Below are positions 1 through 64,000 of a DNA stretch of 64,000 nucleotides, piece by piece (positions within the stretch are counted from its first letter, which is position 1; each line of letters opens with the position of its first letter). Both the position numbers and the translations under genes were made by a program. The DNA is taken from NCBI GenBank assembly GCA_017538255.1, contig JAFYJD010000010.1:124001-188000 (forward strand). The letters run 5' to 3'. This DNA is from Clostridia bacterium (GTDB lineage Bacteria; Bacillota; Clostridia; Christensenellales; CAG-138). The notes under the pieces are model-generated. The model was not told the DNA's origin. It did no database searches and saw nothing but the letters and a program-made list of their open reading frames with translations.

Positions 1-2
1 GC

Positions 3-1610
3 TACGGCACTATGTCGCCCGAACTCGAATACGACGGCTCGCTCTCATGTTCGATACCGGAATACGTCATCAACACGCTCCTTGTGTTCGGCGCGATAAG
101 CGCGGCGGTGCTGATTGTCAAAAAACTCGGCACGGTGGCGCGTACCGTCGCCCTGGCCGCGTGTCTTGCCGTCGGCATTATGTCCGCTATAAACGTGTTC
201 TCGATAAACTCCGACGTCAAAAAGATAAGGGAGGGCACCTTCGCGGCATCATCCAAAGAAGAGATAACGCTCCCGCTTCAAAAGGACGGGCAGAACGTCG
301 TAGTGATAATGCTCGACCGTGCGATAAGCGGCTTCGTGCCGTATCTTATCGAAGAAAAACCCGAACTCAAAACGATGTTTTCCGGCTTCACCTATTATCC
401 GAACACCATCTCATACGGCGCGTTCACCAATATCGGAACGCCCCCGCTGTACGGCGGCTATGAATACATCCCCGAAAAGATAAACGCGCGCACGGACGCC
501 ACGCTTGAACAAAAGCAGAACGAGGCTCTAAAGGTTATGCCCGTCACGTTCTTGAACGGCGGCTACGATGTTACCGTATGCGACCCGTCGTATGCGGGCT
601 ATTCGTGGATACCCGACCTCACCGTGTTCGACGAACACCCCGAGATCAAAACCTATATCACCAACGGCAAAAAGACCGTAGACTGGTATAAAAATCACAA
701 CTATCACGACGCGAATCTCGTCGATTCGTCGCTGATGCGCAATTTCTTCTGCTACAGCGTGTTCCGCTCGCTGCCGATCACCCTGCACCCGATAGCCTAC
801 AACAGCGGTCAGTACAATGAGATGAAGACCTGGTTCTACCGCATCCAGACGGCGGACGGCCCGTCAAAGGCAAAGGGGCTTTCTAGGATATTTATGGACA
901 GTTATGCCGTACTTGAGGACTTGCCCAATATGACGGAGTTCACAAGCGGCAAAAAGGGCGCGTTCATTATGATGAGCAACGACACTACGCACGAGCCCGC
1001 GCTGCTTTCCGAGCCCGACTATATCCCGGCGATCGAGATCGACAACACCAAGTACGATAAGCGCAATACCGTGCGTATGACGGCGGACGGCGGCAAACTG
1101 CGCCTGAATACCGAAAAACTGATGTCGCATTATCACGTAAATATGGCGGCGCTTCTCAAACTCGGCGAATGGTTCGACTACCTGCGCGAAAACGGCGTTT
1201 ACGACAATACGAGGATAATCATCGTTTCGGATCACGGGCGCAACCTCGGGCTTTTCGATATGGAGATAGGCGATAAGACCCATGAGGATCTGATGTGGTA
1301 TAACGCGTTGCTGCTCGTCAAGGATTTCAACAGCACGGGGGTCAAAACGGACTATACCTTTATGACCAACGCCGATACGCCGACGCTCGCGTTCGAGGGC
1401 CTGTTTGAGTCGCCGACAAACCCGACAACGGGCAAGACGATCGACGCATCTCAAAAGGACGAGCCCGAACAGCACATCGCGTATTCGTCGCTTTGGGACA
1501 TTAAAAAATACCACGGCAACAAATTCGAGGGCATCGAATGGCTTGCCGTCGAAAACGATTATTTCAACAAGGACGGCTGGCGCGTCATCGGCGGCGAACT
1601 CGAGCCCTGA
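3..1610 (+). CDS. Membrane sulfatase-like (alkaline phosphatase superfamily) protein, 5' partial
   Basis: The frame is open to the left edge and the first ATG is at 12. This is probably the C-terminal part of a larger polytopic protein. Counted from that ATG, two hydrophobic segments (about 19-36 and 43-63) precede an extracytoplasmic domain. The domain opens with VVVIMLDRAISG near residue 96 and holds SDHG (D407, H408), the metal-site signature of sulfatase and LTA-synthase-like hydrolases. A stretch with NIGTPPLYGGYEY near 135-147 resembles the region around the nucleophile in this superfamily, but I cannot assign the nucleophile with certainty. The next gene is a CDP-glycerol-type transferase, so a role in modifying an envelope glycopolymer is an inference. 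Sulfatase activity itself is unlikely to be the true function. Confidence 0.75.
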   Translation, partial: YGTMSPELEYDGSLSCSIPEYVINTLLVFGAISAAVLIVKKLGTVARTVALAACLAVGIMSAINVFSINSDVKKIREGTFAASSKEEITLPLQKDGQNVVVIMLDRAISGFVPYLIEEKPELKTMFSGFTYYPNTISYGAFTNIGTPPLYGGYEYIPEKINARTDATLEQKQNEALKVMPVTFLNGGYDVTVCDPSYAGYSWIPDLTVFDEHPEIKTYITNGKKTVDWYKNHNYHDANLVDSSLMRNFFCYSVFRSLPITLHPIAYNSGQYNEMKTWFYRIQTADGPSKAKGLSRIFMDSYAVLEDLPNMTEFTSGKKGAFIMMSNDTTHEPALLSEPDYIPAIEIDNTKYDKRNTVRMTADGGKLRLNTEKLMSHYHVNMAALLKLGEWFDYLRENGVYDNTRIIIVSDHGRNLGLFDMEIGDKTHEDLMWYNALLLVKDFNSTGVKTDYTFMTNADTPTLAFEGLFESPTNPTTGKTIDASQKDEPEQHIAYSSLWDIKKYHGNKFEGIEWLAVENDYFNKDGWRVIGGELEP

Positions 1611-1641
1611 CGCGGCGTCCGACCTTAAAAGAGGGATATAA

Positions 1642-2940
1642 ATGTTTCTTTACATCGACCCCGGCACGGGCAGTATGCTCTTTACGATCCTGATCGGCGT
1701 TTTGGGCGCGGGCATCTATCTGCTAAGGAATGTGTTTTCCAAAATAAAGTTCATCTTCACGGGCGGCAAGCGCGCTTCGGGCGACGACGGTCGCGCCGAT
1801 TTTGCCGTATTCACGGACAGCAAACGCTACTGGAATGTTTTCAAACCCATTATGGACGAGATGGAGCGCCGCGGACAGAAGGTGCTGTATCTAACCGCCT
1901 CGCCCGACGACGCCGCACTCAACGAGAACTACGAACACATAACCGCAAAGTTCGCGGGGGAGGGCAACAAGGCGTTCGCACGTATGAATATGCTCAAAGC
2001 CGACGTGGTGCTCTCGTCCACGCCGGGGCTGGACGTGTACCAATGGAAGCGTTCAAGGGATGTTTCCTGCTATGTGCACATACCTCACGCCGCGAGCGAT
2101 ATCACGATCTACCGTATGTTTGGCATAGACTACTATGACGCCGTTATGGTGTCGGGCGATTATCAGCGCGAGCAGATACGCAAACTCGAAGCGCTCCGAG
2201 GCCTGCCCGAGAAGGATGTGCCCCTGATCGGCATAACCTATATGGACGAGATGAAAAAACGCCTCGATTCCGCGCCGCCCATTGAAAAAACGGGCAGAAC
2301 GGTGCTTCTTGCGCCGTCCTGGGGGCCGAGTTCCATATTCTCAAAATACGGAGGAAGGATCATCGACGCGCTTGTTAAAACCGATAACAATATCGTCATC
2401 CGCCCGCATCCGCAGTCCTTCACTTCCGAAAATGAGATGCTCGACGCGCTTATAGAAAAATACCCGGAGAGCGACCGCCTGATCTGGGACAGGAGCACGG
2501 ACAATTTCGAGGTGCTGCGCCGCGCGGATATCCTAATATCGGACTTTTCGGGAGTCATATTCGACTTTATGCTCGTTTTCGACAAACCCGTCATCTACGC
2601 GGATACGGAGTTCGATACCTCGGTCTATGACGCGTGGTGGCTGGATGAAGAACTCTGGACATTCAAAACGCTCGAAAAAACGGGGGTCAAACTCAACGAA
2701 AACGATTTTGACGACATCGGCAGGATAATAGATTCCTGCATCGATTCCGAAACGTTCGGCGCCGAAAGGGAAAGGGCGCGTATGGAAACATGGGCAAATA
2801 TCGGCAGCGCCGCTTCGCTTGCCGCCGACTATCTGATCGCCATGCGTGAAAAGGTCGTAACGACGCGCGAAAAGGATGCCGAAAAGACCGCAAAAAAGCA
2901 AAAAACCAATGCTGAAAAACATAAAGCGGAGGGCAGATAG
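1642..2940 (+). CDS. CDP-glycerol glycerophosphotransferase family protein (TagB/TagF-like)
   Basis: 432 residues. An N-terminal hydrophobic segment (about 9-29) follows the motif YIDPGTG, a start common in membrane-associated members. The catalytic part has the two family hallmarks: RPHPQ near residue 253 and the block DILISDFSGVIFDFML near 295-310, followed by KPVIYAD. Members transfer glycerol phosphate or related polyol phosphates from CDP-activated donors to wall or capsule polymers at the cytoplasmic membrane face. The last 30 residues are rich in Lys and Glu and probably disordered. The RBS is AGAGGG, about 10 bases before the ATG. It lies 31 bases after the sulfatase-like gene and one base before deoB, so the first two genes look like the end of a cell-surface polymer locus. 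Confidence 0.8.
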   Translation: MFLYIDPGTGSMLFTILIGVLGAGIYLLRNVFSKIKFIFTGGKRASGDDGRADFAVFTDSKRYWNVFKPIMDEMERRGQKVLYLTASPDDAALNENYEHITAKFAGEGNKAFARMNMLKADVVLSSTPGLDVYQWKRSRDVSCYVHIPHAASDITIYRMFGIDYYDAVMVSGDYQREQIRKLEALRGLPEKDVPLIGITYMDEMKKRLDSAPPIEKTGRTVLLAPSWGPSSIFSKYGGRIIDALVKTDNNIVIRPHPQSFTSENEMLDALIEKYPESDRLIWDRSTDNFEVLRRADILISDFSGVIFDFMLVFDKPVIYADTEFDTSVYDAWWLDEELWTFKTLEKTGVKLNENDFDDIGRIIDSCIDSETFGAERERARMETWANIGSAASLAADYLIAMREKVVTTREKDAEKTAKKQKTNAEKHKAEGR

Positions 2941-2941
2941 A

Positions 2942-4102
2942 ATGAAAAAACGCGCGATAGTGATAGTGCTCGACAGCGTCGGTATCGGCGCGATGCCCGA
3001 TGCGGCGGAGTACGGCGACGAAGGCTCTCACACCCTCGGAAACATCAACGCCCGCAGACCTTTACACATTAAAAACCTCACCGCGCTCGGCATCGGAAAC
3101 ATTGCTTCGTCGCGCCTTGAGGCGGCACCAAAACCTCTCGCTGCATTCGGCAGGGCGGCGGAAAAAACGCACGCGAAGGACACCACGAGCGGGCATTGGG
3201 AGATGATGGGGCTCGTTATGGACACCCCGTTCAGGACCTACCCAAGCGGTTTCCCGCGCCGCGTTATGAACGCGTTTGAGATGCGCATCCATCGTGGCAC
3301 GCTCGCAAACCGCGTCGCCTCGGGCACCGTGATAATAAACGAACTCGGCGACGAGCATATGCGAACGGGAAAGCCGATAGTCTACACCTCGGCGGACAGC
3401 GTGTTCCAGATCGCCGCACACGAGGATGTGATCCCGCTTGAAAAACTCTATTCAATGTGCGAGACCGCAAGGGAGATACTCGTCGGCGACGATCTCGTCG
3501 GCAGGGTCATAGCCCGCCCGTTCGTCGGCGCAAACGGCGATTACAGGCGCACGGAGAACCGCAGGGACTATGCCGTCGCCCCGCTGGGCGAGACCGTGCT
3601 CGACGCGCTTTACTTAAAGGGGCTCGACACCGTTGCGATAGGCAAGATAGAGGATATCTTCGACCGTCGCGGCATAAGGACCGTCGACCATACCAAGAAC
3701 AACGCCGCCGGCATCGATTCGACGCTTGGGTTAATCCGCGAGGGCAGGGGAGATTTCATATTCACGAATCTTGTGGATTTCGATTCGCTCTACGGCCATC
3801 GAAACGACGTCGAGGGCTATGCCGATGCGCTTGAGTATTTCGACGAACGTCTTGCGGAGATGCTCGCCGCGCTAAAAGAAGGCGACCTGTTGATCATAAC
3901 AGCCGATCACGGCTGCGACCCGACGACGGCGAGCACCGACCATTCGCGCGAGTACATACCCGTTCTCGCGTACGGCGCGGGCGTAAAAAGCGCCGATCTC
4001 GGTACGCTCGATTCGTTTGCCGATATCGGCGCAACGGTCTATGAGTACCTGACCGGAGAGACATTTCCAACGGGCAGGTCGTTCCTTGACAGGCTGAAAT
4101 AA
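2942..4102 (+). CDS. deoB: Phosphopentomutase
   Basis: 386 residues. It interconverts ribose-1-phosphate and ribose-5-phosphate (and the deoxy forms), linking nucleoside phosphorolysis to the pentose phosphate pathway in the cytosol. The start at 2942 is chosen because MKKRAIVIVLDSVGIGAMPD matches the family N-terminus and GGAGGGCAG stands just before it. A longer frame into the upstream gene is possible but would add an atypical Lys-rich leader. Metal-binding features of the alkaline-phosphatase-fold mutases are visible: D12 in the VLDSVGIG motif, the catalytic-Thr region DTTSGHWE near residues 80-87, ITADHGCDP near 319-327 and STDHSREYIP near 331-340. It lies one base after the glycosyltransferase stop and is followed by a terminator hairpin. 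Confidence 0.95.
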   Translation: MKKRAIVIVLDSVGIGAMPDAAEYGDEGSHTLGNINARRPLHIKNLTALGIGNIASSRLEAAPKPLAAFGRAAEKTHAKDTTSGHWEMMGLVMDTPFRTYPSGFPRRVMNAFEMRIHRGTLANRVASGTVIINELGDEHMRTGKPIVYTSADSVFQIAAHEDVIPLEKLYSMCETAREILVGDDLVGRVIARPFVGANGDYRRTENRRDYAVAPLGETVLDALYLKGLDTVAIGKIEDIFDRRGIRTVDHTKNNAAGIDSTLGLIREGRGDFIFTNLVDFDSLYGHRNDVEGYADALEYFDERLAEMLAALKEGDLLIITADHGCDPTTASTDHSREYIPVLAYGAGVKSADLGTLDSFADIGATVYEYLTGETFPTGRSFLDRLK

Positions 4103-4130
4103 ACGCGCGAAAACATGGACGGTTCTATTG

Positions 4131-4163
4131 AGCCCCGCTTCCCGCACGGGAGGCGGGGCTTTT
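4131..4163 (+). terminator. Intrinsic terminator after deoB
   Basis: AGCCCCGC at 4131-4138 pairs with GCGGGGCT at 4153-4160. An inner CCCG/CGGG helix and a short T run follow. It separates deoB from the next transcription unit. Confidence 0.6.
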
Positions 4164-4279
4164 CGGTACGCCGAATGAGCAAGGCGGGCGGCGCTGCCGC
4201 AAAAAAACGCCGAAACTGCGCGAATAAAAGCGCGGGTGCGCGGAATATGCTTATTTGACAGACAGAAAGGGGTTATCGT

Positions 4280-5443
4280 ATGAAAAGGAACGCACAAATA
4301 CTTCTCTCGGCGGCGCTTGCCGCAATGCTCGTCTTCGCCGCGCTTTTGCCCGCGCTGCGGACGGAGGCGGCGGTTTCGATAAACAATTCCATAAACGCAA
4401 GGGCGTTTTTGCTCGTGGACGCGGCGTCCGGCGGCGCGGTCATCTCCGAAAACGCGGGTGAAAAACTGCCAGTCGCGGGGCTTTCGCGTCTCGGCGCGCT
4501 GCTTATGATATGCGAAAGTTTCGACAGAGGCGAGATCGCGCCCGATGAGGGCGTGTTCGTCAGCCGTGCGGCTTCGGAGGTAAAGGGCACGACGGCGTTT
4601 TTGCGCGAGGGCGAACAAATGCGCGCAAGGGATCTGCTTCTTGCGGCGGCGATGATAAACGCCGGGGACGCTACCTGCGCGCTTGCGGAACATATAGCGG
4701 GAGGGACGGAAACGGCGGTGGAGCGCATAAACGCGCGCCTTTCGGAACTCTGCGTCGACGCGAACTTTACCGATATCTGCGGCGAGGGCGCGAGCCTCTC
4801 CGCGATGGATCTTGCGGCGATCGGCGCGGCGCTCATAAAAAGCCCCACCTACCGTGAATACGGCTCTCGCTTTTACGAAAAAATAAGCCATTTCGGCGCG
4901 GGGGAAACGGAACTTGCCAACCCCAATAAACTCATCAGGCAGTATTCGGGCTGTTCGGGCGTGGGAACGGGCTCGTCAAAAACGGCGCTCTACTGCGGCG
5001 TGTTCGCAGCCAAGCGCGGCGATACCGAGTTCATCGCCGTCGTGCTCGGCGCACCTTCCGCAGCAGAAAGGTTCACGCTCGGGCGCGACCTAATGGATAA
5101 GGGCTTTTCTTCGTTCAGAACGGTGCGCGTCGGGACGGCGGGCGAAGAGTACGGAACGCTGCGCGTTCGCGGCTCGATAAAAGGCAGCGTAGCCGCCGTT
5201 TCAAAAAGCGATACCGCGCTTTTGATGCCCACGTCAAACAGCGCCTGCACATCGGAAACGGAACTCCCGGAATACCTCGAAGCGCCCGTGAAGGCGGGGG
5301 ACGAGATAGGCGCGCTGATAATCAGAAACGCCGAGGGCGAGATCGTCGCAAAAACGCCACTCGTCGCGGACGCGGACGCGGATCGAGCCTCGTTTATCGA
5401 CTGCGTCAAGTATGTGCTCGGCATTTTCGCAAGGCGCGAATAG
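4280..5443 (+). CDS. DacF-like D-Ala-D-Ala carboxypeptidase homologue with all catalytic motifs lost (pseudoenzyme)
   Basis: 387 residues with a signal peptide (about 1-30). Then comes a domain that aligns well by eye with DacA/DacF penicillin-binding proteins, followed by the C-terminal beta domain. Active members trim D-Ala from peptidoglycan stem peptides. Here each signature is changed: the SxxK tetrad (normally within ASTTK) reads AGLSR at 67-71, so both Ser and Lys are missing. The SxN motif reads NAG in INAGDAT near 131-137, and KTG reads GTG in GVGTGSS near 226-232. Flanking family residues are preserved, for example DAASG, ESFDRGEI, ALAEHIAGG and the VVLGAPS strand. It sits just upstream of the site-2 protease and scpAB, as dacF does in Clostridia. 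It is therefore probably a structural or binding protein; penicillin binding should be absent. Confidence 0.85.
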   Translation: MKRNAQILLSAALAAMLVFAALLPALRTEAAVSINNSINARAFLLVDAASGGAVISENAGEKLPVAGLSRLGALLMICESFDRGEIAPDEGVFVSRAASEVKGTTAFLREGEQMRARDLLLAAAMINAGDATCALAEHIAGGTETAVERINARLSELCVDANFTDICGEGASLSAMDLAAIGAALIKSPTYREYGSRFYEKISHFGAGETELANPNKLIRQYSGCSGVGTGSSKTALYCGVFAAKRGDTEFIAVVLGAPSAAERFTLGRDLMDKGFSSFRTVRVGTAGEEYGTLRVRGSIKGSVAAVSKSDTALLMPTSNSACTSETELPEYLEAPVKAGDEIGALIIRNAEGEIVAKTPLVADADADRASFIDCVKYVLGIFARRE

Positions 5444-5485
5444 TGCTTTTTAACGGCAAAAAACGCGCATAAATCAATATATTGC

Positions 5486-5514
5486 TTGCATATTCGGGCT
5501 TGGTATGATACAAT
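5486..5514 (+). promoter_or_regulatory. Sigma-A-type promoter for the site-2 protease/scpAB unit
   Basis: TTGCAT at 5486-5491 and TACAAT at 5509-5514 with a 17-base spacer, about 85 bases upstream of the ATG at 5599. Confidence 0.6.
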
Positions 5515-5598
5515 AAAATCGGAGTTTAGTGGGCAAACTATAAACTCTCCAAATGCGCCTAAGCGGCGCTGTTACAGCCGAAAGGACTTGACATTGAA

Positions 5599-6282
5599 AT
5601 GGGTTATCTGTCAAACATACTCGACCTTGTGAAATACATACCCGGCATCGTGATCGCATTCAGTTTCCACGAATGGGGGCACGCTTTCGCCGCCTATAAG
5701 ATGGGCGACCCGACCGCGCGCAACCTCGGCAGGATGACCCTCAATCCGCTCGCGCACATCGATCCTATCGGCTTTTTGATGATGGTCATCGCGGGCTTTG
5801 GCTGGGCAAAACCCGTTCCCGTAAACCCAAACAACTATCGCAATTACAAACTTGGTGAGATCGTCGTTTCCTTAGCGGGCGTTACGATGAACTTCATCCT
5901 TGCCGTCGTCGGAATGATCGCGCTTGCCGCGCTTTATAAGTTCGGAGTGCTCAAAAACTATACCCCGACAGGCTACGAATTCAGCGGCGGCATTTTGACC
6001 GCGATAGACCTTACGCTGGGCTTCATCTCGATCAACCTCGCGCTGATGGTCTTCAACCTGCTTCCTATCTACCCGCTCGACGGGTTCCATATCGCCGAGG
6101 TTACGCTTTCAAAGGTGCTCGGCGCGCGCGTGTTCCTGTTCCTTCGCAACTACGGTATGTACATCCTTATGGGCGTGCTGCTTCTTGGTAGGTTCGGAGT
6201 CCCGATAATCAGCCCGATCACGAACTGGATCTTCGACGGTCTTTTCAAGGTCGTTGCGTGGGCGTTCGCGCTGCCGATCTGA
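5599..6282 (+). CDS. Site-2 protease family membrane metalloprotease (M50, YwhC-like)
   Basis: 227 residues, almost entirely membrane-embedded. The zinc site is HEWGH at residues 24-28 in the first helix (HExxH). The second M50 motif is PIYPLDGFHI near 155-164, whose Asp in LDG is the third ligand. These small M50 proteases lack a PDZ domain. Their substrates in Clostridia are mostly unknown; members of the wider family cut membrane-anchored regulators. It has its own promoter and is followed 18 bases later by scpA, the common order in Clostridia. Confidence 0.9.
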   Translation: MGYLSNILDLVKYIPGIVIAFSFHEWGHAFAAYKMGDPTARNLGRMTLNPLAHIDPIGFLMMVIAGFGWAKPVPVNPNNYRNYKLGEIVVSLAGVTMNFILAVVGMIALAALYKFGVLKNYTPTGYEFSGGILTAIDLTLGFISINLALMVFNLLPIYPLDGFHIAEVTLSKVLGARVFLFLRNYGMYILMGVLLLGRFGVPIISPITNWIFDGLFKVVAWAFALPI

Positions 6283-6300
6283 CGATAAACGAAAGGCGGC

Positions 6301-7071
6301 TTGAACTTGGCATACAGCGTTCACATAAAACAGTTTGACGGCCCGCTCGATCTGTTGCTCCACCTTGTGGAAAAGGCCGAGGTCGATATAAAGGACATAT
6401 TCATATCCGAGATAACCACCGAGTTTCTCGAATACGTTAAGGCGCTCGACGAGCCCGACCCCGACCAGACCAGCGAGTTTTTGACAGTTGCGGCAACGCT
6501 CGTCTACGCCAAATCCCGTTCGCTGTTCCCACCCGAGCCCAAACAGGAGGGCGAGGAAGAGGAGGATCCGGCGGAACAGCTCGTCAGAAGACTGCGCGAG
6601 TACAAAGCCTTCAAAGAGGCTTCGGCAAATATGCGCACCCTCGCGTCGGACGCGGTTAAACTTCGCTCCAAACCCCCGGAGGAGTTCCCGCTCCCGCCAA
6701 AGGAGATAATAATAAAGGACACCACGGTCGAAAGGCTGTTCGAGGCGATGATCGCGGCGATCGCGCGTGTAAAGAAGCCCGAAAAGGCGCCGTCCGTACA
6801 CGCCGTAAAAAGGGACAGTTTTACCGTACGCAACTGCGCGAGAAAGATACGCGACCGGCTCAAAACCAACAACGGCAGAACGACCTTCGACGCGCTTATC
6901 GAGGGCGCGGGAAGGATGGAGATAATCGTTACCTTTATGTCCCTGCTCGAGATGATCTCGGGCGGCGAGATAAGGGTGGAGCAAAAACGCTACTGCGGCG
7001 AGATCGAGATATTCGAGCAAAAACTCGTCAGGGACGACGAAACCTTGAACTATATGGACGAACAGGACTGA
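6301..7071 (+). CDS. scpA: Segregation and condensation protein A (kleisin)
   Basis: 256 residues from a TTG start; a second in-frame TTG at 6307 is possible, and AAAGGCGG just upstream suits either. ScpA is the kleisin that bridges SMC heads and recruits ScpB for chromosome organisation. The N-terminus has the family signature FDGPLDLLLHLVEKAEVDI. An acidic linker lies near 83-92, and the C-terminal winged helix spans about 190-245. It is followed by scpB after 4 bases, so the pair is co-translated. Confidence 0.95.
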   Translation: MNLAYSVHIKQFDGPLDLLLHLVEKAEVDIKDIFISEITTEFLEYVKALDEPDPDQTSEFLTVAATLVYAKSRSLFPPEPKQEGEEEEDPAEQLVRRLREYKAFKEASANMRTLASDAVKLRSKPPEEFPLPPKEIIIKDTTVERLFEAMIAAIARVKKPEKAPSVHAVKRDSFTVRNCARKIRDRLKTNNGRTTFDALIEGAGRMEIIVTFMSLLEMISGGEIRVEQKRYCGEIEIFEQKLVRDDETLNYMDEQD

Positions 7072-7075
7072 ACTT

Positions 7076-7624
7076 ATGGAAAAAAGCGAGATCATCGGCG
7101 CGATAGAGAGCCTTTTGTTTGTTTCGGGCGAGCCCGTCGGCTTTGCCGAGATAGAGCGCGTTTTTTCACTCACGAAGGATCAGGCAAGATCGATCGTGTG
7201 CGAGATGCGCGACACTATGCAGGCGCAAAAGCGCGGCGTGCTTCCGTTCATAACCGAGACCTCGGTCCAACTTGTAACGAATCCGTGCTACAACGAGCAT
7301 ATAATTATGCTCCTTTCCCCGCCGGAGGAGCGCGCGATAAGCGAGTCCGTACTGGAAACGCTCTCGGTCATCGCCTATCGCCAGCCAGTAACGAGAGCGG
7401 ATATCGAGGCGGTGCGCGGCGTCAGATGCGAGTACTCCGTATCTCAACTGCTCAAACAGGGGCTCATTATGGAACTCGGCCGCAAGGACACCGTCGGAAG
7501 ACCGATGCTCTTTGGTACGACGGACGCGTTTTTAAGAAAGTTCGGACTGCACTCGCTTGACGATCTTCCGCCGATACCGCAGGCGGATGATCCCGTCGTA
7601 GAGGGCGATATCCCCGTTGTTTAA
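7076..7624 (+). CDS. scpB: Segregation and condensation protein B
   Basis: 182 residues, the usual ScpB length. ScpB dimers bind ScpA within the SMC complex. Two winged-helix halves are visible. The first begins with IIGAIESLLFVSGEP; the second contains ETLSVIAYRQPVTRADIEA (about 100-118) and the characteristic LGRKDTVGRPMLFGTT (about 138-153). It ends near a perfect 12-base palindrome (7630-7641) that may belong to a weak terminator. Confidence 0.95.
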   Translation: MEKSEIIGAIESLLFVSGEPVGFAEIERVFSLTKDQARSIVCEMRDTMQAQKRGVLPFITETSVQLVTNPCYNEHIIMLLSPPEERAISESVLETLSVIAYRQPVTRADIEAVRGVRCEYSVSQLLKQGLIMELGRKDTVGRPMLFGTTDAFLRKFGLHSLDDLPPIPQADDPVVEGDIPVV

Positions 7625-7696
7625 GCAAAACGGCGCGCCGTGCCCAAACGATAATATTTGATATTATAGCAGTTTGGCGCAATCCGGCTTTTATAC

Positions 7697-7725
7697 TTGC
7701 TTAATTCCGCCTTTTGCTATACAAT
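7697..7725 (+). promoter_or_regulatory. Sigma-A-type promoter for the asp23/fakA/recG unit
   Basis: TTGCTT at 7697-7702 and TACAAT at 7720-7725 with a 17-base spacer, 45 bases before the asp23 ATG. Confidence 0.6.
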
Positions 7726-7769
7726 AATGCTGTAAGGCAGCAAAACTCATACCGATCGGAGGTAATACT

Positions 7770-8123
7770 ATGACTGCGACTATCAAAACCGGGCTTGGTC
7801 TCATCACGCTCGATGAGGATCTGATCGCGAGCATCGCCGGCTATGCCGCTTGCGAAAACTACGGCATCGTCGCTATGAACAGCAAAACCGCAGGGGACGC
7901 GCTCCTGCAGGCAATAGGCGGTGAGAATATCCGCCGCGGCGTAAAGATCACAACGCTTGACGACGACCGTGTCGATATCGATCTTTATGTTACCCTTCTT
8001 TACGGCGTTTCGTTCCCTGCCGTTGCTTCGAACGCCATGAGCAACGTAAAATACAGGGTCGAAGACCAGACGGGCATCAAGGTGCGCAAGGTCAATATTT
8101 ACGTAGAAGGCATCCGCGTCTGA
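7770..8123 (+). CDS. Asp23/Gls24 family envelope stress response protein
   Basis: 117 residues. Asp23/Gls24 (DUF322) proteins are small alpha/beta proteins linked to envelope stress and to the membrane-proximal cytosol in Firmicutes; the molecular role is unclear. Visible features are the N-terminal GLGLITLDEDLIASIAGYAA, a central VDIDLYVTLLYG strand and the C-terminal VKYRVEDQTGIKVRKVNIYVEGI. The RBS is GGAGGT. It lies 30 bases before fakA, a typical clostridial pairing, which suggests a link to membrane-lipid homeostasis. Confidence 0.9.
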   Translation: MTATIKTGLGLITLDEDLIASIAGYAACENYGIVAMNSKTAGDALLQAIGGENIRRGVKITTLDDDRVDIDLYVTLLYGVSFPAVASNAMSNVKYRVEDQTGIKVRKVNIYVEGIRV

Positions 8124-8153
8124 CGCGCCATTGCCCGTTTGGAGGACAGAACA

Positions 8154-9800
8154 TTGGATCAAATAATTTCCGGATCGACTTTCCGCGATATGCTCTTGAT
8201 GGGCGCTCTTTGCCTTGAAAAGAACAAGCAGACAATAGACTCTATGAACGTATTTCCCGTGCCGGACGGCGATACGGGAACCAATATGTCGATGACGATG
8301 CAGCGCGCTGTGCAGGAGATACAGAGCGTTGATTCCGATTCCGTCGAGGCTTTGGCACAGGCGCTCGCAACCGGTGCGCTCAAGGGCGCAAGGGGCAACT
8401 CGGGCGTTATACTTTCGCAGATATTCCGCGGCTTTGCAAAGGCGCTCAAAGGCGTTGAAACCGGCATAACCGCGGCGATGCTCGCAAGCGCGCTCACCTC
8501 CGGCACCGAGGCGGCGTACAAAGCCGTTATGAAGCCCAAAGAGGGCACGATGCTCACCGTCGCAAGACTCATAAGCGAGCATGTTTCAAAGGTCGTGGCT
8601 TCGGGCTGCAAAAACGCGGCGACGGTCGTAGACGTTATGCTCGAGAGCGGCGAGGCTGCGCTCAAAAAAACCCCGGAACTGCTCCCCGTTCTCAAAGAAG
8701 CGGGCGTGCTCGATTCGGGCGGTATGGGTCTTCTGACCATCTACCGCGGCTTCAAACTTGCCCTCGACGGCGAGGAGCCTGGCGAGGATTTTGCCGCGCT
8801 GTTTGCAAAAAAAACCGAGATCGAGGACACCAATCGCGACATAATCGCGGGCGAGACCGAGGATATCGTGTTCGGCTACTGCACGGAGTTCTTCGTTGTG
8901 CATCTTAACAAGAACGCGACCGAATCCGAGATCGAAAAGTTCCGCGACAAGCTTATGAAGATCGGCGACAGCGTAGTTGTCGTAAACGACGACGATATAA
9001 TCAAGGTCCACGTCCACTCGAACGATCCCGGCAGGGTGCTCCAGTGCGCGATGCGCCTCGGCGAGATCGACAGGATCAAGATCGAGAATATGCGCGAACA
9101 GAACCGTGCCATCAAGCAGCAGCTCAAATCCAGCGAAAAGGAACTGGGTGTAGTTGCGGTCAGCGCGGGCGACGGTATAGACGAGGTGCTCAAGAGCCTC
9201 GGCGCGGATGTGATAATCCCAGGCGGTCAAACTATGAACCCGAGCGTCGACGTCATCCTCAGCGCGGTCAAAAAGGCGAACGCGCGCAATGTCATCGTGC
9301 TTCCCAACAACCCCAACATCATTATGGCGGCGGACAGCGCGGCGCAGACCGCGGACGTAAACGTCGTCGTGGTACCGTCAAGAACGATCGTGCAGGGCAT
9401 CACCGCGATGATAAGTTTCAACCCCGATTCCGACGTCGAAACAAACGCCGAAGCAATGCGCGAATCGCTCGAAAGCGTGCTGTCGGGTGCCGTAACCTTC
9501 TCCGTGCGCGATACCTCGTTCGAGGGCAAAAAGATCAAGGAGAACGACATCATCGGCATACTCGAGGGCAAGATAGAAACCGTCAGCGAGAACGTGTCCG
9601 AAGCGACGGAGGGTATCGTCGATATGATGCTCGAAAAATGCGGGAGCGACGGCATCGTTTCGCTCTACTTCGGCAGCGACACGCCTGAAGCGGACGCGAT
9701 TGAATTGTCCGAACGTCTGCAAAAGAAGCATCCGAGCGCGGAGTTTGCCGTCCAGTACGGCGGTCAGCCGCTCTACTACTACTATATCGCGGTGGAATGA
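8154..9800 (+). CDS. fakA: Fatty acid kinase catalytic subunit (DAK phosphatase domain, YloV-like)
   Basis: 548 residues from TTG at 8154. A longer frame from TTG at 8139 exists, but GGAGGA at 8141-8146 is correctly spaced for 8154 and would lie inside the longer frame. FakA phosphorylates fatty acids carried by FakB (DegV family) so they can enter phospholipid synthesis. The N-terminal DAK2/DhaL domain shows NVFPVPDGDTGTNM near residues 32-45, with the Asp residues that bind Mg-ATP, then LKGARGNSGVILSQIF near 77-92. A middle domain and a DegV-like C-terminal domain follow. A DegV protein that could be its partner is encoded at 36697-37554. Confidence 0.9.
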   Translation: MDQIISGSTFRDMLLMGALCLEKNKQTIDSMNVFPVPDGDTGTNMSMTMQRAVQEIQSVDSDSVEALAQALATGALKGARGNSGVILSQIFRGFAKALKGVETGITAAMLASALTSGTEAAYKAVMKPKEGTMLTVARLISEHVSKVVASGCKNAATVVDVMLESGEAALKKTPELLPVLKEAGVLDSGGMGLLTIYRGFKLALDGEEPGEDFAALFAKKTEIEDTNRDIIAGETEDIVFGYCTEFFVVHLNKNATESEIEKFRDKLMKIGDSVVVVNDDDIIKVHVHSNDPGRVLQCAMRLGEIDRIKIENMREQNRAIKQQLKSSEKELGVVAVSAGDGIDEVLKSLGADVIIPGGQTMNPSVDVILSAVKKANARNVIVLPNNPNIIMAADSAAQTADVNVVVVPSRTIVQGITAMISFNPDSDVETNAEAMRESLESVLSGAVTFSVRDTSFEGKKIKENDIIGILEGKIETVSENVSEATEGIVDMMLEKCGSDGIVSLYFGSDTPEADAIELSERLQKKHPSAEFAVQYGGQPLYYYYIAVE

Positions 9801-9801
9801 T

Positions 9802-11823
9802 TTGCAAAGCGAAACAACAACTCAACTTACAAGCCTGAAAGGCATCGGTCCCGGGCGCGCAAAACTCTTTGCGCGCCTGGGGCTTTTTTCGCCCGAAGAC
9901 CTGTTGGGCTTTTTGCCGAGGGCGTATCTTGACTATTCGCGCGCGGTCAAAATAGCGGATACCGAGGACGGCGATACGGCGGCGATACGGGTGGACTTCA
10001 TCGGCCCGTCGAAGATATTCAGATCAAAAAGCGGCTTGACCGTTGTCAGCGTATCAATAGGCGACGATACAGGCAACATAACCGCCGTTTGGTTCAATCA
10101 GCCCTATATACTAAGAAACATCCCAAAACAGCCCGGCGGCTATATCGTCGGCACCGTGGACAGGCAGTCGGGAATACGGCTTTTGGGCGCGTCGTTTGTT
10201 AAGGAACTGCCGGGCATAACGCCCGTGTACCCGCTCGTAAAAGGGCTCAACCAGAATACGGTCCGCGCAGCCGTTCGTCAGGCGCTTGACGAGCATCTTG
10301 ACGGCATTAAAGAAACCATAAGCGAGGAATTGCGCGGGGAATACGGCCTTTTATCGATAAAAAACGCGATAGCCGCCGTCCATTCGCCGAAAAACACCGA
10401 GGAACTCGCCGCCGCGCGGCGTACGCTCGCGTTTGAGGACGCCGCCGTGCTGACGATAGTGCTCGAAAAACTTCGCCGCGACAGAAAAAACGAACAGGGC
10501 ATTGCCTTTGAAACGCGCGGCGCGCTCGACGAGTTCTTAAAACTTCTGCCGTTTGAACCGACAGAGGCGCAGTACTCCGTAATGAACGAGATCGCGCTCG
10601 ATATGCAGGGCGATAAGCCGATGAGCAGGCTCATACAGGGCGACGTGGGCTCGGGCAAGACCGCGCTCGCGCTCTACGCGATGTTTGTTGCCGCAAAAAA
10701 CGGCCGCCAAAGTGTGCTTATGGCGCCGACGGAGATACTTGCGGAACAGCATTATGTTTCTCTAAAACGCTTCTTCGGCGAGAGAGCGGCGCTTTTGACG
10801 GGGCATATGTCCGCAAAGGAAAGGCGCGAAACGCTCGAGGGCATCGCAAGCGGCAGGCTGATCGCGATAACGGGCACGCACGCGCTGATACAAAACGGCG
10901 TGGAGTTTTCCGATCTCGGCGTCGTAATAACCGACGAGCAGCATCGTTTCGGCGTCGGTCAGCGCGCGGCGATAGGCAAAAAAGCCGTTTGTCCCGATAC
11001 GCTTATAATGAGCGCAACGCCGATACCCAGAACGCTTTCGCTGATACTTTACGGCGACCTCGATATCTCGACCGTGCGCGGTATGCCGCCGGGACGCAAA
11101 CCCGTGATAACCAAACTCGTGCCGGAATCAAAGCGCGTGGATATGTACCGCTATATCGAAAAGCAGATCAAGGAAAACCGCACCCAGGCCTACGTCGTAT
11201 GCCCGATGATCGAGGAGAGCGAGGAGCTTGAGCGTGTGCGCTCCGCCGAAAAGGTGTATCGGGAACTTGAGCAAAACCTCGGCGTGCGCGTCGCGCTCGT
11301 TCACGGCAAACAAAAGCCCGCCGAAAAGGAAGCCGCTATGCTCGCCTTCCGAAACGGCGAAACGGATATCCTCGTTTCCACCACCGTGATCGAGGTCGGA
11401 GTGGACGTTGCAAACGCCTGCACGATGGTCATCGAGTCCGCGGAACGCTTCGGGCTCGCGCAACTCCACCAACTCCGCGGCAGGGTCGGCAGGGGGGATA
11501 AGCAGTCGAGCTGCTATCTGCTTACTACGTCCGCATCAAAGTCCGCGCTCTCGCGCCTCAAATTTTTGACCGAGACCTCGGACGGATTCAAGATCGCCGA
11601 AAAGGATCTCGAGACCCGCGGCCCGGGCGAACTGATCGGTATGCGTCAGCACGGTATAAGCGAGTTCGGTGCCGCAGCGCTCGCCGCCGATATAGAAACG
11701 CTCAAACAGGCGCGCGACTGCGCCCGCGTCATCCTCGACAGAAACGGCGCGGAAAACGCCGCCCTGATCGAAAAAGCGATGACAAAATACGCCCGCGCGC
11801 TCGAAAACGTGGTGATAAACTGA
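9802..11823 (+). CDS. recG: ATP-dependent DNA helicase RecG
   Basis: 673 residues from TTG at 9802, two bases after the fakA stop; the first residues after this start (LTSLKGIGPGRAKLFARLG) match the RecG wedge region. RecG reverses stalled replication forks and branch-migrates Holliday junctions. The N-terminal OB-fold part is followed by Walker A GDVGSGKT near 279-286, then TDEQHRFGV (DEQH box) near 377-385 and MSATPIPRT near 404-412. Helicase motif VI is seen as QLRGRVGRG near 556-564. There is no clear independent promoter, so it is probably transcribed with asp23 and fakA. Confidence 0.95.
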   Translation: MQSETTTQLTSLKGIGPGRAKLFARLGLFSPEDLLGFLPRAYLDYSRAVKIADTEDGDTAAIRVDFIGPSKIFRSKSGLTVVSVSIGDDTGNITAVWFNQPYILRNIPKQPGGYIVGTVDRQSGIRLLGASFVKELPGITPVYPLVKGLNQNTVRAAVRQALDEHLDGIKETISEELRGEYGLLSIKNAIAAVHSPKNTEELAAARRTLAFEDAAVLTIVLEKLRRDRKNEQGIAFETRGALDEFLKLLPFEPTEAQYSVMNEIALDMQGDKPMSRLIQGDVGSGKTALALYAMFVAAKNGRQSVLMAPTEILAEQHYVSLKRFFGERAALLTGHMSAKERRETLEGIASGRLIAITGTHALIQNGVEFSDLGVVITDEQHRFGVGQRAAIGKKAVCPDTLIMSATPIPRTLSLILYGDLDISTVRGMPPGRKPVITKLVPESKRVDMYRYIEKQIKENRTQAYVVCPMIEESEELERVRSAEKVYRELEQNLGVRVALVHGKQKPAEKEAAMLAFRNGETDILVSTTVIEVGVDVANACTMVIESAERFGLAQLHQLRGRVGRGDKQSSCYLLTTSASKSALSRLKFLTETSDGFKIAEKDLETRGPGELIGMRQHGISEFGAAALAADIETLKQARDCARVILDRNGAENAALIEKAMTKYARALENVVIN

Positions 11824-11883
11824 TCCTCAACGGCATGATCGCATCAAATGGCTTATTGAAAAAAAAAAAAAACGAACTATATG

Positions 11884-11912
11884 TTGACATAAGAGCAATA
11901 TCGTGGTAAATT
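11884..11912 (+). promoter_or_regulatory. Promoter of the trigger-factor-like lipoprotein gene
   Basis: TTGACA at 11884-11889 and TAAATT at 11907-11912, spacer 17. A run of 14 A (11859-11872) lies 11 bases upstream and could act as an UP-like element or be prone to slippage. Confidence 0.55.
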
Positions 11913-11971
11913 ATATTAAGATAGCAAAATATGCTATCCGAATTATGATCAAGAGAAAGAGAGGCGAAAAT

Positions 11972-13015
11972 ATGCTTAAAAAGAGTTTTGCACTTGTTTT
12001 GTTGTTCTGCGTTTTATTTACGGGATGTGCGGCAAAGAACGTAAAGATCAACTCGTCCGCTGAGGCTTATCTTGAGTCGATCAATGTTATGGGCAGTCGC
12101 ATAGCATCGATCGATTTCAAAAAATGCGCGGAGTACAAGCCCGAACCGTACAGAACGGATCTTAAATATGTATCCGATGAAGTGGACGATTTTATGAGTA
12201 CCCGATATGATGCCGCATTGAAAGAAGACGAAACTGCGGTCCAAGGCGATATCGTAGTTTATTCGATAAAGGCGCACGATGAGAAAGGCAAGACGGTCTA
12301 TTCCGCGGATAATGCCGGTATACTGATCGGCTGCGGTCGCCTTACTGCGCTGGAAAACGCTTTTATCGGCAAAAAATCGGGAAGCACGGTCAGCTTAAAA
12401 CCGGATGACGGTATGAAAAAAGTATTGAACGCCGAAGACGATTGGACGTTCATCGCCGAAGTCGATCGTGTATACGAATACACGGAAAAGGAAGGCACAT
12501 CCGATTATCTGGCAAAGCACGGCTTTGACTCGATAACGGATCTTTACGGACACATATTCGATCTGAGAGTAGGGGACTGCAAATATGAGGCGGATTACGC
12601 ATTGAATGCCGATTTCGTCAAATATGTGGAAGAATACTGCGAATTCGCCATATCGGAGGCGGACCTTAAAAACTATACGGAACTGTTGGTAAAGCAAACA
12701 GTTTCCAATATTGAGGGTGTCGGTATTCAGGCTGAGGACTATATAGTTTCGCATTTTGGCGATGAACAGTTTTATATAAGATGCGCCGAATCCGCCGATA
12801 TGGAGATAAAATATGCTCTGATCATAGGCGCGCTTGCGGAGCGTTTCAACATTGATTATGATGAGGCGGCTTTCAATGAGTTTTGCACAGACAATAACGT
12901 AGATCTTTCCGACGCCGCATCTCGTGCCGGAGCGGAGTTTTATTGCCTTGCAAACGCTGTCACGCAACGCTTTATCTCGGCGGACAGCAGCATATACATA
13001 GTGAAAAAACTCTGA
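11972..13015 (+). CDS. Trigger-factor-like lipoprotein (FKBP-type fold and chaperone-like C-terminus)
   Basis: 347 residues. The start at 11972 gives a proper lipoprotein signal (LLFCVLFTGC, lipidated Cys19) and has AGAGGCG upstream; the frame continues 23 codons further up with no signal. Residues 91-170 (GDIVVYSIKA... ENAFIGKKSGSTV ... FIAEVDRV) resemble the PPIase domain of trigger factor. The following helical 175-347 part resembles the trigger factor C-terminal chaperone arms. I infer an extracytoplasmic folding factor on the outer membrane face, comparable in role to PrsA though unrelated in sequence. PPIase active-site aromatics are not clearly kept, so it may be a chaperone only. Base composition is more AT-rich than its neighbours. 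Confidence 0.7.
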   Translation: MLKKSFALVLLFCVLFTGCAAKNVKINSSAEAYLESINVMGSRIASIDFKKCAEYKPEPYRTDLKYVSDEVDDFMSTRYDAALKEDETAVQGDIVVYSIKAHDEKGKTVYSADNAGILIGCGRLTALENAFIGKKSGSTVSLKPDDGMKKVLNAEDDWTFIAEVDRVYEYTEKEGTSDYLAKHGFDSITDLYGHIFDLRVGDCKYEADYALNADFVKYVEEYCEFAISEADLKNYTELLVKQTVSNIEGVGIQAEDYIVSHFGDEQFYIRCAESADMEIKYALIIGALAERFNIDYDEAAFNEFCTDNNVDLSDAASRAGAEFYCLANAVTQRFISADSSIYIVKKL

Positions 13016-13032
13016 CACGTTCATTCCCGTTT

Positions 13033-13062
13033 GCCCCCGGCGATTTGCCGGGGGCCTTTTTT
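13033..13062 (+). terminator. Strong intrinsic terminator after the lipoprotein gene
   Basis: A perfect 9-bp stem, GCCCCCGGC (13033-13041) with GCCGGGGGC (13047-13055), loop GATTT, followed by T6. Confidence 0.9.
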
Positions 13063-13203
13063 ATGCAATTAGTTTTTATTAGGCCGCAAAATCGGTTTTT
13101 CCAAAAATTACATAACATACATTCGGCAAAAACGGACAAATTAAGGTCGCACGGCAGAAAACGGGCGGCAAAAAAGCCGCGGCGGTTTTGTCGGTAAAGA
13201 TAA

Positions 13204-13238
13204 CCCGCGCCCCGACAATAAACCTTTTGGGGCGCGGG
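13204..13238. repeat. Perfect 10-base inverted repeat in the SASP leader
   Basis: CCCGCGCCCC at 13204-13213 and GGGGCGCGGG at 13229-13238, with a 15-base loop. It is not followed by a T run on the plus strand, so it is not a standard terminator for that direction. It lies 61 bases before the SASP start and may be part of its 5' leader. The surrounding 13063-13298 region contains no gene that I recognise. Confidence 0.6.
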
Positions 13239-13298
13239 CAAAAGGAAAAGACGCTTTTGCGCCGGGTCCGAAAAACTATTATGAAAGGAGAAATCACG

Positions 13299-13511
13299 AT
13301 GAACAGCAACACTGGTTCAAGAGAAATGAAGCAGAAGCTCTCCGGTCTCAAGACCGAGGTAGCGTCCTCGATGAACATCAACCTTCAGCAGGGTTATAAC
13401 GGCGATATCAGCGCGCGCGATGCGGGCCGTATCGGCGGTCAGATGGTCAAAAGGATGATCGAATACGCCGCGAACAGCATGAACGGCGGTATGAACTCCA
13501 ATATGAGGTAA
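13299..13511 (+). CDS. Alpha/beta-type small acid-soluble spore protein (SASP)
   Basis: 70 residues from ATG 13299 with AAAGGAG nine bases upstream. SASPs coat and protect DNA in dormant spores and are cut by the Gpr protease at germination. The family core is visible: LKTEVASSMNINL (about 16-28) holds the Gpr-type cleavage region (Glu-Val-Ala), and ARDAGRIGGQMVKRMIEYA (about 39-57) matches the conserved DNA-binding helix with GGxMVKRM. The tail is Asn/Gly/Met-rich. Its presence shows that the organism forms endospores. Expression is expected from a sigma-G promoter, but I could not find a convincing one upstream. Confidence 0.93.
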   Translation: MNSNTGSREMKQKLSGLKTEVASSMNINLQQGYNGDISARDAGRIGGQMVKRMIEYAANSMNGGMNSNMR

Positions 13512-13557
13512 ACACTTTTTTCTGCGCGGTTTTGCGCATAGTGAGATCCCCCGATAA

Positions 13558-13602
13558 GATCCTGCCGAATGCCTATCAAACGGCACGCGGCAGGGTCTTT
13601 TT
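13558..13602 (+). terminator. Intrinsic terminator after the SASP gene
   Basis: GATCCTGCCG at 13558-13567 pairs (one G-U) with CGGCAGGGTC at 13588-13597, followed by T5. Confidence 0.8.
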
Positions 13603-13625
13603 CTGCTGCGGCATATGGTGAGGGG

Positions 13626-13654
13626 TTTTCAAATCGGTAAAACTGTATTATAAT
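13626..13654 (+). promoter_or_regulatory. Promoter of the ABC exporter operon
   Basis: TTTTCA at 13626-13631 and a perfect TATAAT at 13649-13654, spacer 17, 32 bases before the ATG. Confidence 0.6.
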
Positions 13655-13686
13655 AGAAAGCAGAATAACAGCAAAGGATAACCGAG

Positions 13687-14598
13687 ATGAAAAACATAAT
13701 CGAGATCGACCGTCTCAACAAGCATTTTTCAAGCGTGCACGCCGTGCGCGATCTGAGTTTCCGCGTCAAAGAGGGCGAACTTTTCGCATTCCTCGGTGTG
13801 AACGGCGCGGGCAAGTCAACCACAATAAACATAATATGCGGCGTCCTTAAAAAGGACGGCGGCAGCGTTATGATCGATGGAGTGGATATAGACGGGAATG
13901 CGGATTCCATAAAGCGCGGACTGGGCGTGGTGTTCCAGACTTCGCTTCTCGATGCGGCGCTTACGGTGAGGGACAACCTCGAAAGCCGCGCCGCGCTCTA
14001 CGGGTTGACAGGCGCGGCTTTTAACAAAAGGCTCGACGAACTGACGGCGCTGCTCGACCTTGGGGAATTGTTGAAGCGCCCCGTAGGCAAACTTTCGGGC
14101 GGACAGCGCAGGCGCGTAGACATTGCGCGCGCACTTATAAACAAACCTCGAATACTCATCCTCGACGAACCGACGACGGGGCTCGATCCGCAGACACGGC
14201 GGCATTTATGGAGCGTTATCGCCGCTTTGAGAAAGAACGAAAGCCTGACGGTGTTTTTGACGACGCATTATATGGAAGAAGCGGCCGAAGCGGATTATGT
14301 GGTCATAATCGACGGCGGAAGCATCGCCGCAGAAGGCACGCCGCACGATCTGAAGAATCAATATACTGCGGATTATATCACGCTTTATGGCGTTGAGGAA
14401 TCGGCCGTCAGGGCGCTCGGCGTCGAGTACGAGACCATGCGCGGCGCGTTCAGACTCTCGGTAAAAAACACCGAAAAGGCCACGGAACTGATAGTCAAGC
14501 ATCCCGAGGTCTTCAAGGATTATGAGATAATAAAGGGCAGGATGGACGATGTGTTTCTGAATGTGACAGGCAAGGCATTGAGCGGGGGAGACGAATAA
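13687..14598 (+). CDS. ABC transporter ATP-binding protein (DrrA/CcmA-type exporter)
   Basis: 303 residues. Cytosolic ATPase of a two-gene ABC-2 exporter. Walker A GVNGAGKST lies near 38-46, the signature LSGGQRRR near 137-144, and Walker B ILILDEPTTGLDP near 157-169. The H-loop is in FLTTHYMEEA. The C-terminal extension (about 220-303) is typical of drug, polyketide or lipid exporters of the DrrA class. Its stop overlaps the start of the permease gene, which fixes the partner. The substrate cannot be deduced. Confidence 0.92.
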   Translation: MKNIIEIDRLNKHFSSVHAVRDLSFRVKEGELFAFLGVNGAGKSTTINIICGVLKKDGGSVMIDGVDIDGNADSIKRGLGVVFQTSLLDAALTVRDNLESRAALYGLTGAAFNKRLDELTALLDLGELLKRPVGKLSGGQRRRVDIARALINKPRILILDEPTTGLDPQTRRHLWSVIAALRKNESLTVFLTTHYMEEAAEADYVVIIDGGSIAAEGTPHDLKNQYTADYITLYGVEESAVRALGVEYETMRGAFRLSVKNTEKATELIVKHPEVFKDYEIIKGRMDDVFLNVTGKALSGGDE

Positions 14599-15497
14599 TG
14601 AAAACACTTTCGATTCTGATAAAACGCAATGTAAAACTCTTTTTCAAGGATAAGGGTATGTTCTTTACCGCGCTGATAACGCCCGTTATTTTGCTTGTGC
14701 TGTACGCGTCGTTCCTCGGCAATGTGTTCCGCGATTCCCTGAATGCGGGCATCCCCGACGCATACTCCGTGCCCAAGCGCATTATCGACGGCATAGTCGG
14801 CGGGCAACTTGCATCGTCAATTCTCGCCGTCGCCTGCATCACCGTCGCCTTCTGCACAAACTTCGTTATGGTGCAGGACAGAGCATCGGGTACTGTAAAC
14901 GATTTTCTCGTATCGCCCGTAAAGAACGCCGCGCTCTCATTCAGCTACTATATCGCCGCGCTCATCGCAACGCTGATCGTCTGCTGTACTGCGACGGCGG
15001 TGCTGCTCGTCTATCTCGGCTTTATCGGCTGGTATCTTTCCGCAACGGACGTTGTTCTGCTGCTTGCGGATGTGCTGCTCCTTTCGCTCTTCGGCACGGC
15101 GCTCTCGTCTATCGTCGGGTTTTTTCTCAAATCACAAGGCCAGATGTCGGCCGTCGGCGCGATCGTAAGCGCGGGCTACGGCTTTATCTGCGGGGCGTAT
15201 ATGCCGCTTTCGTCGTTTGAGCCGGGACTCAGAAACGTGCTTATGTGCCTGCCGGGAACCTACGGCACGGGGCTTGTACGCAACCACCTTATGCGCGGAG
15301 CCCTGAACGAGATGAACGATCACGGCGTTCCGGCGGATGCTGTCGAAAAAATAAAGGATTCGCTTGACTGCAATCTTTACTTTTTTGGGAACAAGGTAAA
15401 TATACCCGTTATGTATCTCGTTCTGTTTGCGGCAACGGCGGCGTTGATCGCGCTCTATATAGCCTTAAACGCGGTAAAAGGCAAAAAAGAAAAATAA
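14598..15497 (+). CDS. ABC-2 type permease
   Basis: 299 residues with six hydrophobic segments (near 22-42, 68-93, 110-140, 148-175, 180-200 and 270-292) in the ABC-2 topology, including a cytosolic N-terminal helix before the first. The family block near 205-235 (Met-Pro-Leu-Ser-Ser-Phe followed by LPGTYGTGLVRN) is conserved in DrrB-like exporters. The start overlaps the ATPase stop by one base, and a terminator follows 25 bases after the stop. Confidence 0.9.
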   Translation: MKTLSILIKRNVKLFFKDKGMFFTALITPVILLVLYASFLGNVFRDSLNAGIPDAYSVPKRIIDGIVGGQLASSILAVACITVAFCTNFVMVQDRASGTVNDFLVSPVKNAALSFSYYIAALIATLIVCCTATAVLLVYLGFIGWYLSATDVVLLLADVLLLSLFGTALSSIVGFFLKSQGQMSAVGAIVSAGYGFICGAYMPLSSFEPGLRNVLMCLPGTYGTGLVRNHLMRGALNEMNDHGVPADAVEKIKDSLDCNLYFFGNKVNIPVMYLVLFAATAALIALYIALNAVKGKKEK

Positions 15498-15522
15498 AAC
15501 AACAAAATAAACCGATCTTTGG

Positions 15523-15559
15523 AACACGCAGACCGAGGCAGACCCGCCTGCGTGTTTTT
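15523..15559 (+). terminator. Intrinsic terminator after the ABC exporter operon
   Basis: AACACGCAG at 15523-15531 pairs with CTGCGTGTT at 15548-15556, and the T run extends to 15559. Confidence 0.75.
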
Positions 15560-15597
15560 GCGTATAAAAATCAACGGCGAAAAAACTCATTTTTCTT

Positions 15598-15626
15598 TTC
15601 ACAAACGCGAAGATATGTGGTATAAT
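15598..15626 (+). promoter_or_regulatory. Promoter of the nadE/dnaX/hisS run
   Basis: TTCACA at 15598-15603 and TATAAT at 15621-15626, spacer 17, 61 bases before the nadE ATG. Confidence 0.55.
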
Positions 15627-15687
15627 CATAATGGCGGACAGTATGCATGACGCATCTCCGCTCAAAAAGCGAAAGGCGGTCAATACT

Positions 15688-17700
15688 ATGAAGGACGGCT
15701 TTATAAAAATCGCGGCGTGCGCGCCTAAGATAAGGCTGGGCGATCTGAAGTATAACGCGGACATTATCATAGAAACGATAAAGAAGGCGGCGAAGGCGGG
15801 CGTAAGGCTTATCGCGTTTCCGGAACTCTGTTTGACGGGCTATACGCTCGGCGACCTTTTTGAGCACGAACTGATACTTGATACCGCCGAAAAGGAACTT
15901 TTACGCATACAAAAAGAGGTCGCAAAGCATCATATCATCGCCGTTGTCGGAACGCCGCTTCGCTACTGCGGCAAACTCCTCAACTGCGCGGTCGTGATAT
16001 CGCCGGAGCAGGGTGGAATGAAGTTCGTCGCAAAGCAGAATCTTCCGAATTACGGCGAGTTCTACGAGGCAAGGCATTTTGCCGCGGATACCAACCGCGA
16101 ACTGTCGCGCATAGTAGACCGCTGCGGCTGGCTTGAGCCCTGCTGCAGCACGATCGAACTTGAGGACGTGCCCGATTTTCGCTTCGGCGTGGAGATCTGC
16201 GAGGATCTTTGGGTCGCTGACGCGCCGAGCAATACCCTTGCCAAAAACGGCGCGCTTTTGATCGTCAATTGCTCCGCGGGCAACGAGATCATCGGTAAGG
16301 CCGATTACAGAAAAAAACTTGTATCCGTTCAGTCCGCAAAAACGCTGTCGGCATACCTTTACGTCGGCGCGGGCGAGGGCGAATCCACGTCCGATATGGT
16401 GTTCTCGGGGCATTGTTTCTGCTATGAAAACGGCAAACTACTTGCCGAGAACAAGCCCTTTGAAAATATGGGTGAACTTATGATAACCGAGATCGACCTC
16501 GGCAGGCTCCTCTATGAGCGAAGACGGCTGAATACATTCGTTTCGAGCCTGTCGGACGAAAAGGTCTACGTTACCGATATCGGCCTTGCAAAGCCGGACG
16601 AGAACGGAGAGATACATCCCGACGCCGCGTCGCTCCCCACGACCAAACTCACGCGCCGTTTCGAGCGCACCCCGTTCGTGCCGAACGACGCGGGCGAGGT
16701 GAACGCGCGCGCGAGAGATATCCTTATGATACAGGCGATGGGCTTAAAGCGCAGGATGGAGCAGATAAACGCGAAGTCCGCAGTCATTGGCATCTCGGGC
16801 GGGCTCGATTCAAGTCTCGCGCTGCTCGTATGCGCAAAGACCTGCGATCTTATGGGAGCGGATCGAAAACTCATCCACGCGATAACGATGCCCTGTTTCG
16901 GCACCACGGAGCGAACAAGATCGAATGCGGTCAAACTTTGCGAAGCGCTCGGCGTTCGCATCGATACGGTGGATATCACCGCGTCCGTGCGTCAGCATTT
17001 TTCGGACATAGGGCACGATGAGAGCGACCATAGCGTCGTTTACGAAAACGCGCAGGCGCGCATTCGTACGCTCGTTTTGATGGACGTTGCAAACAAAGAA
17101 AACGGCCTCGTAATAGGCACGGGCGACCTGTCGGAACTTGCGCTCGGCTGGGCGACATACAACGGCGACCATATGAGCATGTACGGCGTTAACGCGGGTG
17201 TGCCCAAAACGCTGCTCAAATACCTCGTAAGGTTCTATGCCGACACCTGCGGCGACGATAATGTCAAGACCGTACTCGAATCGGTGCTGGATACGCCGAT
17301 CTCGCCCGAACTTCTGCCGCCCGACGAAAGCGGCAATATCGCGCAAAAGACCGAGGATCTCGTCGGTCCGTACGAACTGCACGATTTCTTCCTGTACTAT
17401 GTTTTGAGGTGGGGCTATCCTCCCAAAAAACTTTACCGCGTAGCAAAGGAAGCATTCCGTTCAAGCGAATATTCGGACGAAGTCATCCTCAAATGGCTCA
17501 AAAACTTTTACAGGCGGTTTTTCAATCAGCAGTTCAAGCGCAACTGTTTGCCCGACGGCCCGAAGGTCGGCTCCGTCTGCCTCTCGCCGCGCGGCGACTG
17601 GCGTATGCCGTCCGACGCTTCCTGCCGTATCTGGATGGACGAACTCGACGAACTGACGCGCCACGAAACCATAGTCTGTCTGCCGCATAAGGAGAAATGA
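15688..17700 (+). CDS. nadE: Glutamine-dependent NAD+ synthetase
   Basis: 670 residues from ATG 15688, chosen because AAAGGCGG stands upstream and the family N-terminus (FIKIAACAPKIRLGDLKYNA) begins here; an upstream in-frame ATG at 15631 overlaps the promoter. It makes NAD from deamido-NAD, ATP and glutamine. The N-terminal nitrilase-type glutaminase domain (1-290) shows Glu in FPELCLTGY near 48, Lys in KQNLPNYGEF near 117 and Cys in GVEICEDLW near 172. The C-terminal synthetase has the P-loop GISGGLDSSLAL near 369-380. The substrate ammonia is channelled between the two domains. The stop overlaps the dnaX start. Confidence 0.95.
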   Translation: MKDGFIKIAACAPKIRLGDLKYNADIIIETIKKAAKAGVRLIAFPELCLTGYTLGDLFEHELILDTAEKELLRIQKEVAKHHIIAVVGTPLRYCGKLLNCAVVISPEQGGMKFVAKQNLPNYGEFYEARHFAADTNRELSRIVDRCGWLEPCCSTIELEDVPDFRFGVEICEDLWVADAPSNTLAKNGALLIVNCSAGNEIIGKADYRKKLVSVQSAKTLSAYLYVGAGEGESTSDMVFSGHCFCYENGKLLAENKPFENMGELMITEIDLGRLLYERRRLNTFVSSLSDEKVYVTDIGLAKPDENGEIHPDAASLPTTKLTRRFERTPFVPNDAGEVNARARDILMIQAMGLKRRMEQINAKSAVIGISGGLDSSLALLVCAKTCDLMGADRKLIHAITMPCFGTTERTRSNAVKLCEALGVRIDTVDITASVRQHFSDIGHDESDHSVVYENAQARIRTLVLMDVANKENGLVIGTGDLSELALGWATYNGDHMSMYGVNAGVPKTLLKYLVRFYADTCGDDNVKTVLESVLDTPISPELLPPDESGNIAQKTEDLVGPYELHDFFLYYVLRWGYPPKKLYRVAKEAFRSSEYSDEVILKWLKNFYRRFFNQQFKRNCLPDGPKVGSVCLSPRGDWRMPSDASCRIWMDELDELTRHETIVCLPHKEK

Positions 17701-19301
17701 TGGCTTATAACGCATTATACAGAAAATACCGCCCCAAGAGGTTTTCCGAGGTAATAGGGCAGGAGCATATAACAAGCGTGCTTCTGAATCAGGTCATTAC
17801 GGGAAGAACGGCGCACGCGTATCTTTTCAGCGGCTCGCGCGGAACGGGCAAGACCAGCACCGCGAGGATACTCGCCCGCGCGCTGAACTGTCTCGACCCG
17901 CAAAACGGCGAGCCCTGCGGCGAATGCACCGCGTGCAGACTGAACTTTGCGGAAAGCATCGATATAATCGAGATGGACGCCGCCTCCAACTCCGGCGTGG
18001 ACGATATGCGCGCCCTTATCGATAAGGCGGAGTTCGCGCCGATATACCTGAGGAGCAAAATATACATAATCGACGAAGCGCATATGCTCTCAAAAAGCGC
18101 CGAAAACGCGCTGCTTAAAACGCTCGAAGAGCCGCCTGCGCACGTCGTGTTCATTCTTGCGACGACCGAGCCGCAGGCGCTCGCGCCGACGATCCTGTCG
18201 CGCTGCCAAAGGTTTGAGTTCCGCAGGCTTTCGGTGGACAACCTTGTAATGACCACCAAGCGAATACTGAATGACGCGGGCGCGGAGATCGACGACGAGG
18301 GTATGATAATGATAGCGCGCGCCGCGGAAGGCGGTATGCGCGACTGCCTCAGCATCGCCGATCAATGCTTCTCGCTCTGCGGAAACAGCATCACGGCGGA
18401 CGACGTTCTGCTTGTGCTCGGAAGTATGAACTCGGACTTCATCTTCGCGTTCGCGGACGCGCTTATCTCAAACGATCAGGCGGCGGTCATGAAAAACATC
18501 GCGGACGTTGTGGCTTCGGGACGCGATCTCGGCGTATTCATCCGCGATATCGCGGCGCATTTCCGCTCGCTGCTGTTTGTAAAAACGCTTGGAGACTGCT
18601 CGGATATCCTCGACTGCACGAAGGATATGACACAGCGCTATATCGCCCAGGCGGAAAAAACGGGAAAGGCGCGGCTTGAAAGAACGCTGACGGAACTTAT
18701 GAACGTTCAGCAGGAACTCAAATTCGCCCTGATGCCGAGGCTCCTGCTCGAAAGCGCGCTTTTGCGTCTTTGCCATCCGGAGGATGAGCGCGACCTTGCC
18801 GCGATCATGGACAGGGTGGACGAACTCGAGAAAAAACTCAAACAGGGAGCGTTCATCGCACGGACGGAAAACCCGCAGACGGATAAAAGCGGAGAGGAAG
18901 ACCCGGCAGATAAATCCAATACCGAAGAAAAACCGAAACAGGAAAAAGCAAAACTCATCGTCGACGATGTTTTCGTAGCGCCGAAAGCGACGCCGCAAAG
19001 CGAGGACCTGTTCAAACGCTTTATGATGTACCTTATGCCGAACGAGATTATGCTCGGTTCACATCTCCAACTCGCTGCGGCGCATTGGTGCGACGATGAA
19101 AACCTGTATTTTTGCTTTGACAAAACAAGGCGTTCAAATTATAATTATGCAACAACGCCGGATTCCCGCGCAAGGCTGGAGCGCGCCGCAGAAACGACCA
19201 TCAGGCCGTTCGGCGTAGAAATCATCCTCAAGGACGGCAGCGTCAGGACGGCGGACGATACACCAAAAGAACTGTACGGAGTAAAGATAACGGAGGAATA
19301 A
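17700..19301 (+). CDS. dnaX: DNA polymerase III subunit gamma/tau
   Basis: 533 residues from ATG 17700; an ATG one codon earlier is only 2 bases from GGAG, so 17700 is preferred and gives the classic MAYNALYRKYRPKRFSEVIG. It is the ATPase subunit of the clamp loader. Walker A GSRGTGKTS is near 43-51, followed by the zinc-binding Cys cluster (C63, then CGECTAC near 72-78), Walker B with DEAHML near 126-131, and the arginine finger in LSRCQRFEF. A charged linker (about 380-420) precedes a short tau-like C-terminal domain. Confidence 0.95.
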   Translation: MAYNALYRKYRPKRFSEVIGQEHITSVLLNQVITGRTAHAYLFSGSRGTGKTSTARILARALNCLDPQNGEPCGECTACRLNFAESIDIIEMDAASNSGVDDMRALIDKAEFAPIYLRSKIYIIDEAHMLSKSAENALLKTLEEPPAHVVFILATTEPQALAPTILSRCQRFEFRRLSVDNLVMTTKRILNDAGAEIDDEGMIMIARAAEGGMRDCLSIADQCFSLCGNSITADDVLLVLGSMNSDFIFAFADALISNDQAAVMKNIADVVASGRDLGVFIRDIAAHFRSLLFVKTLGDCSDILDCTKDMTQRYIAQAEKTGKARLERTLTELMNVQQELKFALMPRLLLESALLRLCHPEDERDLAAIMDRVDELEKKLKQGAFIARTENPQTDKSGEEDPADKSNTEEKPKQEKAKLIVDDVFVAPKATPQSEDLFKRFMMYLMPNEIMLGSHLQLAAAHWCDDENLYFCFDKTRRSNYNYATTPDSRARLERAAETTIRPFGVEIILKDGSVRTADDTPKELYGVKITEE

Positions 19302-19305
19302 CGGT

Positions 19306-20562
19306 ATGCAGATCCAAGCACCGAAAGGCACAAAGGACGTTCTGCCGCAGGAGAGTTATAAGTGGCAGTATGTTGAAGGCAAGATACGCGAACTATGCAG
19401 GCTCTACTCGATAAGCGAGATAAGAACTCCGGTGATCGAGCATACGGAACTGTTTTCGCGCGGCGTAGGCGATACGACGGACATCGTCCAAAAGGAGATG
19501 TACACCTTCAAAGACAAGGGCGACCGCTCCATAACCCTCAAGCCCGAGGGCACTGCGGGCGTTGTTCGCGCCTTCCTCGAAAACCGTCTGTTCAACGAGC
19601 CGATGCCACAGAAGATGTACTATCTCAATGCGCCTGTTTTCAGGTACGAAAAGCCGCAGGCGGGCAGGCTCAGGGAGCATCACCAGTTCGGCGTGGAACT
19701 CTTCGGAACGCCGTCATGCGAAGCGGACGCGGAGGTGATACTGCTTGCGCTGGAACTTCTGAAATCGCTCGGTCTTACGGAACTTATGCTGCATATCAAC
19801 AGCATCGGCTGTAAACAATGCCGCAAGGAATACAACCGTGCGCTCTATGAATATCTCGAGGGCAACATCGATAAAATGTGTAATACCTGCAGATCGCGCC
19901 TCGAAAGAAACCCGATGCGCATCATCGACTGCAAGGAGGACGCCTGCCGCGAGATCTGCAAGGGCGCGCCACGCACGATAGACTATCTATGCGACGACTG
20001 CAGGACGCATTTTGACGGCCTCAAGCGCAATCTCGACGCTTGCGGCGTCAATTACGAAATAGATACCGACATCGTTCGAGGTCTTGATTACTACACGGGC
20101 ACGGTGTTTGAGATAATCTCAAACAATGTCGGCGCGCAGGGCACGGTCTGCGGCGGCGGCAGGTACAACGATCTTGTCGAGGAACTCGGCGGCTCGCCCC
20201 TGCCGGCGGTCGGCTTCGGTCTCGGGCTCGAAAGGCTGCTGCTCGTTATGGAGAACACAAAGGCGATCTTCCCGCCCGCGCCGCACGCAAAGGTCTACTT
20301 TGCCGCAACGGGCGACGCGGCGCGTCTTAAGGCGTTCAGCCTTGCGCATAAACTGCGCGAAAAGGGCATTGCAGCGGAGTTCGATCATATGGACAGAAGT
20401 ATGAAGGCGCAGTTCAAATACGCAAACAAACTCGGCGTGGTATACACGGTAGTGCTCGGCGACGACGAATTGAACGATGGCTCCGCCAAGGTCAAAAATA
20501 TGCTCGACGGCATCGAAACTATGGTTATGCTCGACGAGATTGTCGATTTCTTCACGGAATGA
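19306..20562 (+). CDS. hisS: Histidyl-tRNA synthetase
   Basis: 418 residues. A class II synthetase that charges tRNA-His. It begins with the family IQAPKGTKDVLPQES; motif 2 appears as FRYEKPQAGRLREHHQFGVE near 113-132, the HisA signature as RGLDYYTGTVFEI near 253-265, and motif 3 as GFGLGLERL near 304-312. The anticodon-binding domain is at the C-terminus. It lies 4 bases after dnaX, with no T-box leader, so control is presumably through the operon. Confidence 0.96.
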   Translation: MQIQAPKGTKDVLPQESYKWQYVEGKIRELCRLYSISEIRTPVIEHTELFSRGVGDTTDIVQKEMYTFKDKGDRSITLKPEGTAGVVRAFLENRLFNEPMPQKMYYLNAPVFRYEKPQAGRLREHHQFGVELFGTPSCEADAEVILLALELLKSLGLTELMLHINSIGCKQCRKEYNRALYEYLEGNIDKMCNTCRSRLERNPMRIIDCKEDACREICKGAPRTIDYLCDDCRTHFDGLKRNLDACGVNYEIDTDIVRGLDYYTGTVFEIISNNVGAQGTVCGGGRYNDLVEELGGSPLPAVGFGLGLERLLLVMENTKAIFPPAPHAKVYFAATGDAARLKAFSLAHKLREKGIAAEFDHMDRSMKAQFKYANKLGVVYTVVLGDDELNDGSAKVKNMLDGIETMVMLDEIVDFFTE

Positions 20563-20996
20563 GTATGCGCGAAGGTCTTAACGCCGTAGGCGAGGTTATG
20601 GAGATAACGGAAAACAGGGCAAAGGTCGTTTTTAAACGCCAAAAAGCATGCGGCGACTGCCGCGCCTGCGCAAGTTTCGGAACGGACAGCGTGATCACGG
20701 AGGTCGAAAACACGCTCGGCGTCAAGGTCGGAGACCGCGTGGAGATAGCTCTGCACGCTCCAAGCGTTATGAAGGCGGGGCTGATAATGTATGGCATCCC
20801 GCTCGCCGCCCTGATCGCGGGCGTTTTGATAGGCAGCCGTATCGGCGACCTTGCGGCTGCGCTCTTCGGAATCGGCGGCGCTGCGCTCGCATTTGCGGCG
20901 ATCCGCGTTTTCGAGCCTAAGTTCAAAAGTATGGGCGAGTTTGACCCAAAGATGACCGCCGTTTTGGGCGCGGACGCGCCTAACGGCAATGAGTGA
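20559..20996 (+). CDS. RseC/MucC-like (SoxR-reducing system) membrane protein
   Basis: 145 residues overlapping the hisS stop by 4 bases (ATGA). The N-terminal domain has a Cys cluster CGDCRAC at 31-37, as in RseC/MucC proteins. Two membrane helices follow (about 72-92 and 97-115), then a short cytosolic tail. RseC homologues are linked to redox maintenance of SoxR or to Rnf complexes in other bacteria; Clostridia often carry them near Rnf genes, but none is present here. The assignment is by architecture, and the function in this organism is unknown. Confidence 0.75.
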   Translation: MSMREGLNAVGEVMEITENRAKVVFKRQKACGDCRACASFGTDSVITEVENTLGVKVGDRVEIALHAPSVMKAGLIMYGIPLAALIAGVLIGSRIGDLAAALFGIGGAALAFAAIRVFEPKFKSMGEFDPKMTAVLGADAPNGNE

Positions 20997-21005
20997 GGTG
21001 TTCTT

Positions 21006-21530
21006 ATGAAAAGACTGCTTTTGTACAAAACCGCGGTTTTGTTGACGGCGCTTGCATTTTCCGCGCTTTTGGCAGCCTGCGGCTCTTTCGGTGGCGACAA
21101 ACCCAAAGCCACCCCAGCGCCGTCCGCGATAACCGGCAGCGAGATCACGCACGGCAAGATAACTGTGCTCGTGCCCGACGGGATGGAGATACAAAGCGCT
21201 TACGATGTGGGCGAAACGAGCGTATGCATCGTCAACAAGACAGAACCCGCGCTCAAGCAGTTCTTTATCACCGTCGTCGAGCCCGGAGAAGAGGGCTCAA
21301 TTGAGGCGGAGATAAAATCCTATAAGCAGTATTATAAAGGCGAGGACAGCGTCGTTGAGGCGGGCGGCGCTATCTGGACGGGCGTTTCCTATAAACTGAC
21401 CGATTCCGTGGACTGCTTCCGCGTATACGGGATCGTGGACAGCAGGACCGTCTATGTTTACAGCGTTTCCTATGCTGTGAACTCCGCGGAAGCAAACGCG
21501 ATACTCGGCTCACTCAGGATCGCAAAATAA
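21006..21530 (+). CDS. Small lipoprotein of unknown function
   Basis: 174 residues with a lipoprotein signal (lipobox LLAAC, Cys25). A short Pro/Ala/Thr linker precedes a compact domain of about 125 residues. That domain has alternating strands (KITVLVPDGMEI, FFITVVEPG) and ends in a helix (SAEANAILGSLRI), resembling the PsbP/DcrB-like fold of small surface lipoproteins. I cannot assign a function. It follows the RseC-like gene by 9 bases and precedes a second lipoprotein by 66 bases; the three may be one unit. Confidence 0.75.
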   Translation: MKRLLLYKTAVLLTALAFSALLAACGSFGGDKPKATPAPSAITGSEITHGKITVLVPDGMEIQSAYDVGETSVCIVNKTEPALKQFFITVVEPGEEGSIEAEIKSYKQYYKGEDSVVEAGGAIWTGVSYKLTDSVDCFRVYGIVDSRTVYVYSVSYAVNSAEANAILGSLRIAK

Positions 21531-21596
21531 AAGGCAAATAACCAACGCTGAAAACGGCAGACCGACTGTTTGCCGCCAAATAAAGGGGGACAACCT

Positions 21597-23516
21597 ATGA
21601 AAAAAGCATTCATTACACTGATCGCGCTTCTCATGATACCATCGCTCTTTGCCTGCAGTCTGATAAACGGAGGCAAGTCCGAGACCGCCCTGCCGAACAC
21701 GCCCGCGCCGGAGACCTCGGAGCCCACAGAGAGTACGGGACCGAATACGCCCGCGCCGGAAGCGGAACTCGTTTTCACAAACGAACTAAAAACGAGCATA
21801 ATCGGCTTCTATATCAGTTCTTCGGACGATTTTCAATGGAACGGGCAACTCAACGAGTACTCGATCCCGGCGGGTGAGTCCATAACCGTTCCGTTCCAAA
21901 ACTTCAATGGCGTGAACGGCGGCGTCTACGATATCGGCACCCACGATGAAAACGGCATAAACTACGATGCGATCGAGGTCGTGCTTCGCCACGGCGACAG
22001 GGTCACGCTTTCGAGCGACGAAAACGAGGCGCGCTTCACGGTACTGCACGCGGACGGAACGAACGACGCCTACATTGCCGAGATGCGCGAATCCGATCCG
22101 GATGGCGATAAGGTAGACGATCCATTCATCGTAGGCAAGACTTCGGTCTACGACTATGAGTTCGACGAAGCGACATACAGAACGCTGGCGTATTTGGACT
22201 ATTCCGAACTGATGCTCAGCGGCATCGATCTGTTGTACTTTCCAAAACTTATAACGGCGCTCGATCAGTCCAATGCGCAGCGCCGCGAAAGCGCGAACGC
22301 CGTTTATGAAAAACTCGTCAAGGAGGGGACGGCAACGGATGACAGAGCGCCCGGCATCGTCGACGAAGTGTATCTGCGCCGCTGCGACTTTAAAGTTTTG
22401 AGCGCGCTCTATGTTCGTACAATCGATACGGGCGAGAGCGTAGAGACCGTGTTCTCCGCAGATAATTTCGACAAGGAGTCGGGACAGAAACTTATGCTCT
22501 GCGATGTTGCGGACATCACGCTCATTCCGGAACTCATCAACGCGCAGCTCGAAAAGAACGGGGAAGATGGCTTTATACTCGATCCGGATATCGACTATAC
22601 CGATAGGTTTTCATCGCCCTGCGACGATTTTGCGTGGACGCTCGATTATAACGGCATCACGTTCCGCTTCAACGCGGGCGCGTTCGGGAGCGAACTCGAC
22701 CATACTGTCGGCGTGATGCTCTCTTTCCGCGACAATTCGGATCTTGTAAAGGCCCAATACGCCAAGGCGGAAAAGAACTATGCGGTGTATATGCCGCTTG
22801 ATTTTGACACTTTTCTCGATATCGGCGGCAAAACCGCCCGCGTCTCGATAACGGGCGAGGAAGCGGAGAATCTGGATATCGGAGTCGATATCGGGATAAC
22901 GATCGACGGTAAACTCTTTGAAGACCGCATTGACGCCTTCGATATCGAGCCCGTATACATCCGTGCGAACGGACGGGATTACATCCATATGCATTGCGGG
23001 GAGTTCAACGACCGTAGTTTCATCACCGTTTATGAGATAACGAACGGCAATGTAAAAAGGCTCGGAGAGACATATAACGCATGGCATTTCGAGTACTCTG
23101 TTGAGGAAGAGAAGGGCGTGTCGGCGCTCATCGTCGACCCGATGGATTTTATGCTCGACACCTATACCGAGCTTCTCAGCACCGCAAGGGGTGTGCGCAG
23201 TTATGCGATCGGGGAGGACGGTATGCCGTTCACCGTGGAAGAACTCTGTATGCTCAGCGGCTCGATTGAACTGAAACTGCGTTGCGATATCACGGCGGAG
23301 CGCCTTGATATGTTCGGTATGCCGACGGGCGAAACGGAAACGCTGAAAGCGGGCGCCGCGCTCATCTATATCCGCACGGACGATAAAAAAACAGCGGACT
23401 TTTTGACGGCCGACGGCGGGCTCTTCCGCATAGAGGTGAATATCACCGACTATACAAGGACGGTCGAAGGCAAGCCGATCGAAGATGTGTTCGACGGAAT
23501 CATCTTCGCGGGTTAA
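21597..23516 (+). CDS. Large lipoprotein with DUF3298-like domain
   Basis: 639 residues from ATG 21597, preceded by AAAGGGGGA. Lipobox LFAC with Cys20, then a Pro/Glu/Thr linker that repeats NTPAPE. An N-terminal beta domain (about 55-150) carries the pattern IPAGESITVPF and a Gly/Asp-rich turn. Residues about 330-400 (FAWTLDYNGITFRFNAGAFG) resemble the DUF3298/RsiV-type C-terminal domain, which in RsiV senses lysozyme. The rest is not recognised. It is anchored outside the cell membrane. A role as sensor or binding protein would be inference. Confidence 0.65.
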   Translation: MKKAFITLIALLMIPSLFACSLINGGKSETALPNTPAPETSEPTESTGPNTPAPEAELVFTNELKTSIIGFYISSSDDFQWNGQLNEYSIPAGESITVPFQNFNGVNGGVYDIGTHDENGINYDAIEVVLRHGDRVTLSSDENEARFTVLHADGTNDAYIAEMRESDPDGDKVDDPFIVGKTSVYDYEFDEATYRTLAYLDYSELMLSGIDLLYFPKLITALDQSNAQRRESANAVYEKLVKEGTATDDRAPGIVDEVYLRRCDFKVLSALYVRTIDTGESVETVFSADNFDKESGQKLMLCDVADITLIPELINAQLEKNGEDGFILDPDIDYTDRFSSPCDDFAWTLDYNGITFRFNAGAFGSELDHTVGVMLSFRDNSDLVKAQYAKAEKNYAVYMPLDFDTFLDIGGKTARVSITGEEAENLDIGVDIGITIDGKLFEDRIDAFDIEPVYIRANGRDYIHMHCGEFNDRSFITVYEITNGNVKRLGETYNAWHFEYSVEEEKGVSALIVDPMDFMLDTYTELLSTARGVRSYAIGEDGMPFTVEELCMLSGSIELKLRCDITAERLDMFGMPTGETETLKAGAALIYIRTDDKKTADFLTADGGLFRIEVNITDYTRTVEGKPIEDVFDGIIFAG

Positions 23517-23547
23517 CGAAATCAAATCAACATAAGGAGGATTGATT

Positions 23548-24111
23548 ATGGCACTTTTTGACAATCTCAAAACCAAATTGGAAAAGGTCGTACAGACAGA
23601 GGCAAAGAACGTCGATATAAAGACGGCGGAAGTGGTGTTTACAAAACTCCCTGAAACTTTGGACGATTTTTTGGCAATGGAGCAGGCGGCGCTAAAGAGC
23701 CCGTTCGATACAGCGGCTATGACCGTGCTCGCGCTCTGCTTCTATCCCGAAAACAAGGAACTCTCGCTCAAAATGCTCGACTGCCTGCGCGGCCCGCGCC
23801 CGCTCTCCGAGTATGACAAGCAGTTCATTCGCGACAGGTTTATGGATAAGGACTATGTGCCGCGTTCGTATTTTGTAGGTGCAACTTATAAAAACGACTA
23901 TGTTCCGTCCGAGCCCTATACCGTCGTCGGCTTTACGAACCCGCACAGCGCGATAGGCGAGAATATGCAGCGCATCTTCATCACTTCGGGCGGGGCGGAC
24001 AGCCCTCGCTATATCGATGCGCGCCTCGCAAAGGACGGCAAATGGTATCTTTGGGAGCAGTATCTGCTTGCCGATATCAGAAAGCCCGACAGTCAGGATC
24101 CGTGGGCATAG
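23548..24111 (+). CDS. Conserved small cytosolic protein, DUF6935-like
   Basis: 187 residues from ATG 23548, with a strong AAGGAGG 7 bases upstream. No signal or membrane segment. The N-terminus is helical and basic/acidic. The core matches, from memory, a family common in gut Firmicutes: LPETLDDFLAME, LRGPRPLSEYDKQFIRDRFM (about 92-111) and the C-terminal GGADSPRYI followed by WYLWEQYLLADIR and a DPWA end. Function unknown. A terminator follows, so it ends the preceding unit. Confidence 0.75.
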   Translation: MALFDNLKTKLEKVVQTEAKNVDIKTAEVVFTKLPETLDDFLAMEQAALKSPFDTAAMTVLALCFYPENKELSLKMLDCLRGPRPLSEYDKQFIRDRFMDKDYVPRSYFVGATYKNDYVPSEPYTVVGFTNPHSAIGENMQRIFITSGGADSPRYIDARLAKDGKWYLWEQYLLADIRKPDSQDPWA

Positions 24112-24164
24112 CGCACACGGATGCGAACAGGGTGCCCTGACTGCTGAAACAATGTTCTTGCCAA

Positions 24165-24199
24165 GCCCCGTACGGACAAAAAACGTGCGGGGCGTTTTT
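24165..24199 (+). terminator. Intrinsic terminator after the DUF6935-like gene
   Basis: GCCCCGTACG at 24165-24174 pairs (one wobble) with CGTGCGGGGC at 24184-24193; the T5 run ends at 24199. Confidence 0.8.
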
Positions 24200-24231
24200 G
24201 GTTGACAGAAGTGGGTTTTTGTCGCAAATTA

Positions 24232-24260
24232 TTGCATTTTACGCCTGAAAGGAGTATAAT
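24232..24260 (+). promoter_or_regulatory. Promoter of the clostripain-like gene
   Basis: TTGCAT at 24232-24237 and TATAAT at 24255-24260, spacer 17. The leader to the ATG is about 70 bases. Confidence 0.65.
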
Positions 24261-24337
24261 CAAAAAAAGCGGCTCTTTGTATTACTGCTTTCAGCCGATA
24301 TCAAAAGTTGCTATTAATTGTAAGTTTGGAGGTAATT

Positions 24338-26857
24338 ATGGAAGATAACAAACCTACAGGAAGAAAAAAACACGTGTCCGGTCAAGTAAGCGGCGTAAAC
24401 AAACGGGAAGAAGGTCTCGGCACCGGCCCGGTCGGCAAACAGGACGGCTATCAGGGACGCAAGCAGCAGTACCAGTCCCAGCAGAGGCCCTCTTCGGGTT
24501 TCCAAAGCCCGCAAGGCAACGGCACAAGACCTTCGCAGACGTTCCAAAGTTCGGGCAACTCCGGCTCCACCGGCTCCGGCGGCATAACAAGAGCGGGCAA
24601 GATGGGCATCGGCGGCATCCTGATCATCGCGCTTCTGGTCTTTATGCTTTATAAATGCGCCTGCAGCGGCAGGGGCAACCTTCTCGAAGGTCCCGGCGGC
24701 GACGGCGGCACTCAGCAGCAACAGCAGGGCGGCGGCTTTTCCGATATACTGACAAGCCTTATGAGCGGTGCAGGCGCAAGCGGCAGCGGCATCTCCCAGG
24801 GCTGGGTCAGCGAAGCCAACACAGGCAAACTCAATACGAACGTTGTCCAAGGCTCGCGGGAAAAGCGCACCACGATCCTCGGAAGCAACAGGGATGTCAT
24901 CACCGTTATGGTGTATATGTGCGGTACCGACCTTGAATCCAAGCACGGTATGGGCTCCTCGGATATCCAGGAGATGATCAACGCCAGATACGGCAGCAAC
25001 ATCAACATCATCCTTCTGACCGGCGGCTGCAAACAATGGAAGAACAACATCGTAAGCAGTTCCGTCAACCAGATCTATAAGGTCGAGAGCGGCAACTTCG
25101 TCAAACTCGTGGAGAACGCGGGCAACGACTGTATGACGGATCCCGATCTGCTCGCGGGCTTCATCAAGTACTGCAAACAGAACTATCCCGCAAACCGCTA
25201 TGACCTCATCCTATGGGATCACGGCGGAGGCTCCGTCAGCGGCTACGGCTATGACGAGAAATACGCGTCCAAGGGTTCTATGAGCCTCAAAGGCATCAAC
25301 GAAGCGCTCAAAAAGGCGGATGTTAAGTTCGACTTCATCGGCTTCGACGCCTGCCTTATGGCAACGCTTGAAACTGCGCTTATGCTCGAGCCCTACGCGG
25401 ACTATATGATCGCGTCCGAAGAAACCGAGCCCGGTGTAGGCTGGTACTATACCGACTGGCTCACCGCCCTCGGCGGCAATACCTCGATGTCCACGCTCGA
25501 GGTCGGCAAGAACATCGTCGACAGTTTCGTTAATGAGTGCAACAAAAAGTGCGCGGGTCAGAACACCACTCTTTCGGTGGTCGACCTTGCGGAACTCGGC
25601 TACACCGTCGGCAACAAGTTCAGCGATTTCTCCAACAAGACTTCCGAACAGATAAAGACCGATTATCAGACCGTTTCCAACGCCCGCGCAAGCGCGAGGG
25701 AGTTTGCGGTCTCATCCAAGATCGATCAGATCGACCTTGTGCACCTTGCGTACAACCTCAACACGACCGAGAGCAAGGCGCTTGCGGACACGATCCTTTC
25801 GGCCGTCAAGTACAACAGGACTTCGTCCAATATGACCAACTGCTACGGCCTTTCGATCTTCTTCCCCTACAAGAAATCCTCCAAGGTCGACAGCGCGGTC
25901 GCTACCTATAACGCCATCGGTCTTGACAGCGCGTACTCCCGCTGCATCCAGCAGTTCGCGAGTATGAGCGTTTCGGGTCAGGCGGTCGGCACCACCGCTT
26001 CCGCGGACGGCATCTCCTCGATCCTCGGCGGCGGCAGCGCGTCCTCCGGCAGTTCGTTTGACCTTACGAGCCTGCTCGGCGGTCTCCTCGGCGGCGGCAG
26101 CCTGCTCAGCGGGCTTACCGGCGGCAGCAGCGACTTCTTCGGCAAGGGCCTTGAGGGCGTTGATACCGCGGCATATATCGGGGCGCACAGGCTCGACCCA
26201 GCCAACCTCGTATGGACAAAGAACTCGGACGGCAAGAACGTCATCAGCCTTTCCAAGGAGCAGTGGGACGCTGTTTCCGACCTTGCTCTCAACGTATTCT
26301 ATGATGACGGCGCGGGCTATATCGACCTCGGTCTTGACAATATCTATTCGTTCACCGATGCGGGCGAACTCATTGGCGAATACGAAGGCACATGGCTCGG
26401 CATCAACGGTCAACTCGTCGCATACTACTTCGTCAGTCAGACCACCGAGGGCGGCAACCGCGTCATCACAGGTCGCGTGCCCGTGCTCGTGAACGGCGAG
26501 AGGGCGGAACTCTATATCAACTTCGAAAGCGCGAAGGACGATGTGGGTGAAGTCGTCGGCGTCAGGATGGTCTATGACGATTCCGTTACCGAGACCGTCG
26601 CCAAACTCTACACGATCTCCGAAGCGATAGAGAACGCGGAAGGCGATCTTACGATCGATTTCATCTGCGATTACTACAACTACAACGGCGATTATGTGGA
26701 TTCCTACAAGATCGGCGAGCCCGTTGTGCTCAATGCCGGCAACGCGACACTCACCGTAAGCGACCTCGAGATCGCGGACCATCAGTCCAAGACCAAGGCG
26801 ACCTATCTGTTCACGGATATCTATTGCCAGGAATACTGGACTCCCGTTATGCCCTAA
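24338..26857 (+). CDS. Membrane-anchored clostripain-family (C11) cysteine peptidase
   Basis: 839 residues from ATG 24338 (GGAGG 7 bases upstream). The N-terminal 85 residues are charged and rich in Gly, Gln and Ser and have no signal peptide; a single membrane helix spans about 90-106. The C11 caspase-fold domain follows (about 185-540) with His295 in LWDHGGG and Cys339 in FDACLMA as the likely dyad. Clostripain-type enzymes cut after Arg. A low-complexity Gly/Ser/Leu segment (about 555-605) separates it from a C-terminal beta-rich domain of about 230 residues. The topology predicts a cytosolic tail with the protease outside. It is monocistronic, with its own promoter and terminator. Confidence 0.88.
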   Translation: MEDNKPTGRKKHVSGQVSGVNKREEGLGTGPVGKQDGYQGRKQQYQSQQRPSSGFQSPQGNGTRPSQTFQSSGNSGSTGSGGITRAGKMGIGGILIIALLVFMLYKCACSGRGNLLEGPGGDGGTQQQQQGGGFSDILTSLMSGAGASGSGISQGWVSEANTGKLNTNVVQGSREKRTTILGSNRDVITVMVYMCGTDLESKHGMGSSDIQEMINARYGSNINIILLTGGCKQWKNNIVSSSVNQIYKVESGNFVKLVENAGNDCMTDPDLLAGFIKYCKQNYPANRYDLILWDHGGGSVSGYGYDEKYASKGSMSLKGINEALKKADVKFDFIGFDACLMATLETALMLEPYADYMIASEETEPGVGWYYTDWLTALGGNTSMSTLEVGKNIVDSFVNECNKKCAGQNTTLSVVDLAELGYTVGNKFSDFSNKTSEQIKTDYQTVSNARASAREFAVSSKIDQIDLVHLAYNLNTTESKALADTILSAVKYNRTSSNMTNCYGLSIFFPYKKSSKVDSAVATYNAIGLDSAYSRCIQQFASMSVSGQAVGTTASADGISSILGGGSASSGSSFDLTSLLGGLLGGGSLLSGLTGGSSDFFGKGLEGVDTAAYIGAHRLDPANLVWTKNSDGKNVISLSKEQWDAVSDLALNVFYDDGAGYIDLGLDNIYSFTDAGELIGEYEGTWLGINGQLVAYYFVSQTTEGGNRVITGRVPVLVNGERAELYINFESAKDDVGEVVGVRMVYDDSVTETVAKLYTISEAIENAEGDLTIDFICDYYNYNGDYVDSYKIGEPVVLNAGNATLTVSDLEIADHQSKTKATYLFTDIYCQEYWTPVMP

Positions 26858-26877
26858 CGGCAAAGTTTAGACCCCGC

Positions 26878-26911
26878 GCGGCGCGAAGCAAGTGCTTCGC
26901 GCCGCTTTGTT
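26878..26911 (+). terminator. Intrinsic terminator after the clostripain-like gene
   Basis: A perfect 12-bp stem, GCGGCGCGAAGC at 26878-26889 with GCTTCGCGCCGC at 26894-26905, then TTTGTT. Confidence 0.85.
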
Positions 26912-26963
26912 ATTACGCTCGCGCGACAAATGCAAATATATAGTGCCTTTTGCACTTTTTTTA

Positions 26964-26992
26964 TTGCATAAGGCTGGGCAAAGTGTTAGAAT
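26964..26992 (+). promoter_or_regulatory. Promoter of the aminotransferase gene
   Basis: TTGCAT at 26964-26969 and TAGAAT at 26987-26992, spacer 17. Confidence 0.6.
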
Positions 26993-27058
26993 TACCTTGG
27001 CTTTACGAACAGAATACTGTTCGCACGATCATAATAGCAAAACACTCGGAGGCAGAAA

Positions 27059-28255
27059 ATGAAGATCTCTAAAAAAGCGCAGGCCTGCAGTCTCTCGCCT
27101 ATGCGCAAGTTCCATCCCTACGCGGTAGAAGCAAAGGAAAAGGGCAAAAAAATCTACCATCTCAACATCGGTCAGCCCGATATCGAGACTCCGCCGAACT
27201 ACTACTGTGCGATCAGGAACTTTGAAAACCCTGTGCTTGAATACGCAGCTTCGCCCGGTATGCCCGTGCTTATCGACGCGATCAGAAACTACTACGATAA
27301 ACTCGGCATCCACTACGAAAACAGCGACATCCTCATCACCACGGGCGGCAGCGAAGCGCTTCAGATGCTTATGCTCTCCATACTCGACGACGGCAGCGAG
27401 GTCATCATCCCCGAGCCTTTCTACCCCAACTACAACACCTTCGTAAAGAGCGCAGGCGGCGTTATCCGCCCCATAACTACCACTCCAGAGGGCGGCTATC
27501 GCTATGCATTTCGCGAAAAACTCGAGGAAGCCTATAACGAGAATACCCGCGCGATAATGTTCACAAACCCCGGCAACCCCACCGGCGTTGTGCTCACTCC
27601 CGAAGAACTCAGGACGATCGCGGACTTTGCAAAGGAACACGATCTCTATGTGATCGGCGACGAGGTCTATCGCGAGTTCGTATACGGCGGCGAAAATCTT
27701 GCCACAATCGGTCAGTTCCCCGAACTTCACGATAACGCGGTCATCATCGACTCCGTTTCCAAGCGCTTCTCAGCCTGCGGCGCGCGCATCGGCGCGATCA
27801 TCACCCGCAACAAGGACCTTCAGCAGAATCTGCTCAAGTTCTGCCAGGCGAGGCTCTCGGTCGCAACGCTCGATCAGGTCGCTTCCGCGGCGCTATACGA
27901 GGTCGGACCCGAGTATTTTGAGAATGTTCGCAAGGAATACAAACTCCGCCGCGACACCTGCTATAAGAAACTGCTCGAGATCCCGGGCGTCATCGTCAAG
28001 GAGCCCCAGGGCGCGTTCTATATGATGGCGGCGCTTCCTGTTGATAACGCGGACGCCTTCCAGAAATGGCTGTTGACCGATTTTGACGATAACGGTGACA
28101 CGGTTATGTTTGCGCCGGGCGAAGGCTTCTACGCCACCACAGGCAAGGGCGTAAACGAGATACGCATCGCGTACGTCCTCAAACAGAAGGACCTTGAAAG
28201 GGCGATGGATCTGCTCGCGCTCGGCATCAAGAAGTACAACGATACCCATAAATGA
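27059..28255 (+). CDS. PLP-dependent aminotransferase, class I/II (aspartate aminotransferase-like)
   Basis: 398 residues with CGGAGG upstream. Fold-type I aminotransferase. The N-terminal substrate region HLNIGQPDIETP is near 36-47 and the cofactor phosphate region GGSEALQMLM near 98-107. FTNPGNPTGV (about 168-177) and the PLP-binding Lys235 in SVSKRFSACGARIG follow, then Arg in NEIRIAYV near 366. Sequence alone does not fix the amino acid; aspartate or a broad-range aminotransferase is most likely. It stands alone between its own promoter and a terminator. Confidence 0.88.
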   Translation: MKISKKAQACSLSPMRKFHPYAVEAKEKGKKIYHLNIGQPDIETPPNYYCAIRNFENPVLEYAASPGMPVLIDAIRNYYDKLGIHYENSDILITTGGSEALQMLMLSILDDGSEVIIPEPFYPNYNTFVKSAGGVIRPITTTPEGGYRYAFREKLEEAYNENTRAIMFTNPGNPTGVVLTPEELRTIADFAKEHDLYVIGDEVYREFVYGGENLATIGQFPELHDNAVIIDSVSKRFSACGARIGAIITRNKDLQQNLLKFCQARLSVATLDQVASAALYEVGPEYFENVRKEYKLRRDTCYKKLLEIPGVIVKEPQGAFYMMAALPVDNADAFQKWLLTDFDDNGDTVMFAPGEGFYATTGKGVNEIRIAYVLKQKDLERAMDLLALGIKKYNDTHK

Positions 28256-28270
28256 TTCTATCGGCCGTAT

Positions 28271-28314
28271 GGCGGAGCCCGCATCGGTGAAAGGCGCGGG
28301 CTTCGCCTTTTTTT
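28271..28314 (+). terminator. Intrinsic terminator after the aminotransferase gene
   Basis: GGCGGAGCCCGC at 28271-28282 pairs with GCGGGCTTCGCC at 28296-28307 (one wobble), followed by T7. Confidence 0.85.
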
Positions 28315-28346
28315 GAACAAAAACGGCAAAAAATCCAAGGCGTGTA

Positions 28347-28375
28347 TTGCGCAATCCCCGCAATCGCGTTATAAT
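28347..28375 (+). promoter_or_regulatory. Promoter of the methyltransferase/hslO/TPR run
   Basis: TTGCGC at 28347-28352 and TATAAT at 28370-28375, spacer 17, 45 bases before the TTG start. Confidence 0.55.
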
Positions 28376-28420
28376 TGATTAAACGGCAAACATTGTTTTT
28401 GCCTGTATCGGAGGTCGGCT

Positions 28421-29164
28421 TTGATTTACGGCGGCTTTGCAAAACTATACGACAGTTTTATGGACGATGTTGACTATCCCGCGTGGGCAGGGTATGTTTC
28501 CGCGCTGCTCAAAGAAGGCGAAACGCCCGCAAAGCGCGTTTTTGAATGCGGTTGCGGAACGGGCGGCGTTTCCGTGGAACTCAAACGCGAGGGCTATGAT
28601 ATAACGAGTTCGGACCTTTCAGAAAAAATGCTCGCTGCCGCCGCCGAAAAGGCGCGAAGCCGCGGCGTTAAAATGCCCTTTATCAAGGCGGATATGAAAA
28701 ACTTCGAACTGCACCGCCCCGTCGACGCGGTCATCGCCTGCTGCGACTGCGTAAACTACCTGACGGCGGATGAGGACGCGCTCGCGTTCTTCAATGCAAG
28801 TTATAACGCTCTTAAAACGGGCGGCAAACTGCTTTTTGACGTTTCGTCCGCTTATAAGATCGGGACCGTGCTGAAAAACAACTGCTTTTCTGACAGCAGG
28901 GAGGACAGGGCGTATTTTTGGACGAACTCCTACGACGAAAAAACGCGCCTTATCGAGATGGAACTCGAACTTTTTGTTCGCGCGCAAGGCGGTCTGTACG
29001 AGCGCTTTTCTGAAACGCATATCCAGCGCGCCTACACCGAAAGCGAACTTGCGTCCCTTCTTAAAGAGGCGGGTTTTACAAACATCCGCGTATATGATGC
29101 GCTCACCTTCGCAAGCCCGCGCGGCGAGTCGCAAAGGCTCCAGTTCACGGCGGAAAAACAATGA
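28421..29164 (+). CDS. Class I SAM-dependent methyltransferase
   Basis: 247 residues from a TTG start with GGAGGT 5 bases upstream. The start MIYGGFAKLYDSFMDDVDY is typical of a clostridial family of small methyltransferases. The SAM-binding motif I is ECGCGTGGVS near 43-52, then SDLSEKML (motif II) and a proline-lacking motif IV, VDAVIACCDCVNYL near 102-115. The substrate is unknown. It is the first gene of a tightly packed run that continues with hslO. Confidence 0.88.
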   Translation: MIYGGFAKLYDSFMDDVDYPAWAGYVSALLKEGETPAKRVFECGCGTGGVSVELKREGYDITSSDLSEKMLAAAAEKARSRGVKMPFIKADMKNFELHRPVDAVIACCDCVNYLTADEDALAFFNASYNALKTGGKLLFDVSSAYKIGTVLKNNCFSDSREDRAYFWTNSYDEKTRLIEMELELFVRAQGGLYERFSETHIQRAYTESELASLLKEAGFTNIRVYDALTFASPRGESQRLQFTAEKQ

Positions 29165-29184
29165 TCGATATTTCGGAGAACACT

Positions 29185-30102
29185 ATGGAAAAACATAAAG
29201 ATACAATGATAGGCGGTCTGCTCCTTTCAAAGAGCGTAAACGTGATCGCGATAAGCGCGTCGGAACTGGTCGAAACGGCGCGCAGCCTGCACGGTCTGAG
29301 CCGCGTATGCACAGCGGCGATGGGCAGGCTTCTGGTCGCCGTATCGATGATGAGCGCAAGGCTCAAGACCGAAACGGACAGCATTACGGTAACCTTCGCG
29401 GGCGGCGGCCCCGCGGGCAACCTGACCGCGGTCGGGCACCGCGGCGGCATCGTAAAGGGCTGCATCACAAATCCAGAGATCGAATTGCCTCCGAATGCGG
29501 ACGGCAAGCTTGACGTCGGCGGCGCAGTCGGCAAACTCGGCGAGATGCGCGTCATACGCGATCTTTCGCTCAAAGAGCCCTACGTCGGCAGATGCGCGCT
29601 TGTCAGCGGCGAGATCGCCGACGATTTTGCGAACTATTTTCTCGTCAGCGAACAGCAACCGTCGTTGGTGTACCTTGGCGTGCGCGTTGAGCCCCAAACG
29701 GGCAGAGTGCGCTCAGCGGCGGGGCTAATGCTTACCCCCTTGCCAGACTGTCCCGACGAGGACATTGCGCGCCTTGAAGCGCTCACGGGCGAGATCGCGT
29801 CGCTATCAAAGCATATCGACGACGGCGAAACGCTCAAAGACGCGCTCGACAAACTCTTTGAAGGTATGGATTTCGAGGTGTCGGACGAACTCCTGCCCGA
29901 ATACAGGTGCGACTGCGGCAGGGAAAGACTCGAAAGGGTCATAATCTCGCTCGGCGAAGTGGAACTGACCGATATGATCGAACAGGACGGCAGGGCGGAG
30001 ATAGTCTGCTCGTTTTGCCGCAAGAAGTACGAGTTTACGGAAAACGACCTTAGAAAACTGCTTGACGAGGCGAAAAAACACGCCGAAGAAAACGATGAGT
30101 GA
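29185..30102 (+). CDS. hslO: 33 kDa redox chaperone Hsp33
   Basis: 305 residues. A start at 29161 overlapping the previous stop is possible, but CGGAG at 29174-29178 favours ATG 29185. Hsp33 is a holdase activated by oxidation. The zinc-binding C-terminal switch has CDC near 237-239 and CSFC near 270-273. The N-terminal domain carries GGGPAGNLTAVG near 74-85 and the hydrophobic dimer region. It is flanked by two methyltransferases and a TPR protein, a layout that suggests a general cytosolic upkeep unit. Confidence 0.95.
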   Translation: MEKHKDTMIGGLLLSKSVNVIAISASELVETARSLHGLSRVCTAAMGRLLVAVSMMSARLKTETDSITVTFAGGGPAGNLTAVGHRGGIVKGCITNPEIELPPNADGKLDVGGAVGKLGEMRVIRDLSLKEPYVGRCALVSGEIADDFANYFLVSEQQPSLVYLGVRVEPQTGRVRSAAGLMLTPLPDCPDEDIARLEALTGEIASLSKHIDDGETLKDALDKLFEGMDFEVSDELLPEYRCDCGRERLERVIISLGEVELTDMIEQDGRAEIVCSFCRKKYEFTENDLRKLLDEAKKHAEENDE

Positions 30103-31891
30103 TACAAAAAAACCGAATCGGACATCAAAACGCGCGGGCAAGGTGATAAGCCTTGTTAATAACGTCGATCTGTTTTTGGACAAGGCGGACGAGATGACGC
30201 TTATGGGCGACCATCTCGGTGCGCTCCGTATGTTGCGCCGCGCAGCGAAGATAGATCCCGGCAGCGACGAGGTGCGTCTTGTAATCGCAGATTCGCTGCT
30301 CGATATCAACTGCTGCGTCGAGGCTATGGACTACCTTGCGCCGATGCTTCATTCCACTTGCAAAAATGTCAAGCGCGCGGTGTTCCGTCTCGCGCATTGT
30401 ATGTACGGCAGGATGCAGTACAAGGCGGCGCGGGATCTTTTCAAACTTGCGCTTTTTGAACCCGAAACAGAAGCGGAGATCGAGCCGCTGACTATGGATG
30501 AATACGCGAACGCTTACGAATCGATCGACATTTGCGAAAACTATCTGCGCGAGGACGCAGAGCGCGAACGCGCCCTGCGCGACGCGGACGAAGTGGAACT
30601 CGACCGCTGCCTCGACAAGGCGGGCAAACTCAGCGAAGAGGGCAGATTCGACGAGGCGGCGCGCTTTATCGAGGATGCGATAGTGCGCTTTCCGCGTTCT
30701 GTCGAACTAAAGACCGATCTGATGCTCGATTACTACTGCCAAAAGGAGTTTGAAAAGGGCAGGGAGGTCTACGAGACCGTGCCCTACGAATCAAAAACGG
30801 ACATTTCCGTCAACTGCTGCGGAGCGATGATATTCCACAGCCTTGGGCTCAAAACAGATGAGGACGCCTGCGTAAAGCAGATATGCGAATCGGAAAGCAA
30901 CGAGATCGGCGAACTCGTTCGCGCCTTCACAGTTATGACGGAACTCGAACGCTTCGAGGAGGCGTTCCGCTTTGCGAAGCAGCTCTACGATATCGACCCA
31001 TATAACCGCCATTTCATACATTTTTACGCGCACGCGGCTTACGACTGCGGCAGGGCTCCGCTTGCAAAGCGCTGCTATGAACGCTGCCTGATTATTGAAC
31101 CGAACGATTCGGTCGCCGCGTACTATAAGCAGATCTGCGATTTGACAATTATGGACGGGGAACGCCGCAGGATACAGATAGACTATTCCGTACCGCCGAC
31201 GGAGTTCACCCGCCGCATCAATCGCACGGAGGAACTGGTCAGGATGACCGAAGATGAGCGCAAAGAAAACATCGGCGAGATCTTGATGCTCACAAACTGG
31301 GCTATGAACGATCGCAACTGCGTGTTCGGCGATCTGTATATGCTGCTTCTGTCGCAGATCGACGAAAAACTTTCCGAATCGATTTCGCGCCGCCTGCTCA
31401 TCGAGCCCGACTGCTCCGAAAATATGCGCAAACTCGCCGCGGTAAGGCTTGGATCGCTCTGCTCGGAGGAAAAGTTTCTGATCTTCCGCGACGGCGGCAT
31501 CAGCATCGCCTCATTCGGTCCGCGCGTGCCCGAGTTCGGGGAATGGCCTGAGTGCTACAAAAAGATATTCAAAGCGGTGCACGATGAACTGGAAACACGC
31601 TCGCCCAAACTCGCGGCTATGGGCGCAGAACTCTGCACGCTCTATATGCTGAATAGCAGCATCGAGCGTCCGCGCCTGCCATACGGACAGGCGGAGGCGA
31701 TGGCGGCCGCGATAATCTATTACGTGTATAACGAATCGAATTTGATCGACGATGAAGACCGCGATAAGTTTGCCTTTGCCGCGGCGCACGGGATAACGGC
31801 GCGCCGCCTTGACAACGCGCTCGAGAGGCTAAAAAAACTCATCGAGCAGGCCGCGCTCGGAAAAACGGTGGACGGAAGCGATGATGAATAA
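30095..31891 (+). CDS. TPR-repeat protein of unknown function
   Basis: 598 residues from ATG 30095, overlapping the hslO stop by 8 bases. A basic N-terminus (about 1-20) precedes helical tetratricopeptide-like repeats, recognised from spaced Ala/Gly/Tyr/Pro patterns: LGALRMLRRAAKIDPGSDEV (about 41-60), FDEAARFIEDAIVRFPRS (about 182-199), FEEAFRFAKQLYDIDP (about 287-302) and APLAKRCYERCLIIEPND (about 317-334). The C-terminal 250 residues are helical and not recognised. No signal or membrane helix. It is probably a cytosolic scaffold; partners are unknown. Confidence 0.75.
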   Translation: MSDTKKPNRTSKRAGKVISLVNNVDLFLDKADEMTLMGDHLGALRMLRRAAKIDPGSDEVRLVIADSLLDINCCVEAMDYLAPMLHSTCKNVKRAVFRLAHCMYGRMQYKAARDLFKLALFEPETEAEIEPLTMDEYANAYESIDICENYLREDAERERALRDADEVELDRCLDKAGKLSEEGRFDEAARFIEDAIVRFPRSVELKTDLMLDYYCQKEFEKGREVYETVPYESKTDISVNCCGAMIFHSLGLKTDEDACVKQICESESNEIGELVRAFTVMTELERFEEAFRFAKQLYDIDPYNRHFIHFYAHAAYDCGRAPLAKRCYERCLIIEPNDSVAAYYKQICDLTIMDGERRRIQIDYSVPPTEFTRRINRTEELVRMTEDERKENIGEILMLTNWAMNDRNCVFGDLYMLLLSQIDEKLSESISRRLLIEPDCSENMRKLAAVRLGSLCSEEKFLIFRDGGISIASFGPRVPEFGEWPECYKKIFKAVHDELETRSPKLAAMGAELCTLYMLNSSIERPRLPYGQAEAMAAAIIYYVYNESNLIDDEDRDKFAFAAAHGITARRLDNALERLKKLIEQAALGKTVDGSDDE

Positions 31892-33008
31892 CTATTTTGC
31901 GACCTGCAAACTCGGACTCGAATCGCTCGTTTCCGGGGAACTGAAAAAACTCGGCATCGAGGTGAGCGCCGTTCACGACGCGCGGGTCGATTTTCGCGGC
32001 GATTTTTTGGATATGTATACCGCGCTTCTCAACCTTCGCACGGCGGAGCGCGTGCTTATGAATATCGCGAGTTTTCGCGCCGTCAGTTTTGAGGAACTTT
32101 ACGAGGGCGTCCGCGCGATAAAATGGAGCGAATACCTTAAAAAGGACAGTTTCATCCACGTAAACGGCAAATCCGCAAAGAGCACGCTCTTCTCAGTTTC
32201 GGACTGTCAGAGCATCGCCAAAAAAGCGATAGTCGATTCGCTGTTTGATTCCTACGGCGTAAAGGTGCTGCCCGAAAGCGGAAGGCGTATAATAATCGAG
32301 ATAGGCATCCTGCGCGACGAGGTAACCGTTGCGCTCGACTGCTGCGGCGCGGGGCTTTCGCGGCGCGGCTACAGGACGTACAATGTGCCAGCCCCGATAT
32401 CGGAAACACTAGGCGCGGCGATAGTGATGCTCTCGGGCTATACTGCTCAGCGCCCGTTTATCGATCCCATGTGCGGTTCGGGCACGATGCCGATAGAGGC
32501 GGCGCTCTATGCGACCGATACCCCCGTCGGACTGAACCGCGCATTCGCGGCGGACGACTGGCATTTTGCGGATAAAAGGGCGTTCGAACTTGCCCGCGAG
32601 CGCTCGATAGCGGGCATAAAGCGGATACCGCTTGACATAATCGGATCGGATATCGACGCAAGAAGCATCGACCTATGCAAAAAGCACGCCCAAAAAGCGG
32701 GCGTGATGCTCACTTGGCGCGTAGCCTCGGCGCTCGAACTCAGGGACGGGCGCAGCGGGGGAGTGCTATGCTGCAACCCGCCCTACGGCGAACGCCTTAT
32801 GGAAAAGAAGGAGGCCGAAAAACTCTATCGAGAGATGCGCGGCGTTTTTTCAAAACTCAACGGCTGGAGCATAAACATAATAACCTCGCATCCCGATTTT
32901 GAGCGCATCTACGGCGCGCGCGCGGATAAGCGGCGCAAACTCTCAAACGGCGGTATGCCCTGTACGCTTTTTAGGTTCTATCCCAACTATAAAAAACGCG
33001 ATGAATAA
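31881..33008 (+). CDS. THUMP-domain class I RNA methyltransferase (RlmL N-terminal/YpsC-like)
   Basis: 375 residues; the start overlaps the TPR gene by 11 bases. An N-terminal ferredoxin-like/THUMP part (1-160) has the family MYTALLNLRTAERVLM near 43-58. The methyltransferase domain has DPMCGSGTMPIEAAL near 195-209 and the catalytic NPPYGERL near 297-304, as in enzymes that methylate guanine N2 in 23S rRNA or tRNA. Length and layout match the YpsC family, so an m2G-type rRNA role is likely but not proven. Confidence 0.9.
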   Translation: MMNNYFATCKLGLESLVSGELKKLGIEVSAVHDARVDFRGDFLDMYTALLNLRTAERVLMNIASFRAVSFEELYEGVRAIKWSEYLKKDSFIHVNGKSAKSTLFSVSDCQSIAKKAIVDSLFDSYGVKVLPESGRRIIIEIGILRDEVTVALDCCGAGLSRRGYRTYNVPAPISETLGAAIVMLSGYTAQRPFIDPMCGSGTMPIEAALYATDTPVGLNRAFAADDWHFADKRAFELARERSIAGIKRIPLDIIGSDIDARSIDLCKKHAQKAGVMLTWRVASALELRDGRSGGVLCCNPPYGERLMEKKEAEKLYREMRGVFSKLNGWSINIITSHPDFERIYGARADKRRKLSNGGMPCTLFRFYPNYKKRDE

Positions 33009-33028
33009 ACTCGAAAAGAGGCAATGAT

Positions 33029-33658
33029 ATGAACGAAAACATCACAAAACGCAATGAACTTTTCGCAACAAAGGTCATCGAGGGGCTGACGAGCCGCAAT
33101 ATGCACGGCTATTACGCTGCGAACAGGCGCGCCGCGCTCGATATCGCGCTCTCGCTGATACCGGAGGGAAGCACCGTAACAATGGGCGGCGGTATGAGCG
33201 TGCATGAGATAGGGCTTGTCGACACGCTCAAAACGGGCAATTACAATTTCATCGACCGCGATAAGGCGGAGGATAAACGCGCCGCGATGCTTATGGCATA
33301 CGACGCGGACGTGTTCCTTTCAAGCGTCAACGCTATGACGGAGGATGGCGTGCTTATCAATATCGACGGCAACGCCAACCGCGTTTCTGCGATCGCGCAG
33401 GGCCCCAAAAAGGTTGTGTTCATCGTCGGTATGAACAAAATATGCAAAGATGCGGACAGCGCGATGAAGCGCGCCCGCAATGTTGCCGCGCCGATAAACG
33501 CGCAGCGCTTCGGCCTCAAAACGCCCTGCTCCAAAACGGGCGCGTGTATGGACTGCAAATCGCCGGATACGATCTGCTGCCAGTTCCTTATAACCCGCTT
33601 TTCAAGGCACGCGGACAGACTGCACGTCATCCTCGTAAACGACAACCTCGGTTTTTGA
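33029..33658 (+). CDS. LUD-domain protein (LutC/YkgG-like, DUF162)
   Basis: 209 residues. LUD proteins include LutB/LutC subunits of iron-sulfur lactate oxidation systems. Features: GSTVTMGGGMSVHEIGLVD near 48-66, DADVFLSSVNAMTEDGVL near 92-109, and a C-terminal Cys group (CSKTGACMDCKSPDTICC near 169-186) that could hold metal. The other Lut subunits are absent nearby, so lactate oxidation is not assured; many Clostridia have orphan copies. It starts 20 bases after the methyltransferase gene. Confidence 0.88.
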   Translation: MNENITKRNELFATKVIEGLTSRNMHGYYAANRRAALDIALSLIPEGSTVTMGGGMSVHEIGLVDTLKTGNYNFIDRDKAEDKRAAMLMAYDADVFLSSVNAMTEDGVLINIDGNANRVSAIAQGPKKVVFIVGMNKICKDADSAMKRARNVAAPINAQRFGLKTPCSKTGACMDCKSPDTICCQFLITRFSRHADRLHVILVNDNLGF

Positions 33659-33676
33659 GGCGGAGAAGTTTAACTA

Positions 33677-34732
33677 ATGCAGGTAAACTTTGATATTTTG
33701 GTGTCTGGATGCAATACCGAATGCAGGCATTGTTATGTCAACGGCGGTCCCGGCGCGAATATGCCGTCGGACGCGGTTTTTGAGTGCATCAAAAAGCTCG
33801 ACGAGATCGCGGCACACCTTCCTTTTGAGGCGTGCTTCACTCTTGATAACGAGCCTATGAACCACCCCGACATAGTTTCGATCATCCGCGCCGCGGCTGC
33901 AACGAAACATATCAAACATTTTCACCACGGGATGACCACGGGCATCGCGCTGATGCGCCGCGCGGACAGGGATGAGATAATAAAAGCCTACATCGATAAC
34001 GGCTTTGATGAGTTCGGCATCACTCTGCATGGAAACGCGGAACACCATAACGAAATCGTGTCAAGAAACGGCGCATATCAAAAGGCGATAGAGGCCGCCG
34101 AGTATTTAAAATCGCGCGGCGCACGCATCAGTGTTTCACTTATGTTCAACCGCTGCTTCGTTGATGATGCCGCCGAACTCGACGGGGTCTTGACCGCTCT
34201 CGCGCCTGAATTTGTCTATTTTGCGATACCCAACTTCACGCCCAACAGTAGGATGCTCGGCTTTGAACCCTATCGAGCGTCATACGGCGATCTTGTCGCG
34301 ATAGAAGCGTATCTTAAAAAATGGTGCTCTGGCGCGGACAGGATCTTTCAAAGAGCCGAAAACGGCACCGTAGGCGCAATGATCGCGCAGCTCGAAAACG
34401 GTGCGTCGTTGAAGGAACGCTTTGAAACCGAACAGGATGAACTCTATCTGTCCGTTCACTGGGACTGCGAATTATTCCTCGGCAATTCCGGTGCGGAAAC
34501 GGTATCGCTCGGCGATCTGAGGTCGCTCGATCCCGAGAGGACGGCGGAGTTAATAATGAATCGCCGCGGCAACCGCGACTACGGCGCGTTCTATGACGCG
34601 GAGCGTCTGCCAGATACGGAAAGCCTCATCAGCGCGCTTAAACGCCTTGATAAGGGCCTTGTGTACTGCGATCCGGAGAGCGTCATCCATCGCGGGCTCG
34701 CCGAACTCGGCGTTCCGACGCTGATCCTTTGA
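33677..34732 (+). CDS. Radical SAM protein of unknown substrate
   Basis: 351 residues. The iron-sulfur CxxxCxxC motif is C12, C16, C19 in GCNTECRHCYVNGGPG. The barrel continues with LDNEPMNHPDIV near 56-67, where family members usually have GGEP, and FGITLHGNAEHHN near 115-127. It has no extra SPASM Cys cluster, though two C-terminal Cys exist (in HWDCELF and VYCDPE). No peptide precursor, cofactor gene or partner is adjacent apart from the LUD protein 18 bases upstream. The reaction is unknown. Confidence 0.82.
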   Translation: MQVNFDILVSGCNTECRHCYVNGGPGANMPSDAVFECIKKLDEIAAHLPFEACFTLDNEPMNHPDIVSIIRAAAATKHIKHFHHGMTTGIALMRRADRDEIIKAYIDNGFDEFGITLHGNAEHHNEIVSRNGAYQKAIEAAEYLKSRGARISVSLMFNRCFVDDAAELDGVLTALAPEFVYFAIPNFTPNSRMLGFEPYRASYGDLVAIEAYLKKWCSGADRIFQRAENGTVGAMIAQLENGASLKERFETEQDELYLSVHWDCELFLGNSGAETVSLGDLRSLDPERTAELIMNRRGNRDYGAFYDAERLPDTESLISALKRLDKGLVYCDPESVIHRGLAELGVPTLIL

Positions 34733-34758
34733 TATTGCGATCAAACAAACGGGTGCGT

Positions 34759-34798
34759 AAAAAACAAAAGATCGGCAGGGGTTTTGACCCTGCCGATC
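34759..34798. terminator. Bidirectional terminator between convergent genes
   Basis: A perfect 11-bp stem, GATCGGCAGGG at 34770-34780 with CCCTGCCGATC at 34788-34798. On the minus strand it is followed by a T-rich run (TTTTGTTTTTT), so it serves mainly the 34818-35177 gene; on the plus side only CTGCTTTT follows. Confidence 0.85.
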
Positions 34799-34817
34799 CT
34801 GCTTTTCAGCGGTAAAA

Positions 34818-35177
34818 CTATTCTTTTTCCTTTGTGAACAGCGCCTTTATTATAAGTCCCGCTCCGATCGCGGCGGGTACCAGCATCAGGAAGATGTCGA
34901 TAACGCTACCTTGGAAACTGATCCTTGTGCCGAGTATGATCGAAAGCACCAGCATTCCGACGAGTATCGGAAACAGTATCTTTGTGAGCTTGCTCTGCGT
35001 TGCGACATACAGGATAACGTCGAGCAGGATCAGCGATATGATGATGCCGCCCGTCGAAACGCCGCCCCACATACGCATAAAGCCCCAGGACGAAACGCGC
35101 GTGCTCTTAAAGAACATAAACAGACCCACGGCGATGAGCAAAAAGCCGACCAAAAACAGAGTATCCTTCTTTTTCAT
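34818..35177 (-). CDS. Small membrane protein with four transmembrane helices
   Basis: 119 residues. Four hydrophobic helices lie near 7-24, 39-60, 67-84 and 91-112, after a basic N-terminus (MKKKD), with a charged KEKE end. The RBS is GGGAG 8 bases before the ATG. It resembles LiaF/LiaI-type or phage-shock-like membrane proteins only in architecture, not in a recognised motif. Function unknown. It is the only minus-strand gene in the first 39 kb and has its own promoter and terminator. Confidence 0.75.
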   Translation of the reverse strand: MKKKDTLFLVGFLLIAVGLFMFFKSTRVSSWGFMRMWGGVSTGGIIISLILLDVILYVATQSKLTKILFPILVGMLVLSIILGTRISFQGSVIDIFLMLVPAAIGAGLIIKALFTKEKE

Positions 35178-35208
35178 AGTATTCTCCCGAGTATTTTAGT
35201 CCGCCGCT

Positions 35209-35237
35209 ATTATACCACGGCGCGGCGGAGTCTGCAA
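35209..35237 (-). promoter_or_regulatory. Promoter of the small membrane protein gene
   Basis: On the minus strand, TTGCAG (35237-35232) and TATAAT (35214-35209) with a 17-base spacer. It is divergent from the larC promoter, with only 12 bases between the two -35 boxes, so one could affect the other. Confidence 0.6.
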
Positions 35238-35249
35238 GCACAGTACATA

Positions 35250-35278
35250 TTGACAAGCGACTTCGTTCGTGCTATAAA
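35250..35278 (+). promoter_or_regulatory. Promoter of larC
   Basis: TTGACA at 35250-35255 and TATAAA at 35273-35278, spacer 17: close to the sigma-A consensus. Confidence 0.7.
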
Positions 35279-35316
35279 GGGATCAACAACGGCGCAATGC
35301 GCGGATAGGAGCCTGT

Positions 35317-36585
35317 ATGAAAACTCTGTATCTCGATCTCTCGATGGGCGCGGCGGGGGATATGCTCGCGGGCGCTTTGTTTGAACTCGTCGACGAAGCC
35401 GAGAGGGCGGCGATCCTCGAAAAACTCGCCGCAATAGACGGCGTGAACGTTTCAATCGGTAAAACACAAAAATGCGGCATCGTCTGTACGCGCTTTTCCG
35501 TGGATATCGGAGGCATTGAGGAAGGCGGACACGAACATCATCACCACCACGAACACGAACACGAGCACGAACACGAGCACGAACACGAACATCATCACCA
35601 CCACGAGCATCATCACCACCACGAGTACGAACATCACCACGAACATCGCGGAATGGCGGAGATAGAGAAGATCGTCGCCGACCTGCCGGTATCGGACAAG
35701 GTGCGCGATGATATTATGAATGTGTACGCGCTGATCGCGGAGGCGGAGAGCGCGGCGCACGGCGTGCCGGTCGATATGATCCATTTTCACGAGGTCGGTA
35801 TGCTGGATGCTGTCGCGGACATAACCGCTGTATGCCTGCTGATGGACGCGATAAAACCCGAGCGCGTCATCGCGTCGGCCGTAAACGTCGGAAGCGGCAC
35901 GGTGCGCTGCGCGCACGGCATTTTGCCCGTTCCCGCACCGGCGACGGCGTATATCCTGCGCGGTGTGCCGACCTATGCGGGCGGGATACGGTGCGAACTC
36001 TGCACGCCGACGGGCGCGGCGCTTGTAAAGTATTTCGCCGCGGGCGGGTTCTTGCCTCAGCCACGGCTTACCGCGGAGCGCATAGGCTACGGCGCGGGCA
36101 AAAAGGATTTTGAGCAGGCAAACTGCGTCCGAGCGATACTCTCAAGCGATGAGGAAGAAACGCATAAACTCGTTGAACTTGCCTGCAATATCGACGATAT
36201 GACGGCGGAGCAGATCGCATTTGCCTGCGAACGCCTGCTGGAAGCGGGTGCAAGGGATGTTTTTACCGTTCCATGCGGTATGAAAAAGGGCAGACAGGGC
36301 ACGCTTTTGACCGTGATAGCGGACGAGGAAAACAAGCAGGCGCTGATAGGGGAGATGTTCAAGCATACATCCACCCTCGGCATCAGGGAAAAGGGCGTTT
36401 TAAGGTATGAACTTGCAAGAACGACCGACACCGTTTCAACACCTTTCGGGAGCGTTCGCGTAAAGGTCTCCGAGGGCTACGGAGTCAAAAAAATAAAGCC
36501 CGAATACGAGGATATCGCGCGTATCGCGCGTGAAAACGGCGAAAGTATGGCGAACGTGGCACACAGCGTGGAAACAGGTCGATAA
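35317..36585 (+). CDS. larC: Nickel pincer cofactor biosynthesis protein LarC, with long His/Glu insert
   Basis: 422 residues. LarC inserts nickel into the pyridinium dithiocarboxylate cofactor of lactate racemase and related enzymes. The N-terminus LYLDLSMGAAGDMLAGAL and the Glu/His block IHFHEVGMLDAVADI near 156-170 fit the family. So does the C-terminal half (LACNIDDMTAEQIAFACERL near 288-307). Residues about 71-110 are nearly pure His and Glu, a likely nickel store that is often present but is long here. larA, larB and larE are not in this window. A terminator-like hairpin follows. Confidence 0.93.
   Translation: MKTLYLDLSMGAAGDMLAGALFELVDEAERAAILEKLAAIDGVNVSIGKTQKCGIVCTRFSVDIGGIEEGGHEHHHHHEHEHEHEHEHEHEHHHHHEHHHHHEYEHHHEHRGMAEIEKIVADLPVSDKVRDDIMNVYALIAEAESAAHGVPVDMIHFHEVGMLDAVADITAVCLLMDAIKPERVIASAVNVGSGTVRCAHGILPVPAPATAYILRGVPTYAGGIRCELCTPTGAALVKYFAAGGFLPQPRLTAERIGYGAGKKDFEQANCVRAILSSDEEETHKLVELACNIDDMTAEQIAFACERLLEAGARDVFTVPCGMKKGRQGTLLTVIADEENKQALIGEMFKHTSTLGIREKGVLRYELARTTDTVSTPFGSVRVKVSEGYGVKKIKPEYEDIARIARENGESMANVAHSVETGR
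35535..35645 (+). repeat. Degenerate short tandem repeat encoding the His/Glu tract of LarC
   Basis: Alternating CAC/CAT and GAA/GAG codons form imperfect 6- and 12-base units (around CACGAACACGAG). The repeat is coding and in frame; codon wobble limits slippage. Confidence 0.85.
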
Positions 36586-36605
36586 ATGATTTATATATTT
36601 GGCGG

Positions 36606-36640
36606 GGCAAAGCCTAATTGACGGCGCTTTGCCTTTACTT
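36606..36640 (+). terminator. Probable terminator after larC
   Basis: GGCAAAGC at 36606-36613 pairs with GCTTTGCC at 36626-36633, followed by TTTACTTTTTAA. The T-rich part overlaps the -35 of the next promoter. Confidence 0.5.
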
Positions 36641-36662
36641 TTTAATGCGGATGTGGTAGAAT
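36634..36662 (+). promoter_or_regulatory. Promoter of the DegV gene
   Basis: TTTACT at 36634-36639 and TAGAAT at 36657-36662, spacer 17, 34 bases before the ATG. Confidence 0.55.
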
Positions 36663-36696
36663 CATAAAACACCCAAAAGAATAACAGGAGCAATTT

Positions 36697-37554
36697 ATGG
36701 TTAAAATCTGCTGCGACAGTACCGCCGATCTTCTGAACGAAGTTTACGGTACCGATCTTTACAAAGAACGCAACATAACTGTCGTTCCCCTGTATGTCAG
36801 GGTAGAGGACGAGGAATACCTCGACGGCGTGGATATCACTATGCGCGATCTCCTCGAACGCTGCAAACAACTGGACGAATTGCCGAAGACTTCCGCACCC
36901 GATGTAGAGCGATTAAGGGGCATCTTTGCCGATTTGACCGCAGACGGGTCGGAACTTGTTTTTATTACAATCAGTTCGCATTTTTCCTCGTCGTACAACA
37001 ATGCCGTCATCGCCGCCGAAGATATGCCAGGCGTTTTCGTCGTTGATTCCCTAAACCTTTCAAGCGGCGTCGGGCACGTTGTGCTCGAAGCGGCGGATCT
37101 TGCGGACAAAGGGGTTTGCGGCGCGGAGATAAAGCGCCTGCTCGACGAGGATATCGTGCCCAACGTGGAAACGAGTTTCGTGCTTGACAGGCTAGATTTT
37201 ATGGTAAAGGGCGGCCGCTGCTCGGCGGTATCCGCACTCGGCGCGAGCATACTCCAACTCCACCCCGGAATCGCGGTCGAAAACGGCAAGATGGGCGTTT
37301 TCAAAAAATACCGCGGCTCGTGGGAACGCTGCCTGCGCGCCTACATAAAGGATAAACTCGACGGGCGCACCGATATCAGACAGCACCGCATTTTCGTTAC
37401 CTACACCGATACGCCCGACGATATCGTTCGTGAAGCGGTCAGTATCGTCAAGGAGTACAACTACTTCGACGAGGTGATCCCAACAACGGCGGGATGCACC
37501 ATCGCGAGCCATTGCGGCCCAAGGACACTCGGCATCCTATTCATCAAAAAATAA
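36697..37554 (+). CDS. DegV family fatty-acid-binding protein (FakB-like)
   Basis: 285 residues, the usual DegV length. DegV/FakB proteins hold a fatty acid for phosphorylation by FakA. Family features: VKICCDSTADL at the N-terminus, TISSHFSSSYNNAV near 90-103 (fatty-acid carboxylate binding), VLDRLDFMVKGGRCS near 161-175 and the C-terminal TIASHCGPRTLGILF near 268-282. FakA is encoded at 8154-9800, so a FakAB pair could be assembled from this window. It is 52 bases upstream of pckA and may be co-transcribed. Confidence 0.92.
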   Translation: MVKICCDSTADLLNEVYGTDLYKERNITVVPLYVRVEDEEYLDGVDITMRDLLERCKQLDELPKTSAPDVERLRGIFADLTADGSELVFITISSHFSSSYNNAVIAAEDMPGVFVVDSLNLSSGVGHVVLEAADLADKGVCGAEIKRLLDEDIVPNVETSFVLDRLDFMVKGGRCSAVSALGASILQLHPGIAVENGKMGVFKKYRGSWERCLRAYIKDKLDGRTDIRQHRIFVTYTDTPDDIVREAVSIVKEYNYFDEVIPTTAGCTIASHCGPRTLGILFIKK

Positions 37555-37606
37555 CGCTTTGCGCGTAACGCACCGAATGATCTTCAATGCCGAAAGGAGA
37601 ATAAAA

Positions 37607-39181
37607 ATGAAGTCTTATCTCGAATCTATGGGCGTCTACGAACCCGCGGCAGTATATCGTAATCTCTCGCCCGCGGAACTCACCGAGCGCGCGCTCGCAC
37701 GCGGTGAGGGCAAACTCTCCAACACCGGCGCGCTCGTGATCAAAACAGGCAAGTACACAGGCCGTTCCCCCGATGACCGTTTCATCGTCGACACTCCAAA
37801 CATCCACGATAAGGTCGACTGGGGCAAGATCAATATGCCCGTAGAAAGGGCCGTTGCCGATGCTGTTTACGGCAAGATGTGCGCTTATATGCAGAACCGT
37901 GAAGTCTTCGTATTTGACGGCTTCGTAGGCGCGGATGCCGAATACTGCCTGCCCATCCGTGTTATCTGCGAAAATGCCGCGTCCGCTCTGTTTGCGACTC
38001 AGGCATTCGTTCGCCCGAGCGAGGAGCAGCTCAAAACCTTTAAACCCGAGTTCACAGTACTCTGCTGCCCGGGCTTCAAATGCGATCCGGAAAAGGACGG
38101 GGTCAATTCCGAAGCGGCGGTCATAATCGATTTTGAGAAAAACCGCGTAACGATTGCCTGCACCAAGTATTCGGGCGAGATCAAAAAGAGTATGTTCTCC
38201 GTTATGAACTTCCTTATGCCCGAGCGCGGCGTATTCCCTATGCACTGCTCCGCCAACATAGGCAAGGACGGCGACTCCGCGCTGTTCTTCGGCCTCTCCG
38301 GCACGGGCAAGACGACTCTCTCCGCCGATCCTAACCGTATGCTGATTGGCGATGACGAGCACGGCTGGTCTCCAAACGGCGTCTTTAACTTCGAGGGCGG
38401 ATGCTACGCAAAATGCATCAACCTCTCCCGCGAAAACGAGCCCCAGATATGGGACGCTATCAAGTTCGGCGCTCTTGTCGAAAACGTAATCATCGACGAC
38501 GAGACCCGAGTGCTCAACTATGACGACGGCTCTATCACCGAGAATACCCGCGTCGCGTATCCGGTTGAGTACATACCCAACTGCGTGATCCCCGGAGTAG
38601 GCGATCATCCCAAGACCGTCATCTTCCTCACCGCGGATGCGTTCGGCGTTCTGCCGCCCATCGCAAAACTCGACAAGAATATGGCTATGTACCATTTCGT
38701 TACGGGTTATACCGCAAAACTCGCCGGCACGGAGCGCGGCGTCAAGGAGCCCCAGGCGACCTTCTCCACGCTGTTCGGCGCGCCGTTCTTCCTCAGACAT
38801 CCTTCCGAATACGCGGAGATGCTCGGCAAGCGTATGGACGAGCACGGCGCACAGGTGTTCCTTATCAACACCGGCTGGTCGGGCGGCCCCTACGGCGTCG
38901 GAAGCCGTATGAAGATCAAATACACCCGCGCGATGGTTACGGCGGCGCTCGAAGGCAAACTCAACGATGTCGAGTATGCGATCCATCCGATCTTCAATGT
39001 TATGGTGCCCAAGACCTGCGAGGGCGTGCCCGACGAGGTTCTCGATCCCCGCGAGATGTGGGCGGATAAGCAGGCGTACGACAAGGCGGCGCAGGAACTT
39101 GCAAATATGTTCGTAAAGAACTTCAGCAAGTACTCCAATATGCCCAAGCATATCATCGACGCAGGCCCCAAAGCCAAATAA
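37607..39181 (+). CDS. pckA: Phosphoenolpyruvate carboxykinase (ATP)
   Basis: 524 residues from ATG 37607 with AAAGGAG upstream; an upstream in-frame start lacks an RBS. It interconverts oxaloacetate and PEP with ATP/ADP. In anaerobes it often runs toward oxaloacetate. Features: RSPDDRFIVD near 56-65, the P-loop GLSGTGKTTLS near 229-239, the metal-binding LIGDDEHGW near 246-254, and YTAKLAGTERGV near 367-378. Length fits the ATP-type family. It is followed by a strong bidirectional terminator. Confidence 0.96.
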   Translation: MKSYLESMGVYEPAAVYRNLSPAELTERALARGEGKLSNTGALVIKTGKYTGRSPDDRFIVDTPNIHDKVDWGKINMPVERAVADAVYGKMCAYMQNREVFVFDGFVGADAEYCLPIRVICENAASALFATQAFVRPSEEQLKTFKPEFTVLCCPGFKCDPEKDGVNSEAAVIIDFEKNRVTIACTKYSGEIKKSMFSVMNFLMPERGVFPMHCSANIGKDGDSALFFGLSGTGKTTLSADPNRMLIGDDEHGWSPNGVFNFEGGCYAKCINLSRENEPQIWDAIKFGALVENVIIDDETRVLNYDDGSITENTRVAYPVEYIPNCVIPGVGDHPKTVIFLTADAFGVLPPIAKLDKNMAMYHFVTGYTAKLAGTERGVKEPQATFSTLFGAPFFLRHPSEYAEMLGKRMDEHGAQVFLINTGWSGGPYGVGSRMKIKYTRAMVTAALEGKLNDVEYAIHPIFNVMVPKTCEGVPDEVLDPREMWADKQAYDKAAQELANMFVKNFSKYSNMPKHIIDAGPKAK

Positions 39182-39202
39182 ACAGATACCAAAGTAAACA
39201 TC

Positions 39203-39230
39203 AAAAACCGCCGTTATAGCGGCGGTTTTT
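39203..39230. terminator. Bidirectional terminator between pckA and the dockerin protein gene
   Basis: AAAAACCGCC at 39203-39212 pairs with GGCGGTTTTT at 39221-39230 and gives a T5 on either strand. It serves the two convergent genes. Confidence 0.88.
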
Positions 39231-39248
39231 GATTTACGCTTGATTCGC

Positions 39249-41678
39249 TCAGACGATTATTCCAAGCGAGAGGCGAAGTATGATGATCGCATCGTCGATA
39301 GCGACCTGAGAGTCATTGTTCATATCAGCCACCTCATCCTGAAGTTCTGTGAAAGAGATAATGCCGAGAACACGCCTCAGCGTCAGAACAACGTCCGCAA
39401 CATCCACATCACCGCTGAAGTTGACGTCGCCGGGCAGATAGTCGGGGGTTTCTTCAACATAGCCGGGCACGCTGATATTGTCCACAAAGGCGCAGTCAAG
39501 ACCGGATGCGGACATAGGATCCTTGTGGAAGAGCCATTTGAGCGTATAGGTGCCGTTTGACGGCGCGGTGTATGTGTGGGTCGCCCAGTCGGCGTCGCCG
39601 GAGATATAGCTTGCGGATGAGCCGTTAACATAGAAAGTGATCTTGTCGTAGGTCTTTTCGCTTGAAACGGCCCAGTCAAAGGATACTTTATCGCCCTTTT
39701 TGAGCTCGACCGTTACGGAGAATGACGAGTCGGACGAGTTGATGCCGCGGTTGCCGCTCCTGACACAGACCCTGTCCGTAAAGGTGCTCGTGTCAACGAC
39801 CCACGCGTAATTGCCGCTGTCGGGATTGGTGAAGGTGAGCGTACCGTTTTCGATATTAGCCGCCTCATCAAACGAGGGAGTCTTCAATACCTTTACTGAA
39901 ACAGTCCCAGTAAACTCGGCGCCCGTGCCAAGATCGCGCGCTTTGACGGTTATCGTGGCGCTGCCTTCGGAGAGCGCATCCAGATTGCCTTTGCGGTTGC
40001 CGCCGTTGACGGAAACGACGGAAGTATCGGAACTGGTCCAAACCACCTCGAAGTTGTTCGCGTTAACAGGCTCGCGCGCAATGTTCACGACTGTCGAGGC
40101 GCCCTCATACATAGTAACGCTTGCGGGATCGACGGAGAAGCCGGTTAGCGGAAGGGTCTCCAATTCGCCTTCCTTTACTGTGATACCGATGTATTTGAGC
40201 GAAGCGCTCGCGTCTGACGGGGGATTGTAAACGCCGCCGACGGGCTTGACGGTGATCGAGCCGCCGCCCTTTATGGAGCAGGATGAGCCGGTGAAAACAA
40301 CGGGCGAGAGCAGATCGAACGGGCTTGAAATGCCCTGATATTTACCGGGATCGAAGCCTTCCTGCGCCTTGAAACCGTAAATGCCCGACTCGATGTTTAG
40401 TGAGGCGTTGGCGGTAACGGCGGTGCGGAAGTTTTTAACGATATCGCTGCTCGATTCGTTCGTAACGCTCTTGAACGCCGAATGGATATCCTTGCCGCCC
40501 TTGATGCTCAAAAGCAGTTCACGGAAGACGGGGTTGCCAAACTGCGTGTAAAGATACTGCGAGAACATCGCCACCTGCGCGTAGAGCGCAAGCGTGTCGT
40601 TCATCGGCAGATAGTTGGACCAATTGTACATCGAATAACCCTTGTGCAGTTCCCAGGAGGAAACGTACTCGTGCTCCTTGGGCGGGTTGAGCCAGGTGTT
40701 GTTCGCGGAAAAACTGTAGTTCAGCCAGGACTGTATACGCGATACCAGCGCGCTGCCGGGGTAGCAGATCTCCTCCGCCGCAGCGCTCATCATCTCGTTG
40801 AGCCAGGTCTCGGAGCCGCTGCCGAGCGTGGAATAATGGATAAGATGCTGATACTCATGCACGATCGTGCTGTAAGTGTTCGCAAGATTGATTATCACGT
40901 TACCGCTCGTGGTGGTGTAGGAAACACCGGGGTAGGTGTCGATATTGATGATCGGCATCTTGTTGTTATAAAGGTCGCTCCCGGAGAAGAAACCCGCAAC
41001 ATAGCCTTCGCCGGGCTTCCAGCCGTCGTCGATATTATAATACAGCAGATTGACCCTGCCGTCGCCGTTCGTGCTGTTGGTATGGTCTCCGAAGGACGAT
41101 CTCATAAGGTCGAACTTGTCGTCAAACTCAAACGCGCAGATCTCGGCAAAACTCTCGTCGATGGAATCGAGCGGGTAAACGTTGTCCGCGGTCGAAGTGG
41201 GCGTCCAAACATAGCAATGCTCACCCTTTGCGAGTACTTTGAACTCCACCGAGGTATTGTTGGAAACGGGGGAGTAGGTGGCGTTGATGCTGAAATTGTG
41301 CTTATCGCCTACGTTGAAAGAAAGCGGCGCACGGACACCTTCGTCGTATTTGGGAAGATCGTAGGTCGCGGTTTCGCTCAATTCGGCGTCGATGTCGATC
41401 TTGTAGGGACGATCGGAAGTCTCAACGGGAGCGGGTACCGCATTGGCGGAAACTTCCTTTTCGATAATACCGCTCATATTGCCGGTGTTAACGCCGGACG
41501 TGGAGGTGGAAGGGTTGTAGATGACGACGTAATCGCCGGTATAACCGTCGCTTCCGTCCTCGTCGATAAGGATGTTCCTGTTTACGCCGCGATCGGCGGC
41601 GGAGGGCGCCGCGCCGACGGCGGGGATAACACCCGCGAACATCATAACGGCGGCGAGGATCGCAATGATTCGCTTCAT
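39249..41678 (-). CDS. Secreted M30-like metallopeptidase with Ig-like domain and C-terminal dockerin
   Basis: 809 residues from ATG 41678, with AGGAGAAG upstream. Signal peptide 1-23. The propeptide-like start shares GDYVVIYNPS and TGNMSGII with the neighbour gene. The peptidase domain carries HEYQH at 274-278 and WLNEMMSAAAEE at 292-303, a zinc HExxH with a downstream Glu, as in M30 hyicolysin-like enzymes. Residues about 510-600 are a bacterial Ig-like (Big_2) domain (VTMYEGASTVVNI, VWTSSDTSVVSV). A beta-sandwich module follows, then a type I dockerin at about 745-809 with loops DVNFSGDVDVAD and DMNNDSQVAIDD and two LGI ends. It is last in a set of three minus-strand dockerin genes, each with its own promoter. 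Confidence 0.9.
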   Translation of the reverse strand: MKRIIAILAAVMMFAGVIPAVGAAPSAADRGVNRNILIDEDGSDGYTGDYVVIYNPSTSTSGVNTGNMSGIIEKEVSANAVPAPVETSDRPYKIDIDAELSETATYDLPKYDEGVRAPLSFNVGDKHNFSINATYSPVSNNTSVEFKVLAKGEHCYVWTPTSTADNVYPLDSIDESFAEICAFEFDDKFDLMRSSFGDHTNSTNGDGRVNLLYYNIDDGWKPGEGYVAGFFSGSDLYNNKMPIINIDTYPGVSYTTTSGNVIINLANTYSTIVHEYQHLIHYSTLGSGSETWLNEMMSAAAEEICYPGSALVSRIQSWLNYSFSANNTWLNPPKEHEYVSSWELHKGYSMYNWSNYLPMNDTLALYAQVAMFSQYLYTQFGNPVFRELLLSIKGGKDIHSAFKSVTNESSSDIVKNFRTAVTANASLNIESGIYGFKAQEGFDPGKYQGISSPFDLLSPVVFTGSSCSIKGGGSITVKPVGGVYNPPSDASASLKYIGITVKEGELETLPLTGFSVDPASVTMYEGASTVVNIAREPVNANNFEVVWTSSDTSVVSVNGGNRKGNLDALSEGSATITVKARDLGTGAEFTGTVSVKVLKTPSFDEAANIENGTLTFTNPDSGNYAWVVDTSTFTDRVCVRSGNRGINSSDSSFSVTVELKKGDKVSFDWAVSSEKTYDKITFYVNGSSASYISGDADWATHTYTAPSNGTYTLKWLFHKDPMSASGLDCAFVDNISVPGYVEETPDYLPGDVNFSGDVDVADVVLTLRRVLGIISFTELQDEVADMNNDSQVAIDDAIIILRLSLGIIV

Positions 41679-41740
41679 TATGCTCTTCTCCTGATACTTA
41701 TTTGGCAGCACGTTGAAAATCGCTTTGCCGCGGCATCTCA

Positions 41741-41769
41741 ATTATATCATATTATTGATGAATACAAAA
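41741..41769 (-). promoter_or_regulatory. Possible promoter of the first dockerin-peptidase gene
   Basis: On the minus strand, a perfect TATAAT (41746-41741) with a poor -35, TTTTGT (41769-41764), spacer 17. The weak -35 may mean activator dependence. Confidence 0.4.
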
Positions 41770-41809
41770 GACTTTTGAACAAAAAAACAGCGATTTTCGC
41801 ACCAACGGC

Positions 41810-41839
41810 AAAAAAAGAGCGATCCGATCGGGATCGCTC
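41810..41839 (-). terminator. Terminator after the second dockerin-peptidase gene
   Basis: GAGCGATCC (minus, 41839-41831) pairs with GGATCGCTC (41825-41817), followed on the minus strand by T7. Confidence 0.85.
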
Positions 41840-41855
41840 CTGTGGAGTTGAGCCT

Positions 41856-44800
41856 TTACAGTTCGATGCCGAGCGCCATACGCAGTATGCGCATCGCATC
41901 GATGATATCGATCCTGCCGTCGCAGTTCACGTCGGCGCAGTATTCGCCGTAGGCGTCCAAACGGTCGATAAGCCCCAGCGCGCGGCGCATCGCAGCGGCA
42001 GCATCCACGATATCCAACGAGTGATCGTGGTTGGCGTCGCCCGTAATGCCGAAATTGACAGCCTCAACGAACCCGAGAAGGTTCTCATTCGCGCTGATCC
42101 TGACGGGTTCTTCGCTGCCGCTTGTGTCCGGGATGATCTTGAGATTTACAAGCGAGAGCAGGGCGGCATAGTTTGCGCCGCTTGGCAGTTCGCAAGTGAT
42201 GGAAACCTCGCCGTTTGCGCCGATGTATTCGGTAATGTCGTAGTACAGTTCGGTCGTGTGAGTAATCATGATCGATCGGCCGGTCTCGTCCTTGAACTGC
42301 TCGCCGTTGATCTTGACGACGACGGGATTTCCGGTGGGCGATTTAAGGCTGATATGAAGCGCGGAATAATCGCCGCCTATATTGAACGCGACGGAACTTG
42401 TTGCTTCAACGTAGATCTCGTTCAGCGAGTTAATGAGGAGAGATTTGCCTTCCTTTACGATGCCGCCGTCAAAGAAAAGATTCATAGCCGATTCGCCGGT
42501 TATGGTATAGTCGTTTTCAACAAGAGCCCTAACGTTCCTATATTCGGGACTGCTTTCATTGAATGCCGCGTACGCTTCTTCATAAGCGTTCTTCCCAAGA
42601 GGATCGTAGATCCTGATCGCGTCGAGTTGAACGGTTAACTCCTCGCCGCCCATAACGGCGTATTTCTTGTCAATATCGATCCGCGTGTATTCGACATCCT
42701 CAAGCCCCGGGATCGCGCTCGCGGCACCTGAGAAGGGGGAGTATATCGCGAGCAGGCGAACCTTATAACTGTCGTCCGCAAGATCAAGACAACGGTAGAT
42801 CGGGCATTGATAGAGATCGCCGTATTCACATACAAGCGAGGCGTCGACGATGGCGTGAGCGCTGTTCGCTCCGTTGTAGCAATAGGCTTCGTCGGCGGGA
42901 ACGATGTCTATCGCAACGGTTCCGGTGGTCGCGCCGCAGAGCGAGATTATGTCAATGCCCGTGCCGGTGAAGGTAAACTCCGCGCACGGCCATTTGCCGC
43001 CGGCCATAACGTCGCGCATCATATCCTTCGTAATGGTAACGGTATGCGCCGTACCGTTGGACATCGCGGTATCGTTCGCATAGGAAGCGTCGTAGCCGAA
43101 CACGCCGCCGCTCTTTTGCACGTTGCCGCTCGCCGTGCCGATGACGGACCAGTTCGCAACACCGTCGGTATAGGTGATGGATTCGCAGTAGTCCTCGTAC
43201 AGAACGTTCGTGGCGGGCAGGAAGGTGAGCCGCGTCCACTCGCAGCTGCCGTTCGCGTTCTTAAGCAGCGCCATCGTGGTCAGTTTCTCGGTGTTGATTG
43301 TGGGGGAAGCGAAGTTGAGCGTGCCGTAGTCGAGCGATACGGAGGTCAGCGCGCCGCTGACGGAAGTATCTGCGGGATCGCATTTCTGCACCCTGTCGTT
43401 GACTGAGATGACGCTGCCGCCGCCGGTGTAGCCGAAGTTCACTCCGAAATCATAGGGCACGTAGCGCTCGGTGATCGTTATCTCGGCGTCGGGAATGCTT
43501 TCGTAAGGCGTTACGGTATTATCGATCATCGTGCCGAACCAGTTGTAATCGCCGAGTACGGAATAGGATCCGGGAGTCTTGGAGGCCGTGGGATCATCGT
43601 CGCTGAATACCACGCCGGTGATATAGAATACGAACTTGTAACCCCGATAGCTACCTCCGTCGTTATTGCAGGCGTTTTCCGCCCAGTTTATACCGGAGAT
43701 CTGCGTCATATTAAGCCAAACGCCAATATCCGTGTTCGATCCGGCAACGCTTGCAACGGGCGTATCGGAGAAGATGAATTTGCCGTCCGCGCCGATGCCG
43801 ACGCAGGGCAGAAAGTAATACCCGTAACGGGTGTCGGTCGAGTATTGAAATTGGCTTTGGGAGATGCTGTCAAACAGAGAATAACCAGTGTCGTAGGGGC
43901 AGTCGCTGCCGGCAAAGTAGGCGCTCGTAACGATGGTAAATGTGCCGTCTTCTTCAATGAACGTTTCCTTTTCAAACTTCATACCGGTCTCGCGGGGCTC
44001 GTCCCCGATATTGCCGCCGCCGACATTCAGCTTGATGCCGTAGTACTTAAGGCTACCGTGCGCATCGGCAGGCGGAGTGTAGACGCCGCCTACGGGTTTG
44101 ATCGTTATCGCGCCGCCTCCGTTGATATTGCAGGAGTTTTCGGTAAAGATGATGGGGCCGAGGATATTGTAAGGATTCTGTATGCCGTAATACAGGCTTG
44201 GGTCATAGCCGGACTGAAGTTTGAAGCCGTACTTGCCGTCAAGTACGCTCGCGGATGTGTTTGCCGTCAGAGCGATCCTGAAATCGCGAACAATATCGGA
44301 CGCGCTCATACCTAATACGGTGGGGCAGACTTTCTGAAACTGATTTTTAGTGCTGGTGGTCTTTGAGATCTCGGTTAGAAGAGCCTTGAAAACGCCGTTG
44401 CCGAGTTCGGATCGTGAGTAGAGATACTGTGCAAAAAGGGAGACCTGACCGTAGAGCGCCAGAATATCGGGGATGTTGTTGCTGAAGGCATACATCGTAT
44501 AGCCGTAATGCATATGAGCGTTGGTGGAAGGGTACTCCTTTGGCGGAGCATTCATTGCGTCGGGGGAGTAGGTACATCCGGTATAACTGGCCGCTCTCAA
44601 TACGATGCTGGAGCCCGGATAGCAGAGTTCCTCCGCCGCCGCGCTCATCATCTCGTTGCACCAAGTATCGTTGCGCGGCGCGACGGAGTAATGGATCATA
44701 TGCTGATACTCATGCACCATCGTGCTGTAACATCTTGAGAGATCGGCATCGCCGTTTGGCCTGTAAACGCCCGGATAGGTGTCTATGTGAAGTATCGGCA

Positions 44801-45569
44801 CCTTGTTATACGTGGAGTAGTCGTAGGGGGCGAAAAAGCCGGCGGAATACGGATTGCCAGGCGTCCAACCGTCGTCGATATTGTAGTAAAGGATATTGAC
44901 CCTGCCGTCGCCGCTGCCCGCGCTGTGAGAACCGAACGAGGCGTTCATAAGTTCGTATTTTGATTCAAACTCGGTCGCAGCGATCTCCGCAAAATCCTCG
45001 GTCAACGGATACACGTTGGCGTCCGTTGACGTCGGGGTCCAAATATAGCAGTGATCGGTCTTATAGAGCACCTTAAACTCCACGTTCCTGTTTGCAAGGG
45101 GATTGTACTGCATCAGGGCAAAGTTCGCCGTGTCGCCGACGCTGTAGGAAGCGCGGGTCGGCTCAGGAGCGTCGATATCGCAGTCGGCATATTTTTGCGA
45201 CACTTCTGTCATAAGAGCGTCCACGTCGATGATGTAGGGACAATCGCTGTCGACCATCGACTCCGCACCTTCGCCGATAAGCATATTCGTGTTGACCGTG
45301 GTATCGATGAGCCCGCTCATACTGCCGGTGCTGACCGGCTTAACGCTGGACTCGCTCGGGTTGTAGACGACGACGTAGTCGCCTTCATAACCGCCCTCGG
45401 GATCGGCATCGATGACGATGTCGTTTGTATTGATGTGCCGCGTGCCGGGCGCAAGTTTTAAACCCTCGTGTACGGGCAGCTCTGCGGCGTTCGTTTCTGC
45501 AAACGCGGAGAACGGCACGATCGCCGCGATGAGCAGTAGTGAGAGGCATAACGCACAATACCTTTTCAC
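41856..45569 (-). CDS. Large secreted M30-like metallopeptidase with accessory modules and dockerin
   Basis: 1237 residues from a GTG start with a perfect AGGAGG upstream. Signal peptide about 1-24 (cleavage after AFA). The N-terminal half is a paralogue of the 39249-41678 product, with the same GDYVVVYNPS and STGSMSGLI block and HEYQH at 286-290, followed by WCNEMMSAAAEE. From about residue 525 it differs: a long beta-rich region of about 640 residues is shared instead with the CAP protein next door. The dockerin (about 1172-1237) has loops DANHDHSLDIVD and DVNCDGRIDIID. The protease would be exported, then docked on a cohesin such as the one at 61568-62491. Substrates are unknown. Confidence 0.9.
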   Translation of the reverse strand: MKRYCALCLSLLLIAAIVPFSAFAETNAAELPVHEGLKLAPGTRHINTNDIVIDADPEGGYEGDYVVVYNPSESSVKPVSTGSMSGLIDTTVNTNMLIGEGAESMVDSDCPYIIDVDALMTEVSQKYADCDIDAPEPTRASYSVGDTANFALMQYNPLANRNVEFKVLYKTDHCYIWTPTSTDANVYPLTEDFAEIAATEFESKYELMNASFGSHSAGSGDGRVNILYYNIDDGWTPGNPYSAGFFAPYDYSTYNKVPILHIDTYPGVYRPNGDADLSRCYSTMVHEYQHMIHYSVAPRNDTWCNEMMSAAAEELCYPGSSIVLRAASYTGCTYSPDAMNAPPKEYPSTNAHMHYGYTMYAFSNNIPDILALYGQVSLFAQYLYSRSELGNGVFKALLTEISKTTSTKNQFQKVCPTVLGMSASDIVRDFRIALTANTSASVLDGKYGFKLQSGYDPSLYYGIQNPYNILGPIIFTENSCNINGGGAITIKPVGGVYTPPADAHGSLKYYGIKLNVGGGNIGDEPRETGMKFEKETFIEEDGTFTIVTSAYFAGSDCPYDTGYSLFDSISQSQFQYSTDTRYGYYFLPCVGIGADGKFIFSDTPVASVAGSNTDIGVWLNMTQISGINWAENACNNDGGSYRGYKFVFYITGVVFSDDDPTASKTPGSYSVLGDYNWFGTMIDNTVTPYESIPDAEITITERYVPYDFGVNFGYTGGGSVISVNDRVQKCDPADTSVSGALTSVSLDYGTLNFASPTINTEKLTTMALLKNANGSCEWTRLTFLPATNVLYEDYCESITYTDGVANWSVIGTASGNVQKSGGVFGYDASYANDTAMSNGTAHTVTITKDMMRDVMAGGKWPCAEFTFTGTGIDIISLCGATTGTVAIDIVPADEAYCYNGANSAHAIVDASLVCEYGDLYQCPIYRCLDLADDSYKVRLLAIYSPFSGAASAIPGLEDVEYTRIDIDKKYAVMGGEELTVQLDAIRIYDPLGKNAYEEAYAAFNESSPEYRNVRALVENDYTITGESAMNLFFDGGIVKEGKSLLINSLNEIYVEATSSVAFNIGGDYSALHISLKSPTGNPVVVKINGEQFKDETGRSIMITHTTELYYDITEYIGANGEVSITCELPSGANYAALLSLVNLKIIPDTSGSEEPVRISANENLLGFVEAVNFGITGDANHDHSLDIVDAAAAMRRALGLIDRLDAYGEYCADVNCDGRIDIIDAMRILRMALGIEL
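42211..42257 (+). repeat. 47-base perfect direct repeat, copy 1
   Basis: Identical to 46134-46180. It lies inside the shared C-terminal module of the second peptidase and codes (minus strand) for TTELYYDITEYIGANG. Sequence on both sides is clearly diverged. Confidence 0.9.
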
Positions 45570-45658
45570 AATAAAGCCTCCTATGAAGTTTGATCCATAA
45601 ACACGTCCGCTTCAGCACATAAAGCGCATCAAGCGCCGAAGCAAACTTGTTTATCTAT

Positions 45659-45687
45659 ATTTTACCACATCAAAAATAAAATGAAAA
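45659..45687 (-). promoter_or_regulatory. Promoter of the second dockerin-peptidase gene
   Basis: On the minus strand, TTTTCA (45687-45682) and TAAAAT (45664-45659), spacer 17. Confidence 0.5.
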
Positions 45688-45729
45688 GCCCTTATGCATA
45701 TTATAATGTAATAAATCGTAGGTTTTCAC

Positions 45730-45759
45730 AAAAAAACGGCATCCGTAAGCCGGATGCCG
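45730..45759 (-). terminator. Terminator after the CAP/dockerin gene
   Basis: On the minus strand, CGGCATCCG (45759-45751) pairs with CGGATGCCG (45745-45737), followed by T7. Confidence 0.88.
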
Positions 45760-45781
45760 CTGTTTTGTGGAATAAATCGGT

Positions 45782-48700
45782 TTAGTTGTTGATGCCAAGG
45801 AGCAAGCGCAGTATCCGCGCCGCATCGACGATATCGATCCCGCCGCTGAGGTCAACATCCGCGCAGTAATTGCCGTAGGCGTCCAGTTTCGCTATGCCGA
45901 GGGCGGCACGCAGCGTCGCTGCGATATCCGTTATATCAACGGTGCGGTCGTGGTTTGCATCGCCTGTAATGCCAAAGTTGACAGCCTCCACATAGATCTC
46001 AAGACCGCTGTCAGCGGAAACGGCGGGGAGAATATTGCCGCCTGTCGTGTTAGGAATCAGTTTGAGGTTTACAAGCGACAGGATCGCGTCGTAGTTTTCG
46101 CCGCTCGGCAGTTCGCACGTTACGGAGATCTCACCGTTTGCGCCGATGTATTCGGTAATGTCGTAGTACAGTTCGGTCGTATGGTCGATCGTTATCTTGT
46201 TGCCGGTTTCGTCTTTGAGCTGTTCGCCGTTTATCTTAACGATTATCGGCTTGCCGTTCGGCGATTTAAGGCTCATATGCACCGCGGAACAGTCGCCGCT
46301 CACGGTGAACGCAACGGAGCCGTTTGCCGCGATATAGGTTTCGTGAAGGGGACTGACAAGATCGTATTTTGTGCTTTTGACAGTGTGGTTTTCATCGTCG
46401 AGAAGGAGATTAAGCGCGGAGCCGTCATCAACAAGAAGTCTGATGTTCTTGAACTCGGGCTTGTATTCGTTGAACGCCTTGTAAGCCTCGACTTCCGTCC
46501 CGGCGGGGTCATAGATCCGTATGCCGTCGATCTGAACGGTGAGCGCTCCTACCGCCCTTGTTGCGGTGTTGTCGAGTTTTATAAGTTCGTACTGCGTTTT
46601 TTCAAGGCCGGGGATTGCGCCGACATCCGCGTAGGACGCGTAGAGAGCCCTGAGGCGCACTTTGTATTCGCCGTATTCAAAGCCCGTTATGCGGAGCACG
46701 GGACACTGATACAGGTCGTATCCGAGTTTGACGCGGGTATCCATGATGATGTGCCTGCTGCCGGAGCCGGTGTAGTTGTACGCCTTGTCTGCGGGAACGA
46801 TATCGGCGGCGATAAAGCCGCTTGTTTCACCGCAGCGGGAAACGAGCTCAAAGCCGGTGCCTTTGAAAGCGAACTCCGCTGTGGGCCAGCTTGCGCCGCC
46901 GGATACGGCTGTTACCATATCCCTTGTGAGCGTGACTGCGTGCGCCGTGCCGTTGGAGGCTGAGGTATCGTCGGCGTATGACGCGTCATAGCCGAAAATG
47001 CCGCCCGCGCTCGGCGCGTTGCCGGCTGAGGAGCCTTCCACCGTCCAGGGAGCGACACCGTTTGTATACGTAATGGAGGCGTTATCGTCCTCATACAGAA
47101 CGAGAGAAGCGGGCAGAAATGTGAGCCGCGACCACTCATAACCGCCGTCCGCAAACCTGATAAGCGCCCTTGATTCGACGCCGGCCGCGCTGATGCCGAC
47201 GGGCTCGAATATCACAGCGCCGCCCGTGATTGCCTCGGTATACGCATCGCCGCTCAAATAGGTGTTGTAGGCGTAGGAATCGCCGTTTTTGGCATATTGG
47301 GCGAAGGTGGTATCGATCGAAACAATGTTGCCGTCGTAAGTATATGCAAGGCCGAAGTCATAGGGCACATACCTGCTGCCGACGGTGATGCTGCATTCGG
47401 GGAAGTTTACGTCAGCTTCGCCGGTAAACCCGATATAACTCGACGAACTCGCGGCAAAAGTGCCGCTTGCGGTATCGCGGAGTTTGAAGCCGGAAACGGT
47501 TGCCTCTATCTTATAACCGCCGCCGTTGGGAAGGCAGGTATTGGCCCTGAAATCAAAACCGCCTATATTGTATGTAAGGCCCGACACACTGCTCCAACCG
47601 GAGCCGACGGTCATATTCGCGCCCGAGGGCGTACCGCTTATCGGCTTGAAGGCGTACTCGCCGTTAACGATGCCGAGGCACTCGTAAAACTTGTAGGAGA
47701 AGGTCAGTTCGTTCGTGGAGGAGTTCGTAAAATTGCGCGAGAACGCTTCGCGGATACGCGCGGTCCTGTCGTGCATCGTACCGGTCGCGTAGGCACTGTA
47801 GATGAACGAATAGGTGCCGTCCGCTTCAAGGCGCACCTGCTTGTCAACAATGAGTTCGCCATCGGTAGGAAACTCAAAATCATCCGCGTCAAAGAATACG
47901 ACTTTATAATTGAAGTCAACGGCGCTGCCGCCCTTGTCCTTTATGCCTTGGATGTTTACGGTATACACGCCGTCGTACTTGTCAACTCCGTCGGGGCGAA
48001 AGATGATGCAGTTGCTAACTCCGTAGCCGTCGTTGTTGACGCCCAAGTACTTGCCGCTCGCGGACGCGGCATAACTCTCGGTGCCGGAGAAGGTCCACGT
48101 CGCGCCGGTGTCAACGCAGGTGAGCGTAACGGTCAGATCGGAGAGAACGGGTGTGGAATACTTGGACGGGTTGAGCGTTACACTCCAACCGGTGTTCTTC
48201 TGGAACGAGGGCGTGTTGCTGGGGAAATTGCCGCTCGCGGGCCAGGCGATAAAGTTGTAGTCGCCGGGATTGGACTGACTGCGGTCAAACGCCCATTCAC
48301 AGGTGTAGTTGGGAACAAAGCCGAAACCGGTCTTGCCCATAGTCGGGTTCAATTGCCAGCGGCGATGCCCAAGATGCATAATGTTGGTGCCGCTGTTGTC
48401 GTGCATAAACTGATCGGGTACGGAGATGACGTGGTTGCCGGACGCGATGTTGCTGCTGCTCGTTGCGGTATAGCCGCGCTGATAGGTCGCCTCGTCCATA
48501 TCGGCGGGCTTCGGCTGGGGAGTATGCGAAAAACCAATCGTTCTCAAAAGCAGAGCGCCGTACTGCGAGTTTTCGGTAAGCGTCGCGTCGAGTGTAACGG
48601 GCTTAAGCCCCGCGATGCTCCTCAAGGCATTGAGCCTGTTGAGCGTGCGCTCGAGCACGCTCGATTTGACGATGCCGGGCGCGTAGGGCGAGGTTAGGCT

Positions 48701-48958
48701 CGGCTGAACGTCGAACGAGTCTGCGGGCAGGTTTTTGAGCGTGTTCTCGACCAACAGCGCGGAGATCTCCGCCTGGGTGAGTTTGGGCAGCGAAAGAACG
48801 CCGCTGTCAAGGTAGTTGACGGCGCGGGTATCATCGGCTTTCGCTGCTCCGTCGCTGCCGCCCTCTGCTGTGTTCACCGCGGAGATCATTACGGAAAATG
48901 CCGAAAAAGCAAGCAGAACTGTCAAAAGAAAAGCAAGGATGCGTTTGGTGGTTATCAT
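45782..48958 (-). CDS. Secreted CAP-domain protein with shared C-terminal modules and dockerin
   Basis: 1058 residues. Signal peptide about 1-27. A CAP (SCP/PR-1-like) domain occupies about 101-225: LNRLNALRSIAGLKPV, then FSHTPQP and GHRRWQLNP with a conserved His and Arg. Bacterial CAP proteins are secreted and linked to envelope or spore coat, with no settled enzymatic role. From about residue 365 to the end it is homologous to the second peptidase next door (IVDKQVRLEADGTYSF; RYVPYDFGL; YEWSRLTFLPASLVLYEDD; ELYYDITEYIGANGE). The dockerin (about 995-1058) has loops DANHDRTVDITD and DVDLSGGIDIVD. The start has GGAAAGGA upstream. Confidence 0.88.
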   Translation of the reverse strand: MITTKRILAFLLTVLLAFSAFSVMISAVNTAEGGSDGAAKADDTRAVNYLDSGVLSLPKLTQAEISALLVENTLKNLPADSFDVQPSLTSPYAPGIVKSSVLERTLNRLNALRSIAGLKPVTLDATLTENSQYGALLLRTIGFSHTPQPKPADMDEATYQRGYTATSSSNIASGNHVISVPDQFMHDNSGTNIMHLGHRRWQLNPTMGKTGFGFVPNYTCEWAFDRSQSNPGDYNFIAWPASGNFPSNTPSFQKNTGWSVTLNPSKYSTPVLSDLTVTLTCVDTGATWTFSGTESYAASASGKYLGVNNDGYGVSNCIIFRPDGVDKYDGVYTVNIQGIKDKGGSAVDFNYKVVFFDADDFEFPTDGELIVDKQVRLEADGTYSFIYSAYATGTMHDRTARIREAFSRNFTNSSTNELTFSYKFYECLGIVNGEYAFKPISGTPSGANMTVGSGWSSVSGLTYNIGGFDFRANTCLPNGGGYKIEATVSGFKLRDTASGTFAASSSSYIGFTGEADVNFPECSITVGSRYVPYDFGLAYTYDGNIVSIDTTFAQYAKNGDSYAYNTYLSGDAYTEAITGGAVIFEPVGISAAGVESRALIRFADGGYEWSRLTFLPASLVLYEDDNASITYTNGVAPWTVEGSSAGNAPSAGGIFGYDASYADDTSASNGTAHAVTLTRDMVTAVSGGASWPTAEFAFKGTGFELVSRCGETSGFIAADIVPADKAYNYTGSGSRHIIMDTRVKLGYDLYQCPVLRITGFEYGEYKVRLRALYASYADVGAIPGLEKTQYELIKLDNTATRAVGALTVQIDGIRIYDPAGTEVEAYKAFNEYKPEFKNIRLLVDDGSALNLLLDDENHTVKSTKYDLVSPLHETYIAANGSVAFTVSGDCSAVHMSLKSPNGKPIIVKINGEQLKDETGNKITIDHTTELYYDITEYIGANGEISVTCELPSGENYDAILSLVNLKLIPNTTGGNILPAVSADSGLEIYVEAVNFGITGDANHDRTVDITDIAATLRAALGIAKLDAYGNYCADVDLSGGIDIVDAARILRLLLGINN
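46134..46180 (+). repeat. 47-base perfect direct repeat, copy 2
   Basis: Identical to 42211-42257; part of the shared C-terminal module of the CAP/dockerin gene. Confidence 0.9.
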
Positions 48959-48991
48959 CGTTTGTTGTCCTTTCCTTTATAGTTTAATAAT

Positions 48992-49020
48992 ATTATACTA
49001 AATCCTTACGCACAGGTCAA
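48992..49020 (-). promoter_or_regulatory. Promoter of the CAP/dockerin gene
   Basis: On the minus strand, TTGACC (49020-49015) and TATAAT (48997-48992), spacer 17. The remainder of 49021-49195 has no gene that I see. Confidence 0.65.
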
Positions 49021-49140
49021 CAAAAATGTATATTGGATTATAAGACACCCTCCGCTGAAAACTGCTTGTTTGCTTTACGGGTACCGCTGGGGTGTATGCA
49101 AAAGCACGGCATCTGCCGTTCGCGCATTTATTTACAAGCA

Positions 49141-49174
49141 TTTTAAAGGGGCCCGTTTTTACTTAACGAACCCC
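49141..49174 (-). terminator. Possible terminator after aspS
   Basis: On the minus strand, GGGGTTCGTT (49174-49165) pairs with AACGGGCCCC (49157-49148) with two G-U pairs, then a weak TTTAAAA run. Confidence 0.4.
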
Positions 49175-49195
49175 TGCGGTTAAAAACGTATTCTG

Positions 49196-50527
49196 TTAGG
49201 GATTGAGCCTGTCGGGACTGCGGAAGAGGAACATCGCTTCCTTTATCGTCAGCCCGAGCAGCAGCATCGTCAATCGGTCAACGCCGAGACCGAAGCCGCC
49301 GTGCGGCGGACAGCCGTATTTGAAGAACTCAAGATAGAACTTAACGTCCTCGGCAAGCCCCTTTTCATCCGCCTGCGCTTTGAGCTGCTCGTAGCGGTGC
49401 TCGCGCTGCGCGCCCGTGGTTATCTCAACGCCGCGCCAGATGAGGTCGTAGCCGAGCGCCTTGCCGTCTTCGCGCATATGGTAGAACGCGCGCTTGACGG
49501 TGGGGTAGTCCACAACGAAGAGGAACTCGTGGCCGTACTTTTTCATAACCCAGTCAAAACTAAGCCGTTCGGCATCGGTCATAAGATCGTTCCTGTCGCC
49601 GCCTTCGGGCTTGTAGCCGTATTCCTTTTCAAGTTCATCGTAGAGTTCGTCAAGCGAAACAACGGGGAACGGTAGCGCCGGCACGATGACTTCGGTGCCG
49701 AACGCTTCTTTTATGGACTCGCCGTATTTTTCTTTGACGACGCCGAGCGCGTAAGCGAGCATACCCGCTTCCATATCCATAACGTCGCGGTAGGACTCGA
49801 TATAACTCATCTCAAGATCAAAACCGGTGAACTCGGTCGTATGCTTGCTGGTAAAGGATTTTTCCGCGCGGAAAACGGGGCCGACCTCGAATATGCGCTC
49901 AAAGCCGGAGGCCATCGCCATCTGCTTGTAAAACTGCGGGCTCTGCGCCAGATACGCCTTGCGGTCAAAATACTTGACCTCAAAAACATCCGCGCCGCTC
50001 TCGCTCGCCGCGCCGATGAGCTTGGGGGAGTGTATCTCGATAAAGCCGTTGTCCGTCAGGTATTGGCGCATCGCGTTAACGAGGCAGCTCTGCACCTTGA
50101 ACAGCAGCTGGTTTTCGTCCGTGCGCAGGTCGACCCAGCGGTAGTTGAGCCTCTGGTCGATGAACGAGCGCTCCACGGCCTGCTTTTTCTTCGTCGCGGG
50201 TATCTCCTTGCGAACGATGGGAAGAGCCTCGGCAACGGATTCGACGATTATTTCGGTTGGGAGCAGTTCAACGCCGCCGAGTTTTACGTATTCGTTCACG
50301 GCGACGGTGCCCGTGCAGCTGATGACGGAATCGGGCGTGATCTTGGCGACTTCGTCGATAAGATCTGGGCATTTTTCTTTTTCCACGGTGATCTGGAGTT
50401 TGCCGGTTATGTCCTTGATGACTATAAACGCCATCGACTTGCCGTCGCGGATGTTTTCAACAAAGCCACAGACCTTGGCGACTGCGCCGTTTTTAGAAAG
50501 GATATCCTTTATCATTGTTCTTTGCAT
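49196..50527 (-). CDS. aspS: Aspartyl-tRNA synthetase, archaeal type (probably non-discriminating Asp/Asn)
   Basis: 443 residues; bacterial-type AspRS is near 590, so this is the shorter archaeal/eukaryotic form without the GAD insertion. It charges tRNA-Asp, and in many bacteria with this form also tRNA-Asn, which then needs GatCAB amidation. The OB-fold anticodon domain is 1-110. Motif 2 has FRAEKSFTSKHTTEFTGFDL near 219-238, and motif 3 GGFGLGVDRLTMLLLG near 413-428. GGAGG lies 8 bases before the ATG. GatCAB or an AsnRS would tell which role it has; neither is in the window. Confidence 0.92.
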   Translation of the reverse strand: MQRTMIKDILSKNGAVAKVCGFVENIRDGKSMAFIVIKDITGKLQITVEKEKCPDLIDEVAKITPDSVISCTGTVAVNEYVKLGGVELLPTEIIVESVAEALPIVRKEIPATKKKQAVERSFIDQRLNYRWVDLRTDENQLLFKVQSCLVNAMRQYLTDNGFIEIHSPKLIGAASESGADVFEVKYFDRKAYLAQSPQFYKQMAMASGFERIFEVGPVFRAEKSFTSKHTTEFTGFDLEMSYIESYRDVMDMEAGMLAYALGVVKEKYGESIKEAFGTEVIVPALPFPVVSLDELYDELEKEYGYKPEGGDRNDLMTDAERLSFDWVMKKYGHEFLFVVDYPTVKRAFYHMREDGKALGYDLIWRGVEITTGAQREHRYEQLKAQADEKGLAEDVKFYLEFFKYGCPPHGGFGLGVDRLTMLLLGLTIKEAMFLFRSPDRLNP

Positions 50528-50560
50528 AGCATTATCCTCCGCAAAAAATTAACAAATAAT

Positions 50561-50588
50561 ATTATACACAAAACCGCAGCGAAATCAA
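50561..50588 (-). promoter_or_regulatory. Promoter of aspS
   Basis: On the minus strand, TTGATT (50588-50583) and TATAAT (50566-50561), spacer 16. The leader is about 30 bases, too short for a T-box. Confidence 0.5.
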
Positions 50589-50645
50589 GCCGATTATCAA
50601 ATGATAAATAAAATGACCCTAAATCGCCTCGCGGCAAAATCGCTA

Positions 50646-50674
50646 TTGATTTTGCTTTGCCCATATGATAAGAT
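50646..50674 (+). promoter_or_regulatory. Promoter of the 50720 lipoprotein gene
   Basis: TTGATT at 50646-50651 and TAAGAT at 50669-50674, spacer 17. Confidence 0.5.
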
Positions 50675-50719
50675 ATAACAACGATTTGGGGCTTTACCCC
50701 TAAATGAGGAGGACAAACG

Positions 50720-51673
50720 ATGAAAAGATTCATCGCACCGATACTTGTTATCTTGCTTTTGACGCTTTTTTGTGCCTGCGGTAAACCCGCAACGAATACC
50801 AACAGCATCATAAGCGTACCCACGGGCAATGTCGATAATGCCACACGCACTCAACAGACGACGCCCGCGAATACCGACGCGCCGGCCGTCGTGGACAATA
50901 TCAGAGGTGGAGATTTCAACTCCTGCGCTGCGTTCTACAAGGGTATGACCGATGCGCTTACGACCTATGTTGACGTTGCGATCGGAGCCAACAACGAGCG
51001 CATTATGGATTCCAACCCCTCCGGGTATGAATCCGACCCCGCGTATCTTCCCATCATATACGCGCCGTTCGCTTCGGGCAATCTTGATTTCTTCGCTACC
51101 CTGGGCAGCACGACCGAAGAGGTGAAAGCGGCGATCGAAGAGATAGGCTTCTTCAATGTAGAATACGACCGCAACTCAAATGGCGAGCACAGCGTTCGTT
51201 ACTGCGATGAGGACGATTCGGGTGAAGTCATCACGATAGAAGAGAGGGCGGCTTACCAAAACTCGTCAATCCGCTTTGAACGCATCGAAAACGGCAGAAC
51301 GGTCGAGTTCTCCGAGTTCGTGTGGCTGGGCGGCGATATGTATGCGCTTCAAAATATGTCCGAGCGCGCGATCATCGAGTATGACGGCAAGATGATAAAG
51401 CGTTTCACTCACGCTCAAAACAGATTCAGCCACGAATCCGAAGAAACGGGCGATCCCTATGCGTGGAGCGTAAAAAACGCCCCCGATACGGACTCGATCT
51501 GGGGCAGAACCGATATGGACGAAGCGTGGGTGCTTCAAAAATCGGCGGTAAACGGTATCTATATGGTGTTCGAGTTAAATTATGGAACGCTCAATATCTC
51601 GGGCTACAAACAGATAGGCTCGGATGAGAATGCGGAGTTTGAAACGATGGAGCAGATAACCATCGAGGGCTGA
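50720..51673 (+). CDS. Lipoprotein of unknown function
   Basis: 317 residues with GAGGAGG upstream. Lipobox LFCAC with lipidated Cys20, then a Thr/Asn/Pro linker to about residue 58. The body (about 60-317) mixes helices and strands. It contains AFYKGMTDALTTYVDVAIG, a Cys in VRYCDEDDSGEV, and a C-terminal GTLNISGYKQIG strand. I do not recognise the family. It is monocistronic, and its terminator overlaps the end of ispE on the other strand. Confidence 0.75.
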   Translation: MKRFIAPILVILLLTLFCACGKPATNTNSIISVPTGNVDNATRTQQTTPANTDAPAVVDNIRGGDFNSCAAFYKGMTDALTTYVDVAIGANNERIMDSNPSGYESDPAYLPIIYAPFASGNLDFFATLGSTTEEVKAAIEEIGFFNVEYDRNSNGEHSVRYCDEDDSGEVITIEERAAYQNSSIRFERIENGRTVEFSEFVWLGGDMYALQNMSERAIIEYDGKMIKRFTHAQNRFSHESEETGDPYAWSVKNAPDTDSIWGRTDMDEAWVLQKSAVNGIYMVFELNYGTLNISGYKQIGSDENAEFETMEQITIEG

Positions 51674-51692
51674 TAAACCGAATACGATCTCC

Positions 51693-52553
51693 TTACGGAG
51701 CGGCGAATATCGTCCGCTCCGTTGTTTTACACGCGGCGGTGAAGAAGCGGCCTTCAAACGCTTCAGCCGCTTTTTTTGCGCTCTCGATATCGGGAAACAC
51801 CCCGAACACCGCCGAACCGCTCCCGGTCATACACGCGCCGAGCGCGCCGAGTGAGATAAGTTTTTCGCGCGCTTCGGTGATCTCGGGAACCAAGGCTTCC
51901 GCGGCGGGCGAAAGGTCGTTGTAAAGCAGTTTCGGCACGGCTCCGGTATCGCCTGTGAGGATCGCTTCCTTCATCGATAGAGAGTGCCGCCGATTGCCGT
52001 CGAGCGCATCCGCGTCGAGCGAGCGGAACAGCGCGGAGGTGGATACGCCGCGCTCGCCTTTGACGACGAGCACGCTCATATCAAGGCTCGGAAGCGTTTC
52101 GAGTTTTTCGCCTATGCCGCCGACGAGCGCACAGCCGCCGTGCAGGCAGAACGGAACGTCCGCCCCGACCTGTTTGCCGAGGAAATAGAGCCTTTTTTCG
52201 TCAATTTTTCCGTACAGGCGCTCCATACCGCGAAGCGTTCCCGCCGCGTCCGCGCTCGCACCGCCGAGCCCCGCTTCCGAGGGGATGCGTTTTTCAAGGT
52301 ATATCCGAACGCCGCCGCAGCCCGTTTCCGCTTTGAACGCCGCAGCCGCGCGACGCACGGTGTTATCGTGGGGCAGCGGCTCGGAGCATTCAAAATGAAT
52401 CTCGTCATCATCCGTTTTTTCAAGGCTCATTCGGTCATACAGATCGATGCCGTGCATCACCATTGCGAGTTCGTGATAGCCGTCGGATCGCCGAAACAGC
52501 GTTTCAAGCGTCAGATTCAGTTTTGCGCCGCAGTACAGTTCAACTTTTTTCAT
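51693..52553 (-). CDS. ispE: 4-diphosphocytidyl-2-C-methyl-D-erythritol kinase
   Basis: 286 residues. It phosphorylates CDP-methylerythritol in the MEP isoprenoid pathway. GHMP-kinase features: an N-terminal AKLNLTL and SDGYHEL; the ATP loop PSEAGLGGASADAA near 91-104; and a C-terminal GACMTGSGSAVFGVF near 237-251. The start ATG 52553 gives the family opening CGAKLNLTL. It is divergent from spoIIR, a neighbour often found with sporulation genes in Firmicutes. No confident promoter was seen. Confidence 0.93.
   Translation of the reverse strand: MKKVELYCGAKLNLTLETLFRRSDGYHELAMVMHGIDLYDRMSLEKTDDDEIHFECSEPLPHDNTVRRAAAAFKAETGCGGVRIYLEKRIPSEAGLGGASADAAGTLRGMERLYGKIDEKRLYFLGKQVGADVPFCLHGGCALVGGIGEKLETLPSLDMSVLVVKGERGVSTSALFRSLDADALDGNRRHSLSMKEAILTGDTGAVPKLLYNDLSPAAEALVPEITEAREKLISLGALGACMTGSGSAVFGVFPDIESAKKAAEAFEGRFFTAACKTTERTIFAAP
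51695..51728 (+). terminator. Terminator of the lipoprotein gene inside the ispE 3' end
   Basis: ACGGAGCGG at 51695-51703 pairs with CCGCTCCGT at 51714-51722, followed by TGTTTT. The stem lies within the last codons of ispE on the other strand. Confidence 0.7.
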
Positions 52554-52602
52554 ATCAAAAACCTCATATTTTCTGTGTACAAGTATGTATTATCGATCAT
52601 GT

Positions 52603-52633
52603 GTTTGTCAATAATAATTTGCAGGGAACAAAA
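52603..52633 (+). promoter_or_regulatory. Candidate sigma-F (forespore) promoter of spoIIR
   Basis: GTTTG at 52603-52607 and GGGAACAAAA at 52624-52633 with a 16-base gap. It resembles the Bacillus sigma-F pattern GYWTA-16-GGNRANANTW (one mismatch in the -35, one or two in the -10). It is about 38 bases upstream of the spoIIR ATG, which is the right distance, and spoIIR is a known sigma-F target in Bacillus. Confidence 0.45.
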
Positions 52634-52670
52634 AAATATATGTTCCGAATAATCAAAAGGACAACTCACT

Positions 52671-53402
52671 ATGAAAGCAAAACCTTCAAAAACCCAAACA
52701 GGAAACCGTAGGGACTTCGATAGGCTCGTCGTCGAGATCTCGGGCGCGCTCGCGTTTTTGACGCTCGCGCTTGCGCTGATCGCGGCGGGCATATTCGTCC
52801 TGCCGCCCCTTGGCAAAAAGAGCGCCGCCGTGGGCGAGACCGCCGAAGCACCGGCCGGGGAAGTGTTCGCGTTTGCGGGCGAAAGGCTCGATGACCGGGA
52901 CGGCATACTGCGGCTCCACATAATCGCAAACAGCGATTCGGAGCGCGACCAAGATATAAAACTCGCCGTGCGCGACGCCGTGCTCGATTTTGAAAAAAAA
53001 GCGGGCGTATCGCTTGAAAGCGCGGCCGATACGGAGGCTTTTCTTATCGCACGGGCGGAAGAACTGCTCGCTGCGGTAAGAGCGGCGCTCAATAAAAAGG
53101 GCGCGGGATACGACGCCCAGCTTATGATAGGGGATTTTATCTTCCCCGAAAAAACCTATGCGGGCAGGGTGTATCCCGAGGGCGAGTACCGCGCGCTCAG
53201 GATACTGCTCGGGAACGCCTCGGGCAAGAACTGGTGGTGCGTGCTGTTTCCGCCGCTCTGCTTGATAAGGACCGAAACGCCTTCTGCTTCGGCAGAAGTG
53301 AGCGAGCCGCCGATCGCGGAGCAAAGTCCGGGCTCCGGCGGCTTCGGGTTTGACAGTTTGATAGTTAGACTCTTTAAATCGATATTCGGAGAAAAACGAT
53401 GA
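52671..53402 (+). CDS. spoIIR: Stage II sporulation protein R
   Basis: 243 residues. SpoIIR is secreted by the forespore and triggers SpoIIGA to process pro-sigma-E in the mother cell. A basic N-terminus precedes a membrane/signal helix at about 28-50. The signature parts are LRLHIIANSDSERDQDIKLAVRDAVL (from about 80) and the C-terminal YPEGEYRALRILLG plus NWWCVLFPPLC (about 182-192). The last 35 residues are an unusual extension. It overlaps sleB by 4 bases (ATGA). Confidence 0.93.
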   Translation: MKAKPSKTQTGNRRDFDRLVVEISGALAFLTLALALIAAGIFVLPPLGKKSAAVGETAEAPAGEVFAFAGERLDDRDGILRLHIIANSDSERDQDIKLAVRDAVLDFEKKAGVSLESAADTEAFLIARAEELLAAVRAALNKKGAGYDAQLMIGDFIFPEKTYAGRVYPEGEYRALRILLGNASGKNWWCVLFPPLCLIRTETPSASAEVSEPPIAEQSPGSGGFGFDSLIVRLFKSIFGEKR

Positions 53403-54064
53403 AAAAAACAAAACGAACAGCGGCGCTGCTGCTTGCCGCGGTGATACTTGTTTCCTGCATCCTCTTTTCGGCGGCGGACGCCGAGACCCTGCGCCGCGGA
53501 AGCAGGGGCGAACTTGTCAAAAAGGTGCAGACCCGCCTCAAAAAATGGGGCTTTTATAACGGTGAAGTCGACGGCGTATACGGGCAAAAGACCGAGAGCG
53601 CGGTAAAGGCGTTCCAGCGCCGAAACGGCTTGACGGCGGACGGCATAGTCGGCAAAAAGACCGCCGCGGCAATGGGCATAAGCCTCGGAAGCGATACCGC
53701 GAACACATCCTCCGTGGACAATAACACCTATCTGCTTGCACGCCTTGTTCACGGCGAAGCGCGCGGCGAGCCCTATAAGGGCAAGGTGGCGGTCGCGGCG
53801 GTCGTGCTGAACAGGGTCAAAAGCCCATCGTTCCCGAACACCATCGCGGGCGTGATCTACCAAAGCGGCGCGTTCGACGCTGTGAGCGACGGCCAGATAA
53901 ACCTTCAGCCCGATAACGAGAGCATCAAAGCCGCAAAGGACGCCCTGAACGGCTGGGATCCGACCAACGGCTGTCTTTACTATTACAACCCGCGCACGGC
54001 GACGAGCAAATGGATGCTCTCGCGCAAGGTACTTTTAACGATCGGCAACCACGCATTCTGTTGA
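53399..54064 (+). CDS. sleB: Spore cortex-lytic enzyme SleB
   Basis: 221 residues, signal peptide 1-28. A peptidoglycan-binding domain (about 31-93; LRRGSRGELVKKVQTRLKKW and DGVYGQKTESAVKAFQ) precedes the Hydrolase_2 domain (about 105-221). In that domain HGEARGEPYKGKVAVAAVVL holds the catalytic Glu. SleB is a lytic transglycosylase that cuts the cortex at germination and needs YpeB for stability. The next gene is ypeB, 10 bases on, as in Bacillus. Confidence 0.94.
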   Translation: MKKTKRTAALLLAAVILVSCILFSAADAETLRRGSRGELVKKVQTRLKKWGFYNGEVDGVYGQKTESAVKAFQRRNGLTADGIVGKKTAAAMGISLGSDTANTSSVDNNTYLLARLVHGEARGEPYKGKVAVAAVVLNRVKSPSFPNTIAGVIYQSGAFDAVSDGQINLQPDNESIKAAKDALNGWDPTNGCLYYYNPRTATSKWMLSRKVLLTIGNHAFC

Positions 54065-54074
54065 GGTGAAAATT

Positions 54075-55562
54075 ATGGAAAACAATACTAAGAATAAGCA
54101 AAAACAAGCGCCGTTCGGAGCAGCTAAGCGCGGCAGGGCAACGGTCGACGCGCTGTTCTATTTTGTGATACCGCTGATGCTGGTAGCGGCGCTGATCGTG
54201 CTCGGCTTCTGGGGAAACGCACAGAAAGCGCGCGCCGAAGGGCTCAGGCGCAATAATGAGGACATCTACACGCAGGCGTATACGGAACTTGCGGATTCCG
54301 TGAACAGTATGAACAACGCCCTCGCCAAACTGCTCGTTTCCAACTCAAACGCCAACCTCGCGCTGACGTTCGACGAACTCTGGAAGGAGTGCGGCACGAT
54401 AACCGCGCTTATGGGCAGGATACCGCAATCCCACGCGAAAAACTGCGAACTAACACGCTTTTTGGCACAGACGGGCGACTATGCGCGCCAACTTTCCGCT
54501 TCGATCATGGGGGGCAAAAACATAGACGGCACCGACAGGGAACAACTCTCGCGCCTGCTCGAGGCGGGCGAGAGAGTGCATTCGGAACTATCCGAATGCC
54601 TTACGCGCGGGGATATACCGCTCGCCGCGATAGACGGCGAGGCTTACTTTGAGTTTGACGAACAGGAAGCGGCGGAAACCGGCGAAAAATACCCGACGCT
54701 CGTTTATGAAGGCCCGTTTTCAAACAGCACCGAACAGCGCGAGCCTTCGGGTTTGAGCGGCGAGGATATCGACGAGGAAGCGGCAAAGACCGCTGCGCTC
54801 TCGTTCATTGACGGCGGCGCGCTGATAGAAACTTCGCACGGGCTTTCGGAAGGCAAACTGCCGTACTACGGCTTTACTCTGCTGCTCGAAAACGGAAGAA
54901 ATGCGGATATTGCGATAACAAAGCGCGGCGGGATGCTGCTGTATCTAAACGAAAACTCATCGACAGACGGCGAAGCGCCAAGTGAAATACCTGATGAAAA
55001 AACGCTTGAAACCATGGGGAATATCGGGCGTGAATACCTGAAAAACCATAACTTCGGAGAGTTTGAGCCGACCTACGTTAAGTTCTATGACGACAGCGTG
55101 CTGATCGACTTTGTCGCCGTACTGAACGTGAAGTGCGTTGAAACGGAAAAGAGCGGGTTCGAGCCCACCGAAGCGGACACGGCGGCAAGACATAAGCCGA
55201 ACAGAGCCGCGGTGTATAAGGTAAAACTCTACCCGGATCTTGTAAAAATCCGCATTTCGCGCGATGATATGCACGTGGTCGGCGTCGATGCGAGGAACCT
55301 GCTTTTTAACAGCAGGCAGCGCGATCTCGATACGGGATTGATAAGCGAAGAGCGAGCCGCGGCGGGGCTGTTCAAGGATGCGGGGGCAAGCATGGGAGGC
55401 CTCGCGCTGATACCGATGGACGACAACACCGAGCGGCTCTGCTATGAGTTTTTATGCAGTTTGTCGGGCCGCGATTACATCGTCTATATCGACGCGCTAA
55501 CCGGCGAGGAAGTACGCGTTTTAAGGCTGATCGACAACGAAAACGGTACCCTGACCGTGTAG
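54075..55562 (+). CDS. ypeB: Germination protein YpeB
   Basis: 495 residues from ATG 54075 with GAGGTGA upstream; a GTG start at 54066 would overlap the RBS. YpeB is a membrane-anchored partner that keeps SleB in the spore. The N-terminus is cytosolic and basic, with a membrane helix about 28-48. A coiled-coil/helical part follows (60-185). The characteristic region around PTLVYEGPFSNS (about 207-218) begins the PepSY-type C-terminal repeats, which end with the PepSY-like YIVYIDALTGEEVRVLRLI. Forespore expression (sigma-G) is expected. Confidence 0.92.
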   Translation: MENNTKNKQKQAPFGAAKRGRATVDALFYFVIPLMLVAALIVLGFWGNAQKARAEGLRRNNEDIYTQAYTELADSVNSMNNALAKLLVSNSNANLALTFDELWKECGTITALMGRIPQSHAKNCELTRFLAQTGDYARQLSASIMGGKNIDGTDREQLSRLLEAGERVHSELSECLTRGDIPLAAIDGEAYFEFDEQEAAETGEKYPTLVYEGPFSNSTEQREPSGLSGEDIDEEAAKTAALSFIDGGALIETSHGLSEGKLPYYGFTLLLENGRNADIAITKRGGMLLYLNENSSTDGEAPSEIPDEKTLETMGNIGREYLKNHNFGEFEPTYVKFYDDSVLIDFVAVLNVKCVETEKSGFEPTEADTAARHKPNRAAVYKVKLYPDLVKIRISRDDMHVVGVDARNLLFNSRQRDLDTGLISEERAAAGLFKDAGASMGGLALIPMDDNTERLCYEFLCSLSGRDYIVYIDALTGEEVRVLRLIDNENGTLTV

Positions 55563-55632
55563 AAAAATACATACAGCAAAAAGGGGCAGCCGCACAAGAA
55601 TCGTCGAGTTTTGACCGAAGGGCTGTACAATG

Positions 55633-55663
55633 AAAAAGAGCGCCTCTGTGGAGTCGCTCTTTT
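55633..55663. terminator. Bidirectional terminator between ypeB and the DUF6273 gene
   Basis: AAAGAGCG at 55635-55642 pairs with CGCTCTTT at 55655-55662, with A and T runs on either side. Confidence 0.75.
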
Positions 55664-55699
55664 GCCGGTTTTATTATTTGAGGGCTGCGCCCGATAGAG

Positions 55700-56425
55700 T
55701 TAAGATCCCGGATTCACCCACAAAGCGGGACGAACAGCGTGAGTGTCGTTGTAGACATGGCAGCCGCTGAGCTTGACGCCGCAGACGCATTCGACATGTA
55801 CAGCACAGTGAGAATCGGCGCCGGGCGACCGCAGCCACCACCAACAGGTGGGGTTGCCGCCTGCCGTATACACGGCGGATGGCACTACTCCGTTATTTAC
55901 TGCATAGTCCGTGGCTTCGCATTCTCTTGCTGCATCTGAGGAAAAATACCTTTCTGCCTCGTCTATGCTGATAAGAAACACCTTGTCATCGGTATCGTTT
56001 CCGCCGGCGGTGCCGTATTCCGCGTTATCGTCATTCTTCACTTGGGTGGTTTGTATCATTGCCTTTTCGTCTGAACCGAACGCTTCGTTGATAAACTCAT
56101 TGTTCAGCCATCCACGCAGCGTGCAGGTCTCCCAAGTGACGACTGCATATGCCTCATTATACGGCTTGCAGTCGAGTGCATACTTGCTGATAAGCAGCAG
56201 GGACGATCCCTGTTTATCCAGCACTATCCACTCTATCTCCTCCTTGCCGTTTGAGGTGTCGTTATCCTGCTCGTATGCGCCGAAAACATAGGTGTCGCCG
56301 ATATTAACCGAGGGCTTTTCCGGGTCGGGTTTTGGGTCTGTGCTGCAAGCCACAGAGCAGATTGCCGCTATCAGCATTACGGACGCAAGCATAAGCGCAA
56401 GCGCCTTCGTGAGTTTCTTTTTCAT
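55700..56425 (-). CDS. Lipoprotein with DUF6273 domain
   Basis: 241 residues from ATG 56425 with GGAGGA upstream; an in-frame ATG further up lacks an RBS. The signal has a lipobox-like ICSVAC with Cys27. Residues about 45-241 form the DUF6273 domain seen in many gut Firmicutes: GDTYVFGAYEQDNDTS, EIEWIVLDKQGSSLLLISKY, TLRGWLNNEFINEAF and WWWLRSPG, ending VRPALWV. The same domain often appears as tandem or secreted modules; its ligand is unknown. It has a perfect sigma-A consensus promoter. Confidence 0.85.
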   Translation of the reverse strand: MKKKLTKALALMLASVMLIAAICSVACSTDPKPDPEKPSVNIGDTYVFGAYEQDNDTSNGKEEIEWIVLDKQGSSLLLISKYALDCKPYNEAYAVVTWETCTLRGWLNNEFINEAFGSDEKAMIQTTQVKNDDNAEYGTAGGNDTDDKVFLISIDEAERYFSSDAARECEATDYAVNNGVVPSAVYTAGGNPTCWWWLRSPGADSHCAVHVECVCGVKLSGCHVYNDTHAVRPALWVNPGS

Positions 56426-56448
56426 CGTGTTTCCTCCTATTATTTTAC

Positions 56449-56493
56449 ACAGTTGTAAGATGCGTTCATTATACACATAAAAATATCAACTGT
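56449..56493. promoter_or_regulatory. Inverted repeat around the DUF6273 promoter (possible operator)
   Basis: ACAGTTG at 56449-56455 and CAACTGT at 56487-56493 are exact inverted copies 31 bases apart. One overlaps the -35 box and the other lies in the early leader. It may be a repressor or loop site, or chance. Confidence 0.35.
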
Positions 56494-56496
56494 CAA
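56468..56496 (-). promoter_or_regulatory. Perfect consensus promoter of the DUF6273 lipoprotein gene
   Basis: On the minus strand, TTGACA (56496-56491), spacer 17, TATAAT (56473-56468). It is the only exact consensus pair I found in this window. Confidence 0.85.
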
Positions 56497-56559
56497 TATG
56501 ACTCCCTGTTTGAATATGCGAAAAGAGCGATTCGCTTCAACACGCCTTTTCATATGGAA

Positions 56560-57258
56560 TCATTTCATCTTGAATACGATGTCGTCCTTGTTCTTATAGA
56601 TCGAGTATGCGGGCACGAGTCCGCGCACGCAGGAAACGGGGTAGACGGTGCAGGCTCTGCCGGCGATGGTGCCGGGGTTGAGCACGGCGTTGCAGCCGAT
56701 CTCCGCCTGATCGCCGATCATCGCGCCGAACTTTCTGCGGCCCGTGTCGATGATCTCCGTTCCGAACTTGACGGCAATATTGCCGCGGTCGCTCTTTACG
56801 TTGCTCGTTATCGAGCCGGCGCCCATATGCGCCTTGTAGCCGAGTATCGAATCGCCGACATAGTTGTAGTGCGGCGTTTGAACACCGTCAAAAAGGATGA
56901 CGTTTTTGAGTTCAACGGAATTGCCCACAACGCAGTCGCGCCCGATGAGCGCGTTGCCGCGGATGAACGCACAATGCCGCACCTCGGTGCCGTGGTCGAT
57001 GATGCAGGGGCCGGTTATCCACGCGGTGGGATAGACCTTCGCGTCCTTTGCGATCCAAACGTCCTCGGACGGGTGGTCGAACTCCTCGGGCGAAAGCCCC
57101 GCGCCGATCTTCATTATCGCGTCGCCGATGCCGGCAAGCGCCTCCCACGGGTACTTGACGCCGTCAAACAAAAAGTCCGCGCGCGTTTTTGTCAGGGTAA
57201 AAAGGTTCTTTACCTCGATGTCGTCCTTTATAAGGTGCATTATCTCGGATAGGTCCAT
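56560..57258 (-). CDS. Left-handed beta-helix acyltransferase-like protein (GlmU C-terminal-like)
   Basis: 232 residues from ATG 57258 with CAGGAG upstream. After an N-terminal helical part (about 1-65), hexapeptide repeats form a beta-helix: VWIAKDAKVYPTAWITGP, CAFIRGNALIG, VGNSVELKNVILFDG, and YNYVGDSILGYKAHMGAG followed by ITSNVKSD. These resemble the GlmU acetyltransferase half. Many Clostridia carry this stand-alone protein, often annotated as UDP-GlcNAc pyrophosphorylase, though it has no uridylyltransferase domain. Being 24 bases after glmM, it probably acts in amino-sugar activation by acetylating glucosamine-1-phosphate. Last gene of a five-gene operon. Confidence 0.85.
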   Translation of the reverse strand: MDLSEIMHLIKDDIEVKNLFTLTKTRADFLFDGVKYPWEALAGIGDAIMKIGAGLSPEEFDHPSEDVWIAKDAKVYPTAWITGPCIIDHGTEVRHCAFIRGNALIGRDCVVGNSVELKNVILFDGVQTPHYNYVGDSILGYKAHMGAGSITSNVKSDRGNIAVKFGTEIIDTGRRKFGAMIGDQAEIGCNAVLNPGTIAGRACTVYPVSCVRGLVPAYSIYKNKDDIVFKMK

Positions 57259-57281
57259 ATTTGTCTCCTGTTTCTGAAAGA

Positions 57282-58628
57282 TTATGAAATTATAAGGTTT
57301 TGCTTCTTCATCGCGTCGATTATATGCTCGACGGCGCGTTCGCATTCATCGTGCGTGGGCGCTTCCGCCATAACGCGCACAACGGGCTCGGTACCGCTCT
57401 TGCGAAGCAGGATGCGACCGTTGCCTGCGAGTTCATCCTCGGCCTCGCGCACGCTTTTTTGGACCTCCGCGTTGTTGATCGCAGCGTCCTTGTCGGATAC
57501 GCGAACGTTTTTAAGCAACTGGGGATAGATCATAACCGGCGCCGCGAGCACGGAAAGCGGCTGCTTGTTCGCAAGCATCGCCTGCATCAGTTTGATCGCG
57601 GTCAAAAGGCCGTCGCCCGTCGCCGCATACTTGCTGAATATGATATGGCCCGACTGTTCGCCGCCGATCAGGTATCCGTTTTGACGCATACATTCGTAAA
57701 CGTATTTGTCGCCGACGTCGGTCTTTGCGTACTTGATGCCCGCTCTGTCGAACGCCTTATAAAGACCGAAGTTGGACATAACCGTCGTAACGACGGTATC
57801 GCTCGCGAGTTTTTCGCGGTCCTTCATATACTTGCCGTAGATATAGAGGATGAGGTCGCCGTCGATTATCCTGCCCGTTTCGTCCACGGCGATGCAGCGG
57901 TCTGCGTCGCCGTCGAAGGCAAAGCCGATATCGAGATTCTTTTCAACAACGAGTTTGCGAAGATTCTCGATATGCGTGGAGCCGCAGCCGTCGTTGATGT
58001 TGAGGCCGTTCGGCTCGTTGCCGATAACGGTTACGCTCGCGCCGAGCGTTTCAAATATGCTCTTCGCCATCATCCAGGTACTGCCGTTTGCGCAGTCAAG
58101 ACCCACGCGCACATCCTTGTAGGAATGCGTCGCAAGGCTGATGAGGTAGCCGATATAGCGGTTTCTTCCGGCGGAAAAATCAACCACCTTGCCGATGGAA
58201 TCGTTCGTCGCGAACGGCACTTCGGGCAGTTCGCCGTCCAGATAGCGCTCGATCTCGTTGATGACGAACTGCTCCATCTTTTCGCCGTTGGTGTTCAAAA
58301 GTTTTATGCCGTTGTCGTGATAGGCGTTGTGGCTCGCGCTGATCATAATGCCGCAGTCAAAACTGTCCATACGCGTGATGTAGGACACGCTCGGCGTGGT
58401 CGTTACGTGCATAAGGTATACGTCGGCGCCGCTGGCGGTTAGACCCGCGGTGAGAGCGCATTCGAACATATAACTCGAACGCCTCGTGTCCTTGCCGATG
58501 ACTACGCTCGGGCGATGATCGCCGCCGTAATAGCCGCCCAAAAAGCGCCCTATCTTGTATGCGTGTTCCACATTGAGATTCACATTCGCGTCGCCGCGAA
58601 AGCCGTCTGTTCCGAAGTATTTGGACAT
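57282..58628 (-). CDS. glmM: Phosphoglucosamine mutase
   Basis: 448 residues from ATG 58628 with AAGGAGA upstream. It converts glucosamine-6-phosphate to glucosamine-1-phosphate for peptidoglycan precursors. The active-site Ser is in GIMISASHNAYHDNG (Ser at about 100). The metal loop is FDGDADRC near 239-246, the sugar-binding GGEQSGHI near 321-328, and the phosphate-binding RKSGTEPVVRV near 404-414. It starts 38 bases after the pth-dsdA fusion gene. Confidence 0.95.
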   Translation of the reverse strand: MSKYFGTDGFRGDANVNLNVEHAYKIGRFLGGYYGGDHRPSVVIGKDTRRSSYMFECALTAGLTASGADVYLMHVTTTPSVSYITRMDSFDCGIMISASHNAYHDNGIKLLNTNGEKMEQFVINEIERYLDGELPEVPFATNDSIGKVVDFSAGRNRYIGYLISLATHSYKDVRVGLDCANGSTWMMAKSIFETLGASVTVIGNEPNGLNINDGCGSTHIENLRKLVVEKNLDIGFAFDGDADRCIAVDETGRIIDGDLILYIYGKYMKDREKLASDTVVTTVMSNFGLYKAFDRAGIKYAKTDVGDKYVYECMRQNGYLIGGEQSGHIIFSKYAATGDGLLTAIKLMQAMLANKQPLSVLAAPVMIYPQLLKNVRVSDKDAAINNAEVQKSVREAEDELAGNGRILLRKSGTEPVVRVMAEAPTHDECERAVEHIIDAMKKQNLIIS

Positions 58629-58666
58629 CGTTTTTCTCCTTTTCAAAAGAGTATTTTGATGAAAAT

Positions 58667-60565
58667 CTATTCGCGTTTTGCGCGACCAAGATACACTTCG
58701 CGCTCCTCAGGAGGAACGAGCGAGCCGCCCGTAAACCACAAAAGATGTACGGCGTTTTGAGTGATGGTTGCGCCGCTTTCTTCGTCGGTACGGAGCATAC
58801 CCTCCAATGCCGCGAGCGATATCGCTGCGGAGGGTTCGACAAAGATGCCCTCGGTGTTGTTTATAAGCCGCACAAGGGGCAGAAGCCTATCGTCTGCGAC
58901 CGTGAACTCGCCGTCTGAAAGATGCCTTGTTGCGCCGTAAACAAGTTCCGACGCCGTGCCGACCGCAAGCCCGTCTGCCTCGGTCATTCCGCTGAGGCCG
59001 AACTCCGTTACAGGGACGCACCGCCCGCCGATGAACGCCGCGAGCATACAGGGCGCGTTGACGGGTTCAACATAGAAACAATGCGCCGCGTCGCCGAAAA
59101 CGAGTTTCAGCCCAAACAAGATGCCGCCGGGCGCGCCGCCCACACCGCAGGGAAGATACGCATACAGGGGGCGGTTTTTGTCTATGATGATGCCGCGCTC
59201 ATCGAACTGTTTTTTTAGGCGAAGCGCAGCTACGGCATAACCCATAAACAGATCCAAAGAGTTCTCGTCGTCGATGAAATAACTCTTTTCGTCGTCGGAG
59301 GAGAGTTCACGTCCGCGTTTGACGGCGGAGGAATAATCGCCTTCGTATTCAACTACCCGTGCGCCGCGGCTCCTCAAAAGGTCCTTTTTCCATTGTTTGG
59401 CGTCCGCGCTCATATGTACGACGGTTTTGAAGCCGATCGCGGAGGCGGATATGCCGATGCCAAGTCCGAGGTTGCCCGTTGAGCCAACCTGCACGGTGTA
59501 GCCGGAAAAGAATTCGCGGCAATCCTTCAATACGGAGTAATCGCTCTCGGGCGTTATGATGCCGTTTTCGAGCGCCAAAGCTTCCGTATGCTTCAAAACC
59601 TCGTAGATGCCGCCGCGCGCTTTTACGGAGCCGGAGATCGGCAGGTGAGAGTCGAGTTTAAGATAAACATCCCCAAAAGCGCGGTGCGCGACGCGCGCTT
59701 CGAGCGCGGATGTAAGTTTCTTTGCAAAATGCAGTTCGGATTCAATAAGCCCGCCGGCAGCCTCGGTTTCTGGGAAGAGCGCCGCGATGAGAGGCCTGAA
59801 TCTTTCGAGCCTCGCCTGCGCGTCCAAAACATCGTCAAGCGAGTAGGGCAGGGAGGAAAGCGCCTCTTTTGCGGGCAGTTTTTCGGTGTTTTGAAAAAAG
59901 ACCTCGTCAGCGGAAGCAAGGGACGAAAACTCCGTTTTAGGCGCGTACGAAAACGCGGGGTCGGCCTTTTTGGAAGAGGCTTCGCCTCGCTGCTTCGGCT
60001 TTTTTTCGGGCTTGTAGTTGAACTTGGTCTGCGCCTCGTCGATTTGACCGCGTATAATCATCTCCGCCGCTTCCGCGGCGGTGCGGACGGCTTCGTCTAT
60101 GGCTTTCGCGTCGTCGCCGTCGGGCGCACCGAGCACATGGTCGATCAGCCCGTGCAGGGGTTTGCCGATGCCGATGCGAATGCGCGGATAATCCTCGAAC
60201 CCGAGTTGTTCCGTCAGGCTTCGCATTCCGTTATGAGTGCCCGCGGAGCCGTTTTTTCGGATGCGTAGCGCGCCGCAGGGAAGGTCTATGTCATCGTAGA
60301 TAACGGTTATCTCGTCGTGAAACGGCTTATACCAGTTGACAAGATCGACAGCGGCAAAGCCGGAAGCGTTCATAAAGGTCTCGGGCTTTGCGAGTATCAC
60401 GCGCTCGCCGCCGAGTCGCCCCTCGCCGTAAAGCGAACGAAAGCCGCGCCTATCAAGCGGTATGCCGAGCCTTTCGCTCAGCGTATCGACCGCCATATAG
60501 CCGACATTGTGCCGTGTGCGTGCGTATTCTTTTCCGGGGTTTCCGAGTCCTATTATGATATGCAT
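58667..60565 (-). CDS. Fusion of peptidyl-tRNA hydrolase (N-terminal) and D-serine dehydratase (C-terminal)
   Basis: 632 residues from ATG 60565 (a TTG lies just before). Residues 1-185 are a complete Pth: GLGNPGKEYARTRHN with N9 and H19, KPETFMNASG with N66, YDDIDLPCG with D91, and GTHNGM with N112, matching the catalytic set of E. coli Pth. A Lys/Pro-rich linker (about 184-215) follows. Residues about 200-632 align along their whole length with E. coli DsdA: SHLPISGSVKARGG with PLP Lys315 (DsdA K118), VGSTGNLGL near 361, FIDDENS and LPCGVGGAPGG. Pth frees tRNA from stalled peptidyl-tRNA; DsdA turns D-serine into pyruvate and ammonia. No stop or frameshift lies between the halves. The start is 8 bases after the upstream dockerin gene and lacks a good RBS, so coupling is likely. 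Confidence 0.93.
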   Translation of the reverse strand: MHIIIGLGNPGKEYARTRHNVGYMAVDTLSERLGIPLDRRGFRSLYGEGRLGGERVILAKPETFMNASGFAAVDLVNWYKPFHDEITVIYDDIDLPCGALRIRKNGSAGTHNGMRSLTEQLGFEDYPRIRIGIGKPLHGLIDHVLGAPDGDDAKAIDEAVRTAAEAAEMIIRGQIDEAQTKFNYKPEKKPKQRGEASSKKADPAFSYAPKTEFSSLASADEVFFQNTEKLPAKEALSSLPYSLDDVLDAQARLERFRPLIAALFPETEAAGGLIESELHFAKKLTSALEARVAHRAFGDVYLKLDSHLPISGSVKARGGIYEVLKHTEALALENGIITPESDYSVLKDCREFFSGYTVQVGSTGNLGLGIGISASAIGFKTVVHMSADAKQWKKDLLRSRGARVVEYEGDYSSAVKRGRELSSDDEKSYFIDDENSLDLFMGYAVAALRLKKQFDERGIIIDKNRPLYAYLPCGVGGAPGGILFGLKLVFGDAAHCFYVEPVNAPCMLAAFIGGRCVPVTEFGLSGMTEADGLAVGTASELVYGATRHLSDGEFTVADDRLLPLVRLINNTEGIFVEPSAAISLAALEGMLRTDEESGATITQNAVHLLWFTGGSLVPPEEREVYLGRAKRE

Positions 60566-60573
60566 CAATTAAA

Positions 60574-61512
60574 CTATGCCGATATGCCGAGCACCTTTCT
60601 AATAAGGATTACCACGTCGTCCACCTGTATCTCGCCGTTCGTGTCCATATCGCCGAGCAGGCTGACCCCATCAGACGTCTCGATACCGAGTACGCCGCGA
60701 AGAAGCAATACAACATCTGTGATATCCACATTGCCACTCATATTCACATCGCCGAGTTCGTATTGGGATACGTCGACGATATAGACGGCGACCACGTTGA
60801 TATCCTCGTGAACGCAGGAAAAATCGGCGTCCCAATGCGAAAACGCATAGCCCTCGTGTACGGGGGGCTCGGGCGCTTCGGCGGCCTCGCCGTCAACTAC
60901 GGGAACGCTGGCGATGACCTCATCCGTAAGACCGTCGATGAAAGCGACGGTATGGTATACGAGCGATTGCCCGACGTGGGATGCGATTATCGCCTCGAGT
61001 TGTTCATAGGTTTCAAAAATGCCCGCAAAATGTTCAACAACAATGCCGTTTGAATCAACGAAGAAAGTTTGCGGGACCATCGGGTAAACGCCAGCCATCT
61101 CGGAGAGCACATCGTCAAGCATCAAGCAAGGGTAGGTGTAGGCATACGCATCCATAAGGCTCGCGCAGATATCCGCAGAACTCGACGCCTCCAAAAGTCC
61201 GTAAACGCCCACTTCGGATTCGGAAAAGTTCTCGTGAGCGGTCTGAATATACCCCATCTCAACTATGCAGACGTCGTACCATATCGCAAAATAGTGTATG
61301 ACGGTGATATCCCTCGACTTGAATATGTCGCCGTTTACTTCATTGCCGTAGATATCTACGGTGGAAAAACCCGAAACGTCTATCCCGACCGCGCCGTTAT
61401 CCTCGGCGTTCGCGTGGATAGCCGGCAGCGCGAGTGCGATGACAAGCGCAAAAACAAGTATCAGCGCCGTAAATCCCCGATTAGAAGAAAATCTTTTAAC
61501 ACTTCGCTTCAT
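60574..61512 (-). CDS. Secreted thioredoxin-like protein with single active-site Cys, InlB-like repeat and dockerin
   Basis: 312 residues from ATG 61512, with AGGAGG upstream; an ATG 18 bases earlier lies inside the RBS region. Signal peptide about 1-36. Residues about 45-180 have a TlpA/ResA-like thioredoxin fold (ITVIHYFAIW, VPQTFFVDSNGIVV with the cis-Pro). Where TlpA has WCxxC this has WYDVC, so only Cys82 of the pair remains. Residues 183-245 look like an InlB B (Listeria-Bacteroides) repeat (FIDGLTDEVIASVPV, GYAFSHWDADF). The dockerin (about 248-312) has loops DVNMSGNVDITD and DMDTNGEIQVDD. Second gene of the cohesin operon. Confidence 0.87.
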   Translation of the reverse strand: MKRSVKRFSSNRGFTALILVFALVIALALPAIHANAEDNGAVGIDVSGFSTVDIYGNEVNGDIFKSRDITVIHYFAIWYDVCIVEMGYIQTAHENFSESEVGVYGLLEASSSADICASLMDAYAYTYPCLMLDDVLSEMAGVYPMVPQTFFVDSNGIVVEHFAGIFETYEQLEAIIASHVGQSLVYHTVAFIDGLTDEVIASVPVVDGEAAEAPEPPVHEGYAFSHWDADFSCVHEDINVVAVYIVDVSQYELGDVNMSGNVDITDVVLLLRGVLGIETSDGVSLLGDMDTNGEIQVDDVVILIRKVLGISA

Positions 61513-61567
61513 AGCAATCCTCCTTTTCATATTTCAGGTGTCATATTGTGCTTATCTGCCGCAAATC

Positions 61568-62491
61568 TTATCGGCCGTTCTTTTTCTTGGCAAGCATTAT
61601 GCCCGCGATAGCCGCTGCAACGCCGCCGCAGCCGCAGCATATGACGACGGGCAGCAGCCAGCCGTTCTTCTTCTCGCTGCCTTTTTCGGGCGCAGCGGGC
61701 GATTTATCAGTCTGTCCTTCGGCGGTGCTCGTAGGGGCTTCCGTATCTTCGGCAGGCGGGACGGTTGGTTCGGGCCCGTCGGTCAAGCCGCAGTTATCGG
61801 TGCCGGAGGGCTCGGTGGTTTCGGGTGAGGCGCTCGGAACGGGCGAATTAGCGGGATCGCCGCTCGGGGTAACGACGGGCGCGTGGCTCGGAGAGGACGA
61901 TGCGTTGTCGCCGATGCCGGTCTCGCCCGGATTGTAGCCGTCCGTGGGGTCGCTGCCGTTGACGAGCGTGATTATGGAGTTCTTTGTTTCAAAGGGGATA
62001 TCCACTTCGGTCTGCGAGGAAACGGGCAGATACACGAACTCGTGGATTATCATAATTACCTGCTGGTTCACGGTAACGCCGGAGTTCACCTTGAAGGTCA
62101 TCGTAAACATATCGCCGCTGCCGGTGATCGGGTCGACGACGCTGATAAGCCCAAGTTTGATCTTGCCCTGATAGGCAAGGGTATCGCCCTCAAGAACGAC
62201 TATGCAGCCGTTCTCGCTCGCATTTTTGAGGTAGGGCCCCTTCGTGAGGCTTTCAAGCGTCAGACCGCTCGGATCGTACTCGACGGACAGATTCATTCCG
62301 CTTGCCTTATAGTCGCCGGAGATGGAAAGCGTTACGGTGATCGTGTCGCCTGGCTTTGCGTTGTCAACATTGTTCATAGAGAACTTGACGGTGCCGACAC
62401 CCGCCGCGTTTACCGCGGGGTTTAAAGCGGGCGCAAATACAGTAAGCAGGGCAAAAAAAGCCGCAGCCACAACAGCAAAGATTCGTTTCAT
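61568..62491 (-). CDS. Membrane-anchored single-cohesin protein (scaffold)
   Basis: 307 residues from ATG 62491 with AAGGAG upstream. Signal peptide about 1-29. Residues about 32-175 form a cohesin-like domain: AKPGDTITVTLSISG, SGMNLSVEYDPSGLTLESL, KIKLGLISVVDPITGSGDMF and TMTFKVNSGV fit the beta-jellyroll pattern of type I cohesins. A Pro/Ser/Thr/Glu linker (about 185-270) is followed by a membrane helix (GWLLPVVICCGCGGVAAAI) and a KKK tail. There is no LPXTG or S-layer domain, so the anchor is the helix. It heads the operon with the thioredoxin-like dockerin protein 55 bases downstream. Confidence 0.85.
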   Translation of the reverse strand: MKRIFAVVAAAFFALLTVFAPALNPAVNAAGVGTVKFSMNNVDNAKPGDTITVTLSISGDYKASGMNLSVEYDPSGLTLESLTKGPYLKNASENGCIVVLEGDTLAYQGKIKLGLISVVDPITGSGDMFTMTFKVNSGVTVNQQVIMIIHEFVYLPVSSQTEVDIPFETKNSIITLVNGSDPTDGYNPGETGIGDNASSSPSHAPVVTPSGDPANSPVPSASPETTEPSGTDNCGLTDGPEPTVPPAEDTEAPTSTAEGQTDKSPAAPEKGSEKKNGWLLPVVICCGCGGVAAAIAGIMLAKKKNGR

Positions 62492-62564
62492 TGTTTGCTC
62501 CTTATCCAAACGCGTTGAGCGTTTATTGCATTTTGGGTTAGGATATCAAAATAACCCAACTTGT

Positions 62565-62593
62565 ATTATAACATAAACGCGTCGGTGTTTCAA
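62565..62593 (-). promoter_or_regulatory. Promoter of the cohesin/pth-dsdA/glmM operon
   Basis: On the minus strand, TTGAAA (62593-62588) and TATAAT (62570-62565), spacer 17, about 75 bases before the cohesin ATG. Confidence 0.65.
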
Positions 62594-62661
62594 CATTTTT
62601 AAGCGCCGCGCCGCTCGGAAGTATTTGTAAACAAATTTTATAAAAATGCGGTTTTCGGCGC

Positions 62662-62690
62662 TTTACACTTTTGCGAATCGGGGATATAAT
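62662..62690 (+). promoter_or_regulatory. Promoter of the M20 amidohydrolase gene
   Basis: TTTACA at 62662-62667 and TATAAT at 62685-62690, spacer 17, 100 bases before the ATG. The rest of 62492-62789 holds no gene. Confidence 0.65.
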
Positions 62691-62789
62691 CGGTATCGGG
62701 ATAAAAAACCGTCCCGCCGGAACGCGAACAAATAACGGCGGGAGCGGCAAAACAGAAGCCGCACGGCGGCACAGGGGGCAAGTAACGGT

Positions 62790-64000
62790 ATGGATACAAA
62801 GAACATAAGCGCGACGGAAGAGATCGTGCTTGAATGCACGGAGTTTCGTAAACTCTTGCACCAAAACGCCGAGGTCTCGGGTTGCGAAGTGAAAACCAAA
62901 GCGCTTTTGATCGACTTTTTGAAGAGGAATACATCGCTCGAGATCGTCGATATGGGTGCTTGGTTCTATGCCGTCGGCCGTTCGGACGAAGACGGCGCTG
63001 ACAAAAAACGCATCGCGTTTCGCGCGGATATGGACGCACTTCCGATAGATGAGGGCGAAAACTTGCGATACGCCTCTAAAAATCGCGGCGTATCGCATAA
63101 ATGCGGGCACGACGGGCACTCGGCAAGTCTTGCCGCGCTCGCGCTGTACGCCGATAAACACCCTAACAAAAACGATCTTTTTTTTCTGTTCCAGCACGCC
63201 GAGGAGACCGGCGCGGGCGCCGAGGTCTGCTGTGCGCTGATCGAAAAGGAACATATCGACGAGATATACGGCTATCACAATATGCCGGGGTTTCCGCTCG
63301 GCTCGATCGCCGTGCATAAGGGCTGCGCCGCCTGCGCCTCCAAAGGGATCATAATCAAACTGATAGGCAAAAACTCGCACGCCTCGCAGCCGGAAAACGG
63401 GTTAAATCCCGCTTTTGCGCTGTCGGAACTCATCCTTCAAATACCCGCGCTGACGTCCGAAGCGGCGGGGGAGAGCGGCGAGGGCGCGACCGAAAATAAA
63501 CTTTTGGACGGCACGACCAAAAGCCCGATGTGCGCCTTCGGAACGGACGGTATGGTTATGTGCACGGTGATCGGCGCGTCGGTGTCGAATAGAGCGGACG
63601 CGGAACGCTCGCCCGCGTTCGGCACATCGGCGGGTACAGCGGAGTTGATGCTGACCGTGCGCGCAGAAAACGAAGCGCGTATGCGCGCGCTCGAAAAAGC
63701 GCTGATACACGCCTCCGAGCGCATCGCAAAAGCGCACGATCTCGCGGCGGAGATAGCTTACAGCGACCCGTTCCCAGAGACCCGCAATTCCGATATCTGC
63801 GCCGAAAAAGTGAGAAAATGCGCCGAAAAACTCGGCCTCAAGGTCGTGAATTGGAGCGAGCCATTCAGAAGCAGCGAGGATTTCGGCTTCTATACCAAAC
63901 TCATTTCGGGTGCGCTTTTCTATATCGGCGGCGGAGAGGAGCAGCCAAAACTCCACACAAGGGAATACGATTTCCCGGACGGCATCATCCCCGTCGCCCT
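62790..64000 (+). CDS. M20 family amidohydrolase/aminoacylase, 3' partial
   Basis: 403 codons, running off the right edge. M20D-type metal-dependent amidohydrolase (HipO, AbgB and IAA-amino acid hydrolase relatives), which cuts N-acyl amino acids or similar amides. Family motifs: RADMDALPIDEG near 76-87, HKCGHDGHSAS with metal-ligand Cys105 and His107, QHAEETGAG with E138 and E139, and a C-terminal SSEDFGFY. No signal peptide. The start ATG 62790 follows GGGGGC by 12 bases, a modest RBS. It has its own promoter and is divergent from the cohesin operon. The substrate is unknown. Confidence 0.9.
   Translation, partial: MDTKNISATEEIVLECTEFRKLLHQNAEVSGCEVKTKALLIDFLKRNTSLEIVDMGAWFYAVGRSDEDGADKKRIAFRADMDALPIDEGENLRYASKNRGVSHKCGHDGHSASLAALALYADKHPNKNDLFFLFQHAEETGAGAEVCCALIEKEHIDEIYGYHNMPGFPLGSIAVHKGCAACASKGIIIKLIGKNSHASQPENGLNPAFALSELILQIPALTSEAAGESGEGATENKLLDGTTKSPMCAFGTDGMVMCTVIGASVSNRADAERSPAFGTSAGTAELMLTVRAENEARMRALEKALIHASERIAKAHDLAAEIAYSDPFPETRNSDICAEKVRKCAEKLGLKVVNWSEPFRSSEDFGFYTKLISGALFYIGGGEEQPKLHTREYDFPDGIIPVA

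Follow-up and report, generated by a model that had tools for sequence, protein, structure and literature searches.

Low-mass penicillin-binding proteins (PBPs) are generally regarded as enzymes, and the locus described here raises the question of what a member of this group may be doing once its catalytic residues are gone. The window, the whole stretch of 64,000 nucleotides that was analysed from a Clostridia bacterium, harbours at the position of dacF a gene, here called pseudo-dacF, which encodes an S11/PBP5_C protein without catalytic residues. The reading to which we give somewhat better than even credence is that a DacF orthologue was made a pseudoenzyme in the ancestor of the bacterial family to which this genome belongs and was kept by selection, and that its emptied pocket most likely accepts a stem peptide ending in D-Ala. 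A first-pass annotation had already described a pseudoenzyme kept for another role; the proposed link to sporulation, the ancient stepwise origin and the conserved, rebuilt pocket go beyond it. The features on which the argument is built are collected in Table 1.

Table 1. Features of the pseudo-dacF locus, in positions of the window.
Feature	Position	Strand	Basis or remark
deoB (phosphopentomutase-type metalloenzyme), conserved upstream neighbour	2945..4102	+	
Terminator-like hairpin in the deoB/pseudo-dacF gap	4140..4158	+	Scan count not above shuffles
GAATA-N16-GAATATGCT element, forespore-promoter-like	4222..4251	+	Partly conserved in genus (weak)
pseudo-dacF, 387-aa S11/PBP5_C protein without catalytic residues	4280..5443	+	
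Signal-peptide-like N-terminus MKRNAQILLSAALAAMLVFAALLPALRTEAA	4280..4372	+	Read from the translation, no dedicated predictor
Former SxxK, now G67-L-S-R70	4478..4489	+	Alignments; G67 in 51/51 of family
Former SxN-D, now N127-A-G129-D130	4658..4669	+	Alignments; G129 in 50/51, D130 in 51/51
Former KTG and next residue, now G229-T230-G231-S232	4964..4975	+	T230 and S232 in 51/51; 229 never Lys
R264, aligned with Arg of 5tr7/PBP6	5069..5071	+	51/51 in family
PBP5_C domain	5114..5380	+	Pfam
C-terminal amphipathic tail, probable membrane anchor	5387..5440	+	Hydrophobic moments of family tails
M50 site-2 protease, conserved downstream neighbour	5599..6282	+	
scpA, conserved downstream neighbour	6301..7071	+	
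scpB, conserved downstream neighbour	7076..7624	+	

The reading frame of pseudo-dacF opens with an ATG directly preceded by a Shine-Dalgarno-like stretch, AGAAAGGGG. Descent from the S11/DacF proteins is evident from the Pfam domains Peptidase_S11 (2.5e-34) and PBP5_C (9e-10), which span the full length of the product, in keeping with the good end-to-end alignment to DacF reported in the first-pass annotation, and the best solved relative is the DD-carboxypeptidase 5tr7 (97 bits, residues 38-366). Both the signal-like N-terminus and the amphipathic C-terminal tail are retained. The AlphaFold2 model, made from a two-row alignment, had a pLDDT of 34 and was unusable for pocket geometry. Pseudo-DacF also strongly matches the phage family phrog_5304 (peptidase, 198 bits), a match by which DacF-like proteins are seen to be present in phage-derived sequence sets as well.

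The gene order deoB - dacF - M50 - scpA - scpB is kept in the genus and in the family, and the site beside a site-2 protease and scpAB had been recognized correctly. In many genomes an intact DacB-type copy and rluB are found a few kb further downstream, while in the window's genome and in the congeners searched the DacB-type copy lies on another contig. Synteny, with deoB on the 5' side and M50-scpA-scpB on the 3' side, and the gene tree both set pseudo-dacF apart from the DacB-rluB paralogue; by virtue of this conserved and separate position the window gene is a DacF orthologue and not a DacB. Two further S11 proteins are encoded in the window's genome (1.76 Mb in 28 contigs, 96% complete), and both are motif-intact, which answers the earlier suggestion to look for an active relative elsewhere in the genome. 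One adjoins rluB and carries PMASTTK, SGN and KTG, and the other, of 627 aa, carries FPASTTK, SGN and KTG. Every DacB-type copy read on the rluB side in relatives was likewise intact.

In alignments to solved DD-carboxypeptidases and to the active paralogue encoded in the window's genome, PMASTTK pairs with PVAGLSR (S67=G, K70=R), SGN with N127-A-G129 and KTG with G229-T-G, and the original reading of the motifs of this DacF-position protein as AGLSR, NAGD and GTG was exact. None of the three signatures of an active S11 enzyme is found, as SxxK has become G67-L-S-R70, SxN has become N127-A-G129 and KTG has become G229-T-G. None of the 51 orthologues read from the window's family has the catalytic serine, the asparagine of SxN or the lysine of KTG, and because the loss is common to all of them it is more than a matter of chance. 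Gly occupies the serine position in every one of the 51; the asparagine position holds Gly in 50 and Ser in one, and the KTG lysine position is mostly Ala, Gly, Met, Leu, Ser or Phe, so that Ser67->Gly, Asn129->Gly and Lys229->non-Lys are changes of all or almost all family members. The position of the SxxK lysine (70) stays basic, R or K, in 44/46 non-redundant family sequences, and some family members keep the Ser of SxN.

The E. coli PBP5 mutant S44G, which carries the identical Ser-to-Gly change at the nucleophile, has no carboxypeptidase activity and does not bind penicillin (PMC2909392), and since the same change is fixed here, pseudo-DacF is almost certainly dead as a DD-carboxypeptidase. 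It would be unable to form an acyl-enzyme, and with that neither the trimming of D-Ala-D-Ala nor the trapping of beta-lactams should be possible. The two proteins differ in that S44G is a single engineered change by which function was lost, whereas the changes in pseudo-DacF are several, natural, ancient and fixed. The S44G mutant also lost its septal localisation (PMC2909392), for which reason one cannot count on a dead site to bind substrate.

Within the family alignment the old pocket is among the best-conserved regions of pseudo-DacF, but it carries new fixed residues. After removal of family sequences with >80% identity, leaving a mean pairwise identity of 37%, the mean entropy was 0.72 bits at the 13 former active-site positions versus 1.97 elsewhere (p=4e-5), and the former active-site positions hold 5 of the 16 invariant columns (p=1.4e-4). 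D130, T230 and G231 are retained in pseudo-DacF, and D130, T230 and R264 are invariant in the family; R264 aligns with the arginine equivalent to R248 of PBP5, which binds the substrate carboxylate. There is about an even chance that the old pocket binds peptidoglycan or a peptide ligand and is not part of a pure protein scaffold. If so, the emptied pocket (G67, G129 and T230-G-S232, with D130 and R264 kept) would take a D-Ala-ended stem peptide without cleaving it, and we tentatively propose, as a possibility rather less likely than not, that the emptied site acts as a non-catalytic receptor for such stems and controls forespore/cortex wall maturation in this pseudo-carboxypeptidase family.

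A scaffold in the strict sense, whose pocket would not bind peptidoglycan and which would work through protein contacts, for example with the DacB-type paralogue, a synthase or the M50 protease, appears rather unlikely, even though pseudoenzymes often work by pairing with active relatives and intact paralogues were present wherever they were looked for. Precedents are found in the CspC:CspA pseudoproteases of C. difficile spores (PMC12880746) and in PBP2B in the division of B. subtilis (PMC5656894). CspA and CspC are, like pseudo-DacF, natural pseudoenzymes kept in the spore programme of Clostridia, but they have an unrelated subtilisin-like fold and a known function in germination; PBP2B is a PBP whose structural role does not depend on its catalysis, but it is a high-mass division PBP with its natural active site intact. 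Against a scaffold stands the observation that conservation is highest in the cluster that makes up the old ligand pocket, R264 and T230 among it, and the partner is only hypothetical. More doubtful still is a new catalytic activity in a pocket rebuilt around, for example, the invariant S232, Y238 or H204 or the near-invariant C225. S232 and Y238 are indeed family-specific and invariant (51/51), and C225 is found in 50/51, yet H204 and C225 are conserved also in intact DacF copies and so were not newly recruited, and the changes run towards Gly, Ala and Ser with no obvious catalytic set.

Most of the 51 family orthologues were confirmed at the deoB-dacF-M50-scpA-scpB position, and their reading frames are intact. 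The dN/dS (Nei-Gojobori) was 0.05-0.32 in the closest pairs, with 0.12-0.13 for the pairs G067/G022 and G008/G007. The comparison with homologues proposed in the first-pass annotation gave the same losses in 10/10 congeners and in all other family members read, none of which had intact motifs. The catalytic residues are hence gone while purifying selection persists, as befits a pseudoenzyme, and there is very little doubt, judging from these substitution patterns, that pseudo-DacF has a maintained function. With losses throughout the family, purifying selection and intact paralogues elsewhere in the genome, the earlier view of a pseudoenzyme that is kept and not decaying is borne out. Ordinary pseudogene decay, recent decay included, and an assembly error in one genome, which would have been a concern with one assembly alone, are for all practical purposes ruled out by 51 independent assemblies with the same losses, intact frames and low dN/dS.

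Across the order the loss is graded. In other families of the window's order, the copies at the dacF position are mostly intact (49 read), and 10 show partial loss. The KTG lysine alone is lost in families f2 (Q) and f21 (A, two copies) and in one of two copies each in f15 (A) and f30 (A), while lysine and serine are both lost (residues at serine/lysine) in f15 (G/M), f25 (N/R), f22 (T/Q), f7 (G/G) and f30 (G/S). Sampling of the other orders of the class yielded 69 homologues, and all 69 were intact. When the motif columns were masked, the gene tree united the 61 lysine-less copies in a single clade that has no intact member (support 0.98) and includes members retaining SxxK and SxN, members without the serine, and the window's family with everything lost, the last as a single clade (support 1.0). 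Given this nesting of the window's family inside a single lysine-less clade, the most likely course of events is that the KTG lysine went first, that the serine followed on several occasions and that the window's family lost the SxN asparagine. A marker tree of SpoIVA agrees with the dacF tree for f1, f2, f15, f21 and f25; it is only partly congruent, however, since f30 and f7 fall outside the loss clade, with weak supports, and in one genome, G042, SpoIVA is present twice. The gene tree favours, but does not prove, that the lysine was lost only once, and given the placement of f30 and f7 there may have been one or a few losses. If the emptied site is indeed a receptor, the living intermediates in sister families, with the lysine lost and then the serine, would record the passage of a PBP from enzyme to binding protein. 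In one genus of f30 the loci L150 and L155 (genomes G199 and G209) differ, the serine being kept with ATG in one and replaced by Gly with STG in the other, possibly a recent step of inactivation.

SpoIVA is present in the window's genome, and genes for SASP and GPR are found in its genus. Among 52 genomes of the family that were >=90% complete, 40 had both the dacF-position gene and SpoIVA, 2 the gene only, 4 SpoIVA only and 6 neither (p=2.5e-4, kinship ignored). In the order as a whole (197 genomes, with presence called from an E-value list and three matches to f1 paralogues only removed by hand) the corresponding numbers were 155, 3, 13 and 26 (p=1e-19, kinship ignored). Both are absent in at least seven families (f1, f4, f5, f17, f21, f30 and f32), and gene presence follows SpoIVA whether the DacF copy is dead or alive, a phyletic coupling to sporulation genes in which kinship is again ignored. 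The dacF-position gene was not found in the SpoIVA-positive f1 relatives G014, G064, G020 and G034, and is consequently not universally needed. In C. difficile, dacF is under positive sigmaG control (PMC3789822) and the closest DacF homologue was scored as non-essential yet necessary for sporulation (PMC8417463). Supported by the co-occurrence, a role of pseudo-DacF in sporulation is probable. Upstream of the gene, a GAATA/GCATA-N16-(G/C)ATATGCT element is found in part of the genus, in 5/10 congeners examined versus 0.05 in shuffles; the strict pattern occurs in only 5/50 family members, all within the genus, and as a forespore promoter the element is suggestive only. The regions upstream of SASP and GPR in the genus gave no clean motif with which to compare it.

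Pseudo-DacF would then be exported while the spore forms, with its tail as membrane anchor, and, once bound to a stem peptide, it may serve to mark, shield or concentrate forespore or cortex peptidoglycan that is rich in pentapeptides. Alternatively, it may regulate a partner that is active, for instance the intact paralogue at the DacB position. It resembles DacF of Bacillus and Clostridioides, a low-mass PBP of Peptidase S11, in whole-length homology over S11 and PBP5_C, in the signal-like start, the tail anchor, the gene position after deoB and the link to sporulation, but differs in having lost all three catalytic motifs and is by the known mechanism no penicillin-binding enzyme. Within the literature searched, several wordings led to no inactive S11 or PBP pseudoenzyme, which does not prove that none has been described.

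A pseudoenzyme selected throughout a clade would imply a task for DacF in spore formation for which carboxypeptidase activity is not needed, and such a task would bear on the C. difficile DacF homologues scored as required for spores. The graded orthologues, intact, lysine-less, serine-less and fully rebuilt, offer a natural experiment by which the catalytic role may be split from the non-catalytic one. Annotation based on Pfam would label pseudo-dacF a carboxypeptidase and a beta-lactam target, which is impossible by the known mechanism.

Two minor observations concern the SASP genes. Several members of the genus have a long, conserved leader upstream of them (GGACAAATTAAG...CACGG..., then a GC-rich hairpin), at about 13134-13246 in the window and at loci L158, L159, L163, L164 and L166; it gave only weak, sub-threshold and not credible matches in Rfam, and no tRNA. 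At the SASP site itself, 13320-13481 of the window, a single gene is present, while most congeners have two in tandem (loci L157-L175).
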